From Agreia sp. Leaf210 (GTDB taxonomy: Bacteria; Actinomycetota; Actinomycetes; Actinomycetales; Microbacteriaceae): a stretch of DNA of 64,000 bases. Position 1 is the first letter of the stretch. Every line of letters starts with the position of its first letter. Shown one piece after another: positions 1 through 64,000 of the stretch. Where the stretch lies: assembly GCF_001421485.1 (NCBI RefSeq), contig NZ_LMKK01000003.1, positions 620,001 to 684,000 of the forward strand. The letters are read 5' to 3'. The notes below the pieces were generated by a model that ran no database searches, was not told where the DNA came from, and was given only the letters and a program-made list of their open reading frames with translations. A program made the position numbers and the translations under genes.

Positions 1-1413
1 TACCGCAAGCTCGCTCGAGGCCGGGCCGGCTCGTTCCTGCTCGAATCCGCCGGACAGGGCGGCGTCTGGTCACGGTTCTCGTTCATCGGCGTCTCGAGCT
101 ACGGGGTGCTCACCAGCGACGACGACCGGGCGGTCTGGGTCGACCTCGGTCTCTCGGAGTCGGAGGCGTTTCCCGATGGGCTGCCCGAACAGCCGCTCTC
201 GGCCCTCTCCTCCCTCTTCCACACCTGGCAGACGCCCATGATCCCCGGCCACCCGCCTCTGACGGGGGGACTCGTCGGGTTCATCGGGTGGGAGACCATC
301 CGGCAGATCGAGCATCTGCCACACCGCCCGCCCGCCGACTACTCCGTGCCCAGCCAGGCGATGGGATTCGTGCGCGACCTAGTCGTGATCGATCATCTGA
401 CGGGCACCGTGCAGCTGATCTCCGCCGTGCTCGCGGATCCTCGCGGCGACGCCGATGCACAATGGCGCGACGCGCAGTCCCGCCTCGACGACATGCAGGC
501 CGAGCTGGCGAAACCCACCGACACCCGGCTCGACGACGCCGACTTCGATACGGTCGGCCAGCCCGTCGCACGCACCGAACGAGGCGATTTCCTCGACGCC
601 ATAGAGCGCGCCAAGGTGCACATCCGCGACGGCGACGTGTTCCAGGTGGTGATCTCGCAGCGGTTCGATCTCGAGACCTCCGCAGAACCCATCGACGTCT
701 ATCGGGTTCTGCGCACGCTGAATCCCAGTCCCTATCTCTATCTGCTGGCCCTCGAGCGCCCGGACGGCACCCCCTACACGATCGTCGGGTCGAGCCCCGA
801 GGCTCTGGTCAAGGTCGACAACGGTCGCGCCTTCACTCACCCCATCGCGGGTTCGCGTCCGCGTGGCGCGACGGTCGAGCGCGACATCGAGCTGGAACAC
901 GAACTCCTCGGTGACGAGAAGGAGAAGTCGGAGCACCTCATGCTCGTCGACCTCGCCCGCAACGACCTCCTGAAGGTCTGCGTGGCGGGTTCCGTCGAGG
1001 TGACCGAGTTCATGCGCATCGAGCGCTTCAGCCACATCATGCACATCGTGTCCTCCGTCGAGGGCGTGATCCGGCCCGGAGTCACGGCGATTGACGTCTT
1101 CAGCGCGACCTTCCCCGCGGGCACCCTGTCGGGAGCACCCAAGCCCCGGGCTCTCCAGATCATCGACGACCTCGAGCCCGCCCAACGCGGCGTGTACGGG
1201 GGTGTCGTCGGCTACTTCGGCTTCGCCGGTGACGCGGATCTCGCCATCGCCATCCGCACCGCCACGATCGAGTCGGGCGTCGCCCACGTGCAGGCGGGTG
1301 GGGGATTGGTGGCAGACTCCGATCCGGATTCCGAGTTCCTCGAGTCGCAGAACAAGGCGGCAGCCCCTCTGCGGGCGGTCGCCATCGCGAACGCCATGCG
1401 ACGGATTGTATGA
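1..1413 (+). CDS. trpE: Anthranilate synthase component I, 5'-truncated by window edge
   Basis: This is the large subunit that converts chorismate to anthranilate, with ammonia supplied by a TrpG glutaminase that is not in this window. The frame is open from base 1, so about 40-50 N-terminal residues are probably missing. The allosteric tryptophan-binding LLES motif lies at bases 37-48, which suggests normal feedback inhibition. The chorismate-binding half carries a TLSGAPKPRA-type segment near base 1123 and a C-terminal GGGLVADSDPDSE stretch. The stop overlaps the next start as ATGA, the usual sign of translational coupling. The GTG at 106 is internal to the protein and is not the start. Confidence 0.97.
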   Translation, partial: YRKLARGRAGSFLLESAGQGGVWSRFSFIGVSSYGVLTSDDDRAVWVDLGLSESEAFPDGLPEQPLSALSSLFHTWQTPMIPGHPPLTGGLVGFIGWETIRQIEHLPHRPPADYSVPSQAMGFVRDLVVIDHLTGTVQLISAVLADPRGDADAQWRDAQSRLDDMQAELAKPTDTRLDDADFDTVGQPVARTERGDFLDAIERAKVHIRDGDVFQVVISQRFDLETSAEPIDVYRVLRTLNPSPYLYLLALERPDGTPYTIVGSSPEALVKVDNGRAFTHPIAGSRPRGATVERDIELEHELLGDEKEKSEHLMLVDLARNDLLKVCVAGSVEVTEFMRIERFSHIMHIVSSVEGVIRPGVTAIDVFSATFPAGTLSGAPKPRALQIIDDLEPAQRGVYGGVVGYFGFAGDADLAIAIRTATIESGVAHVQAGGGLVADSDPDSEFLESQNKAAAPLRAVAIANAMRRIV

Positions 1414-2141
1414 CGACCGCCGACAATGCGGCCACGCCGCCGAAGCAGGGATCCGCACGACTGAAGGGCCTGATGATCCTCGGCGTGCTCGCCGTGAGCG
1501 GCCTCGTCTTCCTCGCGTGGTCGCAGTCGTGGGGAACGCTCGGCGTCACGGTCGATGGCGGATCGACCCGCAGCCTCGACGTCCCCGGGGCGACCGCCGC
1601 GCCCGCCCTGGCCGCACTCGGCCTGGCCGGCCTGGCCAGCGCCGCAGCCCTCGCCATCGCCGGTCCTGTCATCCGTATCGTGCTCGGCGTCCTCCAGGTG
1701 CTCCTCGGTGCCAGCATCGTTCTCTCGGGCACCGGTCCGCTGGTCGACCCGGTCTCCTCGGGCGCGCCCGTGGTGACCACCGCGACGGGCGTCGCCGGAA
1801 CCGAGTCGATCCGCACGATCGCGCGCAGCGAGGCCGTCACGGCCTGGCCCGTCGTCGCCATCCTGCTGGGCGTCTTGCTGGCCCTGCTCGGCGTCGCCGT
1901 GGCCGTCACGACGACCCGTTGGCCCGTCTCGGGCCGCCGCTATCAGGCAGTGCGTTTCGCCTCCGAAGACGGCCGCGTTCTCGACGCCGACGACCTGCTG
2001 GATCTCGACAGCGAGGAAGACGACGCCGGCTCGGCCTCGCCCCACGCCGACGAGAGTCCGGATGACGCGGCGGTGCGCCGGAAGGCAGCCTCGGTCGACA
2101 ACTGGGACAGCCTGAGCCGGGGGACAGACCCTACCGCGTAG
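1410..2141 (+). CDS. Trp-operon-associated membrane protein
   Basis: This 243-residue integral membrane protein belongs to the actinobacterial Trp biosynthesis-associated membrane protein family, which always sits behind trpE and has no assigned biochemical role. About four hydrophobic segments can be seen: residues 20-40, 65-85, 90-110 and 145-170. They are followed by a charged, Asp/Glu-rich cytoplasmic tail. The ATG overlaps the trpE stop (ATGA), so the two are co-translated. The C-terminal 70 residues are low complexity and unlikely to be folded. Family assignment rests on position and topology. Confidence 0.85.
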   Translation: MTTADNAATPPKQGSARLKGLMILGVLAVSGLVFLAWSQSWGTLGVTVDGGSTRSLDVPGATAAPALAALGLAGLASAAALAIAGPVIRIVLGVLQVLLGASIVLSGTGPLVDPVSSGAPVVTTATGVAGTESIRTIARSEAVTAWPVVAILLGVLLALLGVAVAVTTTRWPVSGRRYQAVRFASEDGRVLDADDLLDLDSEEDDAGSASPHADESPDDAAVRRKAASVDNWDSLSRGTDPTA

Positions 2142-2204
2142 CGCGAGGACACAGGAACGCGCTTTTCCTTTCGACTACTATTGATTCCGAACAAGAGGAG
2201 TTCC

Positions 2205-2435
2205 ATGAGCAACGTTTCTGAAGAACCTGGACACGGTCACTCGCCGGCCGCCTGGACCGCCGTGATCGTGATGCTGATCGCTTTCAGCATCGGCACCGTC
2301 GCCTTTTTCTTCGACGTGCAGTGGCTCGTCTGGGCCTCTGCCGGCCTTCTCGTCGTGGGAGCGATCCTCGGCAAGGTGCTGTCGGTGGCAGGCTTCGGGG
2401 CGTACAGCCCGCGCTACGCCGGCAAAGGACACTAG
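2205..2435 (+). CDS. HGxxPAAW family small membrane protein
   Basis: This 76-residue protein has a GHGHSPAAW motif near residues 8-16, which defines the actinobacterial HGxxPAAW family, followed by two transmembrane helices (about 18-38 and 42-60). I chose the ATG at 2205 because AGAGGAG lies 6-8 nt upstream; an in-frame TTG at 2181 has no such site. It sits between the Trp membrane protein and trpC and leaves only 3 nt before the trpC start, so it is part of the trp transcript. Its function is unknown. A role at the membrane connected with tryptophan synthesis is suggested only by its constant neighbourhood. Confidence 0.85.
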   Translation: MSNVSEEPGHGHSPAAWTAVIVMLIAFSIGTVAFFFDVQWLVWASAGLLVVGAILGKVLSVAGFGAYSPRYAGKGH

Positions 2436-2438
2436 AGG

Positions 2439-3218
2439 GTGCTCGACCAGCTCCTCGCCGGCGCTATCGAGGATGCTGAGACGCGACAGCAGACCGTGAG
2501 TCTCGCGTCCGTCGAAGCTGCCGCGCTCTCCGCGCCGGCACCGCTCGACGCCCTGTCCTTCCTCGCCCCCGCCGACCGCGTCAAGGTGATCGCCGAGATC
2601 AAGCGCTCGAGCCCGTCCAAGGGCGCTCTCGCTGAGATCGTCGATCCCCAGGCTCTCGCCCGTGACTACGAGGCGGGTGGAGCGAGCGCCGTCAGCGTGC
2701 TCACCGAGGGTCGACGCTTCGGGGGTTCCCTCGACGACCTGCGCGCCGTGCGCGCTGCCGTCGGCATCCCGGTTCTGCGCAAAGACTTCATCGGCCTCGA
2801 ATACCAGGTGTTCGAGGCGCGGGCCGCCGGCGCCGACCTCGTTCTTCTCATCGTCGCCGCGCTCGACACGAAGACGCTCACCCGACTGCACAAGCTGATT
2901 ACCGAACTCGGCATGACCGCGCTGGTCGAGACGCACTCGGCCGACGAACTCAGCCGAGCGATCGACCTGGGCTCCCGTGTGATCGGGGTCAACGCGCGCA
3001 ACCTCACCACCTTCGAACTCGATCCCGATCTCTTCGGTCGCCTCGCGGGCAGCATCCCCGACGGCACCATCCGTATCGCGGAGTCTGCGGTGAAGACCGC
3101 CGCCGACGTTGCTCACTACCGCCGGTCAGGCGCAGACGTGGTGCTCATCGGCGAGGCGCTCGTCACTCACGGCAGTCCTCGCGAAACCCTCACAGAATTC
3201 TTGAGCGTATCCTCATGA
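2439..3218 (+). CDS. trpC: Indole-3-glycerol-phosphate synthase
   Basis: This (beta/alpha)8 enzyme closes CdRP to indole-3-glycerol phosphate, the step before TrpAB. Its 259 residues are the normal length for the monofunctional form. The catalytic-lysine motif [10 protein letters not shown] starts at Glu53, with the active-site LRKDFI segment and the GVNARNL and IAESAV motifs following in order. The GTG start comes 3 nt after the preceding stop, and the stop overlaps trpB as ATGA. There is no fused TrpF domain and no trpF nearby. In actinobacteria PriA (HisA) usually supplies that activity. Confidence 0.97.
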
Positions 3219-4444
3219 CGATCGAAGCGAACCCCACCCACCTGCGCGACGAGACCGGGCCGTTCTTCGGCGAGTTCGGGGGGCGGTTCATGCCGGAGTC
3301 CCTCATCGCGGCTCTCGACGAGCTCTCCGCCGCATACGACGACGCGAAGGCTGACCCCGAGTTCCACCGGGAGCTCGCCGAGCTGCACCGCACCTACACG
3401 GGACGCCCCTCCATCATCACGGAGGTTCCCCGTTTCGCCGAGCACGCCGGTGGCGCCCGCATCCTGTTGAAGCGCGAAGATTTGAACCACACCGGTTCGC
3501 ACAAGATCTGCAACGTGCTCGGACAGGCCCTGATCGCCAAGCGCATCGGCAAGACCCGGCTGATCGCCGAGACAGGTGCGGGTCAGCACGGCGTGGCCAC
3601 GGCGACTGCCGCAGCCCTGTTCGGCATGGAGTGCGTCGTCTACATGGGCGAGGTCGACACCGAACGGCAGGCGCTGAACGTCGCCCGCATGCGCCTGCTC
3701 GGAGCAGAGGTCATCCCGGTGACCACCGGCACGCGCACCCTCAAAGATGCACTCAACGAGGCCTTCCGCGACTGGGTCGCCAACGTCGAGAACACGCACT
3801 ACCTCCTGGGCACCGTCGCCGGCCCCCATCCCTTCCCGGTCATGGTGCGCGACTTCGTCAAGATCATCGGCGAAGAGGCTCGCCAGCAGGTCATCGATAT
3901 GACGGGTGCTCTGCCCGACGCCGTCGTGGCCTGCGTCGGCGGCGGCTCGAACGCCATCGGAATCTTCCACGCGTTCCTCGACGACCCCGAGGTCGCGCTC
4001 CACGGCTTCGAGGCCGGCGGCGACGGGGTCGACACGCTGCGTCACGCGGCCAGCATCACCATGGGTCGCCCCGGGGTGCTGCACGGGTCGCGAAGCATCA
4101 TGCTGCAAGACGAAGACGGCCAGACCGTCGACTCGCACTCCATCTCGGCCGGTCTCGACTACCCGGGAGTAGGACCGGAGCACGCATGGCTCGCGTCGAT
4201 CGGTCGTGCCACGTACACGCCGGTCACCGACGCCGCGGCCATGCAGGCCTTCCGCCTGCTCTGCCAGACAGAGGGCATCATTCCGGCCATCGAGTCGGCG
4301 CACGCCCTCGCCGGCGCCATCGAGCTCGGGCGCACGCTCGGCGAGAAGGCGACCATCCTCATCAACCTGTCCGGTCGCGGCGATAAAGACGTCGAGACCG
4401 CGGGCGCCTACTTCGGCGTTCTGGATGCCGGGGCCGGCGCATGA
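3215..4444 (+). CDS. trpB: Tryptophan synthase beta chain
   Basis: This PLP enzyme condenses indole with serine inside the TrpA2B2 complex. Its 409 residues match the TrpB1 type. The Schiff-base lysine is Lys97 in HTGSHKI. The phosphate-binding GGGSNAIG loop follows near residue 235, and the GAGQHG loop near 120. The residue two positions after the lysine is Cys99, where the family nearly always has Asn; this looks unusual. The gene overlaps trpC by 4 nt and trpA by 4 nt, which keeps the three products stoichiometric. Confidence 0.98.
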
Positions 4445-5244
4445 CCGCCGCCGGCGTCATCGAATCTCCCGTCGCATCCGCAATCGAGGCGAGCCGTCAG
4501 GCCCGCGCGGGAGCCCTCATCGGCTACCTTCCGGTCGGTTTTCCGACTCTCGACGAGAGTATCGACGCAGCCGTCGCTCTGGTCGAGAACGGCGTCGATG
4601 TGCTCGAACTCGGCATCCCGTACTCCGATCCGGTCATGGACGGCCCGGTCATCCAGAAGGCGACGCAAGCATCGCTCGACGCGGGCTTCCGACTTCGTGA
4701 TGCCTTCACGGCCGTCGAGAAGATCAGGGCCCGGGTCGATGCCCCGGTTCTACTCATGACGTACTGGAACCCGGTCGTGCAGTACGGCGTCGCCCGCTTC
4801 GCCGACGACCTCCTGTCCGCCGGGGGAGCCGGACTCATCACACCCGACCTCACGGTCGACTCCGGAGCGGACTGGTTGGTCGAGAGCGACCGCACCGGCC
4901 TCGACCGCGTCTTTCTCGCCGCTCCCACGTCGACAGACGAACGCCTGCGGCTCGCGGTCGAGAACAGCCGCGGATTCGTCTACACCGTCTCCACGATGGG
5001 GACGACGGGCGCTCGTGCCGAACTCGGCCTCGCGGCGGAGAAGCTCGTGGGCCGCCTGCGTTCCGTCGGATCGACCAGCGCCTGCGTGGGCATCGGCGTC
5101 TCGACAGCAGATCAGATCGCCGAGATCCTCGGCTATGCCGATGGCGCCATCGTCGGATCAGCGCTGGTCCGCGCGCTTGCAGAAGACGGCGTCGCCGGGG
5201 TCGCACGCCTCGCCGCGCAACTGGCCACGGGCACCGGTCGCTGA
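4441..5244 (+). CDS. trpA: Tryptophan synthase alpha chain
   Basis: This TIM-barrel subunit cleaves indole-3-glycerol phosphate and channels indole to TrpB. Its 267 residues are normal. The catalytic glutamate lies in [10 protein letters not shown] (about residues 57-66), and the second acidic residue in the same stretch. The loop-6 GTTGAR motif near residue 184 and the phosphate-binding GIGVSTADQ and GAIVGSALV segments are present. It ends the trp operon; 112 nt separate it from lgt, with a -10-like TACAAT at 5263-5268, so lgt may have its own promoter. Confidence 0.98.
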
Positions 5245-5356
5245 GCGACTCTCCCGCCGTCCTACAATAAGCATCAGCCCCTCTTACGTCTGATCTCCCG
5301 CTTCGGCGAGCGAACAGGCGCCCGCACGAGCACAACACGATGAAAGGTCGAAACCG

Positions 5357-6397
5357 TTGGTCTTCGCCCCCACTAGCATCCCCAGCCCCTCGTGGCAGGG
5401 CTTCAGTATCGACATCAGCGGATTCACCGGGTGGCTGCACAGCCTCGGGCTCCCGCAGTACGCAGACACGCTGGAGATTCGCGCATACGCGCTGTGCATC
5501 CTGGCGGGAATCGTGCTCGCCACAATCCTCACCTCCCGCCGTCTCACGGCGCGTGGAGCCGAGCCGGGCGTCGTGCTCGACATCATCCTGTGGGCCATTC
5601 CCTTCGGCATCATCGGGGCGCGCATCTACCACGTGCTCACGCACCCGGGCGACTACTTCGGCGAAGGAATCGAGTGGTGGAAGGTCTTCGCGGTCTGGGA
5701 GGGCGGCATCGCCATCTTCGGCTCTCTGATCGGAGGAGCGGTTGGCGCGTACATCGGGTGCCGTCTGAGCGGCATCCGTTTCTGGACCTTCGCCGACGCA
5801 CTCGCTCCGGGCATGCTGCTTGCCCAGGCGGCGGGTCGGTTCGGCAACTACTTCAACCACGAACTGTTCGGCACCCCCACCGATCTGCCGTGGGGCCTCG
5901 AGATCCCGAAGCCGAATGCGGCGATCCCTGTCGGACTCGCCGACGGCACCCTGTTCCACCCGACCTTCCTCTACGAGGTCATCTGGAACCTGGCCGGTGT
6001 CGCCGTGATCATTTTGCTCGAGCGCAAGCTGCGCCTGCAGTGGGGCAAGGCCTTCGGCGTCTACCTCATCTGGTACGGCATCGGACGCACCGTCTTCGAG
6101 ACGATGCGCGTCGACCCGAGCGAGATCTTCTTCGGCGTTCGCACCAACGTGTGGGGAGCTCTTCTCGCGATCCTGGTCGGCCTCCTCATCATTCTCATCC
6201 AGCGCCGAGAGCACCCGGGCGCCGAGCCCGGACCGTATCGCCCCGGAGCAGAGTGGGTGCCCGCGGGCGCTGGGGTAGAATCGAGCGACACTTACTCGGA
6301 CGACGAGCTCAGAGGCGATGGGGCCACCGAATCTCGCGAGAAAGAATCCGTCGCATCAGACGCCACAAGCGTCGTCGGTGCGACATCCACGAACTGA
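5357..6397 (+). CDS. lgt: Prolipoprotein diacylglyceryl transferase
   Basis: This membrane enzyme transfers diacylglyceryl from phosphatidylglycerol to the lipobox cysteine of prolipoproteins, the first step of lipoprotein maturation. Seven or so hydrophobic helices are visible. The Lgt signature GRFGNYFNHELFG lies near residues 157-169, and an arginine-containing GARIYHV segment lies earlier. The start is a TTG with AAAGG about 10 nt upstream; no ATG or GTG fits. After about residue 290 there is a 55-residue hydrophilic tail rich in Glu, Ser and Thr. Such tails are common in actinobacterial Lgt, and the family core is 260-290 residues. Confidence 0.95.
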   Translation: MVFAPTSIPSPSWQGFSIDISGFTGWLHSLGLPQYADTLEIRAYALCILAGIVLATILTSRRLTARGAEPGVVLDIILWAIPFGIIGARIYHVLTHPGDYFGEGIEWWKVFAVWEGGIAIFGSLIGGAVGAYIGCRLSGIRFWTFADALAPGMLLAQAAGRFGNYFNHELFGTPTDLPWGLEIPKPNAAIPVGLADGTLFHPTFLYEVIWNLAGVAVIILLERKLRLQWGKAFGVYLIWYGIGRTVFETMRVDPSEIFFGVRTNVWGALLAILVGLLIILIQRREHPGAEPGPYRPGAEWVPAGAGVESSDTYSDDELRGDGATESREKESVASDATSVVGATSTN

Positions 6398-6538
6398 ACT
6401 CGACAGTCGCGCAACTCGCGTCCTCAGCTTCCGAACATCGCTACAGCCGACACGACCCGACAGGGCATCGCGGCACTCTCCTTCATGGGCCAGCGGCGTC
6501 CCAGATCCTTAAGTAATCACGTAGAGGACGGCACTTCC

Positions 6539-9500
6539 TTGTCCCAGCAGCCACAGTCCGAACAGCCCCCGCACTCCCGTTTCAGTTCCGTCCCGGTCGC
6601 GCAGGGGTTGTACGACCCCGCCGCAGAGAAGGATGCCTGTGGCCTGGCCATGGTCGCGACCCTCCGCGGCACGGCGGGGCACGACATCATCGACACCGCC
6701 CTTGGCGCGCTTCGCAATCTCGAACACCGCGGCGCGATCGGCTCCGACGCGGGAACGGGCGATGGGGCGGGAATCCTCACCCAGATCCCAGACGAGTTCC
6801 TCCGTGCCGTGGGGCCGGCCGAGCTGCCCCCCGTCGGCCAGTACGCGGTCGGCAATGCCTTCCTCCCGACGGACTCGGTCGAACGCGACACGATCGTGGC
6901 GCGCATCGCCGAGATCGCCGAGTCCGAGGATCTCCGCATCCTCGGTTGGCGCGAGGTCCCGATCCGACCCGAAGAGCTCGGTCGCCTCGCCCGTGCCGCG
7001 ATGCCGGCGATCTGGCAGCTCTTCGTCACCAGCACACACCACGACGCCGACGGCACTCCTCTGAGCGGACTCGTCCTCGACCGGCTGACCTACCGCCTTC
7101 GCAAGCGTGCGGAGCGTGAGCTCGAGGTCTACTTCATGTCGCTCTCCTCGCGCACGGTGACCTACAAGGGCATGGTCACGACGCTTCAACTCGAGCCGTT
7201 CTACCCCGATCTCTCCGACGAGCGATTCGCGTCGAAGCTCGCGCTGGTGCACTCGCGCTACTCCACGAACACCTTCCCGTCGTGGCCCCTGGCCCAGCCG
7301 CTGCGCATGATGGCGCACAACGGCGAGATCAATACGGTGCAGGGCAACCGCAACTGGATGCGCGCACGTCAGTCGCAGCTCGAGTCGGAGGTCATGGGCG
7401 ACCTGGCCCCTCTCCTTCCGATCGTCACCCCCGGCGCCAGCGACTCCGCGTCGTTCGACGAGGTCGTCGAGCTGCTGACCCTGGCCGGCCGATCCCTTCC
7501 GCATGCCGTCATGATGATGGTGCCCGAGGCCTGGGAGAACCAGGCCGATTTCGATCCAGAGCACAAGGCGTTCTACGAGTACCACTCGATGCTGATGGAG
7601 CCGTGGGACGGTCCGGCCGCGCTCGTCTTCACCGACGGCGACCTCGTCGGAGCGACGCTCGACCGCAACGGCCTCCGCCCCGGTCGCTACATCGTCACCG
7701 ACGACGACCTCGTCGTGCTCGCCAGCGAGATCGGTGTCATTGACGTCGATCCTGCCAGGGTGGTGCGCAAGGGGCGTCTGCGTCCCGGGAACATGTTCCT
7801 CGTCGACACCGACGCCGGCCGCATCATCGAAGACGAGGAGATCAAGGACTCGCTCGCTGCAACCGGCCCGTACGCCGAGTGGCTCGACGCGGGCCGCATC
7901 AACCTCCGCGACCTTCCCGAGCGCGAGCACATCGTGCACACACCCGCATCGGTGACCCGCCGCCAGCGCACCTTCGGCTACACCGAGGAGGAGATCCGCA
8001 TCCTCCTGATGCCGATGGCCAAGAACGGTGCCGAACCGCTGGGCGCCATGGGCTCGGACACGCCCATCGCGGTGCTCAGCGAGCGACCTCGCCTGCTCTT
8101 CGACTACTTCACCCAGCAGTTCGCGCAGGTGACGAACCCGCCGCTCGACTCGATCCGCGAAGAGGTCGTGACCTCGATGCGCCTCGGTCTCGGCCCGGAG
8201 CGCAACCTGCTGACCGCGACGGCGGAGCACACCCGCCAGGTCATTCTCGACTTCCCGGTCATCGACAACGACGAGCTCGCGAAGATCCAGCACATCGATC
8301 CCCACTCGGGTAGTCGCATCACGACGACGATCCGTGGCCTGTACAGGGTCGAAGACGGGCCGCTCGCCATGCAGGAGCGCATCGCCGAGATGTGCCGCGA
8401 GGCCGACCAGGCCATCGACGACGGCGCCTCCTTCATCGTGCTCTCCGACAGGGACTCGAACAAGGACCTCGCCCCCGTTCCGTCGCTGCTGATGCTCTCC
8501 GCCGTGCACCACCACCTCATCCGCCAGGAGACCCGCATGAAGGTCGGCCTGATCGTGGAGGCCGGTGACGTGCGCGAGGTGCACCACGTGGCGCTGCTCA
8601 TCGGCTACGGAGCGTCGGCGGTCAACCCGTACCTCGCCATGGAGACCTGCGAGAACCTGGTGCGCAGCGGTCGCCTGACCGGTCTGACCCCCGAGAAGGC
8701 GGTCAAGAACGTCATCAAGGCGCTGGGCAAGGGCGTTCTCAAGATCATGTCCAAGATGGGTATCTCGACCGTGTCGAGCTACGCCGGAGCGCAGGCCTTC
8801 GAGGCCGTCGGCCTGGGCACCGACTTCGTGCGCGAGTACTTCACGGGCACTACCACCAAGCTGGGCGGAATCGGAATCGACGTCGTCGCATCCGAGAGCG
8901 CGTCGCGGCACCGCGCCGCCTACCCCGAAGATGAGGCGGCCTCGGCTCACGAGCCGCTCGCGACCGGCGGCGAGTACCAGTGGCGCCGCGAGGGACCCCC
9001 GCATCTCTTCAACCCCGAGACGGTCTTCCGTCTGCAGCACTCGACCCGCAACCGTCGCTACGACATCTTCCGTGACTACACGCGGTTGATCGACGAGCAG
9101 GCCGAGAACCTCATGACCCTGCGGGGGCTCTTCAAGCTCCGCAACGGCGCGCGCCCGCCCGTTCCTCTCGACGAGGTCGAACCGATCGAGTCGATCGTCA
9201 AGCGATTCTCCACCGGCGCGATGAGCTACGGCTCCATCTCGCAGGAGGCGCACGAGACCCTTGCCATCGCCATGAACTCGATCGGCGCTAAGTCGAACAC
9301 CGGTGAGGGCGGCGAGGACACCGACCGTCTGCTCGACCCACGCCGGCGCAGCGCGATCAAGCAGGTCGCGTCCGGTCGTTTCGGCGTGACGAGCATGTAC
9401 CTGACCCACGCCACCGACATCCAGCTGAAGATGGCGCAGGGCGCGAAGCCCGGCGAGGGTGGCCAGCTTCCCCCCACCAAGGTCTACCCCTGGGTTGCGC

Positions 9501-11123
9501 GCACCCGCCACGCCACGGCGGGCGTCGGGCTGATCTCGCCGCCTCCGCACCACGACATCTACTCGATCGAGGACCTCAAGCAGCTGATCTTCGACGTCAA
9601 GCGGGCGAACCCGTTGGCCCGCGTGCACGTCAAGCTGGTCAGCCAGTCGGGAATCGGCGCGGTCGCCGCGGGGGTCACCAAGGCGCTGGCCGATGTGGTG
9701 CTCGTCTCGGGCCACGACGGCGGCACGGGCGCGAGCCCGCTGAACTCGCTGAAGCACGCGGGAACCCCCTGGGAGATCGGACTCGCCGAGACGCAGCAGA
9801 CGCTGATGCTGAACGGCATGCGCGATCGAGTCGTGGTGCAGGTCGACGGCCAGATGAAGACCGGGCGGGATGTCATCATCGGCGCACTGCTCGGCGCGGA
9901 GGAGTACGGCTTCGCGACCGCCCCGCTCGTCGTCGAGGGCTGCATCCTGATGCGCGTCTGCCACCTCGACACGTGCCCCGTCGGCGTCGCGACGCAGAAC
10001 CCCGAGTTGCGAGCACGGTTCACCGGCAAGCCCGAATTCGTCGTGAACTTCTTCGAGTTCCTGGCGCAGGAGGTGCGCGAGTACCTGGCCGAGCTCGGAT
10101 TCCGCTCACTCGACGAGGCGATCGGTCATCACGAGCTGATCGACATGAACGGCGCGATCGAGCACTGGAAGGCGGACGGCCTCGACCTTAGCCCCATCCT
10201 CGTCGGGCCCGACTTCGCCGACGACGAACCGCGCTCGAATCGACGTCAGCAGGACCACGAGCTCGAGAAGCACTTCGACAACCGTCTCATCCACGAATCG
10301 CAGTCCGCCCTGGAGTTCGGTGAGCCCGTGGCCATCACGCTTCCGATCCGCAACACCGAGCGCGCGGTGGGCACGATGCTGGGCAACCAGGTCACGCTGA
10401 AGCACGGAGAGGCCGGGCTTCCGGAGGGAACCATTCAGGTCACCCTGCTCGGTTCCGCAGGGCAGTCCTTCGGAGCGTTCCTTCCTTCGGGCATCACACT
10501 GCGCCTCGAAGGCGACTCGAACGACTACGTCGGCAAGGGTCTCTCCGGCGGACAGATCATCGTCCGGCCCGACCGTCGCAGCGCGTTCGCGGCCGAAGAG
10601 AATGTGATCGCCGGAAACGTGATCGGCTACGGCGCGACGCGGGGCAGCATGTTCATCCGCGGCATCGTGGGCGAACGTTTCCTGGTGCGCAACTCCGGCG
10701 CGACGGCCGTCGTCGAGGGTGTGGGAGATCACGCGCTCGAGTACATGACCGGAGGTCTCGCGCTCATCCTCGGAGCGACCGGACGCAACCTCGGCGCGGG
10801 CATGTCGGGGGGAACCGCCTACATTCACCGTCTGCGCACCGAGAGCGTGAACCGCGACTCGCTCGCGAGCGGCGAATTGACGTTGCTTCCCCTGGGCAGC
10901 GCAGACGCGGAGATCGTGCGCGATCTGCTCACCCGCCACGAACTCGAGACAGGATCGACGCTCGCCGCGGCGATGCTGGCCGATTTCGACACGACCGTGA
11001 CGGAGTTCGTCAAGGTTCTTCCCCGCGACTACGCCGCGGTGCTGGAGACCAGGCAGACGGCCGTCGATGAAGGACTCGACCCCGATGGCGACATCGTCTG
11101 GGGACGCATTTTGGAGGTAACCG

Positions 11124-11131
<8 letters not shown>
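6539..11131 (+). CDS. gltB: Glutamate synthase (NADPH) large subunit
   Basis: This makes two glutamates from glutamine and 2-oxoglutarate with GltD. The TTG at 6539 is preferred because TAGAGGAC lies about 10 nt upstream; an in-frame ATG at 6485 lacks a site. From that start the Ntn nucleophile is Cys34 in DACGLAM, exposed after removal of a propeptide. The class-II amidotransferase domain comes first, then a central domain. The FMN/synthase domain follows, with the [3Fe-4S] cysteines in [12 protein letters not shown] near 9950. The C-terminal GXGXG beta-helix (GYGATRG, GAGMSGG) ends the protein. Its 1530 residues are the usual length. It overlaps gltD by 8 nt. Confidence 0.97.
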
Positions 11132-12581
<1,450 letters not shown>

Positions 12582-12672
12582 CCTTCCATCCCGTATTTTC
12601 CTTCATCCGATTCAGCCACCGATCCCGATTGCGCCCTGCGTGGGCGCAGAGAACACGGAGTACCACTACACG

Positions 12673-14118
12673 ATGAGACGCGCAAAAATCGTCGCCACCC
12701 TCGGCCCGGCAACGTCCAGCTACGAAGACATCCGGGCGATCATCGACGCGGGCGTTGATGTCTGCCGGATGAACCTCAGCCACGGCACCTACGACGTGCA
12801 CGAGGGCATCTACGCCACCGTGCGCAAGGCCGCTGCAGACTCGGGGCGAGCCGTCGCCGTCCTGGTCGACCTGCAGGGTCCCAAGATCCGCCTGGGAAAG
12901 TTCGAGGGCGGGCCGTACTACCTCAGCGAAGGTGACATCTTCACCATCACGATCGACGACGTGCTCGGAACCAAAGAGCTCTCCGGTACGACGTTCAAGG
13001 GCCTGCCTCAGGACGTGAAGCCCGGTGACTTCCTTCTGATCGACGATGGCAAGGTCAAGGTCGAGGTCGTCGAGTCAGACGACCGCACGGTCACGACGAA
13101 GGTCATCGTTGCGGGCAATGTCTCGAACAACAAGGGCATCAACCTCCCGGGCGTTGCGGTCAACGTGCCGGCCCTGTCGGCGAAAGACGAGGCCGATCTG
13201 CGTTGGGGCCTGAAGCTCGGCGCCGACCTGATCGCCCTGTCGTTCGTTCGCGACGCGAAAGACGTCGAGCGTGTGCACGAGATCATGGCAGAGGAGAACC
13301 GCCGTGTTCCCGTCATCGCCAAGATCGAGAAGCCGCAGGCGGTCGACAACCTCGAAGAGATCATCGATGCGTTCGACAGCATCATGGTGGCTCGCGGTGA
13401 CTTGGGCGTCGAGCTTCCCCTCGAGGCGGTCCCGATCGTTCAGAAGCGCGCGATCGAGCTGTCCCGACGCATGGCCAAGCCGGTCATCGTGGCGACGCAG
13501 ATGCTGGAGTCGATGATCTCGAGCCCGATCCCCACCCGCGCCGAGACGTCCGATGTCGCGAACGCCGTTCTCGATGGCGCAGACGCGGTGATGCTGAGTG
13601 GCGAGACCAGTGTTGGCGAATACCCCGTCATCACGGTGCAGACCATGGCCCGCATCGTGGAGTCGACCGAGATCCACGGCCTCGACCGAATCCCCGCGCT
13701 CGGCACGAAGCCGCGCACCCAGGGCGGTGCCGTCACTCTGGCCGCCGAAGAGGTCGCCAACTTCGTCGAGGCGAAGTTCGTTGTCGTCTTCACCGAGTCG
13801 GGCGACTCCGTGCGCCGCATGTCGCGCCTGCGCTCCAAGATTCCCATGATCGGTCTCACTCCCGAAGAGGGCATCCGCAACCGCATGGCGCTCACCTGGG
13901 GTGTCGAGTCCTACCTCACCGAGCGCGTCAAGCACACCGACCAGCTCATGGTGCAGGTCGACGAGGTGCTTCTCGGCAAGGAGCTGGCAGAGTCCGGCGA
14001 CAAGGTCGTCGTGATCTGCGGATCCCCTCCCGGAAAGTCGGGCACCACCAACGACATGCGCATCCATGTCGTCGGTTCAGCCCACAACCCGTCGAAGCCC
14101 GGGGTCGTCGAGAACTAA
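12673..14118 (+). CDS. pyk: Pyruvate kinase
   Basis: This glycolytic enzyme makes pyruvate and ATP from phosphoenolpyruvate and ADP. Its 481 residues span the A, B and C domains. MRRAKIVATLGPA opens the barrel, MNLSHG follows near residue 34, the catalytic-lysine motif IAKIEKPQAV lies near 216 and the cation/substrate MVARGDLGVE near 238. The C domain carries the allosteric site. The ATG at 12673 was chosen because it starts directly before the conserved KIVATLGPA; an in-frame upstream frame to 12520 overlaps gltD and is not supported. A strong hairpin follows the stop. Confidence 0.97.
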   Translation: MRRAKIVATLGPATSSYEDIRAIIDAGVDVCRMNLSHGTYDVHEGIYATVRKAAADSGRAVAVLVDLQGPKIRLGKFEGGPYYLSEGDIFTITIDDVLGTKELSGTTFKGLPQDVKPGDFLLIDDGKVKVEVVESDDRTVTTKVIVAGNVSNNKGINLPGVAVNVPALSAKDEADLRWGLKLGADLIALSFVRDAKDVERVHEIMAEENRRVPVIAKIEKPQAVDNLEEIIDAFDSIMVARGDLGVELPLEAVPIVQKRAIELSRRMAKPVIVATQMLESMISSPIPTRAETSDVANAVLDGADAVMLSGETSVGEYPVITVQTMARIVESTEIHGLDRIPALGTKPRTQGGAVTLAAEEVANFVEAKFVVVFTESGDSVRRMSRLRSKIPMIGLTPEEGIRNRMALTWGVESYLTERVKHTDQLMVQVDEVLLGKELAESGDKVVVICGSPPGKSGTTNDMRIHVVGSAHNPSKPGVVEN

Positions 14119-14134
14119 CGACCCGGCTTTCACG

Positions 14135-14169
14135 AATGCCCCCCTCACGTCGCGCGTGAGGGGGGCATT
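14135..14169 (+). terminator. Hairpin terminator after pyk
   Basis: A perfect 15-bp inverted repeat (arms 14135-14149 and 14155-14169) with a 5-nt loop lies 17 nt after the pyk stop. There is no T-run after it, as is common in actinobacterial terminators. Confidence 0.8.
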
Positions 14170-14255
14170 CCTGCGTGAGGGTGTCATGCCCTACACCTCG
14201 GTCCCGCGCCTGGCAATGGCAGGGCGGCGCTCTGTCGCCTCTCATCCATCCGGAA

Positions 14256-14261
14256 TAGTGT
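14256..14261 (+). promoter_or_regulatory. -10 box TAGTGT, leaderless arrangement
   Basis: TAGTGT ends 6 nt before the ATG at 14268, which predicts transcription starting at or next to the start codon. No Shine-Dalgarno sequence is present. No clear -35 element is seen. Confidence 0.5.
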
Positions 14262-14267
14262 CAGCAC

Positions 14268-14555
14268 ATGACTGATACATCGAACAACGACGTTCACGGC
14301 GGAGCTACACCGGAGAACGCGGCCACCGGCCCAGAAGGCAAGACCATCGGCGACTGGACGGATCTCGGTCGCGAGATGTGGTCGTATCTCACGGGCCGCG
14401 GTGCCGCGGTCAACTACAGCTTCGTCGACATGGTCGTCGAAGTACCGCGAGACATCGGCCCCGACGCTCCGAGGGCGACCTGGAAGTTCAACGGCACGCT
14501 GAGAATCACGACCAGCGACGACCAGGCGCCGGGCTCAGACCAGCTCCGCTCCTGA
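14268..14555 (+). CDS. Conserved hypothetical protein (95 aa)
   Basis: I do not recognise a named family. The first 30 residues are polar and probably disordered. Residues 30-88 look like a compact alpha/beta domain with a WSYLTGRGA segment and two amphipathic strands (VDMVVEVP and TWKFNGTLRI). There is no signal peptide or membrane helix. The stop is 4 nt before the next gene, which encodes a degenerate FHA protein, so the two are co-transcribed and may act together. Codon use matches the neighbours. That it is a real gene is fairly certain; its function is not known. Confidence 0.7.
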   Translation: MTDTSNNDVHGGATPENAATGPEGKTIGDWTDLGREMWSYLTGRGAAVNYSFVDMVVEVPRDIGPDAPRATWKFNGTLRITTSDDQAPGSDQLRS

Positions 14556-14559
14556 CGTC

Positions 14560-15438
14560 ATGGCCGCAGCGATCCGTTTCGACATCGACCTGACGTTCCG
14601 CCTCGACGGTGACGATGCCATCGAGGGCTCGATCACAGCCGCCGGTTCCACCATCGAGATTCTCGTCTCCCGCCCCGAGGCATTCATCGACCGCACCCGG
14701 GCATCGCTGGCGCACGTCCGAGATCTCGCCGGAGGACTCGCCCGGCGGGGGGTGACCGTCCGGCTGTCGGGCCCCGCGGGCATGGTGGGGGAGTTGGGTG
14801 CCGTCAAGACCTCGCTCGCCCAACGGGTCGCATCGGGTTCTCCGCACATCAGGCTCGGCAAGACAGGCGTCGTCACGTCGCTTCTGCTGCGACGACCCGA
14901 TGCCGTGAACCGTGTCGCCTTCCCCCCGGCGACCCTCTTGCCGCTGCTGCCGACATTCGATCGTCGGGCTCGGTTCCGCCCGACCACCACCCATGCGGCG
15001 CCGGGAGCCGGGCGCCCTCGCCTGATCTTCGTGATCGGTTCGGAGAACTGGGACGGGTCACCGCCGAAGGAGTTCGAGCTGCTCGACGGAGTGACCGTCA
15101 TCGGCTCGGGTCCCGATGCCGATCTGCACCTCGACGGGCTCGACCCGGTGCAAGCGACGATCACGCACACGGACGACGACGAGTACACGCTGCGCCTGAA
15201 CTCCGAGACGGAAGGCGACATCCCTCTTCTCGATCGGGATTCCCCGCGTCGTCCTCTCGCTCGCGTCCTCCGCACGGGTGCGCGCATCGAACTGGGCGAG
15301 TGGCGACTGGGGTACTTCCGGGCCGAGTTCGCCGATCACGGGCGGCCGTTCGGCGGCAGGATGGGCGGAGAACTCTCCCGGCAGAAGCCGCAACCGCCTC
15401 GTCCGGGTGCACGACACGACGGGGGAGCAGAGCAGTAG
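14560..15438 (+). CDS. FHA-like domain protein, atypical
   Basis: This 292-residue soluble protein has an N-terminal all-beta/alpha region of unknown type (residues 1-130). It is followed by a linker and an FHA-like beta sandwich at about 175-265 (VTVIGSGPDADLHLDG, then GARIELGEWRL). A functional FHA domain has Gly-Arg in the first loop and Ser-x-x-His in the second. Here they read Gly-Ser and VQAT, so binding of phosphothreonine is doubtful. The C-terminal 30 residues are basic and proline-rich. It lies 4 nt behind the 95-residue gene and ends before a strong terminator. Function unknown. Confidence 0.7.
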   Translation: MAAAIRFDIDLTFRLDGDDAIEGSITAAGSTIEILVSRPEAFIDRTRASLAHVRDLAGGLARRGVTVRLSGPAGMVGELGAVKTSLAQRVASGSPHIRLGKTGVVTSLLLRRPDAVNRVAFPPATLLPLLPTFDRRARFRPTTTHAAPGAGRPRLIFVIGSENWDGSPPKEFELLDGVTVIGSGPDADLHLDGLDPVQATITHTDDDEYTLRLNSETEGDIPLLDRDSPRRPLARVLRTGARIELGEWRLGYFRAEFADHGRPFGGRMGGELSRQKPQPPRPGARHDGGAEQ

Positions 15439-15469
15439 CGGCCTGACCGGGATCGGCGCGCATTAACGA

Positions 15470-15502
15470 AGAGTGGCCCAGGCGAAACGCCTGGGCCACT
15501 CT
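15470..15502. terminator. Bidirectional-type hairpin terminator
   Basis: A perfect 15-bp stem (15470-15484 with 15488-15502) and AAA loop lies between the FHA gene and the convergent rpmJ. It could serve both. Confidence 0.8.
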
Positions 15503-15542
15503 GAGATGGGCTGGAAATGCTCAGCTCATATGCACGCGGGTG

Positions 15543-15665
15543 TTAGCCCTGACGCGACTTGAACCGGGGGTTGAGCTTGTTGATCACGAGCGTACGCCCG
15601 TTACGTCGAACAACCTGCGAACCCTGCATCTTCTTCATCGAACCCAGTGAATTACGTACCTTCAT
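15543..15665 (-). CDS. rpmJ: Ribosomal protein bL36, zinc-independent type
   Basis: This 40-residue large-subunit protein reads [12 protein letters not shown] and ends in NPRFKSRQG. It has none of the CCHC zinc ligands of the standard 37-residue L36, so it is the C-minus paralog (YkgO type) that typically replaces the zinc form under zinc starvation. The start is the ATG at 15665, backed by AAAGGAG about 6 nt upstream; the frame runs further upstream but into the tRNA. A -10-like TTATAC lies about 24 nt upstream of the start. I found no palindromic Zur-like site before it. Confidence 0.95.
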
Positions 15666-15763
15666 ACTGAACTCCTTTCCCTTTGGCAGGTATAACGCTC
15701 GAACTCGACCGTTATTCCCGGAGGGACGCGACCGTGCACAGGGGAGAAGCGACGAAGAAAAAG

Positions 15764-15846
15764 TACCGGTGGTGGGACTCGAACCCACAAGCCCTCACGG
15801 ACAGCGCATTTTGAGTGCGCCGCGTCTGCCATTCCGCCACACCGGC
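15764..15846 (-). tRNA. tRNA-Leu (anticodon CAA)
   Basis: The 83-nt cloverleaf has a 7-bp acceptor (GCCGGTG with CACCGGT, one G-U pair), discriminator A and anticodon loop CTCAAAA on a GCGCA/TGCGC stem. A long class-II variable arm and GGTTCGAGTCC in the T arm follow. These are features of leucine tRNA. CCA is not encoded. Confidence 0.95.
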
Positions 15847-15874
15847 TCGTTCACGTGCTGGGATCAGAATACCG

Positions 15875-15880
15875 TAGGCT
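15875..15880 (+). promoter_or_regulatory. -10 box TAGGCT, leaderless pdtaR
   Basis: TAGGCT ends 6 nt before the GTG at 15887, and there is no ribosome-binding site. The promoter diverges from the tRNA-Leu gene 28 nt away. Confidence 0.6.
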
Positions 15881-15886
15881 TGCAGG

Positions 15887-16492
15887 GTGTCAGACCAAGA
15901 ATCCACCCCCGTCGCGCCCCGTCGCGTAGTCGTTGCAGAAGACGAATCGCTGATCCGTCTCGATATCGTCGAGATCCTCCGTGACAACGGTTTCGAGGTC
16001 GTCGGTGAGGCGGGAGATGGCGAGACCGCCGTCGCACTCGCCACCGAACTGCGCCCCGACCTGGTCATCATGGACGTGAAGATGCCCCAGCTCGATGGCA
16101 TCTCGGCCGCCGAGCGCCTCAGCAAGGGCCACATCGCGCCCGTCGTGCTGCTCACCGCCTTCAGCCAGAAAGAGCTCGTCGAGCGCGCGACCGAAGCCGG
16201 AGCACTGGCCTACGTCGTCAAGCCGTTCACGCCGAGCGATCTGCTGCCCGCCATCGAGATCGCCCTGTCGCGCTACGCCCAGATCATCACGCTCGAGGCC
16301 GAGGTCGCCGACCTCGTCGAGCGGTTCGAGACCCGCAAGCTGGTCGACCGCGCCAAGGGCCTTCTCAACGAGAAGATGGGCCTGACCGAGCCTGAGGCCT
16401 TCCGCTGGATCCAGAAGGCGTCGATGGATCGTCGCCTCACCATGCACGATGTCGCCCTGGCGATCATCGAGCAGCTCAGCGCCAAGAAGTAG
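15887..16492 (+). CDS. pdtaR: ANTAR-domain response regulator (PdtaR-like)
   Basis: This two-component receiver fused to an RNA-binding ANTAR domain acts by transcription antitermination rather than DNA binding. The receiver spans residues 12-130 with acidic pocket EDE, phospho-acceptor Asp in VIMDVKMP (about residue 63), Thr in LLTAF and Lys in YVVKPF. The ANTAR three-helix bundle fills residues 135-195 with the usual AKGLLNEKMGLTEPEAFRWIQKAS-type pattern. Its 201 residues match Rv1626 and relatives. No cognate kinase lies in the window. The GTG start looks leaderless. Confidence 0.93.
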   Translation: MSDQESTPVAPRRVVVAEDESLIRLDIVEILRDNGFEVVGEAGDGETAVALATELRPDLVIMDVKMPQLDGISAAERLSKGHIAPVVLLTAFSQKELVERATEAGALAYVVKPFTPSDLLPAIEIALSRYAQIITLEAEVADLVERFETRKLVDRAKGLLNEKMGLTEPEAFRWIQKASMDRRLTMHDVALAIIEQLSAKK

Positions 16493-16641
16493 AGCCTGCC
16501 CTGTCGTCCAACGGTTCCGCGTTCCGTCGTCGCGCTCAGGCCTCTGCCGAGCCCGACCGACCAATTCGGCGGGCGACCCTGAAGCTCAAGCACGAGGTCC
16601 TGCCGGCCAACGCCTCTCTGTTCGCCGCCGATATCGTCACG

Positions 16642-16986
16642 GTGGCGCGCTCCGTCAGCGGGGTCGAACTCGACTATTCGGTCGTCAGCCTCGATCAGGT
16701 CGATGCACTCGTGGCGGGTTTCCGAGCCCAGGGCGTGACCGAAGATCGATTCGCGGAGACGCTTTTCGGCTTCGGCTGTTACGTCGGCGAGGTCATGGTG
16801 CGGCACGCGGGCGGCACGTGGACGACCAGCGCCGGGACAGCCCTCGAGGCGTACGCGAGCTTCCCCCTGCTGGTCTCGCTCCCTCCGCAGAACCTCAGCA
16901 ACCCGATCGGCAAGGTCTTCAAGGCGTTCCGCAACGGCGAGTCTGACAGCGTCGCTCACTTCTACAGAGCGATGACCTCGAACTGA
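16642..16986 (+). CDS. Conserved hypothetical protein; true start probably upstream
   Basis: The coordinates give the first standard start, a GTG, for 114 residues. However, the frame stays open back to just past the pdtaR stop, with actinobacterial codon use and protein-like sequence (LKLKHEVLPANASLFAAD) for about 48 codons and no ATG, GTG or TTG. A CTG at 16501 or an unusual start is possible. The product is soluble, alpha/beta, with a GFGCYVGEVMVRHAGG segment. I cannot assign a function. It converges with the thioesterase gene, with 1 nt between them. Confidence 0.65.
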   Translation: MARSVSGVELDYSVVSLDQVDALVAGFRAQGVTEDRFAETLFGFGCYVGEVMVRHAGGTWTTSAGTALEAYASFPLLVSLPPQNLSNPIGKVFKAFRNGESDSVAHFYRAMTSN

Positions 16987-16987
16987 C

Positions 16988-17407
16988 TCAGTTCTTCTTG
17001 TCGATGATCATGTTCGTGATGCGGATCGTCGAACAGCGTCGACCCTGATCGTCGTCGATGGCGATCTCGTGCGTCGTGAGGGTGCGTCCCAGGTGGATGG
17101 GCGTGCAGACCGCGGTGACCAGACCGCTGCGAGCCGATCGCGTGTGCGAGGCGTTGATCTCGATGCCGACGGCGAGCCGATCGGGGCCTGCATGCAGATT
17201 CGCCGACATGGAGCCGAGAGACTCGCCGAGAACGACGTACGCACCGCCGTGCAGCAGATTCGCCGGCTGTCTGTTGCCCTCGACCGGCATGGTGGCGACG
17301 GCCCGCTCGAGCGTGAACTCGACGAACTCTATGCCCATCTTCTGCGCCAATTCGCCCGCGCCCCTGTCGCGAATCCAGCCCAGCGCATCCACAGTGTTTT
17401 CGGTCAT
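16988..17407 (-). CDS. Hotdog-fold acyl-CoA thioesterase (PaaI/MenI-like)
   Basis: This 139-residue single-hotdog protein hydrolyses acyl-CoA thioesters. The conserved core is NLLHGGAYVVLGES (about residues 49-62), where the Asn/His-Gly-Gly and the following acidic residue form the active site. It is followed by GIEINASHTRS. This resembles PaaI and the 1,4-dihydroxy-2-naphthoyl-CoA thioesterase MenI. No menaquinone or phenylacetate genes lie nearby, so the substrate cannot be named. It is a lone minus-strand gene between pdtaR and polA. Confidence 0.88.
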   Translation of the reverse strand: MTENTVDALGWIRDRGAGELAQKMGIEFVEFTLERAVATMPVEGNRQPANLLHGGAYVVLGESLGSMSANLHAGPDRLAVGIEINASHTRSARSGLVTAVCTPIHLGRTLTTHEIAIDDDQGRRCSTIRITNMIIDKKN

Positions 17408-17453
17408 CGTCGCCTTCGAATGCTGGGGCCCGGCCGCCGTCGGAGGTGACTTG

Positions 17454-17459
17454 TAGGCT
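17454..17459 (+). promoter_or_regulatory. -10 box TAGGCT, leaderless polA
   Basis: TAGGCT ends 7 nt before the GTG at 17467. The intervening bases include a G-run that could also serve as a weak ribosome-binding site. Confidence 0.5.
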
Positions 17460-17466
17460 GGGGGTC

Positions 17467-20157
17467 GTGTCGGATTCAGAAAAGCCTACCCTCCTCGTCA
17501 TCGACGGCCATTCACTCGCGTTCCGGGCGTTCTACGCCCTGCCCGTCGACAGTTTCCAGACTCGCGACGGGCAGCACACGAACGCGATCCACGGCTTCAT
17601 CGCCATGCTCATCAACCTTCTGAAGGCAGAGAAACCGACCCACATCGCGGTGGCGTTCGACATCTCGCGACATTCGTTCCGCACCCGCGAATACCCCGAA
17701 TACAAGGGCACCAGGGGCGAAACGCCTCCCGAGTTCAAGGGCCAGATCCCTCTGCTCGAAGAGGCCTTGCACGCCATGAACATCACGACGGTCTCGAAAG
17801 AAGACTACGAAGCCGACGACATCCTGGCCACCCTCGCACGCCAGGGAGAAGAGCAGGGCTACCGCGTCTTCGTCGTCTCGGGCGACCGCGACAGCATCCA
17901 GCTCATCCGCCCCGACGTCACGCTGCTCTATCCGTCTGCCATGGGCGTCTCGCAACTCACGCGCTACGACGCAGAGAAGGTCTTCGACAAGTACGGCGTG
18001 CAACCGCACCAGTACCCCGAGATCGCCGCTCTCGTGGGCGAGACGAGCGACAACCTGATCGGCGTCGACAAGGTGGGCCCCAAGACCGCCGCCAAGTGGA
18101 TTAACCTGTACGGCAGCCTCGACGCGATCATCGAGCGCAGAGACGAGATCAAGGGCGTCGTCGGCGACAAGCTCCGCGAGCAGTATGCGAACGCCGTGCG
18201 CAATAGAAAACTCAATCACCTGCTCACCGACGTCGAGCTGCCGGTCGGCCCGGCAGATCTGGAGCGCAAGCCCATCGACGAGCAGGCTCTCCGCGAGGTG
18301 TTCGGCCGGCTCGAGTTCCGCACGCTGCTCGACCGTGTGCTGAAGCTCGACGGGCTGGGTGCTGCACCGGATGCGTCGGCCGCGCAGGGCTCCGCCGATC
18401 CCGAGGCGGTTCCCGCCTCGATCACGCCTCCGACTCCGGCCGCGGTGCTCGACGAGGAGCTCGAACTTTGGCTCTCGCGAGCACAGAAGAGCAATCCCGA
18501 CGGCCTCGCTCTGGCCGTCGAAGAGCAGGGCGGCGTGCCCATCGGCCTGGGCATCGCATCCGCCACCGAAAGCCTCTTCGCCCCGTGGAGCGCAGGCAGT
18601 CTCGACTACTCGGCCCTCGAGGCCTGGCTGGCTGGCGACTCGCCGAAGATCATGCACGGAGCAAAAGAGCAGATCAAGACGCTTCGCCGGGCCGGCCTCG
18701 CCGTGTCGGGGCTGCGCTTCGATACGACGCTCGCCGCTTGGTTGGTGCGCCCCGACTCCTCGGCCGACCGTTCGCTCGCCGAACTCGTCGATCGCACCCT
18801 GGCCGAAGTGCTGCCCACTCCCGACCCGAATCAGCTCGTGCCCGACGACGCGTCCGACGTCGGCCCGGCGACCCACGCCTGGTACATCGCCCGCGTGGCC
18901 GCGGCTCAGACGTCGTCGCTCGACGAGCGGACCCTGCGCGTTCTCGGCGAGATCGAGATCCCCACGCTGATGGCGCTCGTCGACATGGAGCTCATCGGCA
19001 TCACCGTGAGCCACGACGAGCTCTCGCAGCTCTCCGCCGAACTAGCCACTACGGCCACCGGCCTCGCTACAGACGCCTACGAGATCATCGGCGGCGAGAT
19101 CAACCTCGGTTCTCCCAAGCAGATCCAGGAGGTGCTCTTCGACCGCCTGTCGATGCCGAAGACTCGTGCCACCAAGACGGGCTACTCCACCGACGCCGGT
19201 GCCTTGGCCGATCTGCAGGCGTCCAGCCCGCATCCTTTCCTCGGTCTCCTGCTGCAGCACCGTGACGCCACGAAGCTCCGCCAGATCATCGAGACGGTCG
19301 ACAAGGCCATCGCGCCCGACGGCCGTGTGCACACGCGCTACGTGCAGACCGGTTCGAGCACCGGTCGCATCTCCTCTACAGATCCCAATCTGCAGAACAT
19401 CCCCGTGCGCGCCGAAGAGGGCCGTCGCATCCGGCACGCCTTTCAGGTGGGCGATGGTTTCGAGACTCTTCTCACAGCCGACTACTCGCAGATCGAGATG
19501 CGCATCATGGCGCACCTCTCCGGCGACGAGGGCCTCATCACGGCCTTCACCGAAGGAGAAGACCTGCACCGCTTCGTCGGAGCGCACGTCTTCGGTGTCG
19601 AGCCCTCCGATGTGACACCGGCGATGCGCACCAAGGTCAAGGCCATGTCGTACGGTCTCGCCTACGGCCTCAGCGCCTTCGGCCTGTCGAAGCAGCTACG
19701 CATCGACTCCAGCGAGGCCAAGAAGCTGATGTCCGACTACTTCGAGCGCTTCGGAGCCGTGCGCGACTTCCTGCGCAACGTCGTGCTGCAGGCGAAAGAA
19801 GATGGCTACACCGAGACGATCTTCGGGCGTCGCCGCCCCTTCGCGAACCTCAACAGCGCCAACAGGGTGCTTCGAGACAACGACGAGCGGGCCGCCCTCA
19901 ACGCCCCGATCCAGGGCACAGCCGCCGACATCATCAAGATCGCCATGATCAACATCGCGAGCGACCTGAAAGAACAGCAGCTCGCATCGCGCATGCTGCT
20001 GCAGGTGCACGACGAGCTGGTCTTCGATGTGGCACCGGGTGAGTGGCAGACGCTCTCCGAGATCGTCACCACACGCATGAGTACCGCCGCCGAGCTTCGC
20101 GTTCCCCTTGAGGTGCAGGTGGGTCGCGGCGCGAACTGGAACGACGCCGCGCACTGA
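17467..20157 (+). CDS. polA: DNA polymerase I
   Basis: This 896-residue repair and Okazaki-processing polymerase has three regions. The 5'-3' exonuclease (residues 1-300) shows LVIDGHSLAFRAFYALP, EADDILA and SGDRDSIQL. The middle 3'-5' exonuclease fold (about 320-490) lacks the DxE metal ligands (it reads LALAVEEQ), so proofreading is probably absent, as in other actinobacterial Pol I. The polymerase (500-896) has motif A TADYSQIEMRI, motif B with KAMSYGLAYG and motif C QVHDELVF. I prefer the GTG at 17467 over the ORF extension to 17446 because of the -10 spacing and the conserved N-terminus. Confidence 0.97.
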   Translation: MSDSEKPTLLVIDGHSLAFRAFYALPVDSFQTRDGQHTNAIHGFIAMLINLLKAEKPTHIAVAFDISRHSFRTREYPEYKGTRGETPPEFKGQIPLLEEALHAMNITTVSKEDYEADDILATLARQGEEQGYRVFVVSGDRDSIQLIRPDVTLLYPSAMGVSQLTRYDAEKVFDKYGVQPHQYPEIAALVGETSDNLIGVDKVGPKTAAKWINLYGSLDAIIERRDEIKGVVGDKLREQYANAVRNRKLNHLLTDVELPVGPADLERKPIDEQALREVFGRLEFRTLLDRVLKLDGLGAAPDASAAQGSADPEAVPASITPPTPAAVLDEELELWLSRAQKSNPDGLALAVEEQGGVPIGLGIASATESLFAPWSAGSLDYSALEAWLAGDSPKIMHGAKEQIKTLRRAGLAVSGLRFDTTLAAWLVRPDSSADRSLAELVDRTLAEVLPTPDPNQLVPDDASDVGPATHAWYIARVAAAQTSSLDERTLRVLGEIEIPTLMALVDMELIGITVSHDELSQLSAELATTATGLATDAYEIIGGEINLGSPKQIQEVLFDRLSMPKTRATKTGYSTDAGALADLQASSPHPFLGLLLQHRDATKLRQIIETVDKAIAPDGRVHTRYVQTGSSTGRISSTDPNLQNIPVRAEEGRRIRHAFQVGDGFETLLTADYSQIEMRIMAHLSGDEGLITAFTEGEDLHRFVGAHVFGVEPSDVTPAMRTKVKAMSYGLAYGLSAFGLSKQLRIDSSEAKKLMSDYFERFGAVRDFLRNVVLQAKEDGYTETIFGRRRPFANLNSANRVLRDNDERAALNAPIQGTAADIIKIAMINIASDLKEQQLASRMLLQVHDELVFDVAPGEWQTLSEIVTTRMSTAAELRVPLEVQVGRGANWNDAAH

Positions 20158-20246
20158 TCGCTCGAGGCGCGGGTCCTCGTCTTCTCGACACCTTTCGGAC
20201 ACCTCCAGGACGCAATCCCGACATCCGAGTCACAGAGACTATCGAG

Positions 20247-20774
20247 GTGACGACCTCGGCGAGCATCGTATTCTCGTCTTTCACGTCGGCGGCCGACCCG
20301 ATGCCTCGAGCGTGGTCGAGGTTTCGAGATCAGCTGACGGCACCATCGGAGAGACCCATCGATCACCTCTCCGATCCGCAGGCCGGACCGGTCTGCGTCT
20401 GGCGCCTCCTGGCCAGCAACAATCGCGAACTCGGGCGCAGCGCCCTGATCTATCGCTCGTTCGACGACGCGCGCGCCGCCGTGTTCGAGGCTCGACTGGA
20501 GCGGCGCGACATCGAGATCCGTTCGGTTCACGGGCCGAATGCTGGCACCCACGGATGGTTCGCCCACGAAGCCGACGCACCGCCGCTGATGACGTGCGGT
20601 CGGTGGTACGGCGCCCACGCCGCGAGCGTGGATGCGGCGCAGCACTCGATCGAGGCGTTCTTCGAGGCGACCGTTCTCGCGGAGGGCCACCGGCGGCTGT
20701 CTCCGGACAGACGCCGTTCCACCCGAGAGGCGATGTGTGCTCCGAGCGAGATCGTGCGCAGTCGGAGCTCCTAG
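20247..20774 (+). CDS. Hypothetical protein (175 aa)
   Basis: Codon use is actinobacterial from about codon 40 onward, which supports a real gene. The GTG start is tentative and no clear ribosome-binding site is present. The middle (VWRLLASNNRELGRSA, then SFDDARAAV) resembles the repeat pattern of small YegP/DUF1508-type proteins, but this is a weak likeness. There is no signal peptide or membrane helix. It sits between polA and the DUF885 peptidase with its stop 13 nt before the latter. Function unknown. Confidence 0.55.
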   Translation: MTTSASIVFSSFTSAADPMPRAWSRFRDQLTAPSERPIDHLSDPQAGPVCVWRLLASNNRELGRSALIYRSFDDARAAVFEARLERRDIEIRSVHGPNAGTHGWFAHEADAPPLMTCGRWYGAHAASVDAAQHSIEAFFEATVLAEGHRRLSPDRRRSTREAMCAPSEIVRSRSS

Positions 20775-20775
20775 C

Positions 20776-20781
20776 TAGGCT
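20776..20781 (+). promoter_or_regulatory. -10 box TAGGCT, leaderless DUF885 gene
   Basis: TAGGCT ends 6 nt before the ATG at 20788 and overlaps the end of the preceding gene's stop region; no ribosome-binding site is present. Confidence 0.55.
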
Positions 20782-20787
20782 GATGGC

Positions 20788-22470
20788 ATGACCGATCTGC
20801 CGCAGAAGTCCACACGTACACCGACGGAGATCGACTCGATCGCCGAGGAGTGGGTCGACACCCTTGTCCGACTCGTGCCCACGCTCGGCACGTACATCGG
20901 CCGCGTCGAAGCGAACACACGTTTCGGCGATCTGTCTCCGGCGGGCCACGAGCACTATCTGTCGGAGGTGCGACGGGCCCAGGCCCGACTGACGGCAGCC
21001 GTGCCGGTCGACGACGTCGACAGAGTCACACAACTCGACCTCGGCGCCTCGCTGCAGCTCGCCATCGAGAGCGCCCAGGCAGGTCTCCATCTGCGAGACC
21101 TCAACGTGATCGCCTCGCCGTCTCAAGACATCCGGGAGGTCTTCGACCTCATGCCGGCCGAGACGCCGGGGGACTGGCAGGTCATTGACACGCGACTGCG
21201 CGCCGTGCCCGATGCGCTCGAGGGCTATGTCGAGACCCTGCGAGAGGGAATCGCCCGCAACGTCGTGCCCGCGCGACGCCAGGTCGTCGAGGTTCTCGCG
21301 CAGGCACGCAAGAACGCGTCCGCCGGCGGATTCTTCGCCGCGCTCGCACACGGCGCTCCGGCCGAGTATGCGACCGAGTCTCTGAAACAGGCGTCTTCGG
21401 TGGCGGCGGGCGGCTACAGACGGTTCGCCGACTTTCTCGAGGCCGAGCTGCTTCCCGCCGCGAACCCCGAGGATGCTGTGGGACGCGAGATCTACGCGCT
21501 CCGGTCGCGCGAATTCCTCGGCGCCACGATCGACCTCGACGAGACCTACGAATGGGGTCTCGCAGAACTCGCCCGTATGACCCGTGAGCAGGAGGCGATC
21601 GCCCAGGAGATCCTTCCTGGCGCGACGGTGCACGAGGCGATCGCCCACCTCGACGCCGACGACTCCCGAAAGCTCCACGGAACGGCTGCTCTGAAAGAAT
21701 GGATGCAGGCCACGAGTGATCGGGCGGTCGACGAGCTGTCACGAAGCCACTTCGACATCCCCGACGAGATCCGGGCGCTGGAGTGCATGATCGCGCCGAC
21801 CGACGAGGGCGGCATCTACTACACGGGCCCCACCGACGACTTCTCACGCCCCGGACGCATGTGGTGGTCGGTGCCCGCGGGAGTCACCACCTTCGACACC
21901 TGGCGCGAGCTCACCACCGTCTATCACGAGGGGGTGCCCGGGCATCATCTGCAGATCGGACAGGCCGTCTACAACAGGGCCACGCTCAACACCTGGCGCC
22001 GCCAACTGGCGGGAACGTCTGGTCACGCGGAGGGATGGGCACTCTATGCCGAACGCCTGATGGAGGAGCTGGGTTACCTCGACGACCCGGCCGACAGATT
22101 CGGCATGCTCGACGGCCAGAGGATGAGGGCGGCCCGCGTGGTGCTCGACATCGGCGTGCACCTCGGCAAGCAGCGCCCCGATGGCGAGGGCATCTGGGAC
22201 GCCGACTACGCGCTGGAGTTCATGCGCGCGAACGTGAACATGGACGACGCGTTCATCCGCTTCGAGGTCAACCGCTACCTCGGCTGGCCTGGTCAGGCCC
22301 CGTCGTACAAGGTCGGACAGCGCATCTGGGAGCAGCTCCGAGACGACTACAGGGCGCAGCAGGGCGATGCCTACGACGCCAAGGAATTCCATCGCCGCGC
22401 CCTCGACATGGGAGGAGTCGGACTCGACACCCTCCAGAAGTTCCTGCTCACCGAGGGAGGATCCCGATGA
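20788..22470 (+). CDS. DUF885 family metallopeptidase-like protein
   Basis: This 560-residue protein is mostly alpha-helical. It carries the HEGVPGHH signature (His380-Glu381 ... His386-His387) that places DUF885 among zinc-peptidase-like proteins with an HExxxxHH arrangement, plus a downstream GHAEGWALYAERLMEELG segment carrying the third ligand glutamate. No signal peptide is seen, so it is probably cytoplasmic. Substrate is unknown; oligopeptidase activity is the usual guess. Its stop overlaps the start of the DsbA-like gene as ATGA. Confidence 0.9.
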   Translation: MTDLPQKSTRTPTEIDSIAEEWVDTLVRLVPTLGTYIGRVEANTRFGDLSPAGHEHYLSEVRRAQARLTAAVPVDDVDRVTQLDLGASLQLAIESAQAGLHLRDLNVIASPSQDIREVFDLMPAETPGDWQVIDTRLRAVPDALEGYVETLREGIARNVVPARRQVVEVLAQARKNASAGGFFAALAHGAPAEYATESLKQASSVAAGGYRRFADFLEAELLPAANPEDAVGREIYALRSREFLGATIDLDETYEWGLAELARMTREQEAIAQEILPGATVHEAIAHLDADDSRKLHGTAALKEWMQATSDRAVDELSRSHFDIPDEIRALECMIAPTDEGGIYYTGPTDDFSRPGRMWWSVPAGVTTFDTWRELTTVYHEGVPGHHLQIGQAVYNRATLNTWRRQLAGTSGHAEGWALYAERLMEELGYLDDPADRFGMLDGQRMRAARVVLDIGVHLGKQRPDGEGIWDADYALEFMRANVNMDDAFIRFEVNRYLGWPGQAPSYKVGQRIWEQLRDDYRAQQGDAYDAKEFHRRALDMGGVGLDTLQKFLLTEGGSR

Positions 22471-23372
22471 CGAACACTCCGCCGCCCGGATGGTACCCCG
22501 AAGAGAACACCTCCCGCGAGAGGTGGTGGGACGGCCAGAGCTGGAGCGAGATGCGGCGCGATGCCCAGGGAAACACGAACCATTCCGCCCAGGCCGCACC
22601 CGCCGGCGCGGGTACCTCAGGGCAGCGCCCACGTCGACGCGTCTGGCCCTGGGTGCTCGGGGGATCGATCCTGGTGGTGGTCGCCGTCATCGCCGCGGCC
22701 GTGCTCGTACTCACCAGTGTGTTCTCGTCGATAGAGCGCTCGTCGACCAGCCGATCAGGCACTGAGCAGGCAGGCGGATCGAGTGCACCGGCCGGAACCT
22801 CCGGTGACGGTATCGTCGTCGGAGACGGGGGAGACGACGCGGTTCGAGTCGTCACCTACATCGACTACCTCTGCCCGTACTGCGGCCAGTTCGAGTCGAC
22901 GAACGCCGAGCAGCTTTCCAAGTGGGTGGATTCGGGCCAGGTGGTTCTCGAAGTCCATCCGCTGTCGTTCCTCGACCGCGCCTCGCTCGGCACCGAGTAC
23001 TCGACCCGTGCCGCGAACGCGGCGGCGTGCGTGACCGATGAGGCCCCCGATCGATTCGAGGCGTTCAGCGCACTCCTCTTCGAGAATCAGCCCCAGGAAG
23101 AGACCGAGGGCCTGAGTGACGCCGATCTGATCGACCTGGTGAACGAGGCGGGAGCACTCGACGGCACCGACGTGGCGGACTGCATCGACTCCGGCGAGTT
23201 CGACGATTGGGTGACGCAGGCCACGGAACGGGCGCTCAGCGAGCCGGTTCCGAACTCCGACCTCGACAGGATCCAAGGCACCCCCACCGTCATCGTCGAT
23301 GGAGTGCAGTACGAAGGCAGTCTGACCGACGCACAGGAGTTCGCCGACTTCGTTCTGCCCGGCTCCAAGTAG
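22467..23372 (+). CDS. Membrane-anchored DsbA-like thioredoxin protein with DUF2510 domain
   Basis: The 301-residue protein begins with a DUF2510 motif (PPGWYPEE ... RWWDGQSW, residues 5-28). A disordered linker and one transmembrane helix follow (about 62-85), so the rest lies outside the membrane. The thioredoxin-fold part has the CPYC redox pair at Cys136 and Cys139, an inserted helical region, and a cis-Pro loop (GTPTVIVDG) near residue 273. This is the DsbA/BdbD-type disulfide oxidoreductase architecture of actinobacteria. It is translationally coupled (ATGA) to the DUF885 gene. Confidence 0.9.
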   Translation: MTNTPPPGWYPEENTSRERWWDGQSWSEMRRDAQGNTNHSAQAAPAGAGTSGQRPRRRVWPWVLGGSILVVVAVIAAAVLVLTSVFSSIERSSTSRSGTEQAGGSSAPAGTSGDGIVVGDGGDDAVRVVTYIDYLCPYCGQFESTNAEQLSKWVDSGQVVLEVHPLSFLDRASLGTEYSTRAANAAACVTDEAPDRFEAFSALLFENQPQEETEGLSDADLIDLVNEAGALDGTDVADCIDSGEFDDWVTQATERALSEPVPNSDLDRIQGTPTVIVDGVQYEGSLTDAQEFADFVLPGSK

Positions 23373-23384
23373 CCGTCCGAGGTG

Positions 23385-23414
23385 TTGCCGCGCACCGATC
23401 TGCGGGGCTAGAAT
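23385..23414 (+). promoter_or_regulatory. rpsA promoter
   Basis: TTGCCG (23385-23390) and TAGAAT (23409-23414) are separated by 18 bp. Transcription would start near 23421, giving a leader of about 110 nt before rpsA. That leader carries small hairpins at 23419-23435 and 23458-23471. Confidence 0.65.
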
Positions 23415-23531
23415 GACTTGGCACGTTTTGTGCCATCCCATCCGCTCGCCGTCGGCGGAGCAGTCCTGCTCGAAACATCGAACTCGTCTGTCGTCGGCCT
23501 GATATTTGTCCATCCTGGAGCATTTACTTTT

Positions 23532-24986
23532 ATGACAATCGCAACGACCGACAGAGTAGCCAAGCAGGTCGCCATCAACGACATTGGCTCGGCAGAAGAC
23601 TTTCTTGCCGCGGTCGAAAAGACACTGAAGTTCTTCAACGACGGAGACCTCATCGAGGGAACCGTTGTGAAGATCGACCGCGACGAGGTTCTCCTCGACG
23701 TCGGGTACAAGACCGAGGGCGTCATCCCCTCGCGTGAGCTTTCCATCAAGCACGACGTCGACCCCACCGAGGTCGTCCAGGTCGGCGATCTGGTCGAGGC
23801 CCTCGTTCTTCAGAAAGAAGACAAAGAAGGCCGCCTGATCCTCTCCAAGAAGCGGGCTCAGTACGAGCGTGCGTGGGGAGACGTCGAGAAGATCAAGGAC
23901 GCCGACGGTGTTGTCACCGGTTCGGTCATCGAGGTCGTCAAGGGTGGACTCATCGTCGACATCGGACTCCGAGGCTTCCTGCCCGCGTCGCTCATCGAGC
24001 TTCGTCGCGTGCGCGACCTCACGCCCTACCTGGGCCAGGAGATCGAGGCGAAGATCCTCGAGCTCGACAAGAACCGCAACAACGTCGTTCTGTCGCGCCG
24101 CGCCCTGCTCGAGCAGACTCAGTCCGAGAGCCGCACCACGTTCCTCAACAACCTCCAGAAGGGACAGGTCCGCAAGGGCGTCGTCTCGTCGATCGTCAAC
24201 TTCGGTGCGTTCGTCGATCTGGGTGGAGTCGACGGACTGGTTCACGTCTCCGAACTCAGCTGGAAGCACATCGAGCACGCCTCCGAGGTCGTCGAGGTTG
24301 GCCAGGAGGTCACCGTCGAGATCCTCGAGGTCGACCTCGACCGCGAGCGTGTCTCCCTGTCGCTCAAGGCGACGCAGGAAGACCCGTGGCAGGTCTTCGC
24401 CCGCACCCACGCCATCGGCCAGGTTGCTCCGGGTAAGGTCACCAAGCTCGTTCCCTTCGGCGCGTTCGTTCGCGTTGCAGAGGGCATCGAGGGACTCGTC
24501 CACATCTCCGAGCTGTCGGGCAAGCACGTCGAGCTCGCCGAGCAGGTCGTGTCGGTCGGCGACGAGGTCTTCGTCAAGGTCATCGACATCGACCTCGAGC
24601 GTCGCCGCATCTCGCTGAGCCTCAAGCAGGCCAACGAGGGCGTCGACCCCGAGGGCACCGAGTTCGACCCGGCGCTCTACGGAATGCTCACCGAGTACGA
24701 CGACCAGGGCAACTACAAGTTCCCCGAGGGCTTCGACCCGGAGACGAACGAGTGGCGCGAGGGCTTCGAGACCCAGCGCGAGAAGTGGGAGCAGGACTAC
24801 GCTGCAGCCCAGGCTCGCTGGGAAGCCCACAAGAAGCAGGTTGCCACGAGCAACGCGGAGGTCGCCTCGGGCGACGGCGCCAGCGCCGGCTCCTCGTTCT
24901 CGAGCGAGTCGACCGGAGCCGGCACCCTCGCCGACGACGAGACCCTCGCCGCGCTTCGCGAGAAACTGTCGAGCAGCAACTCCTAA
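23532..24986 (+). CDS. rpsA: 30S ribosomal protein S1
   Basis: This RNA-binding ribosomal protein captures structured mRNAs. Its 484 residues carry four S1 (OB-fold) repeats at about 37-105, 123-190, 210-280 and 297-365. They are recognisable by GxVxxI...GAFVDLGGVDGLVH-type patterns and end in a Ser/Glu-rich tail. This four-repeat form is the actinobacterial type, shorter than the six-repeat proteobacterial one. The ATG at 23532 is chosen because MTIATTD is the family N-terminus; the open frame upstream to 23418 is leader. The ribosome-binding site is weak (CTGGAG at 13 nt). Confidence 0.97.
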   Translation: MTIATTDRVAKQVAINDIGSAEDFLAAVEKTLKFFNDGDLIEGTVVKIDRDEVLLDVGYKTEGVIPSRELSIKHDVDPTEVVQVGDLVEALVLQKEDKEGRLILSKKRAQYERAWGDVEKIKDADGVVTGSVIEVVKGGLIVDIGLRGFLPASLIELRRVRDLTPYLGQEIEAKILELDKNRNNVVLSRRALLEQTQSESRTTFLNNLQKGQVRKGVVSSIVNFGAFVDLGGVDGLVHVSELSWKHIEHASEVVEVGQEVTVEILEVDLDRERVSLSLKATQEDPWQVFARTHAIGQVAPGKVTKLVPFGAFVRVAEGIEGLVHISELSGKHVELAEQVVSVGDEVFVKVIDIDLERRRISLSLKQANEGVDPEGTEFDPALYGMLTEYDDQGNYKFPEGFDPETNEWREGFETQREKWEQDYAAAQARWEAHKKQVATSNAEVASGDGASAGSSFSSESTGAGTLADDETLAALREKLSSSNS

Positions 24987-24996
24987 GTTGCACTAT

Positions 24997-25026
24997 GGAA
25001 CGGCCGTCCTCCGGGGCGGCCGTTCC
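24997..25026 (+). terminator. Hairpin terminator after rpsA
   Basis: A perfect 10-bp stem GGAACGGCCG/CGGCCGTTCC with a 10-nt loop lies 10 nt after the stop and is followed by a short T-containing tail. Confidence 0.75.
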
Positions 25027-25058
25027 GTCGTTAAGCCGAGCGCCGTCACCGGCCCGGC

Positions 25059-25064
25059 TAGCAT
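25059..25064 (+). promoter_or_regulatory. -10 box TAGCAT, leaderless coaE
   Basis: TAGCAT ends 6 nt before the ATG at 25071. The six bases include GGAG, but these lie too close to the start for normal ribosome binding. Confidence 0.5.
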
Positions 25065-25070
25065 GGAGCC

Positions 25071-25694
25071 ATGTTCATCGTGGGACTCACCGGCGGAATC
25101 GCATCAGGAAAGTCGACAGTGGCGCGTCGCCTCGTCGCTCATGGAGCGATCCATATCGATGCCGATGCGCTCTCCCGCGAGGTGGTGCAAACCGGGACAC
25201 CCGGCCTGTCCGCCATCGTCGACGACTTCGGCCAGGCCGTTCTGTCGCCGGACGGCTCACTCGATCGGGCCGCGTTGGGAGCGATCGTCTTCGCTGATCC
25301 CGACGCCCGCCAGCGCCTCGAGGCCATCATCCATCCCCGGGTGCACGCACGCACGGCCGAGCTGATCGCTGCGGCCTCAGCGGCCGATCCAGCCGCCGTG
25401 ATCGTCTACGACGTTCCTCTCCTCGTGGAGGCTCGTCGAGAACTGGAATTCGATTTGATCGTCGTCTGCGAGGCTCCCGTCGAGGTGCGAATCGCCAGGC
25501 TGCACGAGCACCGTGGCATGCCGCGCGATGAGGCCGAGCGGCGTATCCGGTCTCAGGCGACCGACGAAGAACGCCGCGCGATCGCCGACGTCATCATCGA
25601 CACGAACGACTCGCTCGAGCGCACTCTCGACCAGGTCGACGAGCTCTGGATCGACCTCATCGCGCGCTCACGGGATCGGGCGAGCGTCTCTTGA
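25071..25694 (+). CDS. coaE: Dephospho-CoA kinase
   Basis: This catalyses the last step of coenzyme A synthesis, phosphorylating dephospho-CoA at the 3'-OH of ribose. Its 207 residues are the size of the single-domain enzyme; some actinobacteria carry a C-terminal fusion, which is absent here. The P-loop GLTGGIASGKST is at residues 6-17. IHIDADALSREVV with the acidic substrate contact follows near 28, and the PLLVE motif lies near 119. It stands alone behind rpsA, as in many actinobacteria, and ends 1 nt before the convergent pfkA stop. Confidence 0.96.
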   Translation: MFIVGLTGGIASGKSTVARRLVAHGAIHIDADALSREVVQTGTPGLSAIVDDFGQAVLSPDGSLDRAALGAIVFADPDARQRLEAIIHPRVHARTAELIAAASAADPAAVIVYDVPLLVEARRELEFDLIVVCEAPVEVRIARLHEHRGMPRDEAERRIRSQATDEERRAIADVIIDTNDSLERTLDQVDELWIDLIARSRDRASVS

Positions 25695-25695
25695 C

Positions 25696-26724
25696 CTAGC
25701 CGAAGAGCAGGGCAGCCTCGTCGTAGCGGTGCTGCGGAACCGTCTTGAGCTTGCCCAGCGCCTCGGCGAACCCGACCGTGACGATCTCGGTTCCCTTCAG
25801 CGCCACCATCTGGCCCCAGGCACCATCGCCGATGATGTCGCTGGCGGCCATGCCGAGGCGCGTCGCGAGAACGCGGTCGTAGGCGCTCGGCACGCCTCCC
25901 CGCTGAATGTGACCGAGGGTCGTCGCGCGGGTCTCGATTCCCGTGATCGATTCGATCAGCGGGGCGATGCGTTCGCCGATACCGCCGAGACGCGGCCGGC
26001 CGAAGGCATCCAGGCCCCGCTCGGAATGCGGGTCGTCCATGCTGTCGGGCATAAAGCCCTCGGCGACGACGACCAGGGGAGCGCGACCGCGGTCGTAGGC
26101 ACTCTGGACCCACTCGCACATCTGCTCGACACTGGTCTTCTGCTCGGGAATCAGGATGGCATGGGCACCGGACGCCATGCCCGAGTGCAGCGCGATCCAC
26201 CCCACGTGACGACCCATGACCTCGGCGACCATGCACCGGCTGTGCGACTCGCCGGTCGTACGCAGTCGATCCATGGCGTCGGTGGCGATCTGCACCGCGG
26301 TGTCGAAACCGAAGGTGTAGTCCGTGGCGTCGAGGTCGTTGTCGACCGTCTTCGGTACGCCGACGATCTTGAGGCCGGCGTCGGTCAGGCGCTTCGCCGC
26401 GGCGAGGGTTCCTTCTCCGCCGATGGCCATGATCGCGTCGATTCCATGACGCTCCATGTTGGCGGCGATGTTCTCCGGTCCGCCGTTCTCGCCCTCGAAC
26501 GGATTGGTGCGGCTCGTTCCGAGGATCGTGCCACCCTGCTTGGCGATACCGCGGATATTGTGCCGGGTGAGCTCCATGATGTCGGCGTTCACGACACCCC
26601 GCCAGCCGTCCCGGAAACCGACGAACTCCTGGCCGTTGATCTCCGTTCCCTTCAGAACGGCCCCGCGGATGACCGCGTTGAGTCCGGGACAGTCGCCGCC
26701 CGAGGTGAGAATGCCGATGCGCAT
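25696..26724 (-). CDS. pfkA: 6-phosphofructokinase
   Basis: This commits fructose-6-phosphate to glycolysis. The 342-residue protein has TSGGDCPGLNAVIR at 7-20, IGGEGTL at 101-107 and PKTVDND at 124-130, with catalytic Asp128. Phosphoryl-donor choice in this family depends on two positions. Gly105 is the ATP-type residue and Lys125 is the residue of pyrophosphate-type and mixed actinobacterial enzymes. ATP use is the likelier reading, as in the Streptomyces enzyme. The start is an ATG with AGGAG about 9 nt upstream. The gene diverges from uvrB. Confidence 0.96.
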   Translation of the reverse strand: MRIGILTSGGDCPGLNAVIRGAVLKGTEINGQEFVGFRDGWRGVVNADIMELTRHNIRGIAKQGGTILGTSRTNPFEGENGGPENIAANMERHGIDAIMAIGGEGTLAAAKRLTDAGLKIVGVPKTVDNDLDATDYTFGFDTAVQIATDAMDRLRTTGESHSRCMVAEVMGRHVGWIALHSGMASGAHAILIPEQKTSVEQMCEWVQSAYDRGRAPLVVVAEGFMPDSMDDPHSERGLDAFGRPRLGGIGERIAPLIESITGIETRATTLGHIQRGGVPSAYDRVLATRLGMAASDIIGDGAWGQMVALKGTEIVTVGFAEALGKLKTVPQHRYDEAALLFG

Positions 26725-26792
26725 GGCGCCGCTCCTGTTCGAAAGAAATCCGTTTCCACTGCCAGGCAGGGACCAGTGTCACTACCCCGACC

Positions 26793-26798
26793 TAAACT
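26793..26798 (+). promoter_or_regulatory. -10 box TAAACT, leaderless uvrB
   Basis: TAAACT ends 6 nt before the ATG at 26805. No ribosome-binding site is present and no LexA-like SOS box was recognised around it. Confidence 0.5.
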
Positions 26799-26804
26799 TA
26801 TTGC

Positions 26805-28874
26805 ATGGAACCCACCCGCTCCGTCCACCCCTTCGAAGTCGTCAGTGAATACACCCCGAGCGGCGATCAGCCCACCGCCATCGCCGAACTGACGGCGCGA
26901 ATCAACGCGGGCGAGACCGACGTGGTGCTTCTCGGTGCGACGGGAACGGGTAAGTCGGCGACGACAGCGTGGTTGATCGAGGCGGTGCAACGGCCCACGC
27001 TCGTGCTGGCGCACAACAAGACCCTCGCGGCCCAGCTAGCGAACGAGTTCCGCGAGCTCATGCCAAACAACGCCGTCGAATACTTCGTCTCGTACTACGA
27101 CTACTACCAGCCCGAGGCGTACGTACCCCAGACCGACACCTTCATCGAGAAAGACAGCTCGATCAACTCCGAGGTCGAGCGCCTGCGCCACTCGACCACG
27201 AACTCGCTGCTCAGTCGGCGCGACGTGGTCGTGGTCTCGACGGTTTCCTGCATCTACGGCCTCGGCACTCCCGAGCAGTACATGAACGCGATGATCGCTC
27301 TGCAGGTCGGTCAGCGCATCGACAGAGACTGGCTCATCCGCAAATTCGTCTCGATGCAGTACAACCGCAACGACATCGACTTCTCCCGCGGCAATTTCCG
27401 CGTACGCGGCGACACGATCGAGATCATTCCCCAGTACGAAGAGTTGGCGATCCGCATCGAGATGTTCGGCGACGAGATCGAGGCGCTCTACAGCCTGCAC
27501 CCGCTCACCGGCGATATCGTGCGCAAGCTCGATTCCGTCTCCGTCTTCCCCGGGTCGCACTACGTCACCGACACCGACGTGATGCAGCGCGCCATCGGCA
27601 CGATTCAAGACGAACTCGAACTGCGCGTGGGCCAGCTCGAGAAAGAGGGCAAGCTGCTCGAGGCCCAGCGCCTGCGCATGCGCACCACCTTCGATCTCGA
27701 GATGATGCAGCAGATCGGATTCTGCTCGGGCATCGAGAACTACTCGTGGCACATGGACGTGCGTCCGCCCGGAGCCGCGCCTCACTGTCTGCTCGACTAC
27801 TTCCCCGACGACTTCCTCGTGGTCATCGACGAGTCCCACGTCACGGTTCCCCAGATCGGAGCCATGTACGAGGGCGACTCGTCGCGCAAGCGCACGCTGG
27901 TCGACCACGGATTCCGCCTGCCGAGCGCCCTCGACAACCGTCCGCTCAAGTGGCCCGAGTTCAAAGACAGGGTAGGTCAGACGGTCTACCTCTCGGCTAC
28001 TCCCGGCAAGTACGAGATGGGCATCGCCGACGGTGTCGTGCAGCAGATCATCCGCCCCACGGGCCTGATCGATCCCGAGATCGTCATCAAGACGTCCACA
28101 GGTCAGATCGACGACCTGCTCGAGGAGATCCGGCTGCGAGCGGGTCGAGACGAGCGCGTTCTCGTCACCACGCTCACGAAGAAGATGGCCGAAGAGCTCA
28201 CCGACTTCCTGGGCGAGCACGGGGTCAAGGTGCGCTATCTGCACGCTGACGTCGATACTCTGCGACGAGTCGAGCTGCTCACCGAACTGCGCGCTGGGCT
28301 CTACGACGTTCTCGTGGGCATCAACCTGCTGCGTGAGGGCCTCGACCTTCCCGAGGTGTCGCTCGTCGCCATCCTCGACGCCGATAAAGAGGGATTCCTG
28401 CGCTCGTCGACCTCGCTCATCCAGACCATCGGTCGAGCTGCACGAAACGTGTCGGGTCAGGTCATCATGTACGCCGACAAGGTCACCGACTCCATGGCCT
28501 TCGCGATCAGCGAGACCACCCGCCGTCGTGAGCTGCAGGTCGCGTACAACACCGAACACGGCATCGACCCGACGCCTCTGCGCAAGCGCATCGCCGACAT
28601 CACCGAGGTTCTGGCGAGAGAGGGTGCCGATACCGCCCAGCTGCTCGCTGGCCGCGACGGCTCCAAGAAGAAGTCGCCGACTCCGAATCTGCGCCGCGAG
28701 GGCATCGCCGCCGAGGGTGCGAACCAGCTCGAGGCCATCATCGCCGATCTCAACGAGCAGATGCTCCAGGCCGCCGGTGAGCTCAAGTTCGAGCTCGCGG
28801 CGCGCCTGCGCGACGAGCTGGGCGACCTCAAGAAGGAGCTGCGTCAGATGTCGGCCGCCGGTCACCTGTCGTGA
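26805..28874 (+). CDS. uvrB: Excinuclease ABC subunit B
   Basis: This helicase-fold damage-verification subunit of nucleotide excision repair is loaded by UvrA and holds UvrC. Its 689 residues include Walker [10 protein letters not shown] near residue 44 and the [12 protein letters not shown] beta-hairpin near 95, which inserts between the DNA strands. Helicase motifs follow, with DEAD-like IDESHV near 340 and QTIGRAARN near 540. A C-terminal UVR coiled coil (about 640-675) contacts UvrC. It is followed by uvrA and uvrC on the same strand, a compact uvrBAC block. Confidence 0.98.
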
Positions 28875-28994
28875 ACCGAGAGAGTGTGCCGGTGGCGACG
28901 GCGTCGAGCACGCTGCCCGTCTTCGAGGCCTAGCACAAGACCGGGGGAGCGCACGCCGTCAGCGGAACCGGGACCGAGTGTCGGTGGCCGCACA

Positions 28995-29000
28995 TAGACT
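28995..29000 (+). promoter_or_regulatory. -10 box TAGACT, leaderless uvrA
   Basis: TAGACT ends 6 nt before the GTG at 29007. A separate promoter for uvrA agrees with the 132-nt gap after uvrB. Confidence 0.55.
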
Positions 29001-29006
29001 TTCGAG

Positions 29007-31874
<2,868 letters not shown>

Positions 31875-31876
31875 AC

Positions 31877-33778
31877 ATGGCACGAACCTCTCCAGACACG
31901 GTTCCCTATCGCCCGAAAGCGGGGGAGATCCCCACCCAGCCCGGGGTGTACCGGTTCCGAGATGCAACCGGGCGGGTGCTCTACGTCGGCAAGGCGCAGA
32001 ATCTACGCGCTCGACTGAGCAACTATTTCGCACCGCTGCGCAGTCTGCACGAGCGCACCCGTCGCATGGTCACCACGGCCGCCTCGGTCGAGTGGACCGT
32101 CGTGGGCAGCGATGTCGAGGCCCTGCAGCTCGAGTACACGTGGATCAAGGAGTTCGACCCGCCGTTCAACGTCAAGTTCCGCGACGACAAGACCTATCCG
32201 TTCATGGCCATCACGCTCGCCGACGAGGCTCCGCGTGTCATCGTCACCCGCAACACCCGTATCCCGGGCGCCCGATACTTCGGCCCGTACCCCAAGATCT
32301 GGGCGGTTCGCGAGACGATCGAGCTCATGGTCAAGGCCTTTCCGATCCGCACCTGCTCCGACTCGAGCTACAAGAAGGCCATGCAGACCGGGCGACCGTG
32401 TTTTCCCGGTCAGATCGGTCGCTGCGGCGGACCCTGCTCGCACAAGGTGACGGTCGAGGAGCACAGGGCCATCGTCGATGACTTCGTGGCGTTCATGGCC
32501 GGGGGAGACAACCGGTTCGTCACGGACGTGACCCGCAAGATGAAAGAGGCAGCCACCCAGCAGCGCTACGAGGCGGCCGCGACCTACCGCGACCAGCTCC
32601 AGGCGCTCGAGGCCGTTCTCGAGAAAAGCGCCGTCGTGCTCAGCGACAACCTCGACACCGATCTGTTCGGCGTCGAGCACGACGAGCTCGCGGCGGCCGT
32701 GCAGCAGTTCATCGTCCGAGGCGGCCGCATCCGCGGTGTGCGCGCCTGGGTCGTCGACAAAGAGCTCGATCTCACCACGGCGGAGCTCGTCGACTCCATC
32801 CTGCAGGCCGCATACGACGGCACGACCGTGCCGCCGCGCGAGATCATCGTGCCCGAGTTGCCCGAAGACAAGGCCGAACTCGAGACCTGGCTCGGAACGC
32901 GCCGAGACAAGGGCAAGGTCAGCCTGCGCACCGCCCAGCGAGGCGAGAAGGCGGCGTTGATGCAGACGGCCAGGGTCAACGCCATGAACGCGCTTCAGCT
33001 CTACAAAACCAGACGCAGCGCCGACTTCGTCGCTCGAAGTCAGGCCATGACCGACATTCAAGACGCACTCGGCATGCCGGATGCTCCGCTGCGCATGGAG
33101 TGCTTCGACGTCTCGCACCTGGGCGGCACGAACATCGTCGCATCCATGGTGGTCTTCGAAGACGGGCTTCCCCGAAAAGACCAGTACCGCCGCTTCACGA
33201 TCGCCGAGTCCACAGACGACACCGATTCCATCCACCAGGTCGTCACTCGCCGCCTCGCGTATCTGCGCGAGGGAACCGAGCGCAGTGAGTCAGACTCCGC
33301 CTCCAAGAAGTTCTCGTACCCGCCGAACCTCCTCGTGGTCGACGGAGGCCAGCCGCAGGTGCAGGCCGCCGCTCGTGCCCTCCGCGAGTCCGGCGTCGAG
33401 GGCATCTTCCTCTGCGGTCTCGCCAAGCGACTCGAAGAGATCTGGCTGCCCGACAGCGACTTCCCCGTCATCCTGCCGCGCGGCAGCGAGGCGCTCTTCA
33501 TGCTGCAGCGCCTTCGCGATGAGGCTCACCGTTTCGCGATCATCCATCAGCGCACGAGGCGCAAGCGCGACATCGCCTCGGTTCTCGGCGAGATACCGGG
33601 CCTCGGCCCGAGCAGGGTCAAGCGGCTTCTCACGCACTTCGGCTCGGTGTCGCAACTGCGTCAGGCGAAACCGGATGCGATCGCCGCCGTTCGCGGCGTC
33701 GGTCCCGGGCTGGCGCAGACGGTCTTCGCGCACCTTCACCCAGACTCTGCGGCTCCGGTCGACGAGCCCCGCCGGTAG
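31877..33778 (+). CDS. uvrC: Excinuclease ABC subunit C
   Basis: This dual nuclease cuts on both sides of the lesion bound by UvrB. Its 633 residues show the GIY-YIG domain ([20 protein letters not shown], residues 18-37) for the 3' cut. A cysteine cluster [13 protein letters not shown] lies near 175 and a UVR motif near 210-245. The RNase H-like domain ([16 protein letters not shown] near 412, VVDGGQPQ near 488) makes the 5' cut, and tandem helix-hairpin-helix motifs lie near the end. A -10-like TAGGCT overlaps its stop and may serve rapZ. Confidence 0.98.
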
Positions 33779-33821
33779 GCTAGACGTTCACCCGACTGCT
33801 GAAGAAGAAGAAGGCGACCCC

Positions 33822-34697
33822 ATGACTGACGATCCACTTCCGCAAGAAGTGCTGATAGTCACAGGGATGTCGGGGGCCGGCCGCTCGACGGTCGCGAATG
33901 CCCTCGAAGACCTGGGCTGGTACGTCGTCGACAACCTGCCGCCGCAGATGCTCCGGCCTCTGGTCGATCTCGCCGAGAAGGCCGGATCGACGCTTCCTCG
34001 AATAGCCGCCGTCGTCGACGTGCGTGGACGCGATTTCTTCGGCGATCTGCAGGAGATCATCCACTCGCTCCGCGATGGAAGCCAACTCCGCGTGCTGTTC
34101 CTCGAGGCGACCGATTCGGCCCTCGTCAGGCGATTCGAGCAGGTGCGACGTCCGCATCCCCTGCAAGGCGATGGCACGCTGCTCGACGGCATCGAGCGCG
34201 AAAGAGTGCGACTGCACCCCATCCGCGAGTCCAGCGACATGGTGATCGACACCTCCGACCTCAACATCCATCAGCTGGCCACACGCATCGCCGAAGGCTT
34301 CTCGACCACGGATACCCCCGGCGTCCAGGTCACGCTGATGAGCTTCGGGTTCAAGTACGGCACCCCGACCGACGTCGACTCCATCGCCGATGCCCGCTTC
34401 CTGCCGAACCCGTTCTGGATCCCCGAACTGCGTGCCCACACGGGGCTCGACCCCGAGGTCAGCGACTACGTGCTCGCGCAGGAGGGGGCACCGGAGTTCC
34501 TCGAGTCCTACGCAGAATCCCTCAAGCCCGTTCTCGCCGGCTATCAGCGCGAGAACAAACGACACGCCACCATGGCCATCGGGTGCACGGGCGGAAAACA
34601 CCGCTCCGTGGCCCTCACTCGAGCGCTCGCCACTCGGCTCGCGTCCTACCCGGGTGTCGTCGTCAACGTCAAGCATCGCGACCTCGGTCGCGAATAA
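33822..34697 (+). CDS. rapZ: RapZ/YvcJ family nucleotide-binding protein
   Basis: This 291-residue P-loop protein has an N-terminal kinase-like domain (Walker A GMSGAGRST at 15-23, VDNLPP near 40, and a DTS/DLN segment near 145). The C-terminal domain carries SFGFKYG near 171 and CTGGKHRSV near 255. In enterobacteria RapZ guides RNase E to GlmZ; in Gram-positives the role is unclear and GTP/ATP hydrolysis has been reported. The usual actinobacterial neighbour yvcK is missing between it and whiA. The ATG at 33822 is preceded by GAAGG. Confidence 0.94.
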   Translation: MTDDPLPQEVLIVTGMSGAGRSTVANALEDLGWYVVDNLPPQMLRPLVDLAEKAGSTLPRIAAVVDVRGRDFFGDLQEIIHSLRDGSQLRVLFLEATDSALVRRFEQVRRPHPLQGDGTLLDGIERERVRLHPIRESSDMVIDTSDLNIHQLATRIAEGFSTTDTPGVQVTLMSFGFKYGTPTDVDSIADARFLPNPFWIPELRAHTGLDPEVSDYVLAQEGAPEFLESYAESLKPVLAGYQRENKRHATMAIGCTGGKHRSVALTRALATRLASYPGVVVNVKHRDLGRE

Positions 34698-34767
34698 CAC
34701 CGGCCGCCGCCTCGGGACGCCACAAGCATCCCGCGCGACATCGGCCGCACGAACGAATGGATAGAGA

Positions 34768-35745
34768 TTGGCTCTCACTGCCGATGTCAAAGAAGAACTG
34801 ACCCGCGTCGTCGCCAAGAAGACGACGCTGAGGGCCGCCGAGCTGGCGACGATTCTGCGTTTCTCCGGTGGCCTCCATCTGATCTCGAACCGCATCGCAA
34901 TCGAGTCGGAGCTCGACACCCCAGACCTGGTGAAGCGCGTGCGCCGCGACCTCGCAGAGCTCTACGGAATACGCGGCGAGGTCTCTCACGTCTCGGCATC
35001 GGGCAGCAAGCGCACGGGCACGTATCTCGTGCGGGTCATCGACGGCGGCGAGACGCTCGCCAGGCAGACCGGGTTGCTGGATGCGCGTCGTCGGCCGATC
35101 CGCGGCCTCCCGAACCGGCTCACGACAGGCTCGCAGGAGGAACTCTCCGCCGTCTGGCGGGGCGCGTTCCTGGCGAACGGCACTCTCACGGATCCGGGCA
35201 GATCAGCGGCTCTCGAGATCACCTGCCCCGGCAACGAATCCGCCATGGCCCTGGTCGGAGCCGCCGCACGGCTCCACGTGCAGGCGAAGGCGCGAGAGGT
35301 CAGGGGAGTGCACCGTGTCGTCATCCGCGACGGCGAGGCGATCGCCCGCATGCTCTCTCTGATGGGCGCAGCCGATGCGGTCTCCCGGTGGGAAGACCTA
35401 CGGCAGCGCCGCGAGGTGCGTGCGACGGCGAACAGGCTCGTCAACTTCGACGACGCCAACCTCCGACGCTCGGCGCAAGCGGCCGTGGCGGCATGCTCCC
35501 GGGTGGAGCGCGCGCTCGAGATCCTCGGGCCGGATGTTCCGCCCCACCTCAAGTACGCCGGGGATCTGCGTCTGAACTTCCGAGACTCGAGTCTCGACGA
35601 GCTGGGGCACCACGCCGATCCGCCCATGACGAAGGATGCGATCGCTGGGCGCATCCGGCGTCTGCTCGCGATGGCCGACAAGCAGGCGAGCGATCTCGGC
35701 ATTCCCGGTACCGACGCGAACCTCCCGCCCGATCTCGACGACTGA
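34768..35745 (+). CDS. whiA: DNA-binding protein WhiA
   Basis: This 325-residue regulator combines an N-terminal LAGLIDADG homing-endonuclease fold without nuclease activity (residues 1-215) and a C-terminal helix-turn-helix (about 225-310). It controls sporulation septation in Streptomyces. In non-sporulating actinobacteria it is kept, with a cell-division or chromosome role presumed. The start is TTG ([11 protein letters not shown], translated [11 protein letters not shown], the family N-terminus). The ATG 11 nt upstream is out of frame. The rapZ-whiA order is conserved widely. Confidence 0.95.
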
Positions 35746-35874
35746 CAGATTCATCCGTCAGATACCGAGACGACAGGAAGTTTTCAGGGCCCTGTCCGTT
35801 GACCTCAGTAGACTGATCAGGTCACTCACAGCCGTCCGGATTCTCCGAACGGCGCCTTATTCGAGGAGATATCA

Positions 35875-37600
<1,726 letters not shown>

Positions 37601-37615
37601 TACGAGGAATCCACT

Positions 37616-38827
37616 GTGACTCTGCGCACTCTGGATTCGCTCGGCTCCCTCACGGGAAAACGCGTCCTCGTTCGGTGTGACCTCAATGTTCCGTTGAAAA
37701 ACGGGGTCATCACCGACGACGGGCGCGTTCGAGCGTCTCTGGCAACCATCAACGCCCTGGTCGATCAGGGCGCCCGGGTAATCCTCCTCAGCCACCTCGG
37801 TCGGCCTGACGGTGCACCCGATCCCCAGTACAGCCTCGAGCCGGTCGCTCAGCGCCTCTCGGAGCTTCTCGGCACATCCGTCGCTTTCGCCGCCGACACT
37901 GTCGGAGCGAGTGCTCGCAAGGCTGTGGATTCGCTCGCCGACGGCGACGTCGTTCTGCTCGAGAACCTGCGATTCAACCCCGCCGAGACCAGCAAGAACG
38001 AAGACGAGAGAGCATCGTTCGCTGAGCAGCTCGCCGAGTTCGGCGATGCCTTCGTCTCCGATGGTTTCGGCGTGGTCCACCGCAAGCAGGCGAGCGTCTA
38101 CGAACTCGCGTCCGCACTTCCCAGCGCGGCGGGCCTGCTCATCGCAGCTGAGCTCGAGGTCCTCGAGAAGCTCACCGAGAACCCGACTCGGCCCTACACC
38201 GTCGTGCTCGGTGGCTCGAAGGTCTCCGACAAGCTCGGCGTCATCGGTCACCTGCTCCCCAAGGTCGACACTCTGCTCATCGGCGGGGGAATGCTCTTCA
38301 CCTTCCTCGCAGCGCAGGGATTCCGCGTCGGCGGCAGCCTGCTCGAAAGCGATCAGATCGAGACGGTGAAGGGCTACATGGCCGAGGCGAAGGAGCGCGG
38401 TATCCGTATCGTTCTCCCGACCGACGTCGTCGTCGCATCGAAGTTCGGCGCCGACGCGGAGCACACCGTCACGAGTGCGGAGTCGATCGAAGAGACGCCG
38501 TTCGGTCAATCCGGGTTGGGGCTCGATATCGGTCCTGAGACGGGGGCGGAATTCGCGCGCATCATCGCCGAATCCAAGACCGTCTTCTGGAACGGGCCCA
38601 TGGGTGTCTTCGAGCTCGCTCCGTTCGCGGAGGGCACGAGAGCAGTCGCTGAAGCTCTGACCCGCGTCGACGGCCTGGGTGTCGTCGGTGGCGGCGATTC
38701 GGCGGCCGCCGTGCGAGCCCTCGGTTTCCGCGACGATCAGTTCGGCCATATTTCAACTGGTGGCGGTGCAAGTCTCGAGTTCCTCGAGGGCAAGCGCCTG
38801 CCCGGACTGGAGGTCCTCGGATGGTAA
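37616..38827 (+). CDS. pgk: Phosphoglycerate kinase
   Basis: This makes ATP and 3-phosphoglycerate from 1,3-bisphosphoglycerate. The 403-residue two-lobed protein has VLVRCDLNVPL at 18-28, SHLGRPDG near 60, the LGGSKVSDK segment near 198 and the nucleotide-binding GGGDSAAAV near 360. The GTG start is 15 nt after gap with ACGAGGAA as ribosome-binding site. Its stop overlaps the tpiA ATG by 7 nt. Confidence 0.98.
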   Translation: MTLRTLDSLGSLTGKRVLVRCDLNVPLKNGVITDDGRVRASLATINALVDQGARVILLSHLGRPDGAPDPQYSLEPVAQRLSELLGTSVAFAADTVGASARKAVDSLADGDVVLLENLRFNPAETSKNEDERASFAEQLAEFGDAFVSDGFGVVHRKQASVYELASALPSAAGLLIAAELEVLEKLTENPTRPYTVVLGGSKVSDKLGVIGHLLPKVDTLLIGGGMLFTFLAAQGFRVGGSLLESDQIETVKGYMAEAKERGIRIVLPTDVVVASKFGADAEHTVTSAESIEETPFGQSGLGLDIGPETGAEFARIIAESKTVFWNGPMGVFELAPFAEGTRAVAEALTRVDGLGVVGGGDSAAAVRALGFRDDQFGHISTGGGASLEFLEGKRLPGLEVLGW

Positions 38828-39606
38828 CCAACAGAACACCGCTCATCGCGGGAAACTGGAAGATGAACCTCGATCATCTGCAGGCGATCGCTTTTGTGCA
38901 GAAGCTCGCCTGGAGCCTGAAAGATGCCGGACACAACTTCGCCGACGTCGAGGCAGCCATCTTCCCGCCGTTCACCGACCTGCGGAGCGTTCAGACTCTC
39001 GTCTCGGCCGACAAGCTCGAGCTCGCGTACGGCGCGCAAGACGTGTCTCAGCACGCGAGTGGCGCGTTTACCGGAGAGATCTCCGGTGCGTTCCTCAGGC
39101 AGCTCGACTGTCGCTACGTGATCATCGGACACTCCGAGCGTCGGACTCTCCATGCAGAGACCGACGAGATCGTCGCAGCGAAGACGGCCGCAGCGATCAC
39201 GAACGGTATCGTTCCGATCATCTGCGTCGGCGAGACGGCTGACGACCTCGAGAAGCACGGGCCGTCCGCGGTTCCGGTCGCGCAGCTCACTGCGGCGTTG
39301 TCCTCCCTGAAGTCGGCGTCCGACATCGTGGTCGCCTACGAGCCCGTCTGGGCCATCGGGTCGGGTCAGGCGGCGACGCCGGAGCAGGCTGAGGCCGTCT
39401 GCGCCGCGCTGCGGGGTGTCATCGAGTCCACGCTCGGCTCAGACGTCGCAGCCAAGACCCGGATCCTCTACGGCGGATCGGTCAAATCGACGAACATCGG
39501 CGGATTCATGAAGCAGCCGAACGTCGACGGAGCCCTCGTGGGCGGCGCGAGCCTCGACATCCCCGAGTTCGCGAGCATCATCCGTTACCAGAAGCACGCG
39601 TTCTAA
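38821..39606 (+). CDS. tpiA: Triosephosphate isomerase
   Basis: This interconverts dihydroxyacetone phosphate and glyceraldehyde-3-phosphate. The 261-residue barrel contains AGNWKMN (Lys about residue 14), VIIGHSERR with catalytic His near 100, AYEPVWAIGSG with catalytic Glu near 172 and the phosphate-binding YGGSVKSTN near 219. The start lies within the end of pgk. A terminator follows, separating it from secG, which has its own promoter. Confidence 0.98.
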   Translation: MVTNRTPLIAGNWKMNLDHLQAIAFVQKLAWSLKDAGHNFADVEAAIFPPFTDLRSVQTLVSADKLELAYGAQDVSQHASGAFTGEISGAFLRQLDCRYVIIGHSERRTLHAETDEIVAAKTAAAITNGIVPIICVGETADDLEKHGPSAVPVAQLTAALSSLKSASDIVVAYEPVWAIGSGQAATPEQAEAVCAALRGVIESTLGSDVAAKTRILYGGSVKSTNIGGFMKQPNVDGALVGGASLDIPEFASIIRYQKHAF

Positions 39607-39618
39607 GCACGCTCTGAG

Positions 39619-39642
39619 AGGCCGGTCCGTGAGGGCCGGCCT
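39619..39642 (+). terminator. Terminator after tpiA
   Basis: A 7-bp stem AGGCCGG/CCGGCCT with a 10-nt loop is followed by TT, 12 nt past the stop. Confidence 0.65.
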
Positions 39643-39690
39643 TTCGCATGCCGCTGCACGTCATGGTGCGTCGCACCGGCAACGTACAGC

Positions 39691-39696
39691 TATAAT
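39691..39696 (+). promoter_or_regulatory. Consensus -10 box TATAAT before secG
   Basis: A perfect TATAAT sits 52 nt before the secG start. No convincing -35 element is found at 16-18 bp. This is the closest match to the sigma-A -10 consensus that I saw in the window. Confidence 0.6.
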
Positions 39697-39748
39697 TGAC
39701 GTTGGTCTGGCTTCACACCGGTCGACCATCATCCTCGAGAGGTAATTC

Positions 39749-40000
39749 GTGCAGATCCTTCAGGTCGTTCTACAGGTGCTGCTCGGTATCACGAGCCTCC
39801 TTCTGACCCTCCTCATCCTCCTTCACCGCGGACGCGGTGGAGGCCTGTCCGATATGTTCGGCGGAGGCGTCACCTCCAATCTGGGTGCATCCGGTGTCGC
39901 GGAGCGCAACCTCAACCGCATCACCGTCATACTCGGCCTTGTCTGGGTCACGTGCATCGTGGTCCTCGGGCTCATCACCAAATTCGATTCCGGAATCTAG
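39749..40000 (+). CDS. secG: Preprotein translocase subunit SecG
   Basis: This 83-residue membrane protein assists the SecYE channel. It has two hydrophobic helices (about 3-24 and 55-76) joined by a glycine-rich cytoplasmic loop RGRGGGLSDMFGGG, which is the family signature. The GTG start has GAGAGG 8 nt upstream. It is followed 9 nt later by rbpA and shares its transcript. Confidence 0.95.
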   Translation: MQILQVVLQVLLGITSLLLTLLILLHRGRGGGLSDMFGGGVTSNLGASGVAERNLNRITVILGLVWVTCIVVLGLITKFDSGI

Positions 40001-40009
40001 GAGAACCTC

Positions 40010-40372
40010 GTGGCTTCAGGCGGCAGTGCAATTCGTGGGTCCCGGGTGGGCGCAGGCCCGATGGGCGAGCAGGATCGGGGCTTCCACGCCGATCGCATCA
40101 AGGTGTCCTACTGGGATGCCTTGGGCAATGAGACAGTCAAGTACTTCGCGGCGACGCTGCCCGAAGAAGAGATTCCCGAGACCATCGACTGCCCGTCGTC
40201 TGGTCTTCCGGCCGGTCGTGACAAAGAGAATCCGCCGTCCGTCGTCAAGCTCGAGCCCTACAAGACTCACCTCGCGTACGTCAAAGAGCGTCGTACCGAA
40301 GAAGAAGCCGCACAGCTTCTCGAGGACGCGCTGATGCAGCTCCGCGCAAGGCGCGGCACGACGACCGCCTGA
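40010..40372 (+). CDS. rbpA: RNA polymerase-binding protein RbpA
   Basis: This actinobacteria-specific general transcription factor binds the primary sigma factor and stabilises open complexes, compensating for weak -35 elements. That fits the poor -35 boxes seen throughout this window. The 120-residue protein has the N-terminal RGSRVGAGP segment and a core domain with the Cys-containing IDCPSSGLPAG turn. A basic linker follows and then the C-terminal sigma-interaction helix (RTEEEAAQLLEDALMQLRAR). Only one cysteine of the zinc-type site remains. The GTG start has AGGAG upstream. Confidence 0.95.
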   Translation: MASGGSAIRGSRVGAGPMGEQDRGFHADRIKVSYWDALGNETVKYFAATLPEEEIPETIDCPSSGLPAGRDKENPPSVVKLEPYKTHLAYVKERRTEEEAAQLLEDALMQLRARRGTTTA

Positions 40373-40391
40373 TCCTCGCTCAGACGACATA

Positions 40392-40438
40392 GACAACGAC
40401 GAAGCCCCCTGGCACTGCCAGGGGGCTTCGTCGTTGTC
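40392..40438. terminator. Long bidirectional terminator between rbpA and pgl
   Basis: Perfectly complementary 23-nt arms (40392-40414 and 40416-40438) lie between two converging genes, 19 nt after rbpA and 9 nt from the pgl stop. This is one of the longest stems in the window. Confidence 0.9.
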
Positions 40439-40447
40439 GAACGTTGA

Positions 40448-41218
40448 TCAGTAGTACGTCGGAGTGATCAAGTACTCCGGCACCTCGGATGCGGCATCCT
40501 TGTCGACGAAGAACACCGTGCGGCGACGTCCTTCGGCACCGGCCACAGGTACTTCGTCAGTGCTCGCGCCGGCGAGAGCCAGTCCGAGTGCCGACGCCTT
40601 GTCCGATCCTGCCAGAACCAACCAGATGCGATCCGAGGATCGAATGACAGGCAGGGTGAGGCTGAGACGCAGCGGCGGCGGCTTGGGGGATTCCCGCACG
40701 GCGACCACTGTCGCGTTGGTCACCCGCACCGCCTCCTGGCCGGGGAAGAGCGACGCGATGTGTCCATCCGGGCCGACGCCGAGGAAGGTGATGTCGAACT
40801 TGGGATAGTCGTTGCCGTCGCCCGCTTCGAGGAGCTCGAGAGCGTAGGTCGCCGCCGCCTCGTCGATGTCGGCGATGTCGTCGCTCGACGGGAACGGATG
40901 CACCTGGGAGGCCGGAACGTCGATGTGATCGAGTAGGGCCTCGCGCGCCTGCAATTCGTTGCGCTCGGGGTCGTCGCGGGCGACGAATCGCTCGTCACCC
41001 CACCAGAAGCTCACCCGGTTCCAGTCCACGCTGTCGCGGGCCGGAGAGGCGTTGATCGCCGCGAGGACCGCCGTTCCCACGGAGCCGCCCGTCAGAACCA
41101 CGTTCACGGCGTCACGATCTTCGAGCAGATCGATGATCTTGGTGATGAATCGCGCCGCCACCGACCCCGACAGAGAGGCCTTGTCGGGATGGATCAACAC
41201 ACGGCGTTCGTTCGTCAT
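40448..41218 (-). CDS. pgl: 6-phosphogluconolactonase
   Basis: This hydrolyses 6-phosphogluconolactone, the second oxidative pentose-phosphate step. The 256-residue SOL/DevB-type protein has LTGGSVG near residue 43, the WWGDERFV motif near 72-79 and LGVGPDGHIASLFPG near 146. It ends the tkt-tal-zwf-opcA-pgl run, lies 3 nt behind opcA and shares the 23-bp terminator with rbpA. Confidence 0.97.
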   Translation of the reverse strand: MTNERRVLIHPDKASLSGSVAARFITKIIDLLEDRDAVNVVLTGGSVGTAVLAAINASPARDSVDWNRVSFWWGDERFVARDDPERNELQAREALLDHIDVPASQVHPFPSSDDIADIDEAAATYALELLEAGDGNDYPKFDITFLGVGPDGHIASLFPGQEAVRVTNATVVAVRESPKPPPLRLSLTLPVIRSSDRIWLVLAGSDKASALGLALAGASTDEVPVAGAEGRRRTVFFVDKDAASEVPEYLITPTYY

Positions 41219-41221
41219 CGC

Positions 41222-42214
41222 TCAGCTCACCTCTGCCGTCGTGTTTTCAGAGTCGGTGGCCGTGCCGGAATCCGGTTCGCCGAGCTCGAGGACACCCCGG
41301 GTCAACACCTCGCCGTACAGGTCGTCGGGGTCGAGCCGACGCAGTTCTTCTGCCAGGCAGTCCCTGAGCGACCGGCGGGGGAGAGCCAGGTCGTGCAGCG
41401 GCTGGTTGGGCTGCACCAGCGTCGCCACGTTCGGCACCGAGCGTTCGAGTTCGATGACTCCGGACGAACGGGAGAGCTTCACCCCGTGGATACCGCTGGA
41501 TCCGTTGGCGCGAGAGGAGATCCCGTAGTCGACGGGAACCTGGAGCTGATGACGCAACCACGCCGCCAGCAGGAGGGTCGACGGCGAATCCGACGCACCC
41601 GAGACCTCGATGGCCGTCACGGGCTCGAAGGGAGGCTGGTCGAGAACGGCCGCGAGCTGCGCACGCCAGAGAGTGAGGCGCGTCCAGGCGAAGTCCGTGT
41701 CTCCGGGGGAGTAGTTCGACGAGAGCGTGCGGAGCGTCTCGTTCGGGTTGCTGCTGTTCGAGGAATCCGTGATGCGGCGCTGTGCGATGCGGCCGAGATC
41801 GGATGTCGACGGAGACTCGGGCGCGTCGCCCGGCCACCACACGACCACGGGAGCATCGGGCAGGAGCAGACCCGTGACGAGGCCCTCCTCGTCGCTCGAC
41901 GCGGCGCCGTAGGCCTTCAACAAGATGACCTCGCTCGCGCCCGCGTCACCGCCCACGCGGATCTGCGCATCCAGGCGAGCGCCGCGACCCGATTTCACGC
42001 CGTCGTCGGCGTCGGTCGACACCACGATGACGCGCATGGGGTGCTCGCGAGAGGCGTCATTGGCCGCCTCGATGGCGTCCTCCTCCTGGCCGAGAGCGGT
42101 GCGGATGACGAGCGTCAGCACGCGGCCGAGAGCGACAGCGCCGCCCTCCTCGCGAATCTTGACGAGGGCCTTCGAGACCTTGCTTGTATTGGTATCGGGC
42201 AGATCGACGATCAT
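41222..42214 (-). CDS. opcA: Glucose-6-phosphate dehydrogenase assembly protein OpcA
   Basis: OpcA is needed for active G6PDH in cyanobacteria and actinobacteria, probably as an assembly or redox factor. The start is the ATG at 42214 (MIVDLPDTNTSKV), which overlaps the zwf stop as ATGA; the longer frame to 42274 runs inside zwf and is rejected. The 330-residue protein contains VVVWWPGDAP near residue 120 and VDYG near 240, typical for the family. No enzymatic motif is present. Confidence 0.95.
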   Translation of the reverse strand: MIVDLPDTNTSKVSKALVKIREEGGAVALGRVLTLVIRTALGQEEDAIEAANDASREHPMRVIVVSTDADDGVKSGRGARLDAQIRVGGDAGASEVILLKAYGAASSDEEGLVTGLLLPDAPVVVWWPGDAPESPSTSDLGRIAQRRITDSSNSSNPNETLRTLSSNYSPGDTDFAWTRLTLWRAQLAAVLDQPPFEPVTAIEVSGASDSPSTLLLAAWLRHQLQVPVDYGISSRANGSSGIHGVKLSRSSGVIELERSVPNVATLVQPNQPLHDLALPRRSLRDCLAEELRRLDPDDLYGEVLTRGVLELGEPDSGTATDSENTTAEVS

Positions 42215-43752
42215 GGTCGTCTCCAGGTTCTTCCATCGCGGGCGAGCATCTCGTCTGCGGAGTCGGGGCCCCATGTTCCGGGGCGGTACTGATCGGGCTG
42301 GCCCTGCGTCGTCCAGAACTCCTCGATCGGGTCGAGGATCTTCCAGGAGAGTTCGACCTCTTCCTGGCGTGGGAACAGCGGCGGGTCTCCGAGGAGCACA
42401 TCGAGGATGAGGCGCTCGTACGCCTCTGGGCTGGCCTCGGTGAAGGCGTGGCCGTAGCCGAAGTCCATCGTGACGTCGCGCACCTGCATGCCGGCGCCGG
42501 GAACCTTCGATCCGAACCGGATCGTCACGCCCTCATCGGGCTGCACCCGGATGACCAGTGCGTTCTGACCCAGGGCCGAGGTCTGACTGTCGGCGAACAG
42601 GTACTGCGGCGCTCGCTTGAACACGACCGCGATCTCTGTGACACGTCGGCCGAGTCTCTTGCCCGCGCGCAGGTAGAACGGAACTCCCGACCAGCGACGT
42701 GTGCCGATGTCGAGCCTCATGGCCGCATAGGTCTCGGTCAGGGATTCGGGGTTCATACCGTCTTCCTCGAGGAAGCCGGTCACCTTCTCTCCGCCCTGCC
42801 AGCCGCCCGCGTACTGACCGCGTGCGGTGTGCTTGGCCAGATCCTTGGGCAAGCGGATGGCGGCGAGCACCTTCTCTTTCTCGGCGCGGAGATCCGACGC
42901 GTTGAACGAGATGGGCTCTTCCATGGCCGTCAGGGCGAGGAGCTGCAGGAGGTGGTTCTGGATGACGTCGCGGGCGGCGCCGATACCGTCGTAGTACCCG
43001 GCACGTCCACCGACTCCGATGTCTTCGGCCATGGTGATCTGCACGTGGTCGACGTAGTTGGAGTTCCAGATGGGCTCGTACAGCTGATTGGCGAAGCGGA
43101 GCGCCAGGATGTTCTGGACGGTCTCCTTGCCGAGGTAGTGGTCGATACGGAAGACCGAGTCCGGTGCGAAGACCGATTCGACGACGTCGTTCAGCTCTCG
43201 GGCCGTCTTCAGATCGCTGCCGAAGGGCTTCTCGATGACGACGCGACGCCACTGGCCCTCTTCGGGATGCGCGAGACCCGAACGACGCAGCTGCTCGGTG
43301 ACGAGCGGGAACGCTTTGGGCGGCACCGAGAGGTAGAACGCATAGTTGCCCATGGTTCCACGTTCGGCGTCGAGCGCGTCGATGGTCTCTTTCAGGTGGT
43401 CGAACGCCTCGTCGTCGCTGAACTCGCCCGAGACGAATCGGATGCCCTCGGAGAGCTGGCGCCACACGTCCTCGTCGAACGGGGTGCGAGCGTACTCCTT
43501 GACAGCGTCGTGGACGACCCGCTCGAAGTCCTGGTCTTCCCAGTCGCGACGGGCGAAGCCGATGAGCGAGAACCCGGGGGGCAGCAGGCCACGATTAGCG
43601 AGATCGTAGACCGCCGGCATGAGCTTCTTGCGCGACAGGTCGCCCGTCACACCGAAGATCACGAGGCCGCTCGGGCCCGCGATTCTGTTGAGCCGCCGAT
43701 CCGAGGGGATTCTGAGCGGGTTGTATTCCGGAGTGATTTCTACCGGTGGCAT
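42211..43752 (-). CDS. zwf: Glucose-6-phosphate 1-dehydrogenase
   Basis: This oxidises glucose-6-phosphate and yields NADPH. The 513-residue enzyme has the coenzyme fingerprint GVTGDLSRKKL near residue 34 and the substrate/catalytic motif RIDHYLGKE near 203. EKPFGSD lies near 177. The ATG has AAGGAG 7 nt upstream. A -10-like TAACCT lies at 43786-43781, with a leader of about 25 nt. It overlaps opcA by 4 nt. Confidence 0.98.
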   Translation of the reverse strand: MPPVEITPEYNPLRIPSDRRLNRIAGPSGLVIFGVTGDLSRKKLMPAVYDLANRGLLPPGFSLIGFARRDWEDQDFERVVHDAVKEYARTPFDEDVWRQLSEGIRFVSGEFSDDEAFDHLKETIDALDAERGTMGNYAFYLSVPPKAFPLVTEQLRRSGLAHPEEGQWRRVVIEKPFGSDLKTARELNDVVESVFAPDSVFRIDHYLGKETVQNILALRFANQLYEPIWNSNYVDHVQITMAEDIGVGGRAGYYDGIGAARDVIQNHLLQLLALTAMEEPISFNASDLRAEKEKVLAAIRLPKDLAKHTARGQYAGGWQGGEKVTGFLEEDGMNPESLTETYAAMRLDIGTRRWSGVPFYLRAGKRLGRRVTEIAVVFKRAPQYLFADSQTSALGQNALVIRVQPDEGVTIRFGSKVPGAGMQVRDVTMDFGYGHAFTEASPEAYERLILDVLLGDPPLFPRQEEVELSWKILDPIEEFWTTQGQPDQYRPGTWGPDSADEMLARDGRTWRRP

Positions 43753-43850
43753 GAAACTCCTTGAGACCTTCTGGGTCGACAGGTTACTTCGGCGCTAGGA
43801 CAGCGGCGAGAACGGGGTAGATGCGATGAGGGACGGATCGGTGAGGGACA

Positions 43851-44000
43851 TCACAGGGCGACCGCGGCGCACGGGCGTCGAGCGGACCAGCGGGTCGACG
43901 GCGACGGGGTGAAGATGGTCGAACGGGTGGCGAGGAGGGCCGGATCGATCTTCCCGGCGGCGGTGTCGACCGCACCGGGAAGATCGATCCGGGCACTCAC
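43851..44000 (-). pseudogene. Short frame at the expected pgi position; possible pgi remnant
   Basis: A GTG at 44000 overlaps the tal stop as GTGA, and its frame runs 49 codons before a TGA. The peptide begins ARIDLPGAVDTAAGKIDP and then PALLA. I see a loose likeness to the N-terminus of actinobacterial glucose-6-phosphate isomerase (I-x-L-x-GA-x-DAA ... PAL), and pgi often lies between tal and zwf in this group. Against this, the first half coincides with a 17-bp hairpin that may simply be the tal terminator. The stretch up to zwf otherwise holds no gene. Confidence 0.25.
43941..43991 (-). terminator. Hairpin terminator after tal
   Basis: Arms 43941-43957 and 43975-43991 are perfectly complementary over 17 bp, and the loop can form a further 5-bp GCGGT/ACCGC stem. 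It begins 6 nt after the tal stop on the minus strand. Confidence 0.75.
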
Positions 44001-45109
44001 TTCGAGGACTCGAGCGCCGTGGTGACCGTCTCGAGGAGTTCGTTCCACGAGACGATGAACTTGTCGACACCCTCGGTCTCGAGCAGCTCGGTGACCTCGG
44101 CGTAGGAGATGCCCTGCGCCGCGATCGCGTCGAGGACCTTGTTGGCCGCCGCGTACGAGCCGGTGATGGTGTCTCCGGTGATGACGCCGTGGTCGAACGT
44201 CGCGTCGAGCGTCTTCTCGGGCATCGTGTTGACGACCTCGGGGGCCACGAGCTCGGTGACATACGTCGTGTCGGGCACGGCCGGGTCCTTGACTCCGGTG
44301 GAGGCCCACAGCGGACGCTGCTTGTTCGCTCCGGCTGCGAGAAGTCCCGCAGCGCGCTCGGTCGAGAACGCCTGCTCGTACACCTCGTACGCGAGCTGAG
44401 CGTTCGCTACGCCCGCCTTGCTCTTGAGGGCAAGAGCCTCGTCGGTACCGATCGCCACGAGGCGCTTGTCGATCTCGGTGTCGACACGCGACACGAAGAA
44501 CGACGCGACGCTGTGGATCTTCGACAGGTCGATGCCGGCGGCCTTGGCGCGCTCGAGGCCCGACAGGTAGGCATTGATGACGTCGCGGTAGCGAGCGAGG
44601 CTGAAGATCAGCGTGACGTTCACGCTGATACCGGCCGCGATCGTCTCCGTGATGGCCTCGAGCCCGGCGATCGTCGCCGGGATCTTGATCAGGACGTTCT
44701 CTTTGGCGACCTTCTCGAAGAGTTCCTTCGCCTGCTGCGTGGTTCCGGCGGCGTCGTTCGCCAGTCCGGGCTCGACCTCGATCGAGACGCGGCCGTCGAA
44801 GCCGTTCGTGGCGTCGTAGATGGGGCGGAAGATGTCGCAGCCGTTGGCGACGTCCTGGGTGGTGATCTCGAAGACGGCCTCGGTGACGTTCTTACCGGCC
44901 TTGGCGAGCTCGGCGACCTGAGCCGCGTAGGACTCTCCGTTGGTGAGCGCCGCGGCGAAGATCGACGGGTTCGTGGTCACTCCCACGACGTTCTTCTCCT
45001 CGATCAGCTTCTCGAGTCCGCCGGAGGTGATGCGCTCACGCGACAGGTCGTCGAGCCAGATGCTGACGCCGGCTGCGGAGAGCTGGGCGGTGGGTGTTGT
45101 ATCGGTCAT
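43997..45109 (-). CDS. tal: Transaldolase
   Basis: This transfers a dihydroxyacetone unit in the non-oxidative pentose-phosphate pathway. The 370-residue length is that of the actinobacterial form. Key segments are GVTTNPSIF near residue 43, the Schiff-base lysine in VLIKIPAT near 142 and NVTLIFS near 167. The start is an ATG; TAGGAGT lies about 7 nt upstream. It follows tkt by 28 nt in the same transcript. Confidence 0.97.
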
Positions 45110-45137
45110 GTAAGTACTCCTAGAAGATTCGTGTGGT

Positions 45138-47231
45138 CTACAGCGACGAGATCGAGAGCTTGGCGGCCTCGATGGCGTGCTCGGTGGTGATGCCGAACTC
45201 GCGGAACAGCGTCTGGTAGTCGGCTGATGCGCCGAAGTGCTCGATCGAGACGCTCTTGCCGTGGTCTCCCACGTAGGAACGCCAGGTCAGATCGAGGCCG
45301 GCCTCGATCGAGACGCGGGCCTTGACGGCGGCGGGAAGGACCGACTCGCGGTACTCCGCGCTCTGCTCTTCGAACCACTCGAGGCTCGGCGCCGACACGA
45401 CGCGGGCGTTGATGCCCTCGTTCTTGAGCAGCTCGCGCGCCTCGACAGCGATCTGAACCTCGGAGCCGGTGGCGATGAAGATCACGTCGGGAGTGCCGTT
45501 GGGCGCCTCGGCCAGCACGTACGCACCCTTCGCGACGTTCTTCGCCGAAGCGAAGGTCTCGCCGGTGGCGTCTCCCTCACCACGCTCGAACACGGGGATG
45601 TTCTGTCGCGTGAGCGCGATTCCCGCCGGGCCGTTGCGGCGCTCGAGGATGGTCTTCCAGGCGTAGGCGACCTCGTTGGCGTCGCCGGGGCGCACGATGT
45701 CGAGGCCCGGGATCGCGCGCAGCGTCGCCAGCTGCTCGATCGGCTGGTGGGTCGGTCCGTCTTCTCCGAGTGCGACCGAGTCGTGGGTCCACACGTAGAT
45801 GGCGGGCGACTTCATCAGGGCGGCGAGTCGAACGGCCGGACGCATGTAGTCGCTGAAGATCAGGAAGGTGCCGCCGAAGGGGCGCGTGTTGCCGTGGAGG
45901 ACGATTCCGTTGAGGATCGCGCCCATGGCGTGCTCGCGGATGCCGAAGTGCAGCACCCGACCGTAGGGGTTACCCGTCCACTCGTGCGTCGAGTGCTCGG
46001 CGGGAATGAACGACGCGCCGGACTCGATCGTCGTGTTGTTCGACTCGGCGAGGTCGGCGGATCCGCCCCAGAACTCGGGCATGATCGGCGCGATCGCGTT
46101 GATGACCTTGCCGGATGCTGCGCGGGTCGAGACGGCCTTGCCGGCTTCGAAGACGGGCAGCGCCTCTTCGAGACCCTCGGGCACGTCACCCGAGAGAACC
46201 CGGTCGAGAAGGACCTTCTTCTCGGGGTTGGCCGCGGCCCATGCGTCGAACGCCTGGTTCCATTCGGCGTGCTCGGCCTGGCCGCGTGTGACGGCGTCGC
46301 GCGTGTGGGCGATGACCTCGTCTGAGACCTCGAAGCTCTGCTCGGGATCGAAGCCGAGGACCTCCTTGAGGCCCTTCAGCTCGTCGGCGCCCAGGGCCGA
46401 GCCGTGGATCTTGCCGGTGTTCTGCTTCTTCGGCGACGGCCATCCGATGATGGTCTTGAGGATGATGAGCGACGGCTTGCTCGTCTCGGCCTTGGCGGCC
46501 TCGATGGCGTCGAACAGGGCCTCGACGTCTTCGACGTACTCGCCGGTCTTCTTCCAGTCGACGACCTGCACGTGCCAGTGATACGCCTCGTAGCGAGCGC
46601 GGACGTCTTCGGTGAAGGCGATGTTCGTGTCGTCTTCGATCGAGATCTGGTTGCTGTCGTAGATCGCGATGAGGTTGCCGAGCTGCTGGTGTCCGGCGAG
46701 CGACGATGCCTCGCTCGTGACGCCCTCCTGCAGGTCGCCGTCTCCCGCGATGGTGTAGATGAAGTGATCGAACGGGCTCGTGCCCGCCTCGGCCTCGGGG
46801 TCGAACAGACCGCGCTCGAAGCGCGACGCGTAGGCGAAGCCGACAGCGGAGGAGAGGCCCTGTCCGAGCGGGCCGGTCGTGATCTCGACTCCGTCGGTGT
46901 GGCCGTACTCGGGGTGGCCGGGCGTGAGCGATCCCCAGGTGCGGAGCGCCTTGAGGTCGTCGAGCTCGAGGCCGTAACCGCCGAGGTAGAGCTGGATGTA
47001 CTGCGTCAGCGAGCTGTGACCGACAGAGAGGATGAAGCGGTCGCGACCGATCCATTCGTTGTCACTCGGATCGCGTCGCATGACCTTCTGGAAAAGGAGG
47101 TACGCGGCGGGGGCAAGGCTGATGGCCGTTCCCGGATGCCCGTTTCCTACCTTCTCGACGGCGTCCGCCGCAAGAATTTTCGCCGTGGATACGGCCTGGT
47201 CGTCAATGGGAGTCCATTGGAATGATGCCAC
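45138..47231 (-). CDS. tkt: Transketolase
   Basis: This thiamine-diphosphate enzyme moves two-carbon units between sugar phosphates. Its 697 residues carry [15 protein letters not shown] near residue 30, the ThDP motif [14 protein letters not shown] near 160 with the distal NNTTIE and GIREHAM segments, and the transketolase C-terminal domain. The GTG at 47231 was chosen because ASFQW directly precedes the conserved start of the domain. The ribosome-binding site is weak (AAGGGG about 14 nt upstream). The promoter lies near 47430, giving a leader of about 190 nt. Confidence 0.97.
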
Positions 47232-47426
47232 GAGGAATAAGCCCCTTCTTAGTTGCAGACCGGGCAGATTTGCCCGTCAGGCGCCGTGTTGCCATCGGCA
47301 GCAGGGAGAACCGCGTGAGAGACCGGCGAATGACAGCCAGTGCACGGTACGTCTTCGGCACTGTGCGACATGGCTTCTCCGCTAGAAAGACACGCAGGAA
47401 ACACCGACTGCTGTGTCGCCGGTACA

Positions 47427-47432
47427 AGTATA
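47427..47432 (-). promoter_or_regulatory. -10 box TATACT for tkt operon
   Basis: TATACT reads on the minus strand about 195 nt before the tkt start. The long leader contains a GGGCA/TGCCC hairpin at 47261-47276. The -35 region overlaps a 6-bp hairpin (47438-47454) just past the preceding gene's stop. Confidence 0.5.
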
Positions 47433-47454
47433 GGGAATCACGCGCTCAGCGTGA

Positions 47455-47958
47455 CTACCCCTCGACAAACTCGCGTAACGCTGCAACGACGAGGTCGTGA
47501 TCGTCGATCTGGGGGAGCCCCGAGACAGTCACGACGGCCACGAGCCCGACCCCTTTCACCGACACCGGGAAGCCGCCCCCGTGTGCCGCGTAGCTCATCT
47601 CGTCGAACCAGCCCTCGTTCTCGATGCGCTTGCCCTTGATCTTCGGACGCGTGCCGAGGAGGAGCGACGGAATCCCGTAGCGCTGCACCGAACGAGCCTT
47701 GCGATCGATCCAGACGTCGTTGTCGGCCTGGGCGCCTTCCAACGCCGCGTGGAAGAGGATCTGAGCTCCGCGCCGTACGTCGATCGCGATGGGCAACGAT
47801 CCCTCTGTTCCTCTGCGCACGAGGATCAGGCCCAGTCGAAGAGCGTCCGACGGTCCGAAGCCCTCCAGCTGCAGCTCGGTCATCTCGTCTTCAATACGCG
47901 CGGCAAGGGCTGCGAATTCCTCCGGGCTGGCGGGCTCACGTGCTGTCATGACAGTCAC
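47455..47958 (-). CDS. UPF0303 (heme-degrading-domain-like) protein
   Basis: The 167-residue soluble protein belongs to the UPF0303/GlcG-like family with an alpha/beta PAS-like fold. Visible signatures are AIDVRRG near residue 58, DNDVWIDRKARSV near 78 and HGGGFPV near 125, followed by VVTVSGLPQIDDHDLVV. Some relatives bind heme or cobalamin, but no function is firmly assigned. The GTG at 47958 has CGGAG about 9 nt upstream; an ATG three codons later is possible. It lies upstream of tkt but has its own hairpin, so co-transcription is uncertain. Confidence 0.85.
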   Translation of the reverse strand: MTVMTAREPASPEEFAALAARIEDEMTELQLEGFGPSDALRLGLILVRRGTEGSLPIAIDVRRGAQILFHAALEGAQADNDVWIDRKARSVQRYGIPSLLLGTRPKIKGKRIENEGWFDEMSYAAHGGGFPVSVKGVGLVAVVTVSGLPQIDDHDLVVAALREFVEG

Positions 47959-47995
47959 GGTATCGGCTCCGGGCGACCGGGGAGTACCGATCGCC

Positions 47996-48001
47996 TAGAC
48001 T
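47996..48001 (+). promoter_or_regulatory. -10 box TAGACT for ctaB
   Basis: TAGACT lies 52 nt before the ctaB start, which has a normal GAGGAG site, so this transcript has a leader. Confidence 0.45.
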
Positions 48002-48053
48002 GGTTCGGGATCGCGCGCGCCCCGCGTGGGGCCCGGCAACAGTCTGAGGAGCA

Positions 48054-48974
48054 ATGAACGTCGCTGTAGAAGGCCGCACAGAGAAGCGGCAGATCAGCCT
48101 GTCGGCGAAAGCCAAGGCCTATGTCGCCTTGACGAAGCCCCGGGTCATCGAGCTGCTCCTCGTGACGACCGCACCGGTGATGATCCTCGCGCAGAACGGC
48201 ATTCCGAATCTCTGGCTCGTCGTCGCGACGCTGATCGGCGGTGCCTTGAGCGCCGGAAGCGCCGGAGCGTTCAACTGCTACATCGACCGCGACATCGACC
48301 GCGTCATGAAGCGCACTCAGGGGCGCCCTCTCGTCACGGGCGAGCTGACCGACCGCGAGGCCCTCGTCTTCGCGTGGGTCATCGGCGTGGCATCCATCGT
48401 CTGGCTGGCCGTCTTCGCGAATCTCCTCTCCGCGGCCCTCTCGCTCATCGCGATCCTGCTCTACGTCTTCCTCTACACGGTCTGGCTCAAGCGCCGCACC
48501 TCGCAGAACATCGTCTGGGGCGGCATCGCCGGATGCATGCCGGTGCTCATCGGATGGGCCGCCGTCACGAACTCGCTCAGCTGGACCCCCTTCATCCTCT
48601 TCGGCGTCATCTTCCTCTGGACGCCCCCGCACTACTGGCCCCTGTCGATGAAGTACCGCGACGAGTACAAGGCCGCCAATGTGCCCATGCTGGCCGTGGT
48701 GCGCGGTCGCGCCGTCGTCGGACTGCAGACGATCCTGTACGCGTGGGCCACCGTTGCCTGTTCGCTGCTCCTCATCCCGGTCGCACCGATGGGGCTCGTG
48801 TACAGCGTCGTCGCACTCGCCTCGGGCGCTTGGTTCATCTATGAGACCCACCGTCTCTACAACCGGGCCATCCACGGACACGAGGTCAAGCCGATGCGGG
48901 TCTTCCACGCATCGATCAGCTACCTGACGCTCGTCTTCCTCGCCGTGGCCATCGACCCGCTCCTTCCGTTCTAA
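48054..48974 (+). CDS. ctaB: Heme O synthase (protoheme IX farnesyltransferase)
   Basis: This membrane prenyltransferase adds a farnesyl group to heme B to give heme O for cytochrome oxidase. The 306-residue protein has about eight to nine helices. The first Asp-rich motif is [15 protein letters not shown] near residue 80-94, and the conserved [11 protein letters not shown] follows near 189. The ATG has GAGGAG 5 nt upstream. It converges with ctaA, which performs the next step, with 60 nt between the stops. Confidence 0.97.
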
Positions 48975-49034
48975 CCGGACCAGCCCGAATAGAGCGTCGG
49001 GAGCGTGTGCCGTATCCGTCTCGGCGAACGCGGG

Positions 49035-49982
49035 CTAGGCCGATCGGCCTGCCGAGCTGAGCTCCCACGGGTCGTCCACGGATTCGGGTGCGTCGGCCGA
49101 CGACCGCAGAGATAGCACGACGGCTGTCATCGCAGCGACAAGCAGACCCGCGAGCACCATGTGGATGCCCACCAGCAGCGGGGGCAGACCGAGCCGCGCC
49201 TGTGCCAGTCCCACGACGACCTGCACGGCCTCGACGGCGAGCAGAGCGAGCGCCCAACGCCGAACGCCGAGCTTCAGCACGAACGCGCCCACGACGAGTA
49301 CCAGGGTGAGGCCCAGCAACACGTACGCCGGCCAGCTGTGGAAGTGCTGCAGCAGTTCGGCGTCGAGGCCGTTGCGCGGCGTCTTCTCATCACCGGCGTG
49401 CGGGCCCGATCCTGTGGTCAGGATGCCGACGACGACCGTGATCGCGACGAACAGCGACGCGGCGTGAGCGACGATGAGGTACCACAGGGGAGCAGTGCGT
49501 CGAGCTCCGCGCGGGCCTCGATACACGCGGTAGACCAGGATCGTCGCGTTGACCACGAGCAGGATCGAGATCACGAAGTGCACACCGACGATGAACGGGT
49601 TGAGTCCGGTGAGCACCGTGATGCCGCCGATGACGGCCTGCAGGGGAATAGACAGACCCTGCAGCAGCGTCAGCACGAACAGGTCCCTGCGCTCCCGCCA
49701 GTAGCGCACCACGGCCAGGAAGACGGCGATCACGATCAGGGCCAGCACGAAGGTGAGCATGCGGTTCGCGAACTCGATGATGCCGTGGATGCCCATCTCC
49801 GGCGTCGAGACGAACGACGACTCGGTGCACCGGGGCCAGGTGGGGCATCCGAGACCCGAGCCCGTCAGTCGAACGGCACCGCCCGTGCCGATGAGCACGA
49901 GCTGGAACGCCAGCGAGAGCCAGGCCAGGACCCGCACCGGACGACTGACGGAGACGGGCAGGAATGCGATGAGTCGCTTCAC
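49035..49982 (-). CDS. ctaA: Heme A synthase
   Basis: This oxidises heme O to heme A in the membrane. The 315-residue protein has eight hydrophobic helices. Histidine ligands appear in EFANRM-adjacent HGIIEFANR, in VGVHFVIS, in LLQHFHSWPAY and in VGIHMVLAG, which is the CtaA pattern. A Cys pair GLGCPTWPRC lies in the first external loop (about residues 44-53), as in the Bacillus type. The GTG start has AAGGAA about 12 nt upstream. It diverges from the suf operon. Confidence 0.96.
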   Translation of the reverse strand: MKRLIAFLPVSVSRPVRVLAWLSLAFQLVLIGTGGAVRLTGSGLGCPTWPRCTESSFVSTPEMGIHGIIEFANRMLTFVLALIVIAVFLAVVRYWRERRDLFVLTLLQGLSIPLQAVIGGITVLTGLNPFIVGVHFVISILLVVNATILVYRVYRGPRGARRTAPLWYLIVAHAASLFVAITVVVGILTTGSGPHAGDEKTPRNGLDAELLQHFHSWPAYVLLGLTLVLVVGAFVLKLGVRRWALALLAVEAVQVVVGLAQARLGLPPLLVGIHMVLAGLLVAAMTAVVLSLRSSADAPESVDDPWELSSAGRSA

Positions 49983-50285
49983 GAGCGGGAGAGTTCCTTG
50001 TCAAGACTTGTCGGCTAAAAGGTCGGTGATCTACTTTCTGACAGGCATTGCCTGTAGAATCTGAAAGTTGTAGAAATCCGCGTTCGAACGCGTTTTGCGC
50101 ATATCGCCCAGCGTTGGGCGGGGCTCACGCCCCCAGACCTCAGTACATTCTAAGTACGGGTGTTCTCCCCACGAGAACGTGATCAGGCAATCGCTTAGGT
50201 GATCGGTGCCGAATCACATATTTATCCCGGTCTGGAATGCCTGCCGCTGACCGCGGGTTGAGATCAACGAGGAAGGGAGAAAGTC
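49983..50285. other. 303-bp intergenic control region between ctaA and sufB
   Basis: This region holds no gene. It carries a -10-like TAGAAT at 50055-50060 facing sufB, and three perfect palindromes: 50041-50055, 50105-50120 (CGCCCA/TGGGCG) and 50162-50178 (GTTCTC/GAGAAC). The last 10 bases give an AAGGGAGA ribosome-binding site for sufB. The sufB leader would be about 220 nt. Confidence 0.6.
50041..50055. promoter_or_regulatory. Operator-like palindrome ACAGGC-ATT-GCCTGT
   Basis: A perfect 6-3-6 inverted repeat abuts and shares one base with the TAGAAT -10 box of the presumed suf promoter, so a bound protein would block RNA polymerase. No regulator gene lies beside it. The identity of the binding protein is unknown. 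Confidence 0.5.
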
Positions 50286-51704
50286 ATGTCTGACGTACTA
50301 ATCGACCGTCCAGAACTCGAAAACCTGGGGGTTTACGAGTTCGGTTGGTCCGACTCCGATGCGGCGGGTGCCGTCGCGAAACGCGGGGTCGACGCCGATG
50401 TCGTCGCGGGCATCTCCGCCCTCAAGAGCGAGCCCGAATGGATGTTGAAGAACCGCCTCAAGGGTCTTCAGCTCTTCGAGCGCAAGCCGATGCCCACGTG
50501 GGGAGCCGACCTCTCCGGTATCGACTTCGACAACATCAAGTACTTCGTGCGGTCGACCGAGAAGCAGGCGACCACCTGGGACGACCTGCCCGACGACATC
50601 AAGAACACGTACGAGAGGCTCGGCATCCCCGAGGCCGAGCGTCAGCGCCTGGTCTCCGGCGTCGCCGCCCAGTACGAGTCCGAGGTCGTCTATCACACCA
50701 TCCGTGAAGACCTCGAGGCCCAGGGCGTCATCTTCATGGACACCGACACGGCACTGCGCGAGCACCCGGAGTTCTTCACCGAGTACTTCGGCACGGTCAT
50801 CCCCGCCGGCGACAACAAGTTCGCTGCCCTCAACACCGCCGTCTGGTCTGGTGGATCCTTCGTCTACGTGCCCAAGAACGTGCATGTCGAGATCCCGCTG
50901 CAGGCCTACTTCCGCATCAACACCGAGAACATGGGCCAGTTCGAGCGCACGCTGATCATCGCCGATGAGGGCAGCTACGTGCACTACATCGAGGGCTGCA
51001 CCGCTCCGATCTACAAGTCGGACTCGCTGCACTCCGCGGTCGTGGAGATCATCGTCAAGAAGAACGCCCGCGTTCGCTACACGACGATCCAGAACTGGTC
51101 GAACAACGTCTACAACCTCGTGACCAAGCGTGCGATCGCCCACGAGGGCGCCACCATGGAGTGGATCGATGGCAACATCGGTTCCAAGGTGACCATGAAG
51201 TACCCGTCGATCTACCTCGTCGGCGAGCACGCGAAGGGCGAGACCCTGTCCGTCGCCTTCGCCGGTCCCGGCCAGCACCAGGACGCGGGCGCCAAGATGA
51301 TCCACATGGCGCCGTACACGCAGTCGTCGATCGTGTCGAAGTCCATCGCTCGAGGCGGTGGTCGCGCAGGCTACCGCGGCGAGGTCCGCATGGCTGAGAA
51401 CGCTCACCACTCGGCGAACACGGTGCGCTGCGACGCCCTGCTGGTCGACACCCAGTCTCGATCCGACACCTACCCGGCCATCGACATCCGTGTCGACGAC
51501 GTGCAGCTCGGCCACGAGGCGACCGTCTCTCGCGTCAGCGAAGAGCAGCTCTTCTACCTCATGAGCCGTGGTCTGCCCGAAGACGAGGCCATGGCCATGA
51601 TCGTGCGCGGCTTCATCGAGCCGATCGCCCGCGAACTCCCCATGGAGTACGCACTCGAACTCAACAAGCTCATCGAGATGGGCATGGAAGGCAGTGTCGG
51701 CTAG
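50286..51704 (+). CDS. sufB: Fe-S cluster assembly protein SufB
   Basis: This is the scaffold subunit of the SufBC2D complex on which Fe-S clusters form. The 472-residue beta-helix protein has the C-terminal core FxGxG-type repeats. It includes a conserved cysteine in [11 protein letters not shown] near residue 380 and [12 protein letters not shown] next to it. [16 protein letters not shown] lies near 238. The ATG follows AAGGGAGA by 6 nt. sufD starts 1 nt after its stop. Confidence 0.97.
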
Positions 51705-52907
51705 ATGTCCGCAGCACCAACAGCGAACACCGGACTCATCGAGACCGATCAGCACGGCCTGAAAGCGCACTCCGACGGTGGTGACGCCTACGTGCCCGTG
51801 CAGTCACGCGCAGAGCGCTTCACCTCGACCTCGGTAGACGACTTCGAGAAGGTCACCGGATTCGAACTCGAGTGGAAGCTCACGCCGATCGCCCGCATCG
51901 CCTCGCTCACCGAGGGCGAGCTCGACGGCTCTGCCCCCGCCACGTCGCTTCCCGAGGCTGTCGCCGGGGTCGCGGCGAGCTGGGTCGACCGATCGGATGC
52001 GCGAGTCGGCACGGCCGGCGCTCCCGAAGAGCGTGCCAGCGCCAACGCGTGGTCGTCTTTCGAGAAGGCCTTGGCCATCGACGTCTCGGGCGAAGAACTG
52101 CACGAATACCGCGTGATCCGCTCCGAGCTTGGGCAGACACCCCGCGCCGCGCACACGGTGATCACCGCCGCGCCCTTCAGTCAGGGCCTCGTCATCCTCA
52201 GCAACTCCGGTGACGCGCAGCTCTCCGAGAACGTGGAGATCGTCGTCGGAGATCAGGCACAGCTCACCGTCGTCACCGTTCAGGAGTGGACGGACGAGAG
52301 CAACCATCTCGCCAGCCACTTCGCCCGCGTGGGGCGCGACGCGAGATTGCGGCACATCGTCATCAGCCTCGGTGGGGGAGTCGTGCGGGTCAACCCGTCG
52401 ATCCACCTCGTCGAGACCGGCGCAGACGGCAGCGCATTCGGCGCCTACTTCGCCGACGCCGGCCAGCACCTCGAACAGCGCGTCTACATCGATCATGTGG
52501 CAGCCCAGACCAAGAGCCGAGTCAAGTACAAGGGCGCCTTGCAGGGTGCCACCGCGCGCTCGGTATGGGTGGGCGACGTGCTGATCGGACCGCACGCGAC
52601 CGGCACCGACAGCTACGAGGAGAACCGCAACCTGGTGCTCTCCGAGGGCCCCCGCGCCGACTCCATTCCGAACCTCGAGATCGAGACCGGCGACATCCAG
52701 GGTGCGGGACACGCCTCGTCGACGGGCCGTTTCGACGACGAGCAGCTGTTCTACCTCCAGTCACGAGGCATCCCCGAAGACGAGGCTCGCCGCCTCGTCG
52801 TGCGCGGCTTCCTCGCCGAGATCGTCGCCCAGATCGGCTCCGAGCAGGTGGAGTCGGAACTCTCGGCTGCTATCGAAGCCGAGCTGACGCGCGCGCAGGG
52901 AATCTGA
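51705..52907 (+). CDS. sufD: Fe-S cluster assembly protein SufD
   Basis: SufD is the SufB paralog that helps iron entry in SufBC2D. Its 400 residues have the same C-terminal pattern, including HASSTGRFDDEQLFYLQSRGI near residue 330-350; the conserved histidine is in GHASSTG. The N-terminal 110 residues are divergent. It lies between sufB and the Rieske gene, 3 nt from the latter. Confidence 0.96.
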   Translation: MSAAPTANTGLIETDQHGLKAHSDGGDAYVPVQSRAERFTSTSVDDFEKVTGFELEWKLTPIARIASLTEGELDGSAPATSLPEAVAGVAASWVDRSDARVGTAGAPEERASANAWSSFEKALAIDVSGEELHEYRVIRSELGQTPRAAHTVITAAPFSQGLVILSNSGDAQLSENVEIVVGDQAQLTVVTVQEWTDESNHLASHFARVGRDARLRHIVISLGGGVVRVNPSIHLVETGADGSAFGAYFADAGQHLEQRVYIDHVAAQTKSRVKYKGALQGATARSVWVGDVLIGPHATGTDSYEENRNLVLSEGPRADSIPNLEIETGDIQGAGHASSTGRFDDEQLFYLQSRGIPEDEARRLVVRGFLAEIVAQIGSEQVESELSAAIEAELTRAQGI

Positions 52908-52910
52908 GCC

Positions 52911-53240
52911 GTGGCCGCCGAACTCATCTGCAACGTATCCGACCTGACCCCGAACGAGGCGGTCCGTGTCGTCATCGACAACGTGGCCATCGCGCTCGTC
53001 ATGGACTCCGCCGGAGAGTGCCACGCCATCGGCGACACGTGCACCCACGGTGACATCTCGCTCGCCGAAGGCTTCGTCGATGGCGAGACGCTGGAGTGCT
53101 GGGCCCACGGCTCCAAGTTCTCGCTCGCCTCAGGAAAGCCCCTCACCCTCCCGGCCTACGAGCCGGTTCCGGTGTACGAACTCACCATCGTGGATGGCGA
53201 CGTCTACATCGACCCGACCAAAACGAAAGAGATTGTGTAG
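52911..53240 (+). CDS. Rieske-type [2Fe-2S] ferredoxin in suf operon
   Basis: The 109-residue protein is a stand-alone Rieske domain. The cluster motifs are CTHGD (about residues 44-48) and CWAHGSKF (about 63-70), giving the two Cys and two His ligands. It resembles ferredoxin subunits of ring-hydroxylating dioxygenases, but no oxygenase is present. Its fixed place between sufD and sufC in this group suggests an electron-transfer role in Fe-S assembly, which is inference. GTG start. Confidence 0.92.
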   Translation: MAAELICNVSDLTPNEAVRVVIDNVAIALVMDSAGECHAIGDTCTHGDISLAEGFVDGETLECWAHGSKFSLASGKPLTLPAYEPVPVYELTIVDGDVYIDPTKTKEIV

Positions 53241-53242
53241 CC

Positions 53243-54010
<768 letters not shown>

Positions 54011-54012
54011 TC

Positions 54013-54342
54013 ATGGCGTCGACACTCACCCCTCAGCGCTTCGACGAGATCGAAGACAAGCTGAAAGACGTGATGGACCCGGAGCTCGGCGTCAACATCG
54101 TCGACCTCGGCCTGATCTACGATCTCGCCTGGGACGACGAGAACGATGCTCTCCTCATCAGCATGACCCTGACCAGCGCCGGATGCCCCCTCACCGATGT
54201 CATCGAGGAGGAGACCGCCCAGGCTCTCGACGGCACGGTCGAGCAGTTCCGCATCAACTGGGTGTGGATGCCGCCGTGGGGTCCTGAGAAGATCACCGAC
54301 GACGGCCGCGAGATGATGCGCGCACTCGGCTTCTCGATGTAG
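54013..54342 (+). CDS. sufT: SufT/MIP18-type metal-sulfur cluster maturation factor
   Basis: The 109-residue DUF59 protein carries the MDPELGVNIVDLGLIYD motif near residues 17-33 and the single Cys in SAGCPLTDVIEEE near 57. It aids delivery of Fe-S clusters to targets. It closes the operon, 2 nt after sufC, and is followed by a strong terminator. The usual sufS and sufU genes are not found between sufC and sufT. Confidence 0.95.
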   Translation: MASTLTPQRFDEIEDKLKDVMDPELGVNIVDLGLIYDLAWDDENDALLISMTLTSAGCPLTDVIEEETAQALDGTVEQFRINWVWMPPWGPEKITDDGREMMRALGFSM

Positions 54343-54378
54343 TCCTGTTCGACATCCTCGCTCGCTCGAGGATGCGCG

Positions 54379-54426
54379 CAGACGAAGGCCCCGACCGGAT
54401 CGATATCGGATCGGGGCCTTCGTCTG
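54379..54426. terminator. Terminator after suf operon
   Basis: Perfect 16-nt arms (54379-54394, 54411-54426) flank a 16-nt loop that has further pairing potential, 37 nt after the stop. Confidence 0.85.
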
Positions 54427-54514
54427 TGATCGCGGGCGTTTCGTCGCCCGAGTTTTATACTGAAGATCTTCCCCCCACACACTCGACGCGAGAGCGTACG
54501 AGAAGAAATGGATT

Positions 54515-56119
54515 GTGCCTGTGCTGAATGTTCAAGACCTCGAACTCCGGGTCGGCGCACGGGTACTCATGCAAGACGTGTCGTTCCGAGTCGCCGACGG
54601 CGACAAGATCGGCCTCGTCGGTCGAAACGGAGCCGGCAAGACCACGCTCACGAAGGTGCTGGCGGGCGAACAGCTGTCGAACGGCGGCAAGGTCGATCGC
54701 AACGGTGAGATCGGTTATCTCCCGCAGGACCCGCGCTCGGGAAACCCGGAAGACCTGGCGCGCACGCGCATCCTCGACGCCCGTGGGCTCGGACAGCTCG
54801 TGCTCGGCATGCAGCAGGCCACCACGGATATGGGAAGCTCAGACCCCAAGGTCAGCGCCGCAGGCATGACCAAGTACGGCAACCTGACCGACCGGTTCCT
54901 CGCCCTCGGCGGGTACGCGGCCGAGGCCGAGGCGGCGTCTATCGCCTCGAACCTCAACCTGCCCGATCGCATCCTCGATCAGCCGCTCTCCACTCTGTCC
55001 GGCGGGCAGCGTCGACGCATCGAGCTGGCCCGCATCCTGTTCTCTGACGCGCGCACCCTCATTCTCGATGAGCCGACGAACCACCTCGACGCCGACAGCG
55101 TCGTCTGGCTGCGCGAGTTCCTCAAGAACTACTCCGGCGGATTCATCGTGATCAGCCACGATATCGAGCTGGTCGGCGAGACGGTGAACCGGGTGTTCTA
55201 CCTCGATGCCAACCGCCAGGTCATCGACGTCTACAACATGAACTGGAAGAACTACCTCCGCCAGCGTGCGGCCGACGAAGAGCGACGCAAGAAAGAGCGC
55301 GTCAACGTCGAGAAGAAGGCATCGGTCCTGCAGCTGCAGGCCGCGAAGTTCGGCGCGAAGGCATCCAAGGCTGCGGCGGCCCACCAGATGGTCGCGCGAG
55401 CAGAGAAGATGCTGTCGGGCCTCGAGGAGGTGCGCGCCGTCGATCGCGTCGCCAAGCTGCGTTTCCCGACGCCCGCGCCGTGCGGACGAACCCCGCTCAT
55501 GGCGTCCAACCTCTCGAAGAGCTACGGATCGCTCGAGATCTTTGCAGCGGTCGATCTCGCGATCGACCGCGGCTCGAAGGTCGTGATCCTGGGTCTGAAC
55601 GGTGCAGGAAAGACCACGCTCCTGCGTATCCTCGGGGGCGCGGACAAGCCCGACACGGGGCAGATCGAGCCGGGCCACGGGCTGCGCATCGGCTACTACG
55701 CCCAGGAGCACGAGACCATCGACGTCAAGCGCAGCGTGCTCGAGAACATGGTGTCGTCGTCGCCGAACATCACCGAGATGGAGGCGCGGCGGGTTCTCGG
55801 ATCGTTCCTCTTCACCGGCGACGACTCGCACAAGCCCGCGGGAGTCCTCTCGGGTGGAGAGAAGACTCGACTCGCTCTGGCGATGATCGTCGTCTCCGGC
55901 GCCAACGTGCTGCTGCTCGACGAGCCCACGAACAACCTCGACCCGGCGAGCCGCGAAGAGATCCTCGACGCCCTGGCGCACTACGAGGGCGCCGTCGTTC
56001 TGGTCAGCCACGACGAAGGTGCCGTCGAGGCGCTCAACCCGGAGCGGGTGCTCATCTTGCCCGACGGGGTCGAAGATCACTGGAACAAGGACTACGCCGA
56101 CCTCATCTCGCTGGCCTGA
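54515..56119 (+). CDS. ABC-F family ribosome-associated ATPase
   Basis: This cytoplasmic protein has two ABC domains and no membrane segments, so it is a translation factor rather than a transporter. Walker A motifs GRNGAGKTT (near residue 37) and GLNGAGKTT (near 365) and signatures LSGGQRRRIEL and LSGGEKTRLAL are seen. The Lys/Arg/Ala-rich interdomain linker at about 245-310 would reach the peptidyl-transferase centre. Its 534 residues match the general actinobacterial ABC-F type; it lacks resistance-gene context, so a housekeeping role is likelier. GTG start. Confidence 0.93.
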   Translation: MPVLNVQDLELRVGARVLMQDVSFRVADGDKIGLVGRNGAGKTTLTKVLAGEQLSNGGKVDRNGEIGYLPQDPRSGNPEDLARTRILDARGLGQLVLGMQQATTDMGSSDPKVSAAGMTKYGNLTDRFLALGGYAAEAEAASIASNLNLPDRILDQPLSTLSGGQRRRIELARILFSDARTLILDEPTNHLDADSVVWLREFLKNYSGGFIVISHDIELVGETVNRVFYLDANRQVIDVYNMNWKNYLRQRAADEERRKKERVNVEKKASVLQLQAAKFGAKASKAAAAHQMVARAEKMLSGLEEVRAVDRVAKLRFPTPAPCGRTPLMASNLSKSYGSLEIFAAVDLAIDRGSKVVILGLNGAGKTTLLRILGGADKPDTGQIEPGHGLRIGYYAQEHETIDVKRSVLENMVSSSPNITEMEARRVLGSFLFTGDDSHKPAGVLSGGEKTRLALAMIVVSGANVLLLDEPTNNLDPASREEILDALAHYEGAVVLVSHDEGAVEALNPERVLILPDGVEDHWNKDYADLISLA

Positions 56120-56136
56120 CGCGCGGGCGTTCGACC

Positions 56137-56769
56137 CTAGCGGGCGACCTCGCTCTGCACGGCGAGTCCGGCGATGAGCAGAGATACTCCGAAGTCGAAC
56201 GAGTCGCGCTCCCCACGGGCTCGCTCCTCCGCATCCGACGGTTGTGCGCCCAGCGCGGCAGTGACCACGCCGAGGCTGTCCGCCTGCATTCTCTGCTGCT
56301 CGTGAGAGACATGACCGAGCAGAAAATGGAGAAAGGCCGCGGCTGCGGCTCGTTCGACGCGTTCGTCGAACTCGCCTAAGCGGATCGCGGCGGTGAATCT
56401 GCCGAGGGCTTCCCCCTTGCCGAGACCGAGCGCCTGCGAACTGAGAACGACCTCTGCGCCGTCTCGGAACGACAGCAGGGCGTCTCTCAGCGCTCGGGCT
56501 TCGATGCGCACGGCCGAGGCCCAGTCGGTCTCTCCGTCGCCCCTCGTGTGTGCGCGGTGCACGATGCGGTCCGATACGGCGGCGAGCAGCGTCTGCTTGT
56601 TCTCGAAGTGCCAATACAGAGCGCTCGGCTGCACATTCAACGTGGACGCCAGTCGCCGCATCGTCAGATCGGCCAGACCGTGTTCGTCGAGGATGGTCAG
56701 TGCCGCGTCGACGACGTCGATTCGGGAGTGTCGCTGTGATCTTGCCGAGGAGCGGGCATCAGTGGTCAT
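56137..56769 (-). CDS. bioQ: TetR-family regulator, BioQ-like
   Basis: The 210-residue repressor-type protein has an N-terminal helix-turn-helix (residues 22-62, with LTMRRLASTLNVQPSALYWH) and a variable ligand-binding C-terminus. It is divergent from bioY, and tandem 13-bp palindromes lie between. In corynebacteria and mycobacteria a TetR protein, BioQ, controls biotin genes through a similar 13-bp motif. The assignment rests on position and operator sequence. The ATG at 56769 was picked because the frame upstream passes through the shared promoter. It converges on the ABC-F gene, 17 nt apart. Confidence 0.8.
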   Translation of the reverse strand: MTTDARSSARSQRHSRIDVVDAALTILDEHGLADLTMRRLASTLNVQPSALYWHFENKQTLLAAVSDRIVHRAHTRGDGETDWASAVRIEARALRDALLSFRDGAEVVLSSQALGLGKGEALGRFTAAIRLGEFDERVERAAAAAFLHFLLGHVSHEQQRMQADSLGVVTAALGAQPSDAEERARGERDSFDFGVSLLIAGLAVQSEVAR

Positions 56770-56794
56770 CGTGGTCCCATCGTAGCAACTAACA

Positions 56795-56822
56795 TGAACG
56801 CTGTTCAGGTGAATGTTGTTCA
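56795..56822. promoter_or_regulatory. Tandem BioQ-type operators before bioY
   Basis: Site 1 (56795-56807) is the perfect palindrome TGAACGCTGTTCA. Site 2 (56810-56822) is TGAATGTTGTTCA with one mismatch. Centres are 15 bp apart. A -10-like TAACAT (56790-56795) abuts site 1, so binding would cover the start of bioY transcription. Confidence 0.75.
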
Positions 56823-56842
56823 GGACACGACGGAGGCGCAGA

Positions 56843-57421
56843 GTGGTCAAGCAGGCGGCATGGGACGTGCGTGATACGACGCGAGTAGCGGCTTTCGCCG
56901 CCCTCATCGCGGTTCTCGGTCTGCCTGGTGCGGTCCCCGTCTTCGGAGGAGCCGTTCCCATCACCTTGCAAACATTGGGCGTGATGCTGGCCGGAACGAT
57001 TCTCGGTCCCTGGCGCGGTGCGGCGGCAGTGCTCACACTCGACGTGCTGGTTCTGATCGGACTGCCTCTTCTGTCGGGCGGTCGGGGAGGTGCGGGCGTG
57101 TTCGTGGGTCCGACGGCGGGATATCTGGTCGGGTGGATTCTCGGCGCCTTTGTCATCGGCGCCATCTCCTTCGCCGGCTCGCTGAGGCCCACCTGGTGGC
57201 GCACCGCAGCAGCCTGTATCACGGGCGGCATCGTTGTCGTCTATGCGTGTGGGATTCCGGTACAAGCCCTGGTGATCCGGCTTCCCCTCGCCCAGACAGC
57301 GCTGACCAGCGTCGTCTTCCTTCCGGGCGACCTCGTCAAGGTCGTACTCGCCACCGCCATCACCCTCACGCTGTGGCGCGCATACCCGCGCGCGTTCAGC
57401 CGCAGAGTCATCAACCGATGA
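56843..57421 (+). CDS. bioY: Biotin ECF transporter S component BioY
   Basis: BioY binds biotin in the membrane and couples to an energising module. The 192-residue protein has about six helices. It carries the family loops VPITLQTLGVMLAG (near residues 36-49) and GGRGGAGVFVGPTAGYLVG (near 80-98) that bind biotin. The GTG at 56843 has GGAGG 6 nt upstream; an in-frame ATG at 56813 lies inside operator 2 and is unlikely. It overlaps bioM as ATGA. Confidence 0.95.
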   Translation: MVKQAAWDVRDTTRVAAFAALIAVLGLPGAVPVFGGAVPITLQTLGVMLAGTILGPWRGAAAVLTLDVLVLIGLPLLSGGRGGAGVFVGPTAGYLVGWILGAFVIGAISFAGSLRPTWWRTAAACITGGIVVVYACGIPVQALVIRLPLAQTALTSVVFLPGDLVKVVLATAITLTLWRAYPRAFSRRVINR

Positions 57422-58110
57422 ACCCTGATCGTCTCATCTCGTTTCGCGCCGTCTCCGTCGACTTCGACACCAGAACCGCCCTCGAGGACGTCTCCGTCGC
57501 CCTCGATCACAGGCGCATCGCCGTCATCGGGTCGAACGGATCTGGCAAGTCGACCTTCGCGCGTCTGCTCAACGGCTTGGCCTCCGCGAGCAGCGGCGAG
57601 GTGCGCGTGCACGGAATCGACCCTCTCCGCCAGGGTAGGTTGCTGAGGCGTCGTGTGGGATTCATCTTCAGCAATCCCGACAGTCAGATCGTGATGCCGA
57701 CGGTCACAGAAGACATCGCATTCTCGCTTCGAGGTCGCGGGCTGTCTCGAACGGAGGTCGACGAACGCGTGTCGCACACGATGGACACGTACGGTCTCGC
57801 CGGCCACGCCGACTCTCCCGCGCACAGTCTGTCGGGCGGCCAGAAGCAGCTCCTGGCACTGAGCTCGGTTCTCGTGAGCGAGCCAGAACTCGTCGTCGCC
57901 GACGAGCCCACGGCCCTGCTCGACGCCGCGAACACTCGGCGTATCGGCGATCACCTGCTCGATCGGATGCCCCAGCAGCTCGTCCTCGTCACGCACGACC
58001 TGCGCCTCGCGGCACGCTGCGACGTCGCGGTGTGGTTCGACCAGGGCCGCGTGGTCGGATGTGGCGATGCCCACTCTGTCATCGAGGACTACGAGAGGAG
58101 TCACGGATGA
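57418..58110 (+). CDS. bioM: Biotin ECF transporter ATPase BioM
   Basis: This is the ATP-hydrolysing subunit of the BioMNY importer. Its 230 residues have Walker A GSNGSGKST near 37, the Q-loop region SNPDSQIV near 84, signature LSGGQKQLLAL near 139 and Walker B LVVADEPTALLD near 159 with the switch His in LVTHD. The start overlaps bioY, the stop overlaps bioN as ATGA, and an upstream ORF extension is inside bioY. Confidence 0.95.
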   Translation: MNPDRLISFRAVSVDFDTRTALEDVSVALDHRRIAVIGSNGSGKSTFARLLNGLASASSGEVRVHGIDPLRQGRLLRRRVGFIFSNPDSQIVMPTVTEDIAFSLRGRGLSRTEVDERVSHTMDTYGLAGHADSPAHSLSGGQKQLLALSSVLVSEPELVVADEPTALLDAANTRRIGDHLLDRMPQQLVLVTHDLRLAARCDVAVWFDQGRVVGCGDAHSVIEDYERSHG

Positions 58111-58706
58111 TCAGCGCGTACCGGTCGGGTACGAGTCCTGTGCACCGGATGCCGACGGGCATCAAGCTGATCAGCTTCATCGGGATGTCTCTCGTCGTCG
58201 CCGCGGCCGTGACCGATCTGTGGCAGGTCGTCGCCGCACTGACCTTCGTGATGACGGCCTACGCGTTGGCCGGGCTCGATGCGCGGGTGCTGACGGGTCA
58301 GGTTCTCGCGGTCAGGTGGGTCATCGTCTTTATGCTCGTGCCCCAGCTGCTCTTCCTCCCCGCACTCGTCGCCGCCTCCAATACCGCGCGTGTGGCGTTG
58401 ATCATCGTCCTTGCCGCCCTGTTCACCATCACGACGCGCGTCCCCGACCTTCTCGATGCTGTCGAACGCGCACTGGTGCCGCTCCGCAGGTTCGGAGTCC
58501 GGCCCGAGGGCGTAGCGCTCGCTCTGGCCCTGACAATCACGTCGATTCCCGTGCTCGCAGGTTTCGCCTCGACGATTCGGGATGCCCAACGGGCCCGAGG
58601 CATTCCCGCTCATCGTGTGAGCTTCGCCGTTCCGCTCCTCATCATGTCGCTGAAACACGCCGACGATCTTGCAGACGCCGTGAGCGCGCGGGGAATCAAA
58701 CCGTGA
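58107..58706 (+). CDS. bioN: Biotin ECF transporter T component BioN
   Basis: This is the membrane coupling subunit. The 199-residue protein has about five helices and the two EcfT coupling motifs AQRARGI (near residue 160) and SARGI (near the end), which dock onto the ATPase. The ATG overlaps the bioM stop. The stop overlaps the next gene as GTGA. Confidence 0.94.
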   Translation: MISAYRSGTSPVHRMPTGIKLISFIGMSLVVAAAVTDLWQVVAALTFVMTAYALAGLDARVLTGQVLAVRWVIVFMLVPQLLFLPALVAASNTARVALIIVLAALFTITTRVPDLLDAVERALVPLRRFGVRPEGVALALALTITSIPVLAGFASTIRDAQRARGIPAHRVSFAVPLLIMSLKHADDLADAVSARGIKP

Positions 58707-59014
58707 AGGTCTGGGGCCAGACGGTAGACGACGAGACGCGTTGCGTGCACTACCGATCGGCGAAAGACATCGTCGCCATCAAGTTCGCCTGCTGCGGCCG
58801 GTACTATCCGTGTCATCTCTGTCACGAAGAAGCGGAGACCCATCGGGCACGGCAGTGGTCGCTCCGGGAGCGAGGCACGAAGGCCATTCTCTGCGGAGCG
58901 TGCGAGACGGAGCTCTCGATCGTCGACTACCTCGCGACGGATCGGTGCCCTTCCTGCTCTGCGCTCTTCAACGAACGCTGCAGCCTGCATGCACACCTCT
59001 ACTTCGAGATGTAG
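58703..59014 (+). CDS. CHY zinc-finger protein coupled to bioYMN
   Basis: The 103-residue protein is nearly all metal-binding module. It has CVHY at 14-17, CC at 30-31, PCHLCH at 36-41, His47, CGAC at 64-67, CPSC at about 81-84 and Cys/His pairs at the end (CSLHAH). This CHY-type zinc finger appears alone in some bacteria and in eukaryotic Hot13 and Pirh2. The GTG start overlaps bioN (GTGA), so it is translated with the biotin importer, and its 3' end overlaps the convergent SURF1 gene by 16 nt. Function unknown. Confidence 0.88.
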   Translation: MKVWGQTVDDETRCVHYRSAKDIVAIKFACCGRYYPCHLCHEEAETHRARQWSLRERGTKAILCGACETELSIVDYLATDRCPSCSALFNERCSLHAHLYFEM

Positions 59015-59853
59015 GTCGACCGATCGATCAACTCGTCTTCGATGTCGTTGTCGCTCTTCGCCTTGGCCTTGCGACGCCGCTCACGCTCGGCCGCCCGTTC
59101 CATCTCATCCGGGTCGCCGGCGTTCAGAGAACGGTATTCCTGCCGGGCCGCGTAACCGAGGCCGAGGAATCCGAGCAGGGCGAAGACGAACCATTGGAAG
59201 GCGTAGGACAGGTGCGGACCCTCGTCCTCCGGCGGACGCGTCTCGAGCTGGCCCGTGTCTGACGACGGCGACTCTGTGGCCAGGTCGCCGTATGCTCCCG
59301 TGTAGGTGGGCTGGTCGAGCTGCTCGGCGATCGTCGGAAGATCGATCGACGGAATCTCGCCGGCGGCAGCCGACCTTCCCTCGAGCTTCGGCTCGCTGGC
59401 CTTCAACCTGGCGACGACGGTGACCTCGCCCTGGGGAGCCGAGGGGACGACATCCGGTTTGTCCTGCTCCTGGCCGGTCGGAAGCCAGCCCCGGTCGACG
59501 ATGAAGACAGAGCCGTCGTCGAGCCGGAACGGCACGAGGAGCTCGAATCCGGGTTGCCCGCCCGACGGGCGATTGCGCACCAGCAGCTGCTCTGACTCGA
59601 GGTACGAACCCGTGAGGGAGACGGTCGCCCACTTCTGCGACTCGTCGAAGGAACCCAGGCCGTCGAGCACATCCGTCACAGGCCGGGGCGCGGCGTCGTA
59701 GTTCGCCGCGACGCGATTATTCTCAGCGAGCGCATCGGCCCTTCTGGCCAGTTGCCAGCATCCGAGCAGCACGCACACGAGCGCGAAGACCACCGTCAGC
59801 GCGAGGTATCCACCCCAGCGCGAGGTGAGAAGGAACCGCCAGCCGGTGTTCAC
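58999..59853 (-). CDS. SURF1-family cytochrome oxidase assembly protein
   Basis: SURF1 helps insert heme A into cytochrome c oxidase subunit I, which fits with ctaA and ctaB elsewhere in the window. The 284-residue protein has two transmembrane helices (about 16-36 and 222-242), with a soluble external domain between. It carries the signature PHLSYAFQWFVFA near 216-228 and the internal RGWLP motif near 119. A charged cytoplasmic tail ends it. Its start overlaps the stop of the small gene upstream. Confidence 0.93.
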   Translation of the reverse strand: MNTGWRFLLTSRWGGYLALTVVFALVCVLLGCWQLARRADALAENNRVAANYDAAPRPVTDVLDGLGSFDESQKWATVSLTGSYLESEQLLVRNRPSGGQPGFELLVPFRLDDGSVFIVDRGWLPTGQEQDKPDVVPSAPQGEVTVVARLKASEPKLEGRSAAAGEIPSIDLPTIAEQLDQPTYTGAYGDLATESPSSDTGQLETRPPEDEGPHLSYAFQWFVFALLGFLGLGYAARQEYRSLNAGDPDEMERAAERERRRKAKAKSDNDIEDELIDRSTYISK

Positions 59854-60077
59854 GCCGTACCCCGGGCATCCGCCTCGGCCAGAACCTCGAGCGGAAAATC
59901 ACGGGCGGCGAGGAACTCGCGGAGGAACGAGACGTGCTCGTCGCACGCCAGCCAGATCTTGCGCCTGGTCTCGTCGTGGATCTTCGGGTTGCGCCACTCG
60001 ATGCGCCAGTCGGATGCTGCGCGGCACCCCGCGCGGGAACACTCCGAGCCCGTCGGCTCGAGTCCGAGGCCGATCAT
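59850..60077 (-). CDS. Conserved small hypothetical protein (75 aa)
   Basis: The protein is basic and tryptophan-containing with three cysteines (CSRAGC near residues 13-18 and Cys in WLACDEH near 45) plus nearby histidines, which may form a metal site. Homologues are common in Microbacteriaceae and are sometimes labelled by mistake as acetone carboxylase. It is coupled on both sides: ATGA with DUF3099 upstream, and 4 nt overlap with SURF1 downstream. Function unknown. Confidence 0.75.
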   Translation of the reverse strand: MIGLGLEPTGSECSRAGCRAASDWRIEWRNPKIHDETRRKIWLACDEHVSFLREFLAARDFPLEVLAEADARGTA

Positions 60078-60367
60078 TCCGGCCGACCGCCGAAATCACG
60101 GGGAGGCCGCGCTCCCGGAATGGCGACGACACCGCCCGGACGGTTCACGACGGATTTCGTGGGGGAGCCGACGTTGGCCAGCACGACAGCGAAATAGGGG
60201 AGCACGATGGCACCGATCGCCGGCAGGATCAGCCACCAGCCGTGCACGAAGAGCATCAGCACGATGCAGATGATGCGGATGGTCATGGCGATGCCGTACT
60301 TGATCATGCGCGTGCGGCGCTCATCGCCCGGCGAAGGCGGGAGATCGGTGATCGACTGCTGTTTCAT
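60074..60367 (-). CDS. DUF3099 membrane protein
   Basis: The 97-residue protein has an SITDLPPSPGDERRTRMIKY N-terminus and two transmembrane helices (about 27-45 and 48-66), which is the DUF3099 signature of actinobacteria. The ATG at 60367 matches the family N-terminus; the longer frame to 60568 runs over the fabG promoter. A -10-like TAGGCT lies at 60414-60409 on the minus strand. It begins a DUF3099, 75-aa protein, SURF1 transcript. Function unknown. Confidence 0.85.
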   Translation of the reverse strand: MKQQSITDLPPSPGDERRTRMIKYGIAMTIRIICIVLMLFVHGWWLILPAIGAIVLPYFAVVLANVGSPTKSVVNRPGGVVAIPGARPPRDFGGRPE

Positions 60368-60409
60368 GCGCTCGTCTATTCGGGTTCGATGGCCGGAAGG
60401 CTGCACTAA

Positions 60410-61192
<783 letters not shown>

Positions 61193-61207
61193 TCGACCGA
61201 CGCGGCT

Positions 61208-61921
61208 TCAGCCTCGCAGACCCAGGGCAGGAAGAACCTGGCTCAGGTCGCGATCGCTGATGGCCACGTTCGCCGAGCGGCGAACGACCGGCCGTGCATC
61301 GAAGGCGACCGATAGGCCCGCCGTCTTCATCATCTGCAGGTCGTTCGCGCCGTCTCCGACGGCCACCGTGCGTGATCGAGGAACGCCGTAGGCAGAAGCC
61401 CACTCGACGAGCGCGGAGGCCTTGGCCTCTGCATCGATCACCGGACCGAGGACGGCACCGGTGAGTCGTCCCTCGCGCACGTCGAGCCTGTTCGCCCTCC
61501 AGAAGTCGAGCCCCACGTCGCCGGCGAGCTCATCGAGCAACTCGTGGAACCCTCCCGAGACGACTCCCACCACGCTGTCATTCGCGTGCAGGGTGTCGAT
61601 CATCTGCTGAGCCCCGGGCGTGAGCCTGATCTGCTGGGCGATGTCAGGCAGCTGCGCCACGTCGAGGCCCTCGAGGGTAGCAACGCGCGAACGCAGACTC
61701 TGCTCGAAATCGAGCTCTCCGCTCATGGCGCGCTCGGTGATCTCCGCGACCTCGGCGAAACTCCCCGCGGCCTGCGCGAGCATCTCGATGACCTCGTTCT
61801 CGATGAGCGTCGAGTCGACGTCGAGCACGACGAGGAAACGAGCAGCGTCGTGAGACGCGATGCGTGAATCTATCGGTTGGCGGCCCGGGCTGTGCAGAAC
61901 TGCCTCCGATGTCAGACTCAT
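61208..61921 (-). CDS. serB: Phosphoserine phosphatase
   Basis: This HAD-family enzyme makes serine from phosphoserine. The 237-residue protein has no ACT domain. Motif I DVDSTLIE is near residues 33-40, motif II SGGF near 123, the Lys motif near 170 and motif [12 protein letters not shown] near 189. The start at 61921 overlaps the glgC stop as ATGA. The longer frame to 62290 is inside glgC and is rejected. Confidence 0.95.
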
Positions 61922-63162
61922 GGCTCTACTCGGATTCCCTTTCCCACGACCGTGATGCCCGAGTCGGTCACGGTGAATCCGCGCTCTCGATCTCGCGCCG
62001 CATCCGTGCCCACCTGAGCCCCGGCCGCGACCACCACGTTCTTGTCCAGAATAGCCCGCTTGACGATGGCGCCCGGCTCGATGTGCACGCGGTCGAACAG
62101 CACCGAATCCTGCACGAGGGCCTCGGACTCGATGGTCGACCACGGGCCCACCACGCTGCCCTCGACCCGAGCACCGGAGATGAGGCAGCCCAGCGACACG
62201 AGCGACCCGAGCGTGGTGCCGGTGTTGCCCTTCGCATCCCGCACGAATTTCGCCGGCGGCGAGTTGAGCTGCTGGGTGAAGATCGGCCACTCGCGGTTGT
62301 AGAGGTTGAAGATCGGCAGTGCCGAGATCAGATCCTGGTGGGCGTCGTAGAACGAATCGATCGTTCCCACGTCGCGCCAGTAGTAGCGATCGCGGTCTGT
62401 CGCTCCCGGCACCTCGTTGCGCTGGAGGTCGTACACGCCGGCCAGTCCGCGCTCGACGAAGTCGGGAATGATGTCGCCACCCATGTCGTGGCTCGAGTCG
62501 GGCTTCTCGCCGTCACGGATGACAGCCTCGATGAGCATGTCCGCGTCGAACACGTAGTTGCCCATCGAGGCCAGAACCTCGCCTGGGGAGTCGAGCAGGC
62601 CCTTGGCATTCGTGGGCTTCTCGAGGAACTCGGAGATCTTCGTGGGGTCGTCGTCGGATGTCTGGATGACGCCGAACTGGTCGGAGAGTTCGATCGGCTG
62701 GCGGATCGCGGCCACGGTCGCACCCAGGCCCGACTTGATGTGCGCGTCGACCATCTGCTCGAAGTCCATGCGGTACACGTGGTCGGCGCCGACGACGACC
62801 ACGATGTCGGGTCGCTCGTCGCCGATCAGGTTGAGGCTCTGCAAGATAGCGTCCGCGGAGCCCGCGAACCACCGCTTGCCCAGGCGCTGCTGAGCCGGAA
62901 CCGATGCGACATAGGAATCGAGCATCATCGGCAGCCGCCACGTCTGGGAGACGTGCCGGTCGAGGCTGTGCGACTTGTACTGGGTGAGCACCACGATCTG
63001 CCGCAGGCCGGAATTCACCAGGTTCGACAGAGCGAAATCGATGAGCCGATAGCTGCCGCCGAACGGAACGCCGGGCTTTGCCCGGTCTGCGGTGAGCGGC
63101 ATAAGACGCTTACCCTCTCCGCCGGCGAGGACGATGCCAAAAATCTTCTTCGATGCTGCCAT
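61918..63162 (-). CDS. glgC: Glucose-1-phosphate adenylyltransferase
   Basis: This makes ADP-glucose for glycogen. Its 414 residues include the nucleotide-binding [17 protein letters not shown] near 14-30, [14 protein letters not shown] near 34, the [10 protein letters not shown] catalytic Asp near 134 and a C-terminal left-handed beta-helix. It diverges from glgA with 47 nt between the starts, a standard glgC-glgA head-to-head pair. It is coupled to serB downstream. Confidence 0.97.
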
Positions 63163-63168
63163 GCACTA

Positions 63169-63174
63169 ACAGTA
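63169..63174 (-). promoter_or_regulatory. -10 box TACTGT, leaderless glgC
   Basis: On the minus strand TACTGT ends 6 nt before the glgC ATG. With the glgA box at 63197 the two promoters share 22 bp. Confidence 0.5.
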
Positions 63175-63196
63175 GAGCCTCGGCGGAGGACTGTAC

Positions 63197-63202
63197 TACG
63201 TT
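63197..63202 (+). promoter_or_regulatory. -10 box TACGTT, leaderless glgA
   Basis: TACGTT ends 7 nt before the glgA GTG at 63210, with no ribosome-binding site between. Confidence 0.45.
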
Positions 63203-63209
63203 CATAGCT

Positions 63210-64000
63210 GTGCGAGTAGACGTAATATCCCGAGAGTATCCACCCGAGGTCTATGGCGGAGCGGGGGTGCATGTCGCCGAGCTCGTCAAGGCGCTGCGCG
63301 GCAGCATCGACGTCGTCGTGAGGGCTTTCGGAGAGCCGCGTGACGAGCCCGGTGTCTTTTCGTATTCGACTCCGGTCGGGCTCGCCGAGGCGAATCCTGC
63401 GCTCAAGACGCTCGGCACCGACCTCGAGATCGCCAACGACGTCGCGGGGGCCGACGTGGTGCACTCGCACACCTGGTACGCGAATGCGGCCGGCCAGATC
63501 GCGGCGCGGCTGCACGGCATCCCGCACGTGGTCACGGCGCATTCACTCGAGCCACTCAGGCCCTGGAAGGCGGAGCAGCTCGGTGGGGGATACCGGCTCT
63601 CGAGCTGGATCGAGAAGACCTCCTTCGAGAGTGCCGACGCCGTGATTGCCGTCAGCCACGGAATGCGCCGCGACATTCTGCGCAGCTATCCGTCTCTCGA
63701 TCCCGAGCGGGTCAGCGTCGTCTACAACGGCATCGACCTCGACAAGTGGCACCCCGAGAAAGACGACGACGTGCTCGCCGAGTTGGGCATCGACCCCAAC
63801 CGCCCCACGGTCGTGTTCGTCGGACGCATCACGCGCCAGAAGGGGCTGCCGTATCTGCTCCGCGCGATCGAGAAGCTCTCGCCCGAGGTTCAGGTGGTGT
63901 TGTGCGCCGGCGCGCCGGACACTCCCGAAATCCTCGAGGAGGTCGCTGGCGGCGTGCGGGAACTGCAGAAGACCCGATCCGGCATCGTGTGGATCGACAG
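63210..64000 (+). CDS. glgA: Glycogen synthase (GlgA/GlgM type), 3'-truncated by window edge
   Basis: This GT4-family glycosyltransferase uses ADP-glucose. The frame from the GTG at 63210 stays open to the end (263 codons). It begins VRVDVISREYPPEVYGGAGV, has HSHTWYAN near residue 90, TAHSLEPLRPWK near 109, VSHGMRRD near 148 and VYNGID near 171. The actinobacterial enzyme may make maltose-1-phosphate (GlgM) rather than glycogen directly; the visible part does not decide this. Divergent from glgC. Confidence 0.94.
   Translation, partial: MRVDVISREYPPEVYGGAGVHVAELVKALRGSIDVVVRAFGEPRDEPGVFSYSTPVGLAEANPALKTLGTDLEIANDVAGADVVHSHTWYANAAGQIAARLHGIPHVVTAHSLEPLRPWKAEQLGGGYRLSSWIEKTSFESADAVIAVSHGMRRDILRSYPSLDPERVSVVYNGIDLDKWHPEKDDDVLAELGIDPNRPTVVFVGRITRQKGLPYLLRAIEKLSPEVQVVLCAGAPDTPEILEEVAGGVRELQKTRSGIVWID

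Follow-up and report, generated by a model that had tools for sequence, protein, structure and literature searches.

Among described systems, the biotin transporter genes bioY, bioM, and bioN were named in Corynebacterium glutamicum, and the BioQ site TGAAC-N3-GTTCA was predicted (PMC3398298, in excerpt). In Staphylococcus aureus, yhfS-yhfT is a known target operon of BirA, and the two genes, which belong to the regulon of this repressor, are described as putatively concerned with fatty acids (PMC6391492 and PMC7235819, in excerpt); their regulation within this regulon also appears in an excerpt of PMC11089781. Additionally, the N-terminal domain and the RING of Pirh2 together form a groove for an Ala-ended tail, the free carboxylate of which is contacted directly by Tyr23 and Arg41 and via water by Arg54, Asp94, and Gln99 (PMC10148881, in excerpt). 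The transporter, its control by BioQ, and the bioY/yhfT/yhfS regulon are already known. Not found in the open-licence literature is a CHY zinc-finger protein added to the biotin regulon, in two phyla and apparently under two unrelated repressors. We found no title on a CHY zinc finger at a bacterial biotin locus in the open-licence literature, and no report of zf-CHY in an operon context in the same literature. To our knowledge, no job is known for bacterial CHY zinc fingers.

We analyzed a window of 64,000 nucleotides (the whole stretch of DNA under study) from Agreia sp. Leaf210, a member of the family Microbacteriaceae. The biotin operon in the window matches bioYMN of C. glutamicum with BioQ in its transporter genes and in its predicted operator (PMC3398298, in excerpt). 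The CHY gene comes last in the window's operon, in the order bioY-bioM-bioN-CHY (Table 1). The genes overlap by four bases at both bioY/bioM and bioM/bioN, and the overlap of the CHY start with the bioN stop (TGA) reads GTGA. The best PDB sequence matches of the divergent regulator were 5yek, 5xs9, and 5yej (E 4e-34), labelled as TetR family only, which we take to be BioQ of M. smegmatis. No sigma-70 promoter-like site was found between positions 56600 and 59300.

Table 1. Features of the biotin operon and its borders in the window (positions are counted from the first nucleotide of the window)
Feature	Position	Strand	Remarks
TetR-family regulator, BioQ type	56137..56769	-	divergent from bioY; Pfam and PDB sequence matches
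BioQ-type operator TGAACGCTGTTCA (predicted)	56795..56807		exact match to TGAAC-N3-GTTCA; motif from PMC3398298 (in excerpt)
Second BioQ-type operator TGAATGTTGTTCA (predicted)	56810..56822		one mismatch; 15 bp on from the first
bioY, biotin-binding S component	56843..57421	+	PF02632
bioM, ECF ATPase	57418..58110	+	ABC_tran (Pfam)
bioN, T component of biotin ECF transporter	58107..58706	+	CbiQ family (Pfam)
CHY zinc-finger gene	58703..59014	+	103 aa; begins with GTG, in overlap with the stop of bioN; zf-CHY
SURF1 gene	58999..59853	-	convergent, operon boundary; the 3' ends of SURF1 and CHY share 16 bases

The sequence-only reading of this DNA had described a 103-residue CHY frame that starts by a GTGA overlap on bioN, beside the genes of a biotin ECF importer, and both the coordinates and the Pfam assignments confirm it. 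Its description of the protein as made almost wholly of Cys/His sites was overstated, as 10 Cys and 6 His account for 16 of the 103 residues. The CHY protein scored 46.8 bits against zf-CHY (PF05495), above the curated cut-off of 31.3, and no NCBIfam name was found for it. In the comparison with the sister species Agreia bicolorata (locus L157, the same assembly as genome G140), which belongs to the same genus as the window's species, Nei-Gojobori estimates were dN 0.11 and dS 0.51 for CHY (dN/dS 0.22), and dN 0.15 and dS 0.94 for bioN. By this comparison, the CHY reading frame is under purifying selection. A chance open reading frame was rejected on the basis of the zf-CHY score, the kept zinc ligands, and the dN/dS ratio.

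Residue conservation was counted in the Pfam-found set of 59 CHY proteins (23 biotin-linked and 36 unlinked), because the motif patterns that were used for finding more distant loci contain C14, H16, Y17, or the CC pair. Twelve of the 16 Cys/His residues were invariant in all 59 proteins, and two further Cys, C30 and C93, were kept in 58 and 57 of them, respectively. The CHY protein is described here as a predicted zinc-binding protein. Its AlphaFold model, built from 50 aligned sequences, had a pLDDT of 92.6, and the CHY domains of Pirh2 (2dkt, 7ynx, and 2k2c) were the sole PDB fold matches with a Foldseek E below 0.001 (1.7e-4 to 5.3e-4). The VIA Z scores against these domains were 6.7-7.1 over 75-77 residues, and just those three structures reached Z 2. 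A Z of about 7 is middling and, as far as the model goes, shows a common fold with the CHY domain of Pirh2, not a common function. The CHY domain of Pirh2/RCHY1 was also matched by sequence (best E 0.004). Unlike Pirh2, in which the CHY domain is accompanied by a RING, the CHY protein stands alone with 103 aa, without RING or CTD.

In a residue numbering of Pirh2 that we assume for the alignment, Tyr23, which holds the carboxylate at the end of the Ala tail, aligns with Y17 of the window's CHY protein, Arg41 with H38, and Arg54 with Q51, which is variable among CHY proteins. Position 17 was Tyr and position 38 was His in 50 of the 59 proteins each, including all 23 biotin-linked proteins and 27 of the 36 unlinked ones, with replacements at each position in the other 9. 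This pattern may be a mark of a biotin-linked subgroup, or of kinship alone. By analogy with Pirh2, tail binding by the CHY protein is conceivable.

Among 179 sampled genomes of the family, zf-CHY was identified in 39 and BioY in 164, and both were present in 36; that is, 128 of the 164 BioY genomes had no CHY. The CHY gene followed bioN in 18 of the 39 CHY genomes, across 11 genera, and was located elsewhere, unlinked, in the other 21. The distance from bioN to CHY in linked loci ranged from overlap to about 180 bases. Of the 21 linked loci, 7 had a CHY start, as chosen by script, that overlapped the stop of bioN; since overlap was confined to these, the shared trait is co-orientation in one gene string rather than translational coupling, and the tight coupling emphasized earlier is not the conserved feature. 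In the wider order, CHY was present in 22 of 248 genomes, and a second family of this order (f82) contained three genomes of one genus with CHY after bioN. Among 346 genomes sampled across the phylum, zf-CHY exceeded the cut-off in 3, all of which belong to the window's family. Linked and unlinked genes were intermixed in the tree of the 59 CHY proteins, on which the label 'unlinked' changed 7 times, with at least 3 changes forced by well-supported branches, in a tree with few columns and many open forks.

Genes encoding an AMP-forming acyl-CoA ligase (LIG) and a thiolase (THIO) of the YhfT/YhfS type were located between bioY and bioM in 17 of the 21 linked loci, the exceptions being the window, L044, L047, and L093. 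These pairs are putatively yhfT-yhfS, and they are likened to yhfS-yhfT of S. aureus and B. subtilis, which belong to the BirA regulon; unlike those, the actinobacterial LIG-THIO sets are found in BioQ-boxed operons, often with CHY. The control genome of B. subtilis had no zf-CHY match, and that of C. glutamicum had one. LIG was identified (E 1e-60) in 26 of the 179 family genomes, with 10 candidates scored per genome and 22 of 22 in the window's own genome (G000). It adjoined bioY in 21 of the 26 genomes (including loci L103 and L104) and did not in G154, G017, G098, and G160, whereas the place of BioY was not listed for G048. CHY was present in 18 of the 26 LIG genomes versus 21 of the 153 others (p 1.4e-8 by genome). 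Counted by genus, which handles kinship to the genus level, co-occurrence was 11 of 17 versus 13 of 68 (p 5e-4). The best LIG matches in the window's genome were fragments with 29-33% identity (E 1.5e-13 and 3.8e-12; all 22 candidates scored), and no THIO was found there at E 1e-40. According to these searches, the window's species is without the YhfT-YhfS module. Its genus-mate A. bicolorata has LIG and THIO between bioY and bioM, and bioY and bioM of the window overlap cleanly (ATGA, 57418-57421).

The C-terminal catalytic Cys of ordinary thiolases was absent in all 11 THIO proteins found by regular expression, which represent 9 distinct assemblies (L045/L190 and L088/L219 being pairs from the same assemblies), based on alignment to 8gqj. 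The nucleophile Cys and the His of the GHP motif were kept in the THIO of biotin loci (e.g., L157:4559-5716), and Ala, Ser, or Gly replaced the C-terminal Cys. LIG-THIO pairs were also found in three Staphylococcus genomes, where THIO was 45% identical, and one Staphylococcus copy had Gly at the same C-terminal position. Only 3 of the 179 family genomes had BioB above the TIGR00433 cut-off, and G070 was the only one of these among the 26 LIG genomes; the window's species had two BioB matches, the best with E 8e-8 and 32.2 bits against a cut-off of 225 bits. Because BioB is so rarely above the cut-off, LIG-THIO is unlikely to serve de novo biotin synthesis, and the production of pimelate for this purpose was rejected.

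Beyond the family, we compared the 80 nearest named CHY loci. Two motif patterns had matched more than 586 loci, of which these 80 were the most similar; some of them come from the same assemblies as the sampled genomes (e.g., L157 and G140, L219 and G160). With flanks of up to 7 kb, biotin genes flanked CHY in 31 of these best 80, and 49 had no biotin neighbour. The order bioN-CHY was found in Microbacteriaceae, Promicromonospora, Streptomyces SPB074, some Arthrobacter, and a Corynebacterium-like contig, and bioY-CHY, without bioMN nearby, in Sinomonas, Pseudarthrobacter, and Arthrobacter. In addition, CHY was tail-to-tail with bioYMN in L199 and L221, divergent in L212, and first in Kocuria L231 (CHY-bioM-bioN-bioY-LIG-THIO). 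The biotin-linked named loci included two Bacillota, Paenibacillus L210 and Rummeliibacillus L215, both with the order bioY-LIG-THIO-FAS1-type dehydratase-MaoC dehydratase-SDR-EcfA-EcfA-EcfT-CHY, in which CHY begins on the base right after the EcfT stop. In these two loci (L210:387-7324 and L215:403-7324), the dehydratases, SDR, ligase, and thiolase between bioY and the ECF module make up an almost full CoA-dependent two-carbon cycle. The gene content suggests that such an elongation or shortening cycle might serve the repair of biotin side chains.

An exact BioQ box was present 5' of bioY in all 21 testable loci, namely 20 with CHY behind bioN and L053, in which CHY lies ~5 kb away; L104 was left out of this count, as the locus ends too early. 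In L087 and L088 (genus g18), LIG-THIO-CHY occurred without bioYMN in the fetched 9 kb, preceded by an exact and a one-mismatch BioQ box 15 bp apart. L219, from the same assembly as L088 (G160), is Mycetocola tolaasinivorans, and the gene order LIG-THIO-CHY was shared by L225, another Mycetocola. For unlinked CHY genes, no BioQ box with 0-1 mismatch was found within 250 bp in any of 34 (the best had two mismatches), a set that leaves out L102 and L053 and in which L120 offered only 113 bases, 60 of them inside the gene. Across the best 80 of more than 586 named loci, there were 29 exact boxes, compared with 0.6 in base-shuffled copies, and five Micrococcaceae bioY-CHY loci had no box with 0-1 mismatch.

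In the order of Lysinibacillus (G769), CHY was matched in 133 of 220 genomes, 129 of them above the cut-off. We mapped the best-scoring 72 of the 133 loci (12 with 1.5 kb flanks and 60 with about 4 kb), of which 15 were biotin-linked, comprising eight EcfT-CHY, six divergent bioY/CHY, and one bioY-CHY; a doubtful LIG neighbour (27%) in L341 raises the script's count to 16, and the other 56 were unlinked. No partner common to the CHY genes was found, the commonest neighbour families occurring in only 15 and 14 of 61 loci (CHY was recognised in 61 of 70). The six divergent loci carried inverted repeats of the GTTAAC type in the intergenic space. BirA-like repeats lay at the CHY ribosome-binding site and start in all six and near bioY in five (11 sites in total), and the same regular expression matched 5 times across 60 other loci of this order that together span 479 kb; it was written after inspection of the six loci, and the likeness to BirA sites was judged against those before the Staphylococcus LIG gene. 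These six loci are much alike, perhaps from one genus, and may represent one event. The expression also matched before LIG-THIO in two of three Staphylococcus loci (L245 and L246; not L247). In the 400 bp that precede CHY, it had no match in any of 14 further Bacillota loci, consisting of six Staphylococcus, six other stand-alone genes, and L210 and L215, where no site is expected before CHY because the gene is operonic.

CHY thus recurs beside bioY, bioN/EcfT, or LIG-THIO in several gene orders in both Actinomycetota and Bacillota. The tie between CHY and biotin is not local and not obligate, and it is the minority state. BioN/EcfT is the commonest biotin neighbour of CHY and LIG-THIO its best statistical companion, and neither is found in all biotin-linked loci. 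A lineage-only oddity was rejected, as the linkage occurs in a second family, in distant named loci, and in Bacillota; the sequence-only reading had named restriction to this lineage as evidence against a biotin tie, and the neighbourhood of bioYMN and CHY is broader than that. It had also named the presence of CHY without bioYMN in most relatives, which holds in part (128 of the 164 BioY genomes of the family have no CHY, and CHY is unlinked in 21 of the 39 CHY genomes). Membership of CHY in biotin uptake is favored by its linkage in 18 of the family's 39 CHY genomes, in f82, in 31 of the best 80 of more than 586 named loci, and in 15 of 72 Bacillota loci, and is opposed by the 128 of 164 BioY genomes without it.

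The pairing of CHY with biotin genes in distant bacteria of two phyla suggests that CHY helps to scavenge biotin. Our main reading, to which we give a probability of about one half, is that CHY belongs to the biotin-limitation regulon as an optional member kept by selection, not as a chance neighbour, and is a zinc protein that assists biotin scavenging. Under this main reading, the CHY gene would be expressed under biotin limitation, and its product would be small, cytosolic, stabilised by zinc, and devoid of an enzyme active site. The protein would bind a protein of the scavenging machinery and help its assembly, stability, or activity, candidate clients being BioN/EcfT, the T component, and the acyl-CoA enzymes of the YhfT/YhfS type. 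In the operon of the window's species, which has neither LIG nor THIO, the transporter would be the sole remaining client. As a guess at the mode of action, CHY might dock on the free C-terminus of its client, as Pirh2 does for Ala-ended tails.

A rather unlikely possibility is that the client is the transporter itself, i.e., that CHY binds BioN/EcfT and assists the assembly, stability, or turnover of the transporter. In both phyla, the biotin gene most often found upstream of CHY is the T gene: 21 of 59 tree rows have bioN-CHY, and 8 of the best 72 of 133 Bacillota loci have EcfT-CHY. The transporter is all that remains in the window's operon. However, LIG-THIO-CHY occurs without bioYMN in the fetched stretches of L087 and L088, bioY-CHY occurs without bioMN nearby in Sinomonas, Arthrobacter, and Pseudarthrobacter, CHY comes first in Kocuria, and most BioY genomes of the family have no CHY. 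From gene content, the LIG-THIO pair in the same regulon would be an equally good client. Small zinc-ribbon DUF35 proteins partner some thiolases, and CHY might likewise be a zinc scaffold for a YhfT/YhfS-type ligase-thiolase that remodels imported biotin vitamers at their side chain, the window's CHY being a remnant or serving other enzymes. We regard this as rather unlikely. The co-occurrence of LIG and CHY and the overlap of the THIO stop with the CHY start in L088 speak for it, and a helper protein for THIO would make sense since all 11 THIO lack the C-terminal catalytic Cys. Nevertheless, CHY stays with bioYMN where the operon has no LIG/THIO (the window, Subtercola, Herbiconiux, and others), is under apparent purifying selection in the window's species, which is without both, and is missing from 8 of the 26 LIG genomes. 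A pure thiolase scaffold was disfavored, as CHY persists where LIG and THIO are missing.

The many stand-alone CHY genes indicate that the CHY family is not biotin-specific, and their contexts point either to a role of CHY beyond biotin or to a zinc protein of general use. In an unlikely alternative, CHY would be a protein for general zinc buffering or redox work, often alone, that is parked in an easily transferred biotin operon. It would account for the stand-alone genes in many genomes, the lack of a partner common to more than 15 of 61 Bacillota loci, and the changes of the linked state on the CHY tree, but not readily for repeated, differently built linkages in two phyla. The detached LIG-THIO-CHY operon keeps its BioQ boxes, and BirA-like sites lie at the start of CHY itself in six Bacillota genomes, which argues against a passive rider and disfavors the accidental rider that the sequence-only reading had offered among its options.

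The most specific version, which we consider quite improbable, is that CHY is a dedicated tail-binding adaptor between the ECF importer of biotin and a CoA-dependent rebuilding of side chains under BioQ/BirA control. The pathway would consist of the ligase and the thiolase without the second Cys of ordinary thiolases, joined in Bacillota by dehydratases and a ketoreductase, and it would act on damaged or shortened biotin side chains. CHY would have a carboxylate-holding pocket like that of Pirh2 and would serve biotin scavenging widely among Gram-positive bacteria. Should CHY prove to read tails in this way, zinc proteins of bacteria would be connected with the eukaryotic degron reader Pirh2. 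Independently of this adaptor, the recurring unit of bioY, ECF, ligase, thiolase, and CHY ties both CHY and yhfS-yhfT to one regulon and one nutrient, in bacteria mostly without BioB.

Two further gene arrangements were observed. In Staphylococcus, CHY was located directly behind a murB-like gene (L197, L198, L207, L217, L218, and L226), which is another context. In five Micrococcaceae loci (L238-L241 and L244), LIG-THIO faced bioM-bioN tail-to-tail, and CHY was found elsewhere beside bioY or bioYMN.
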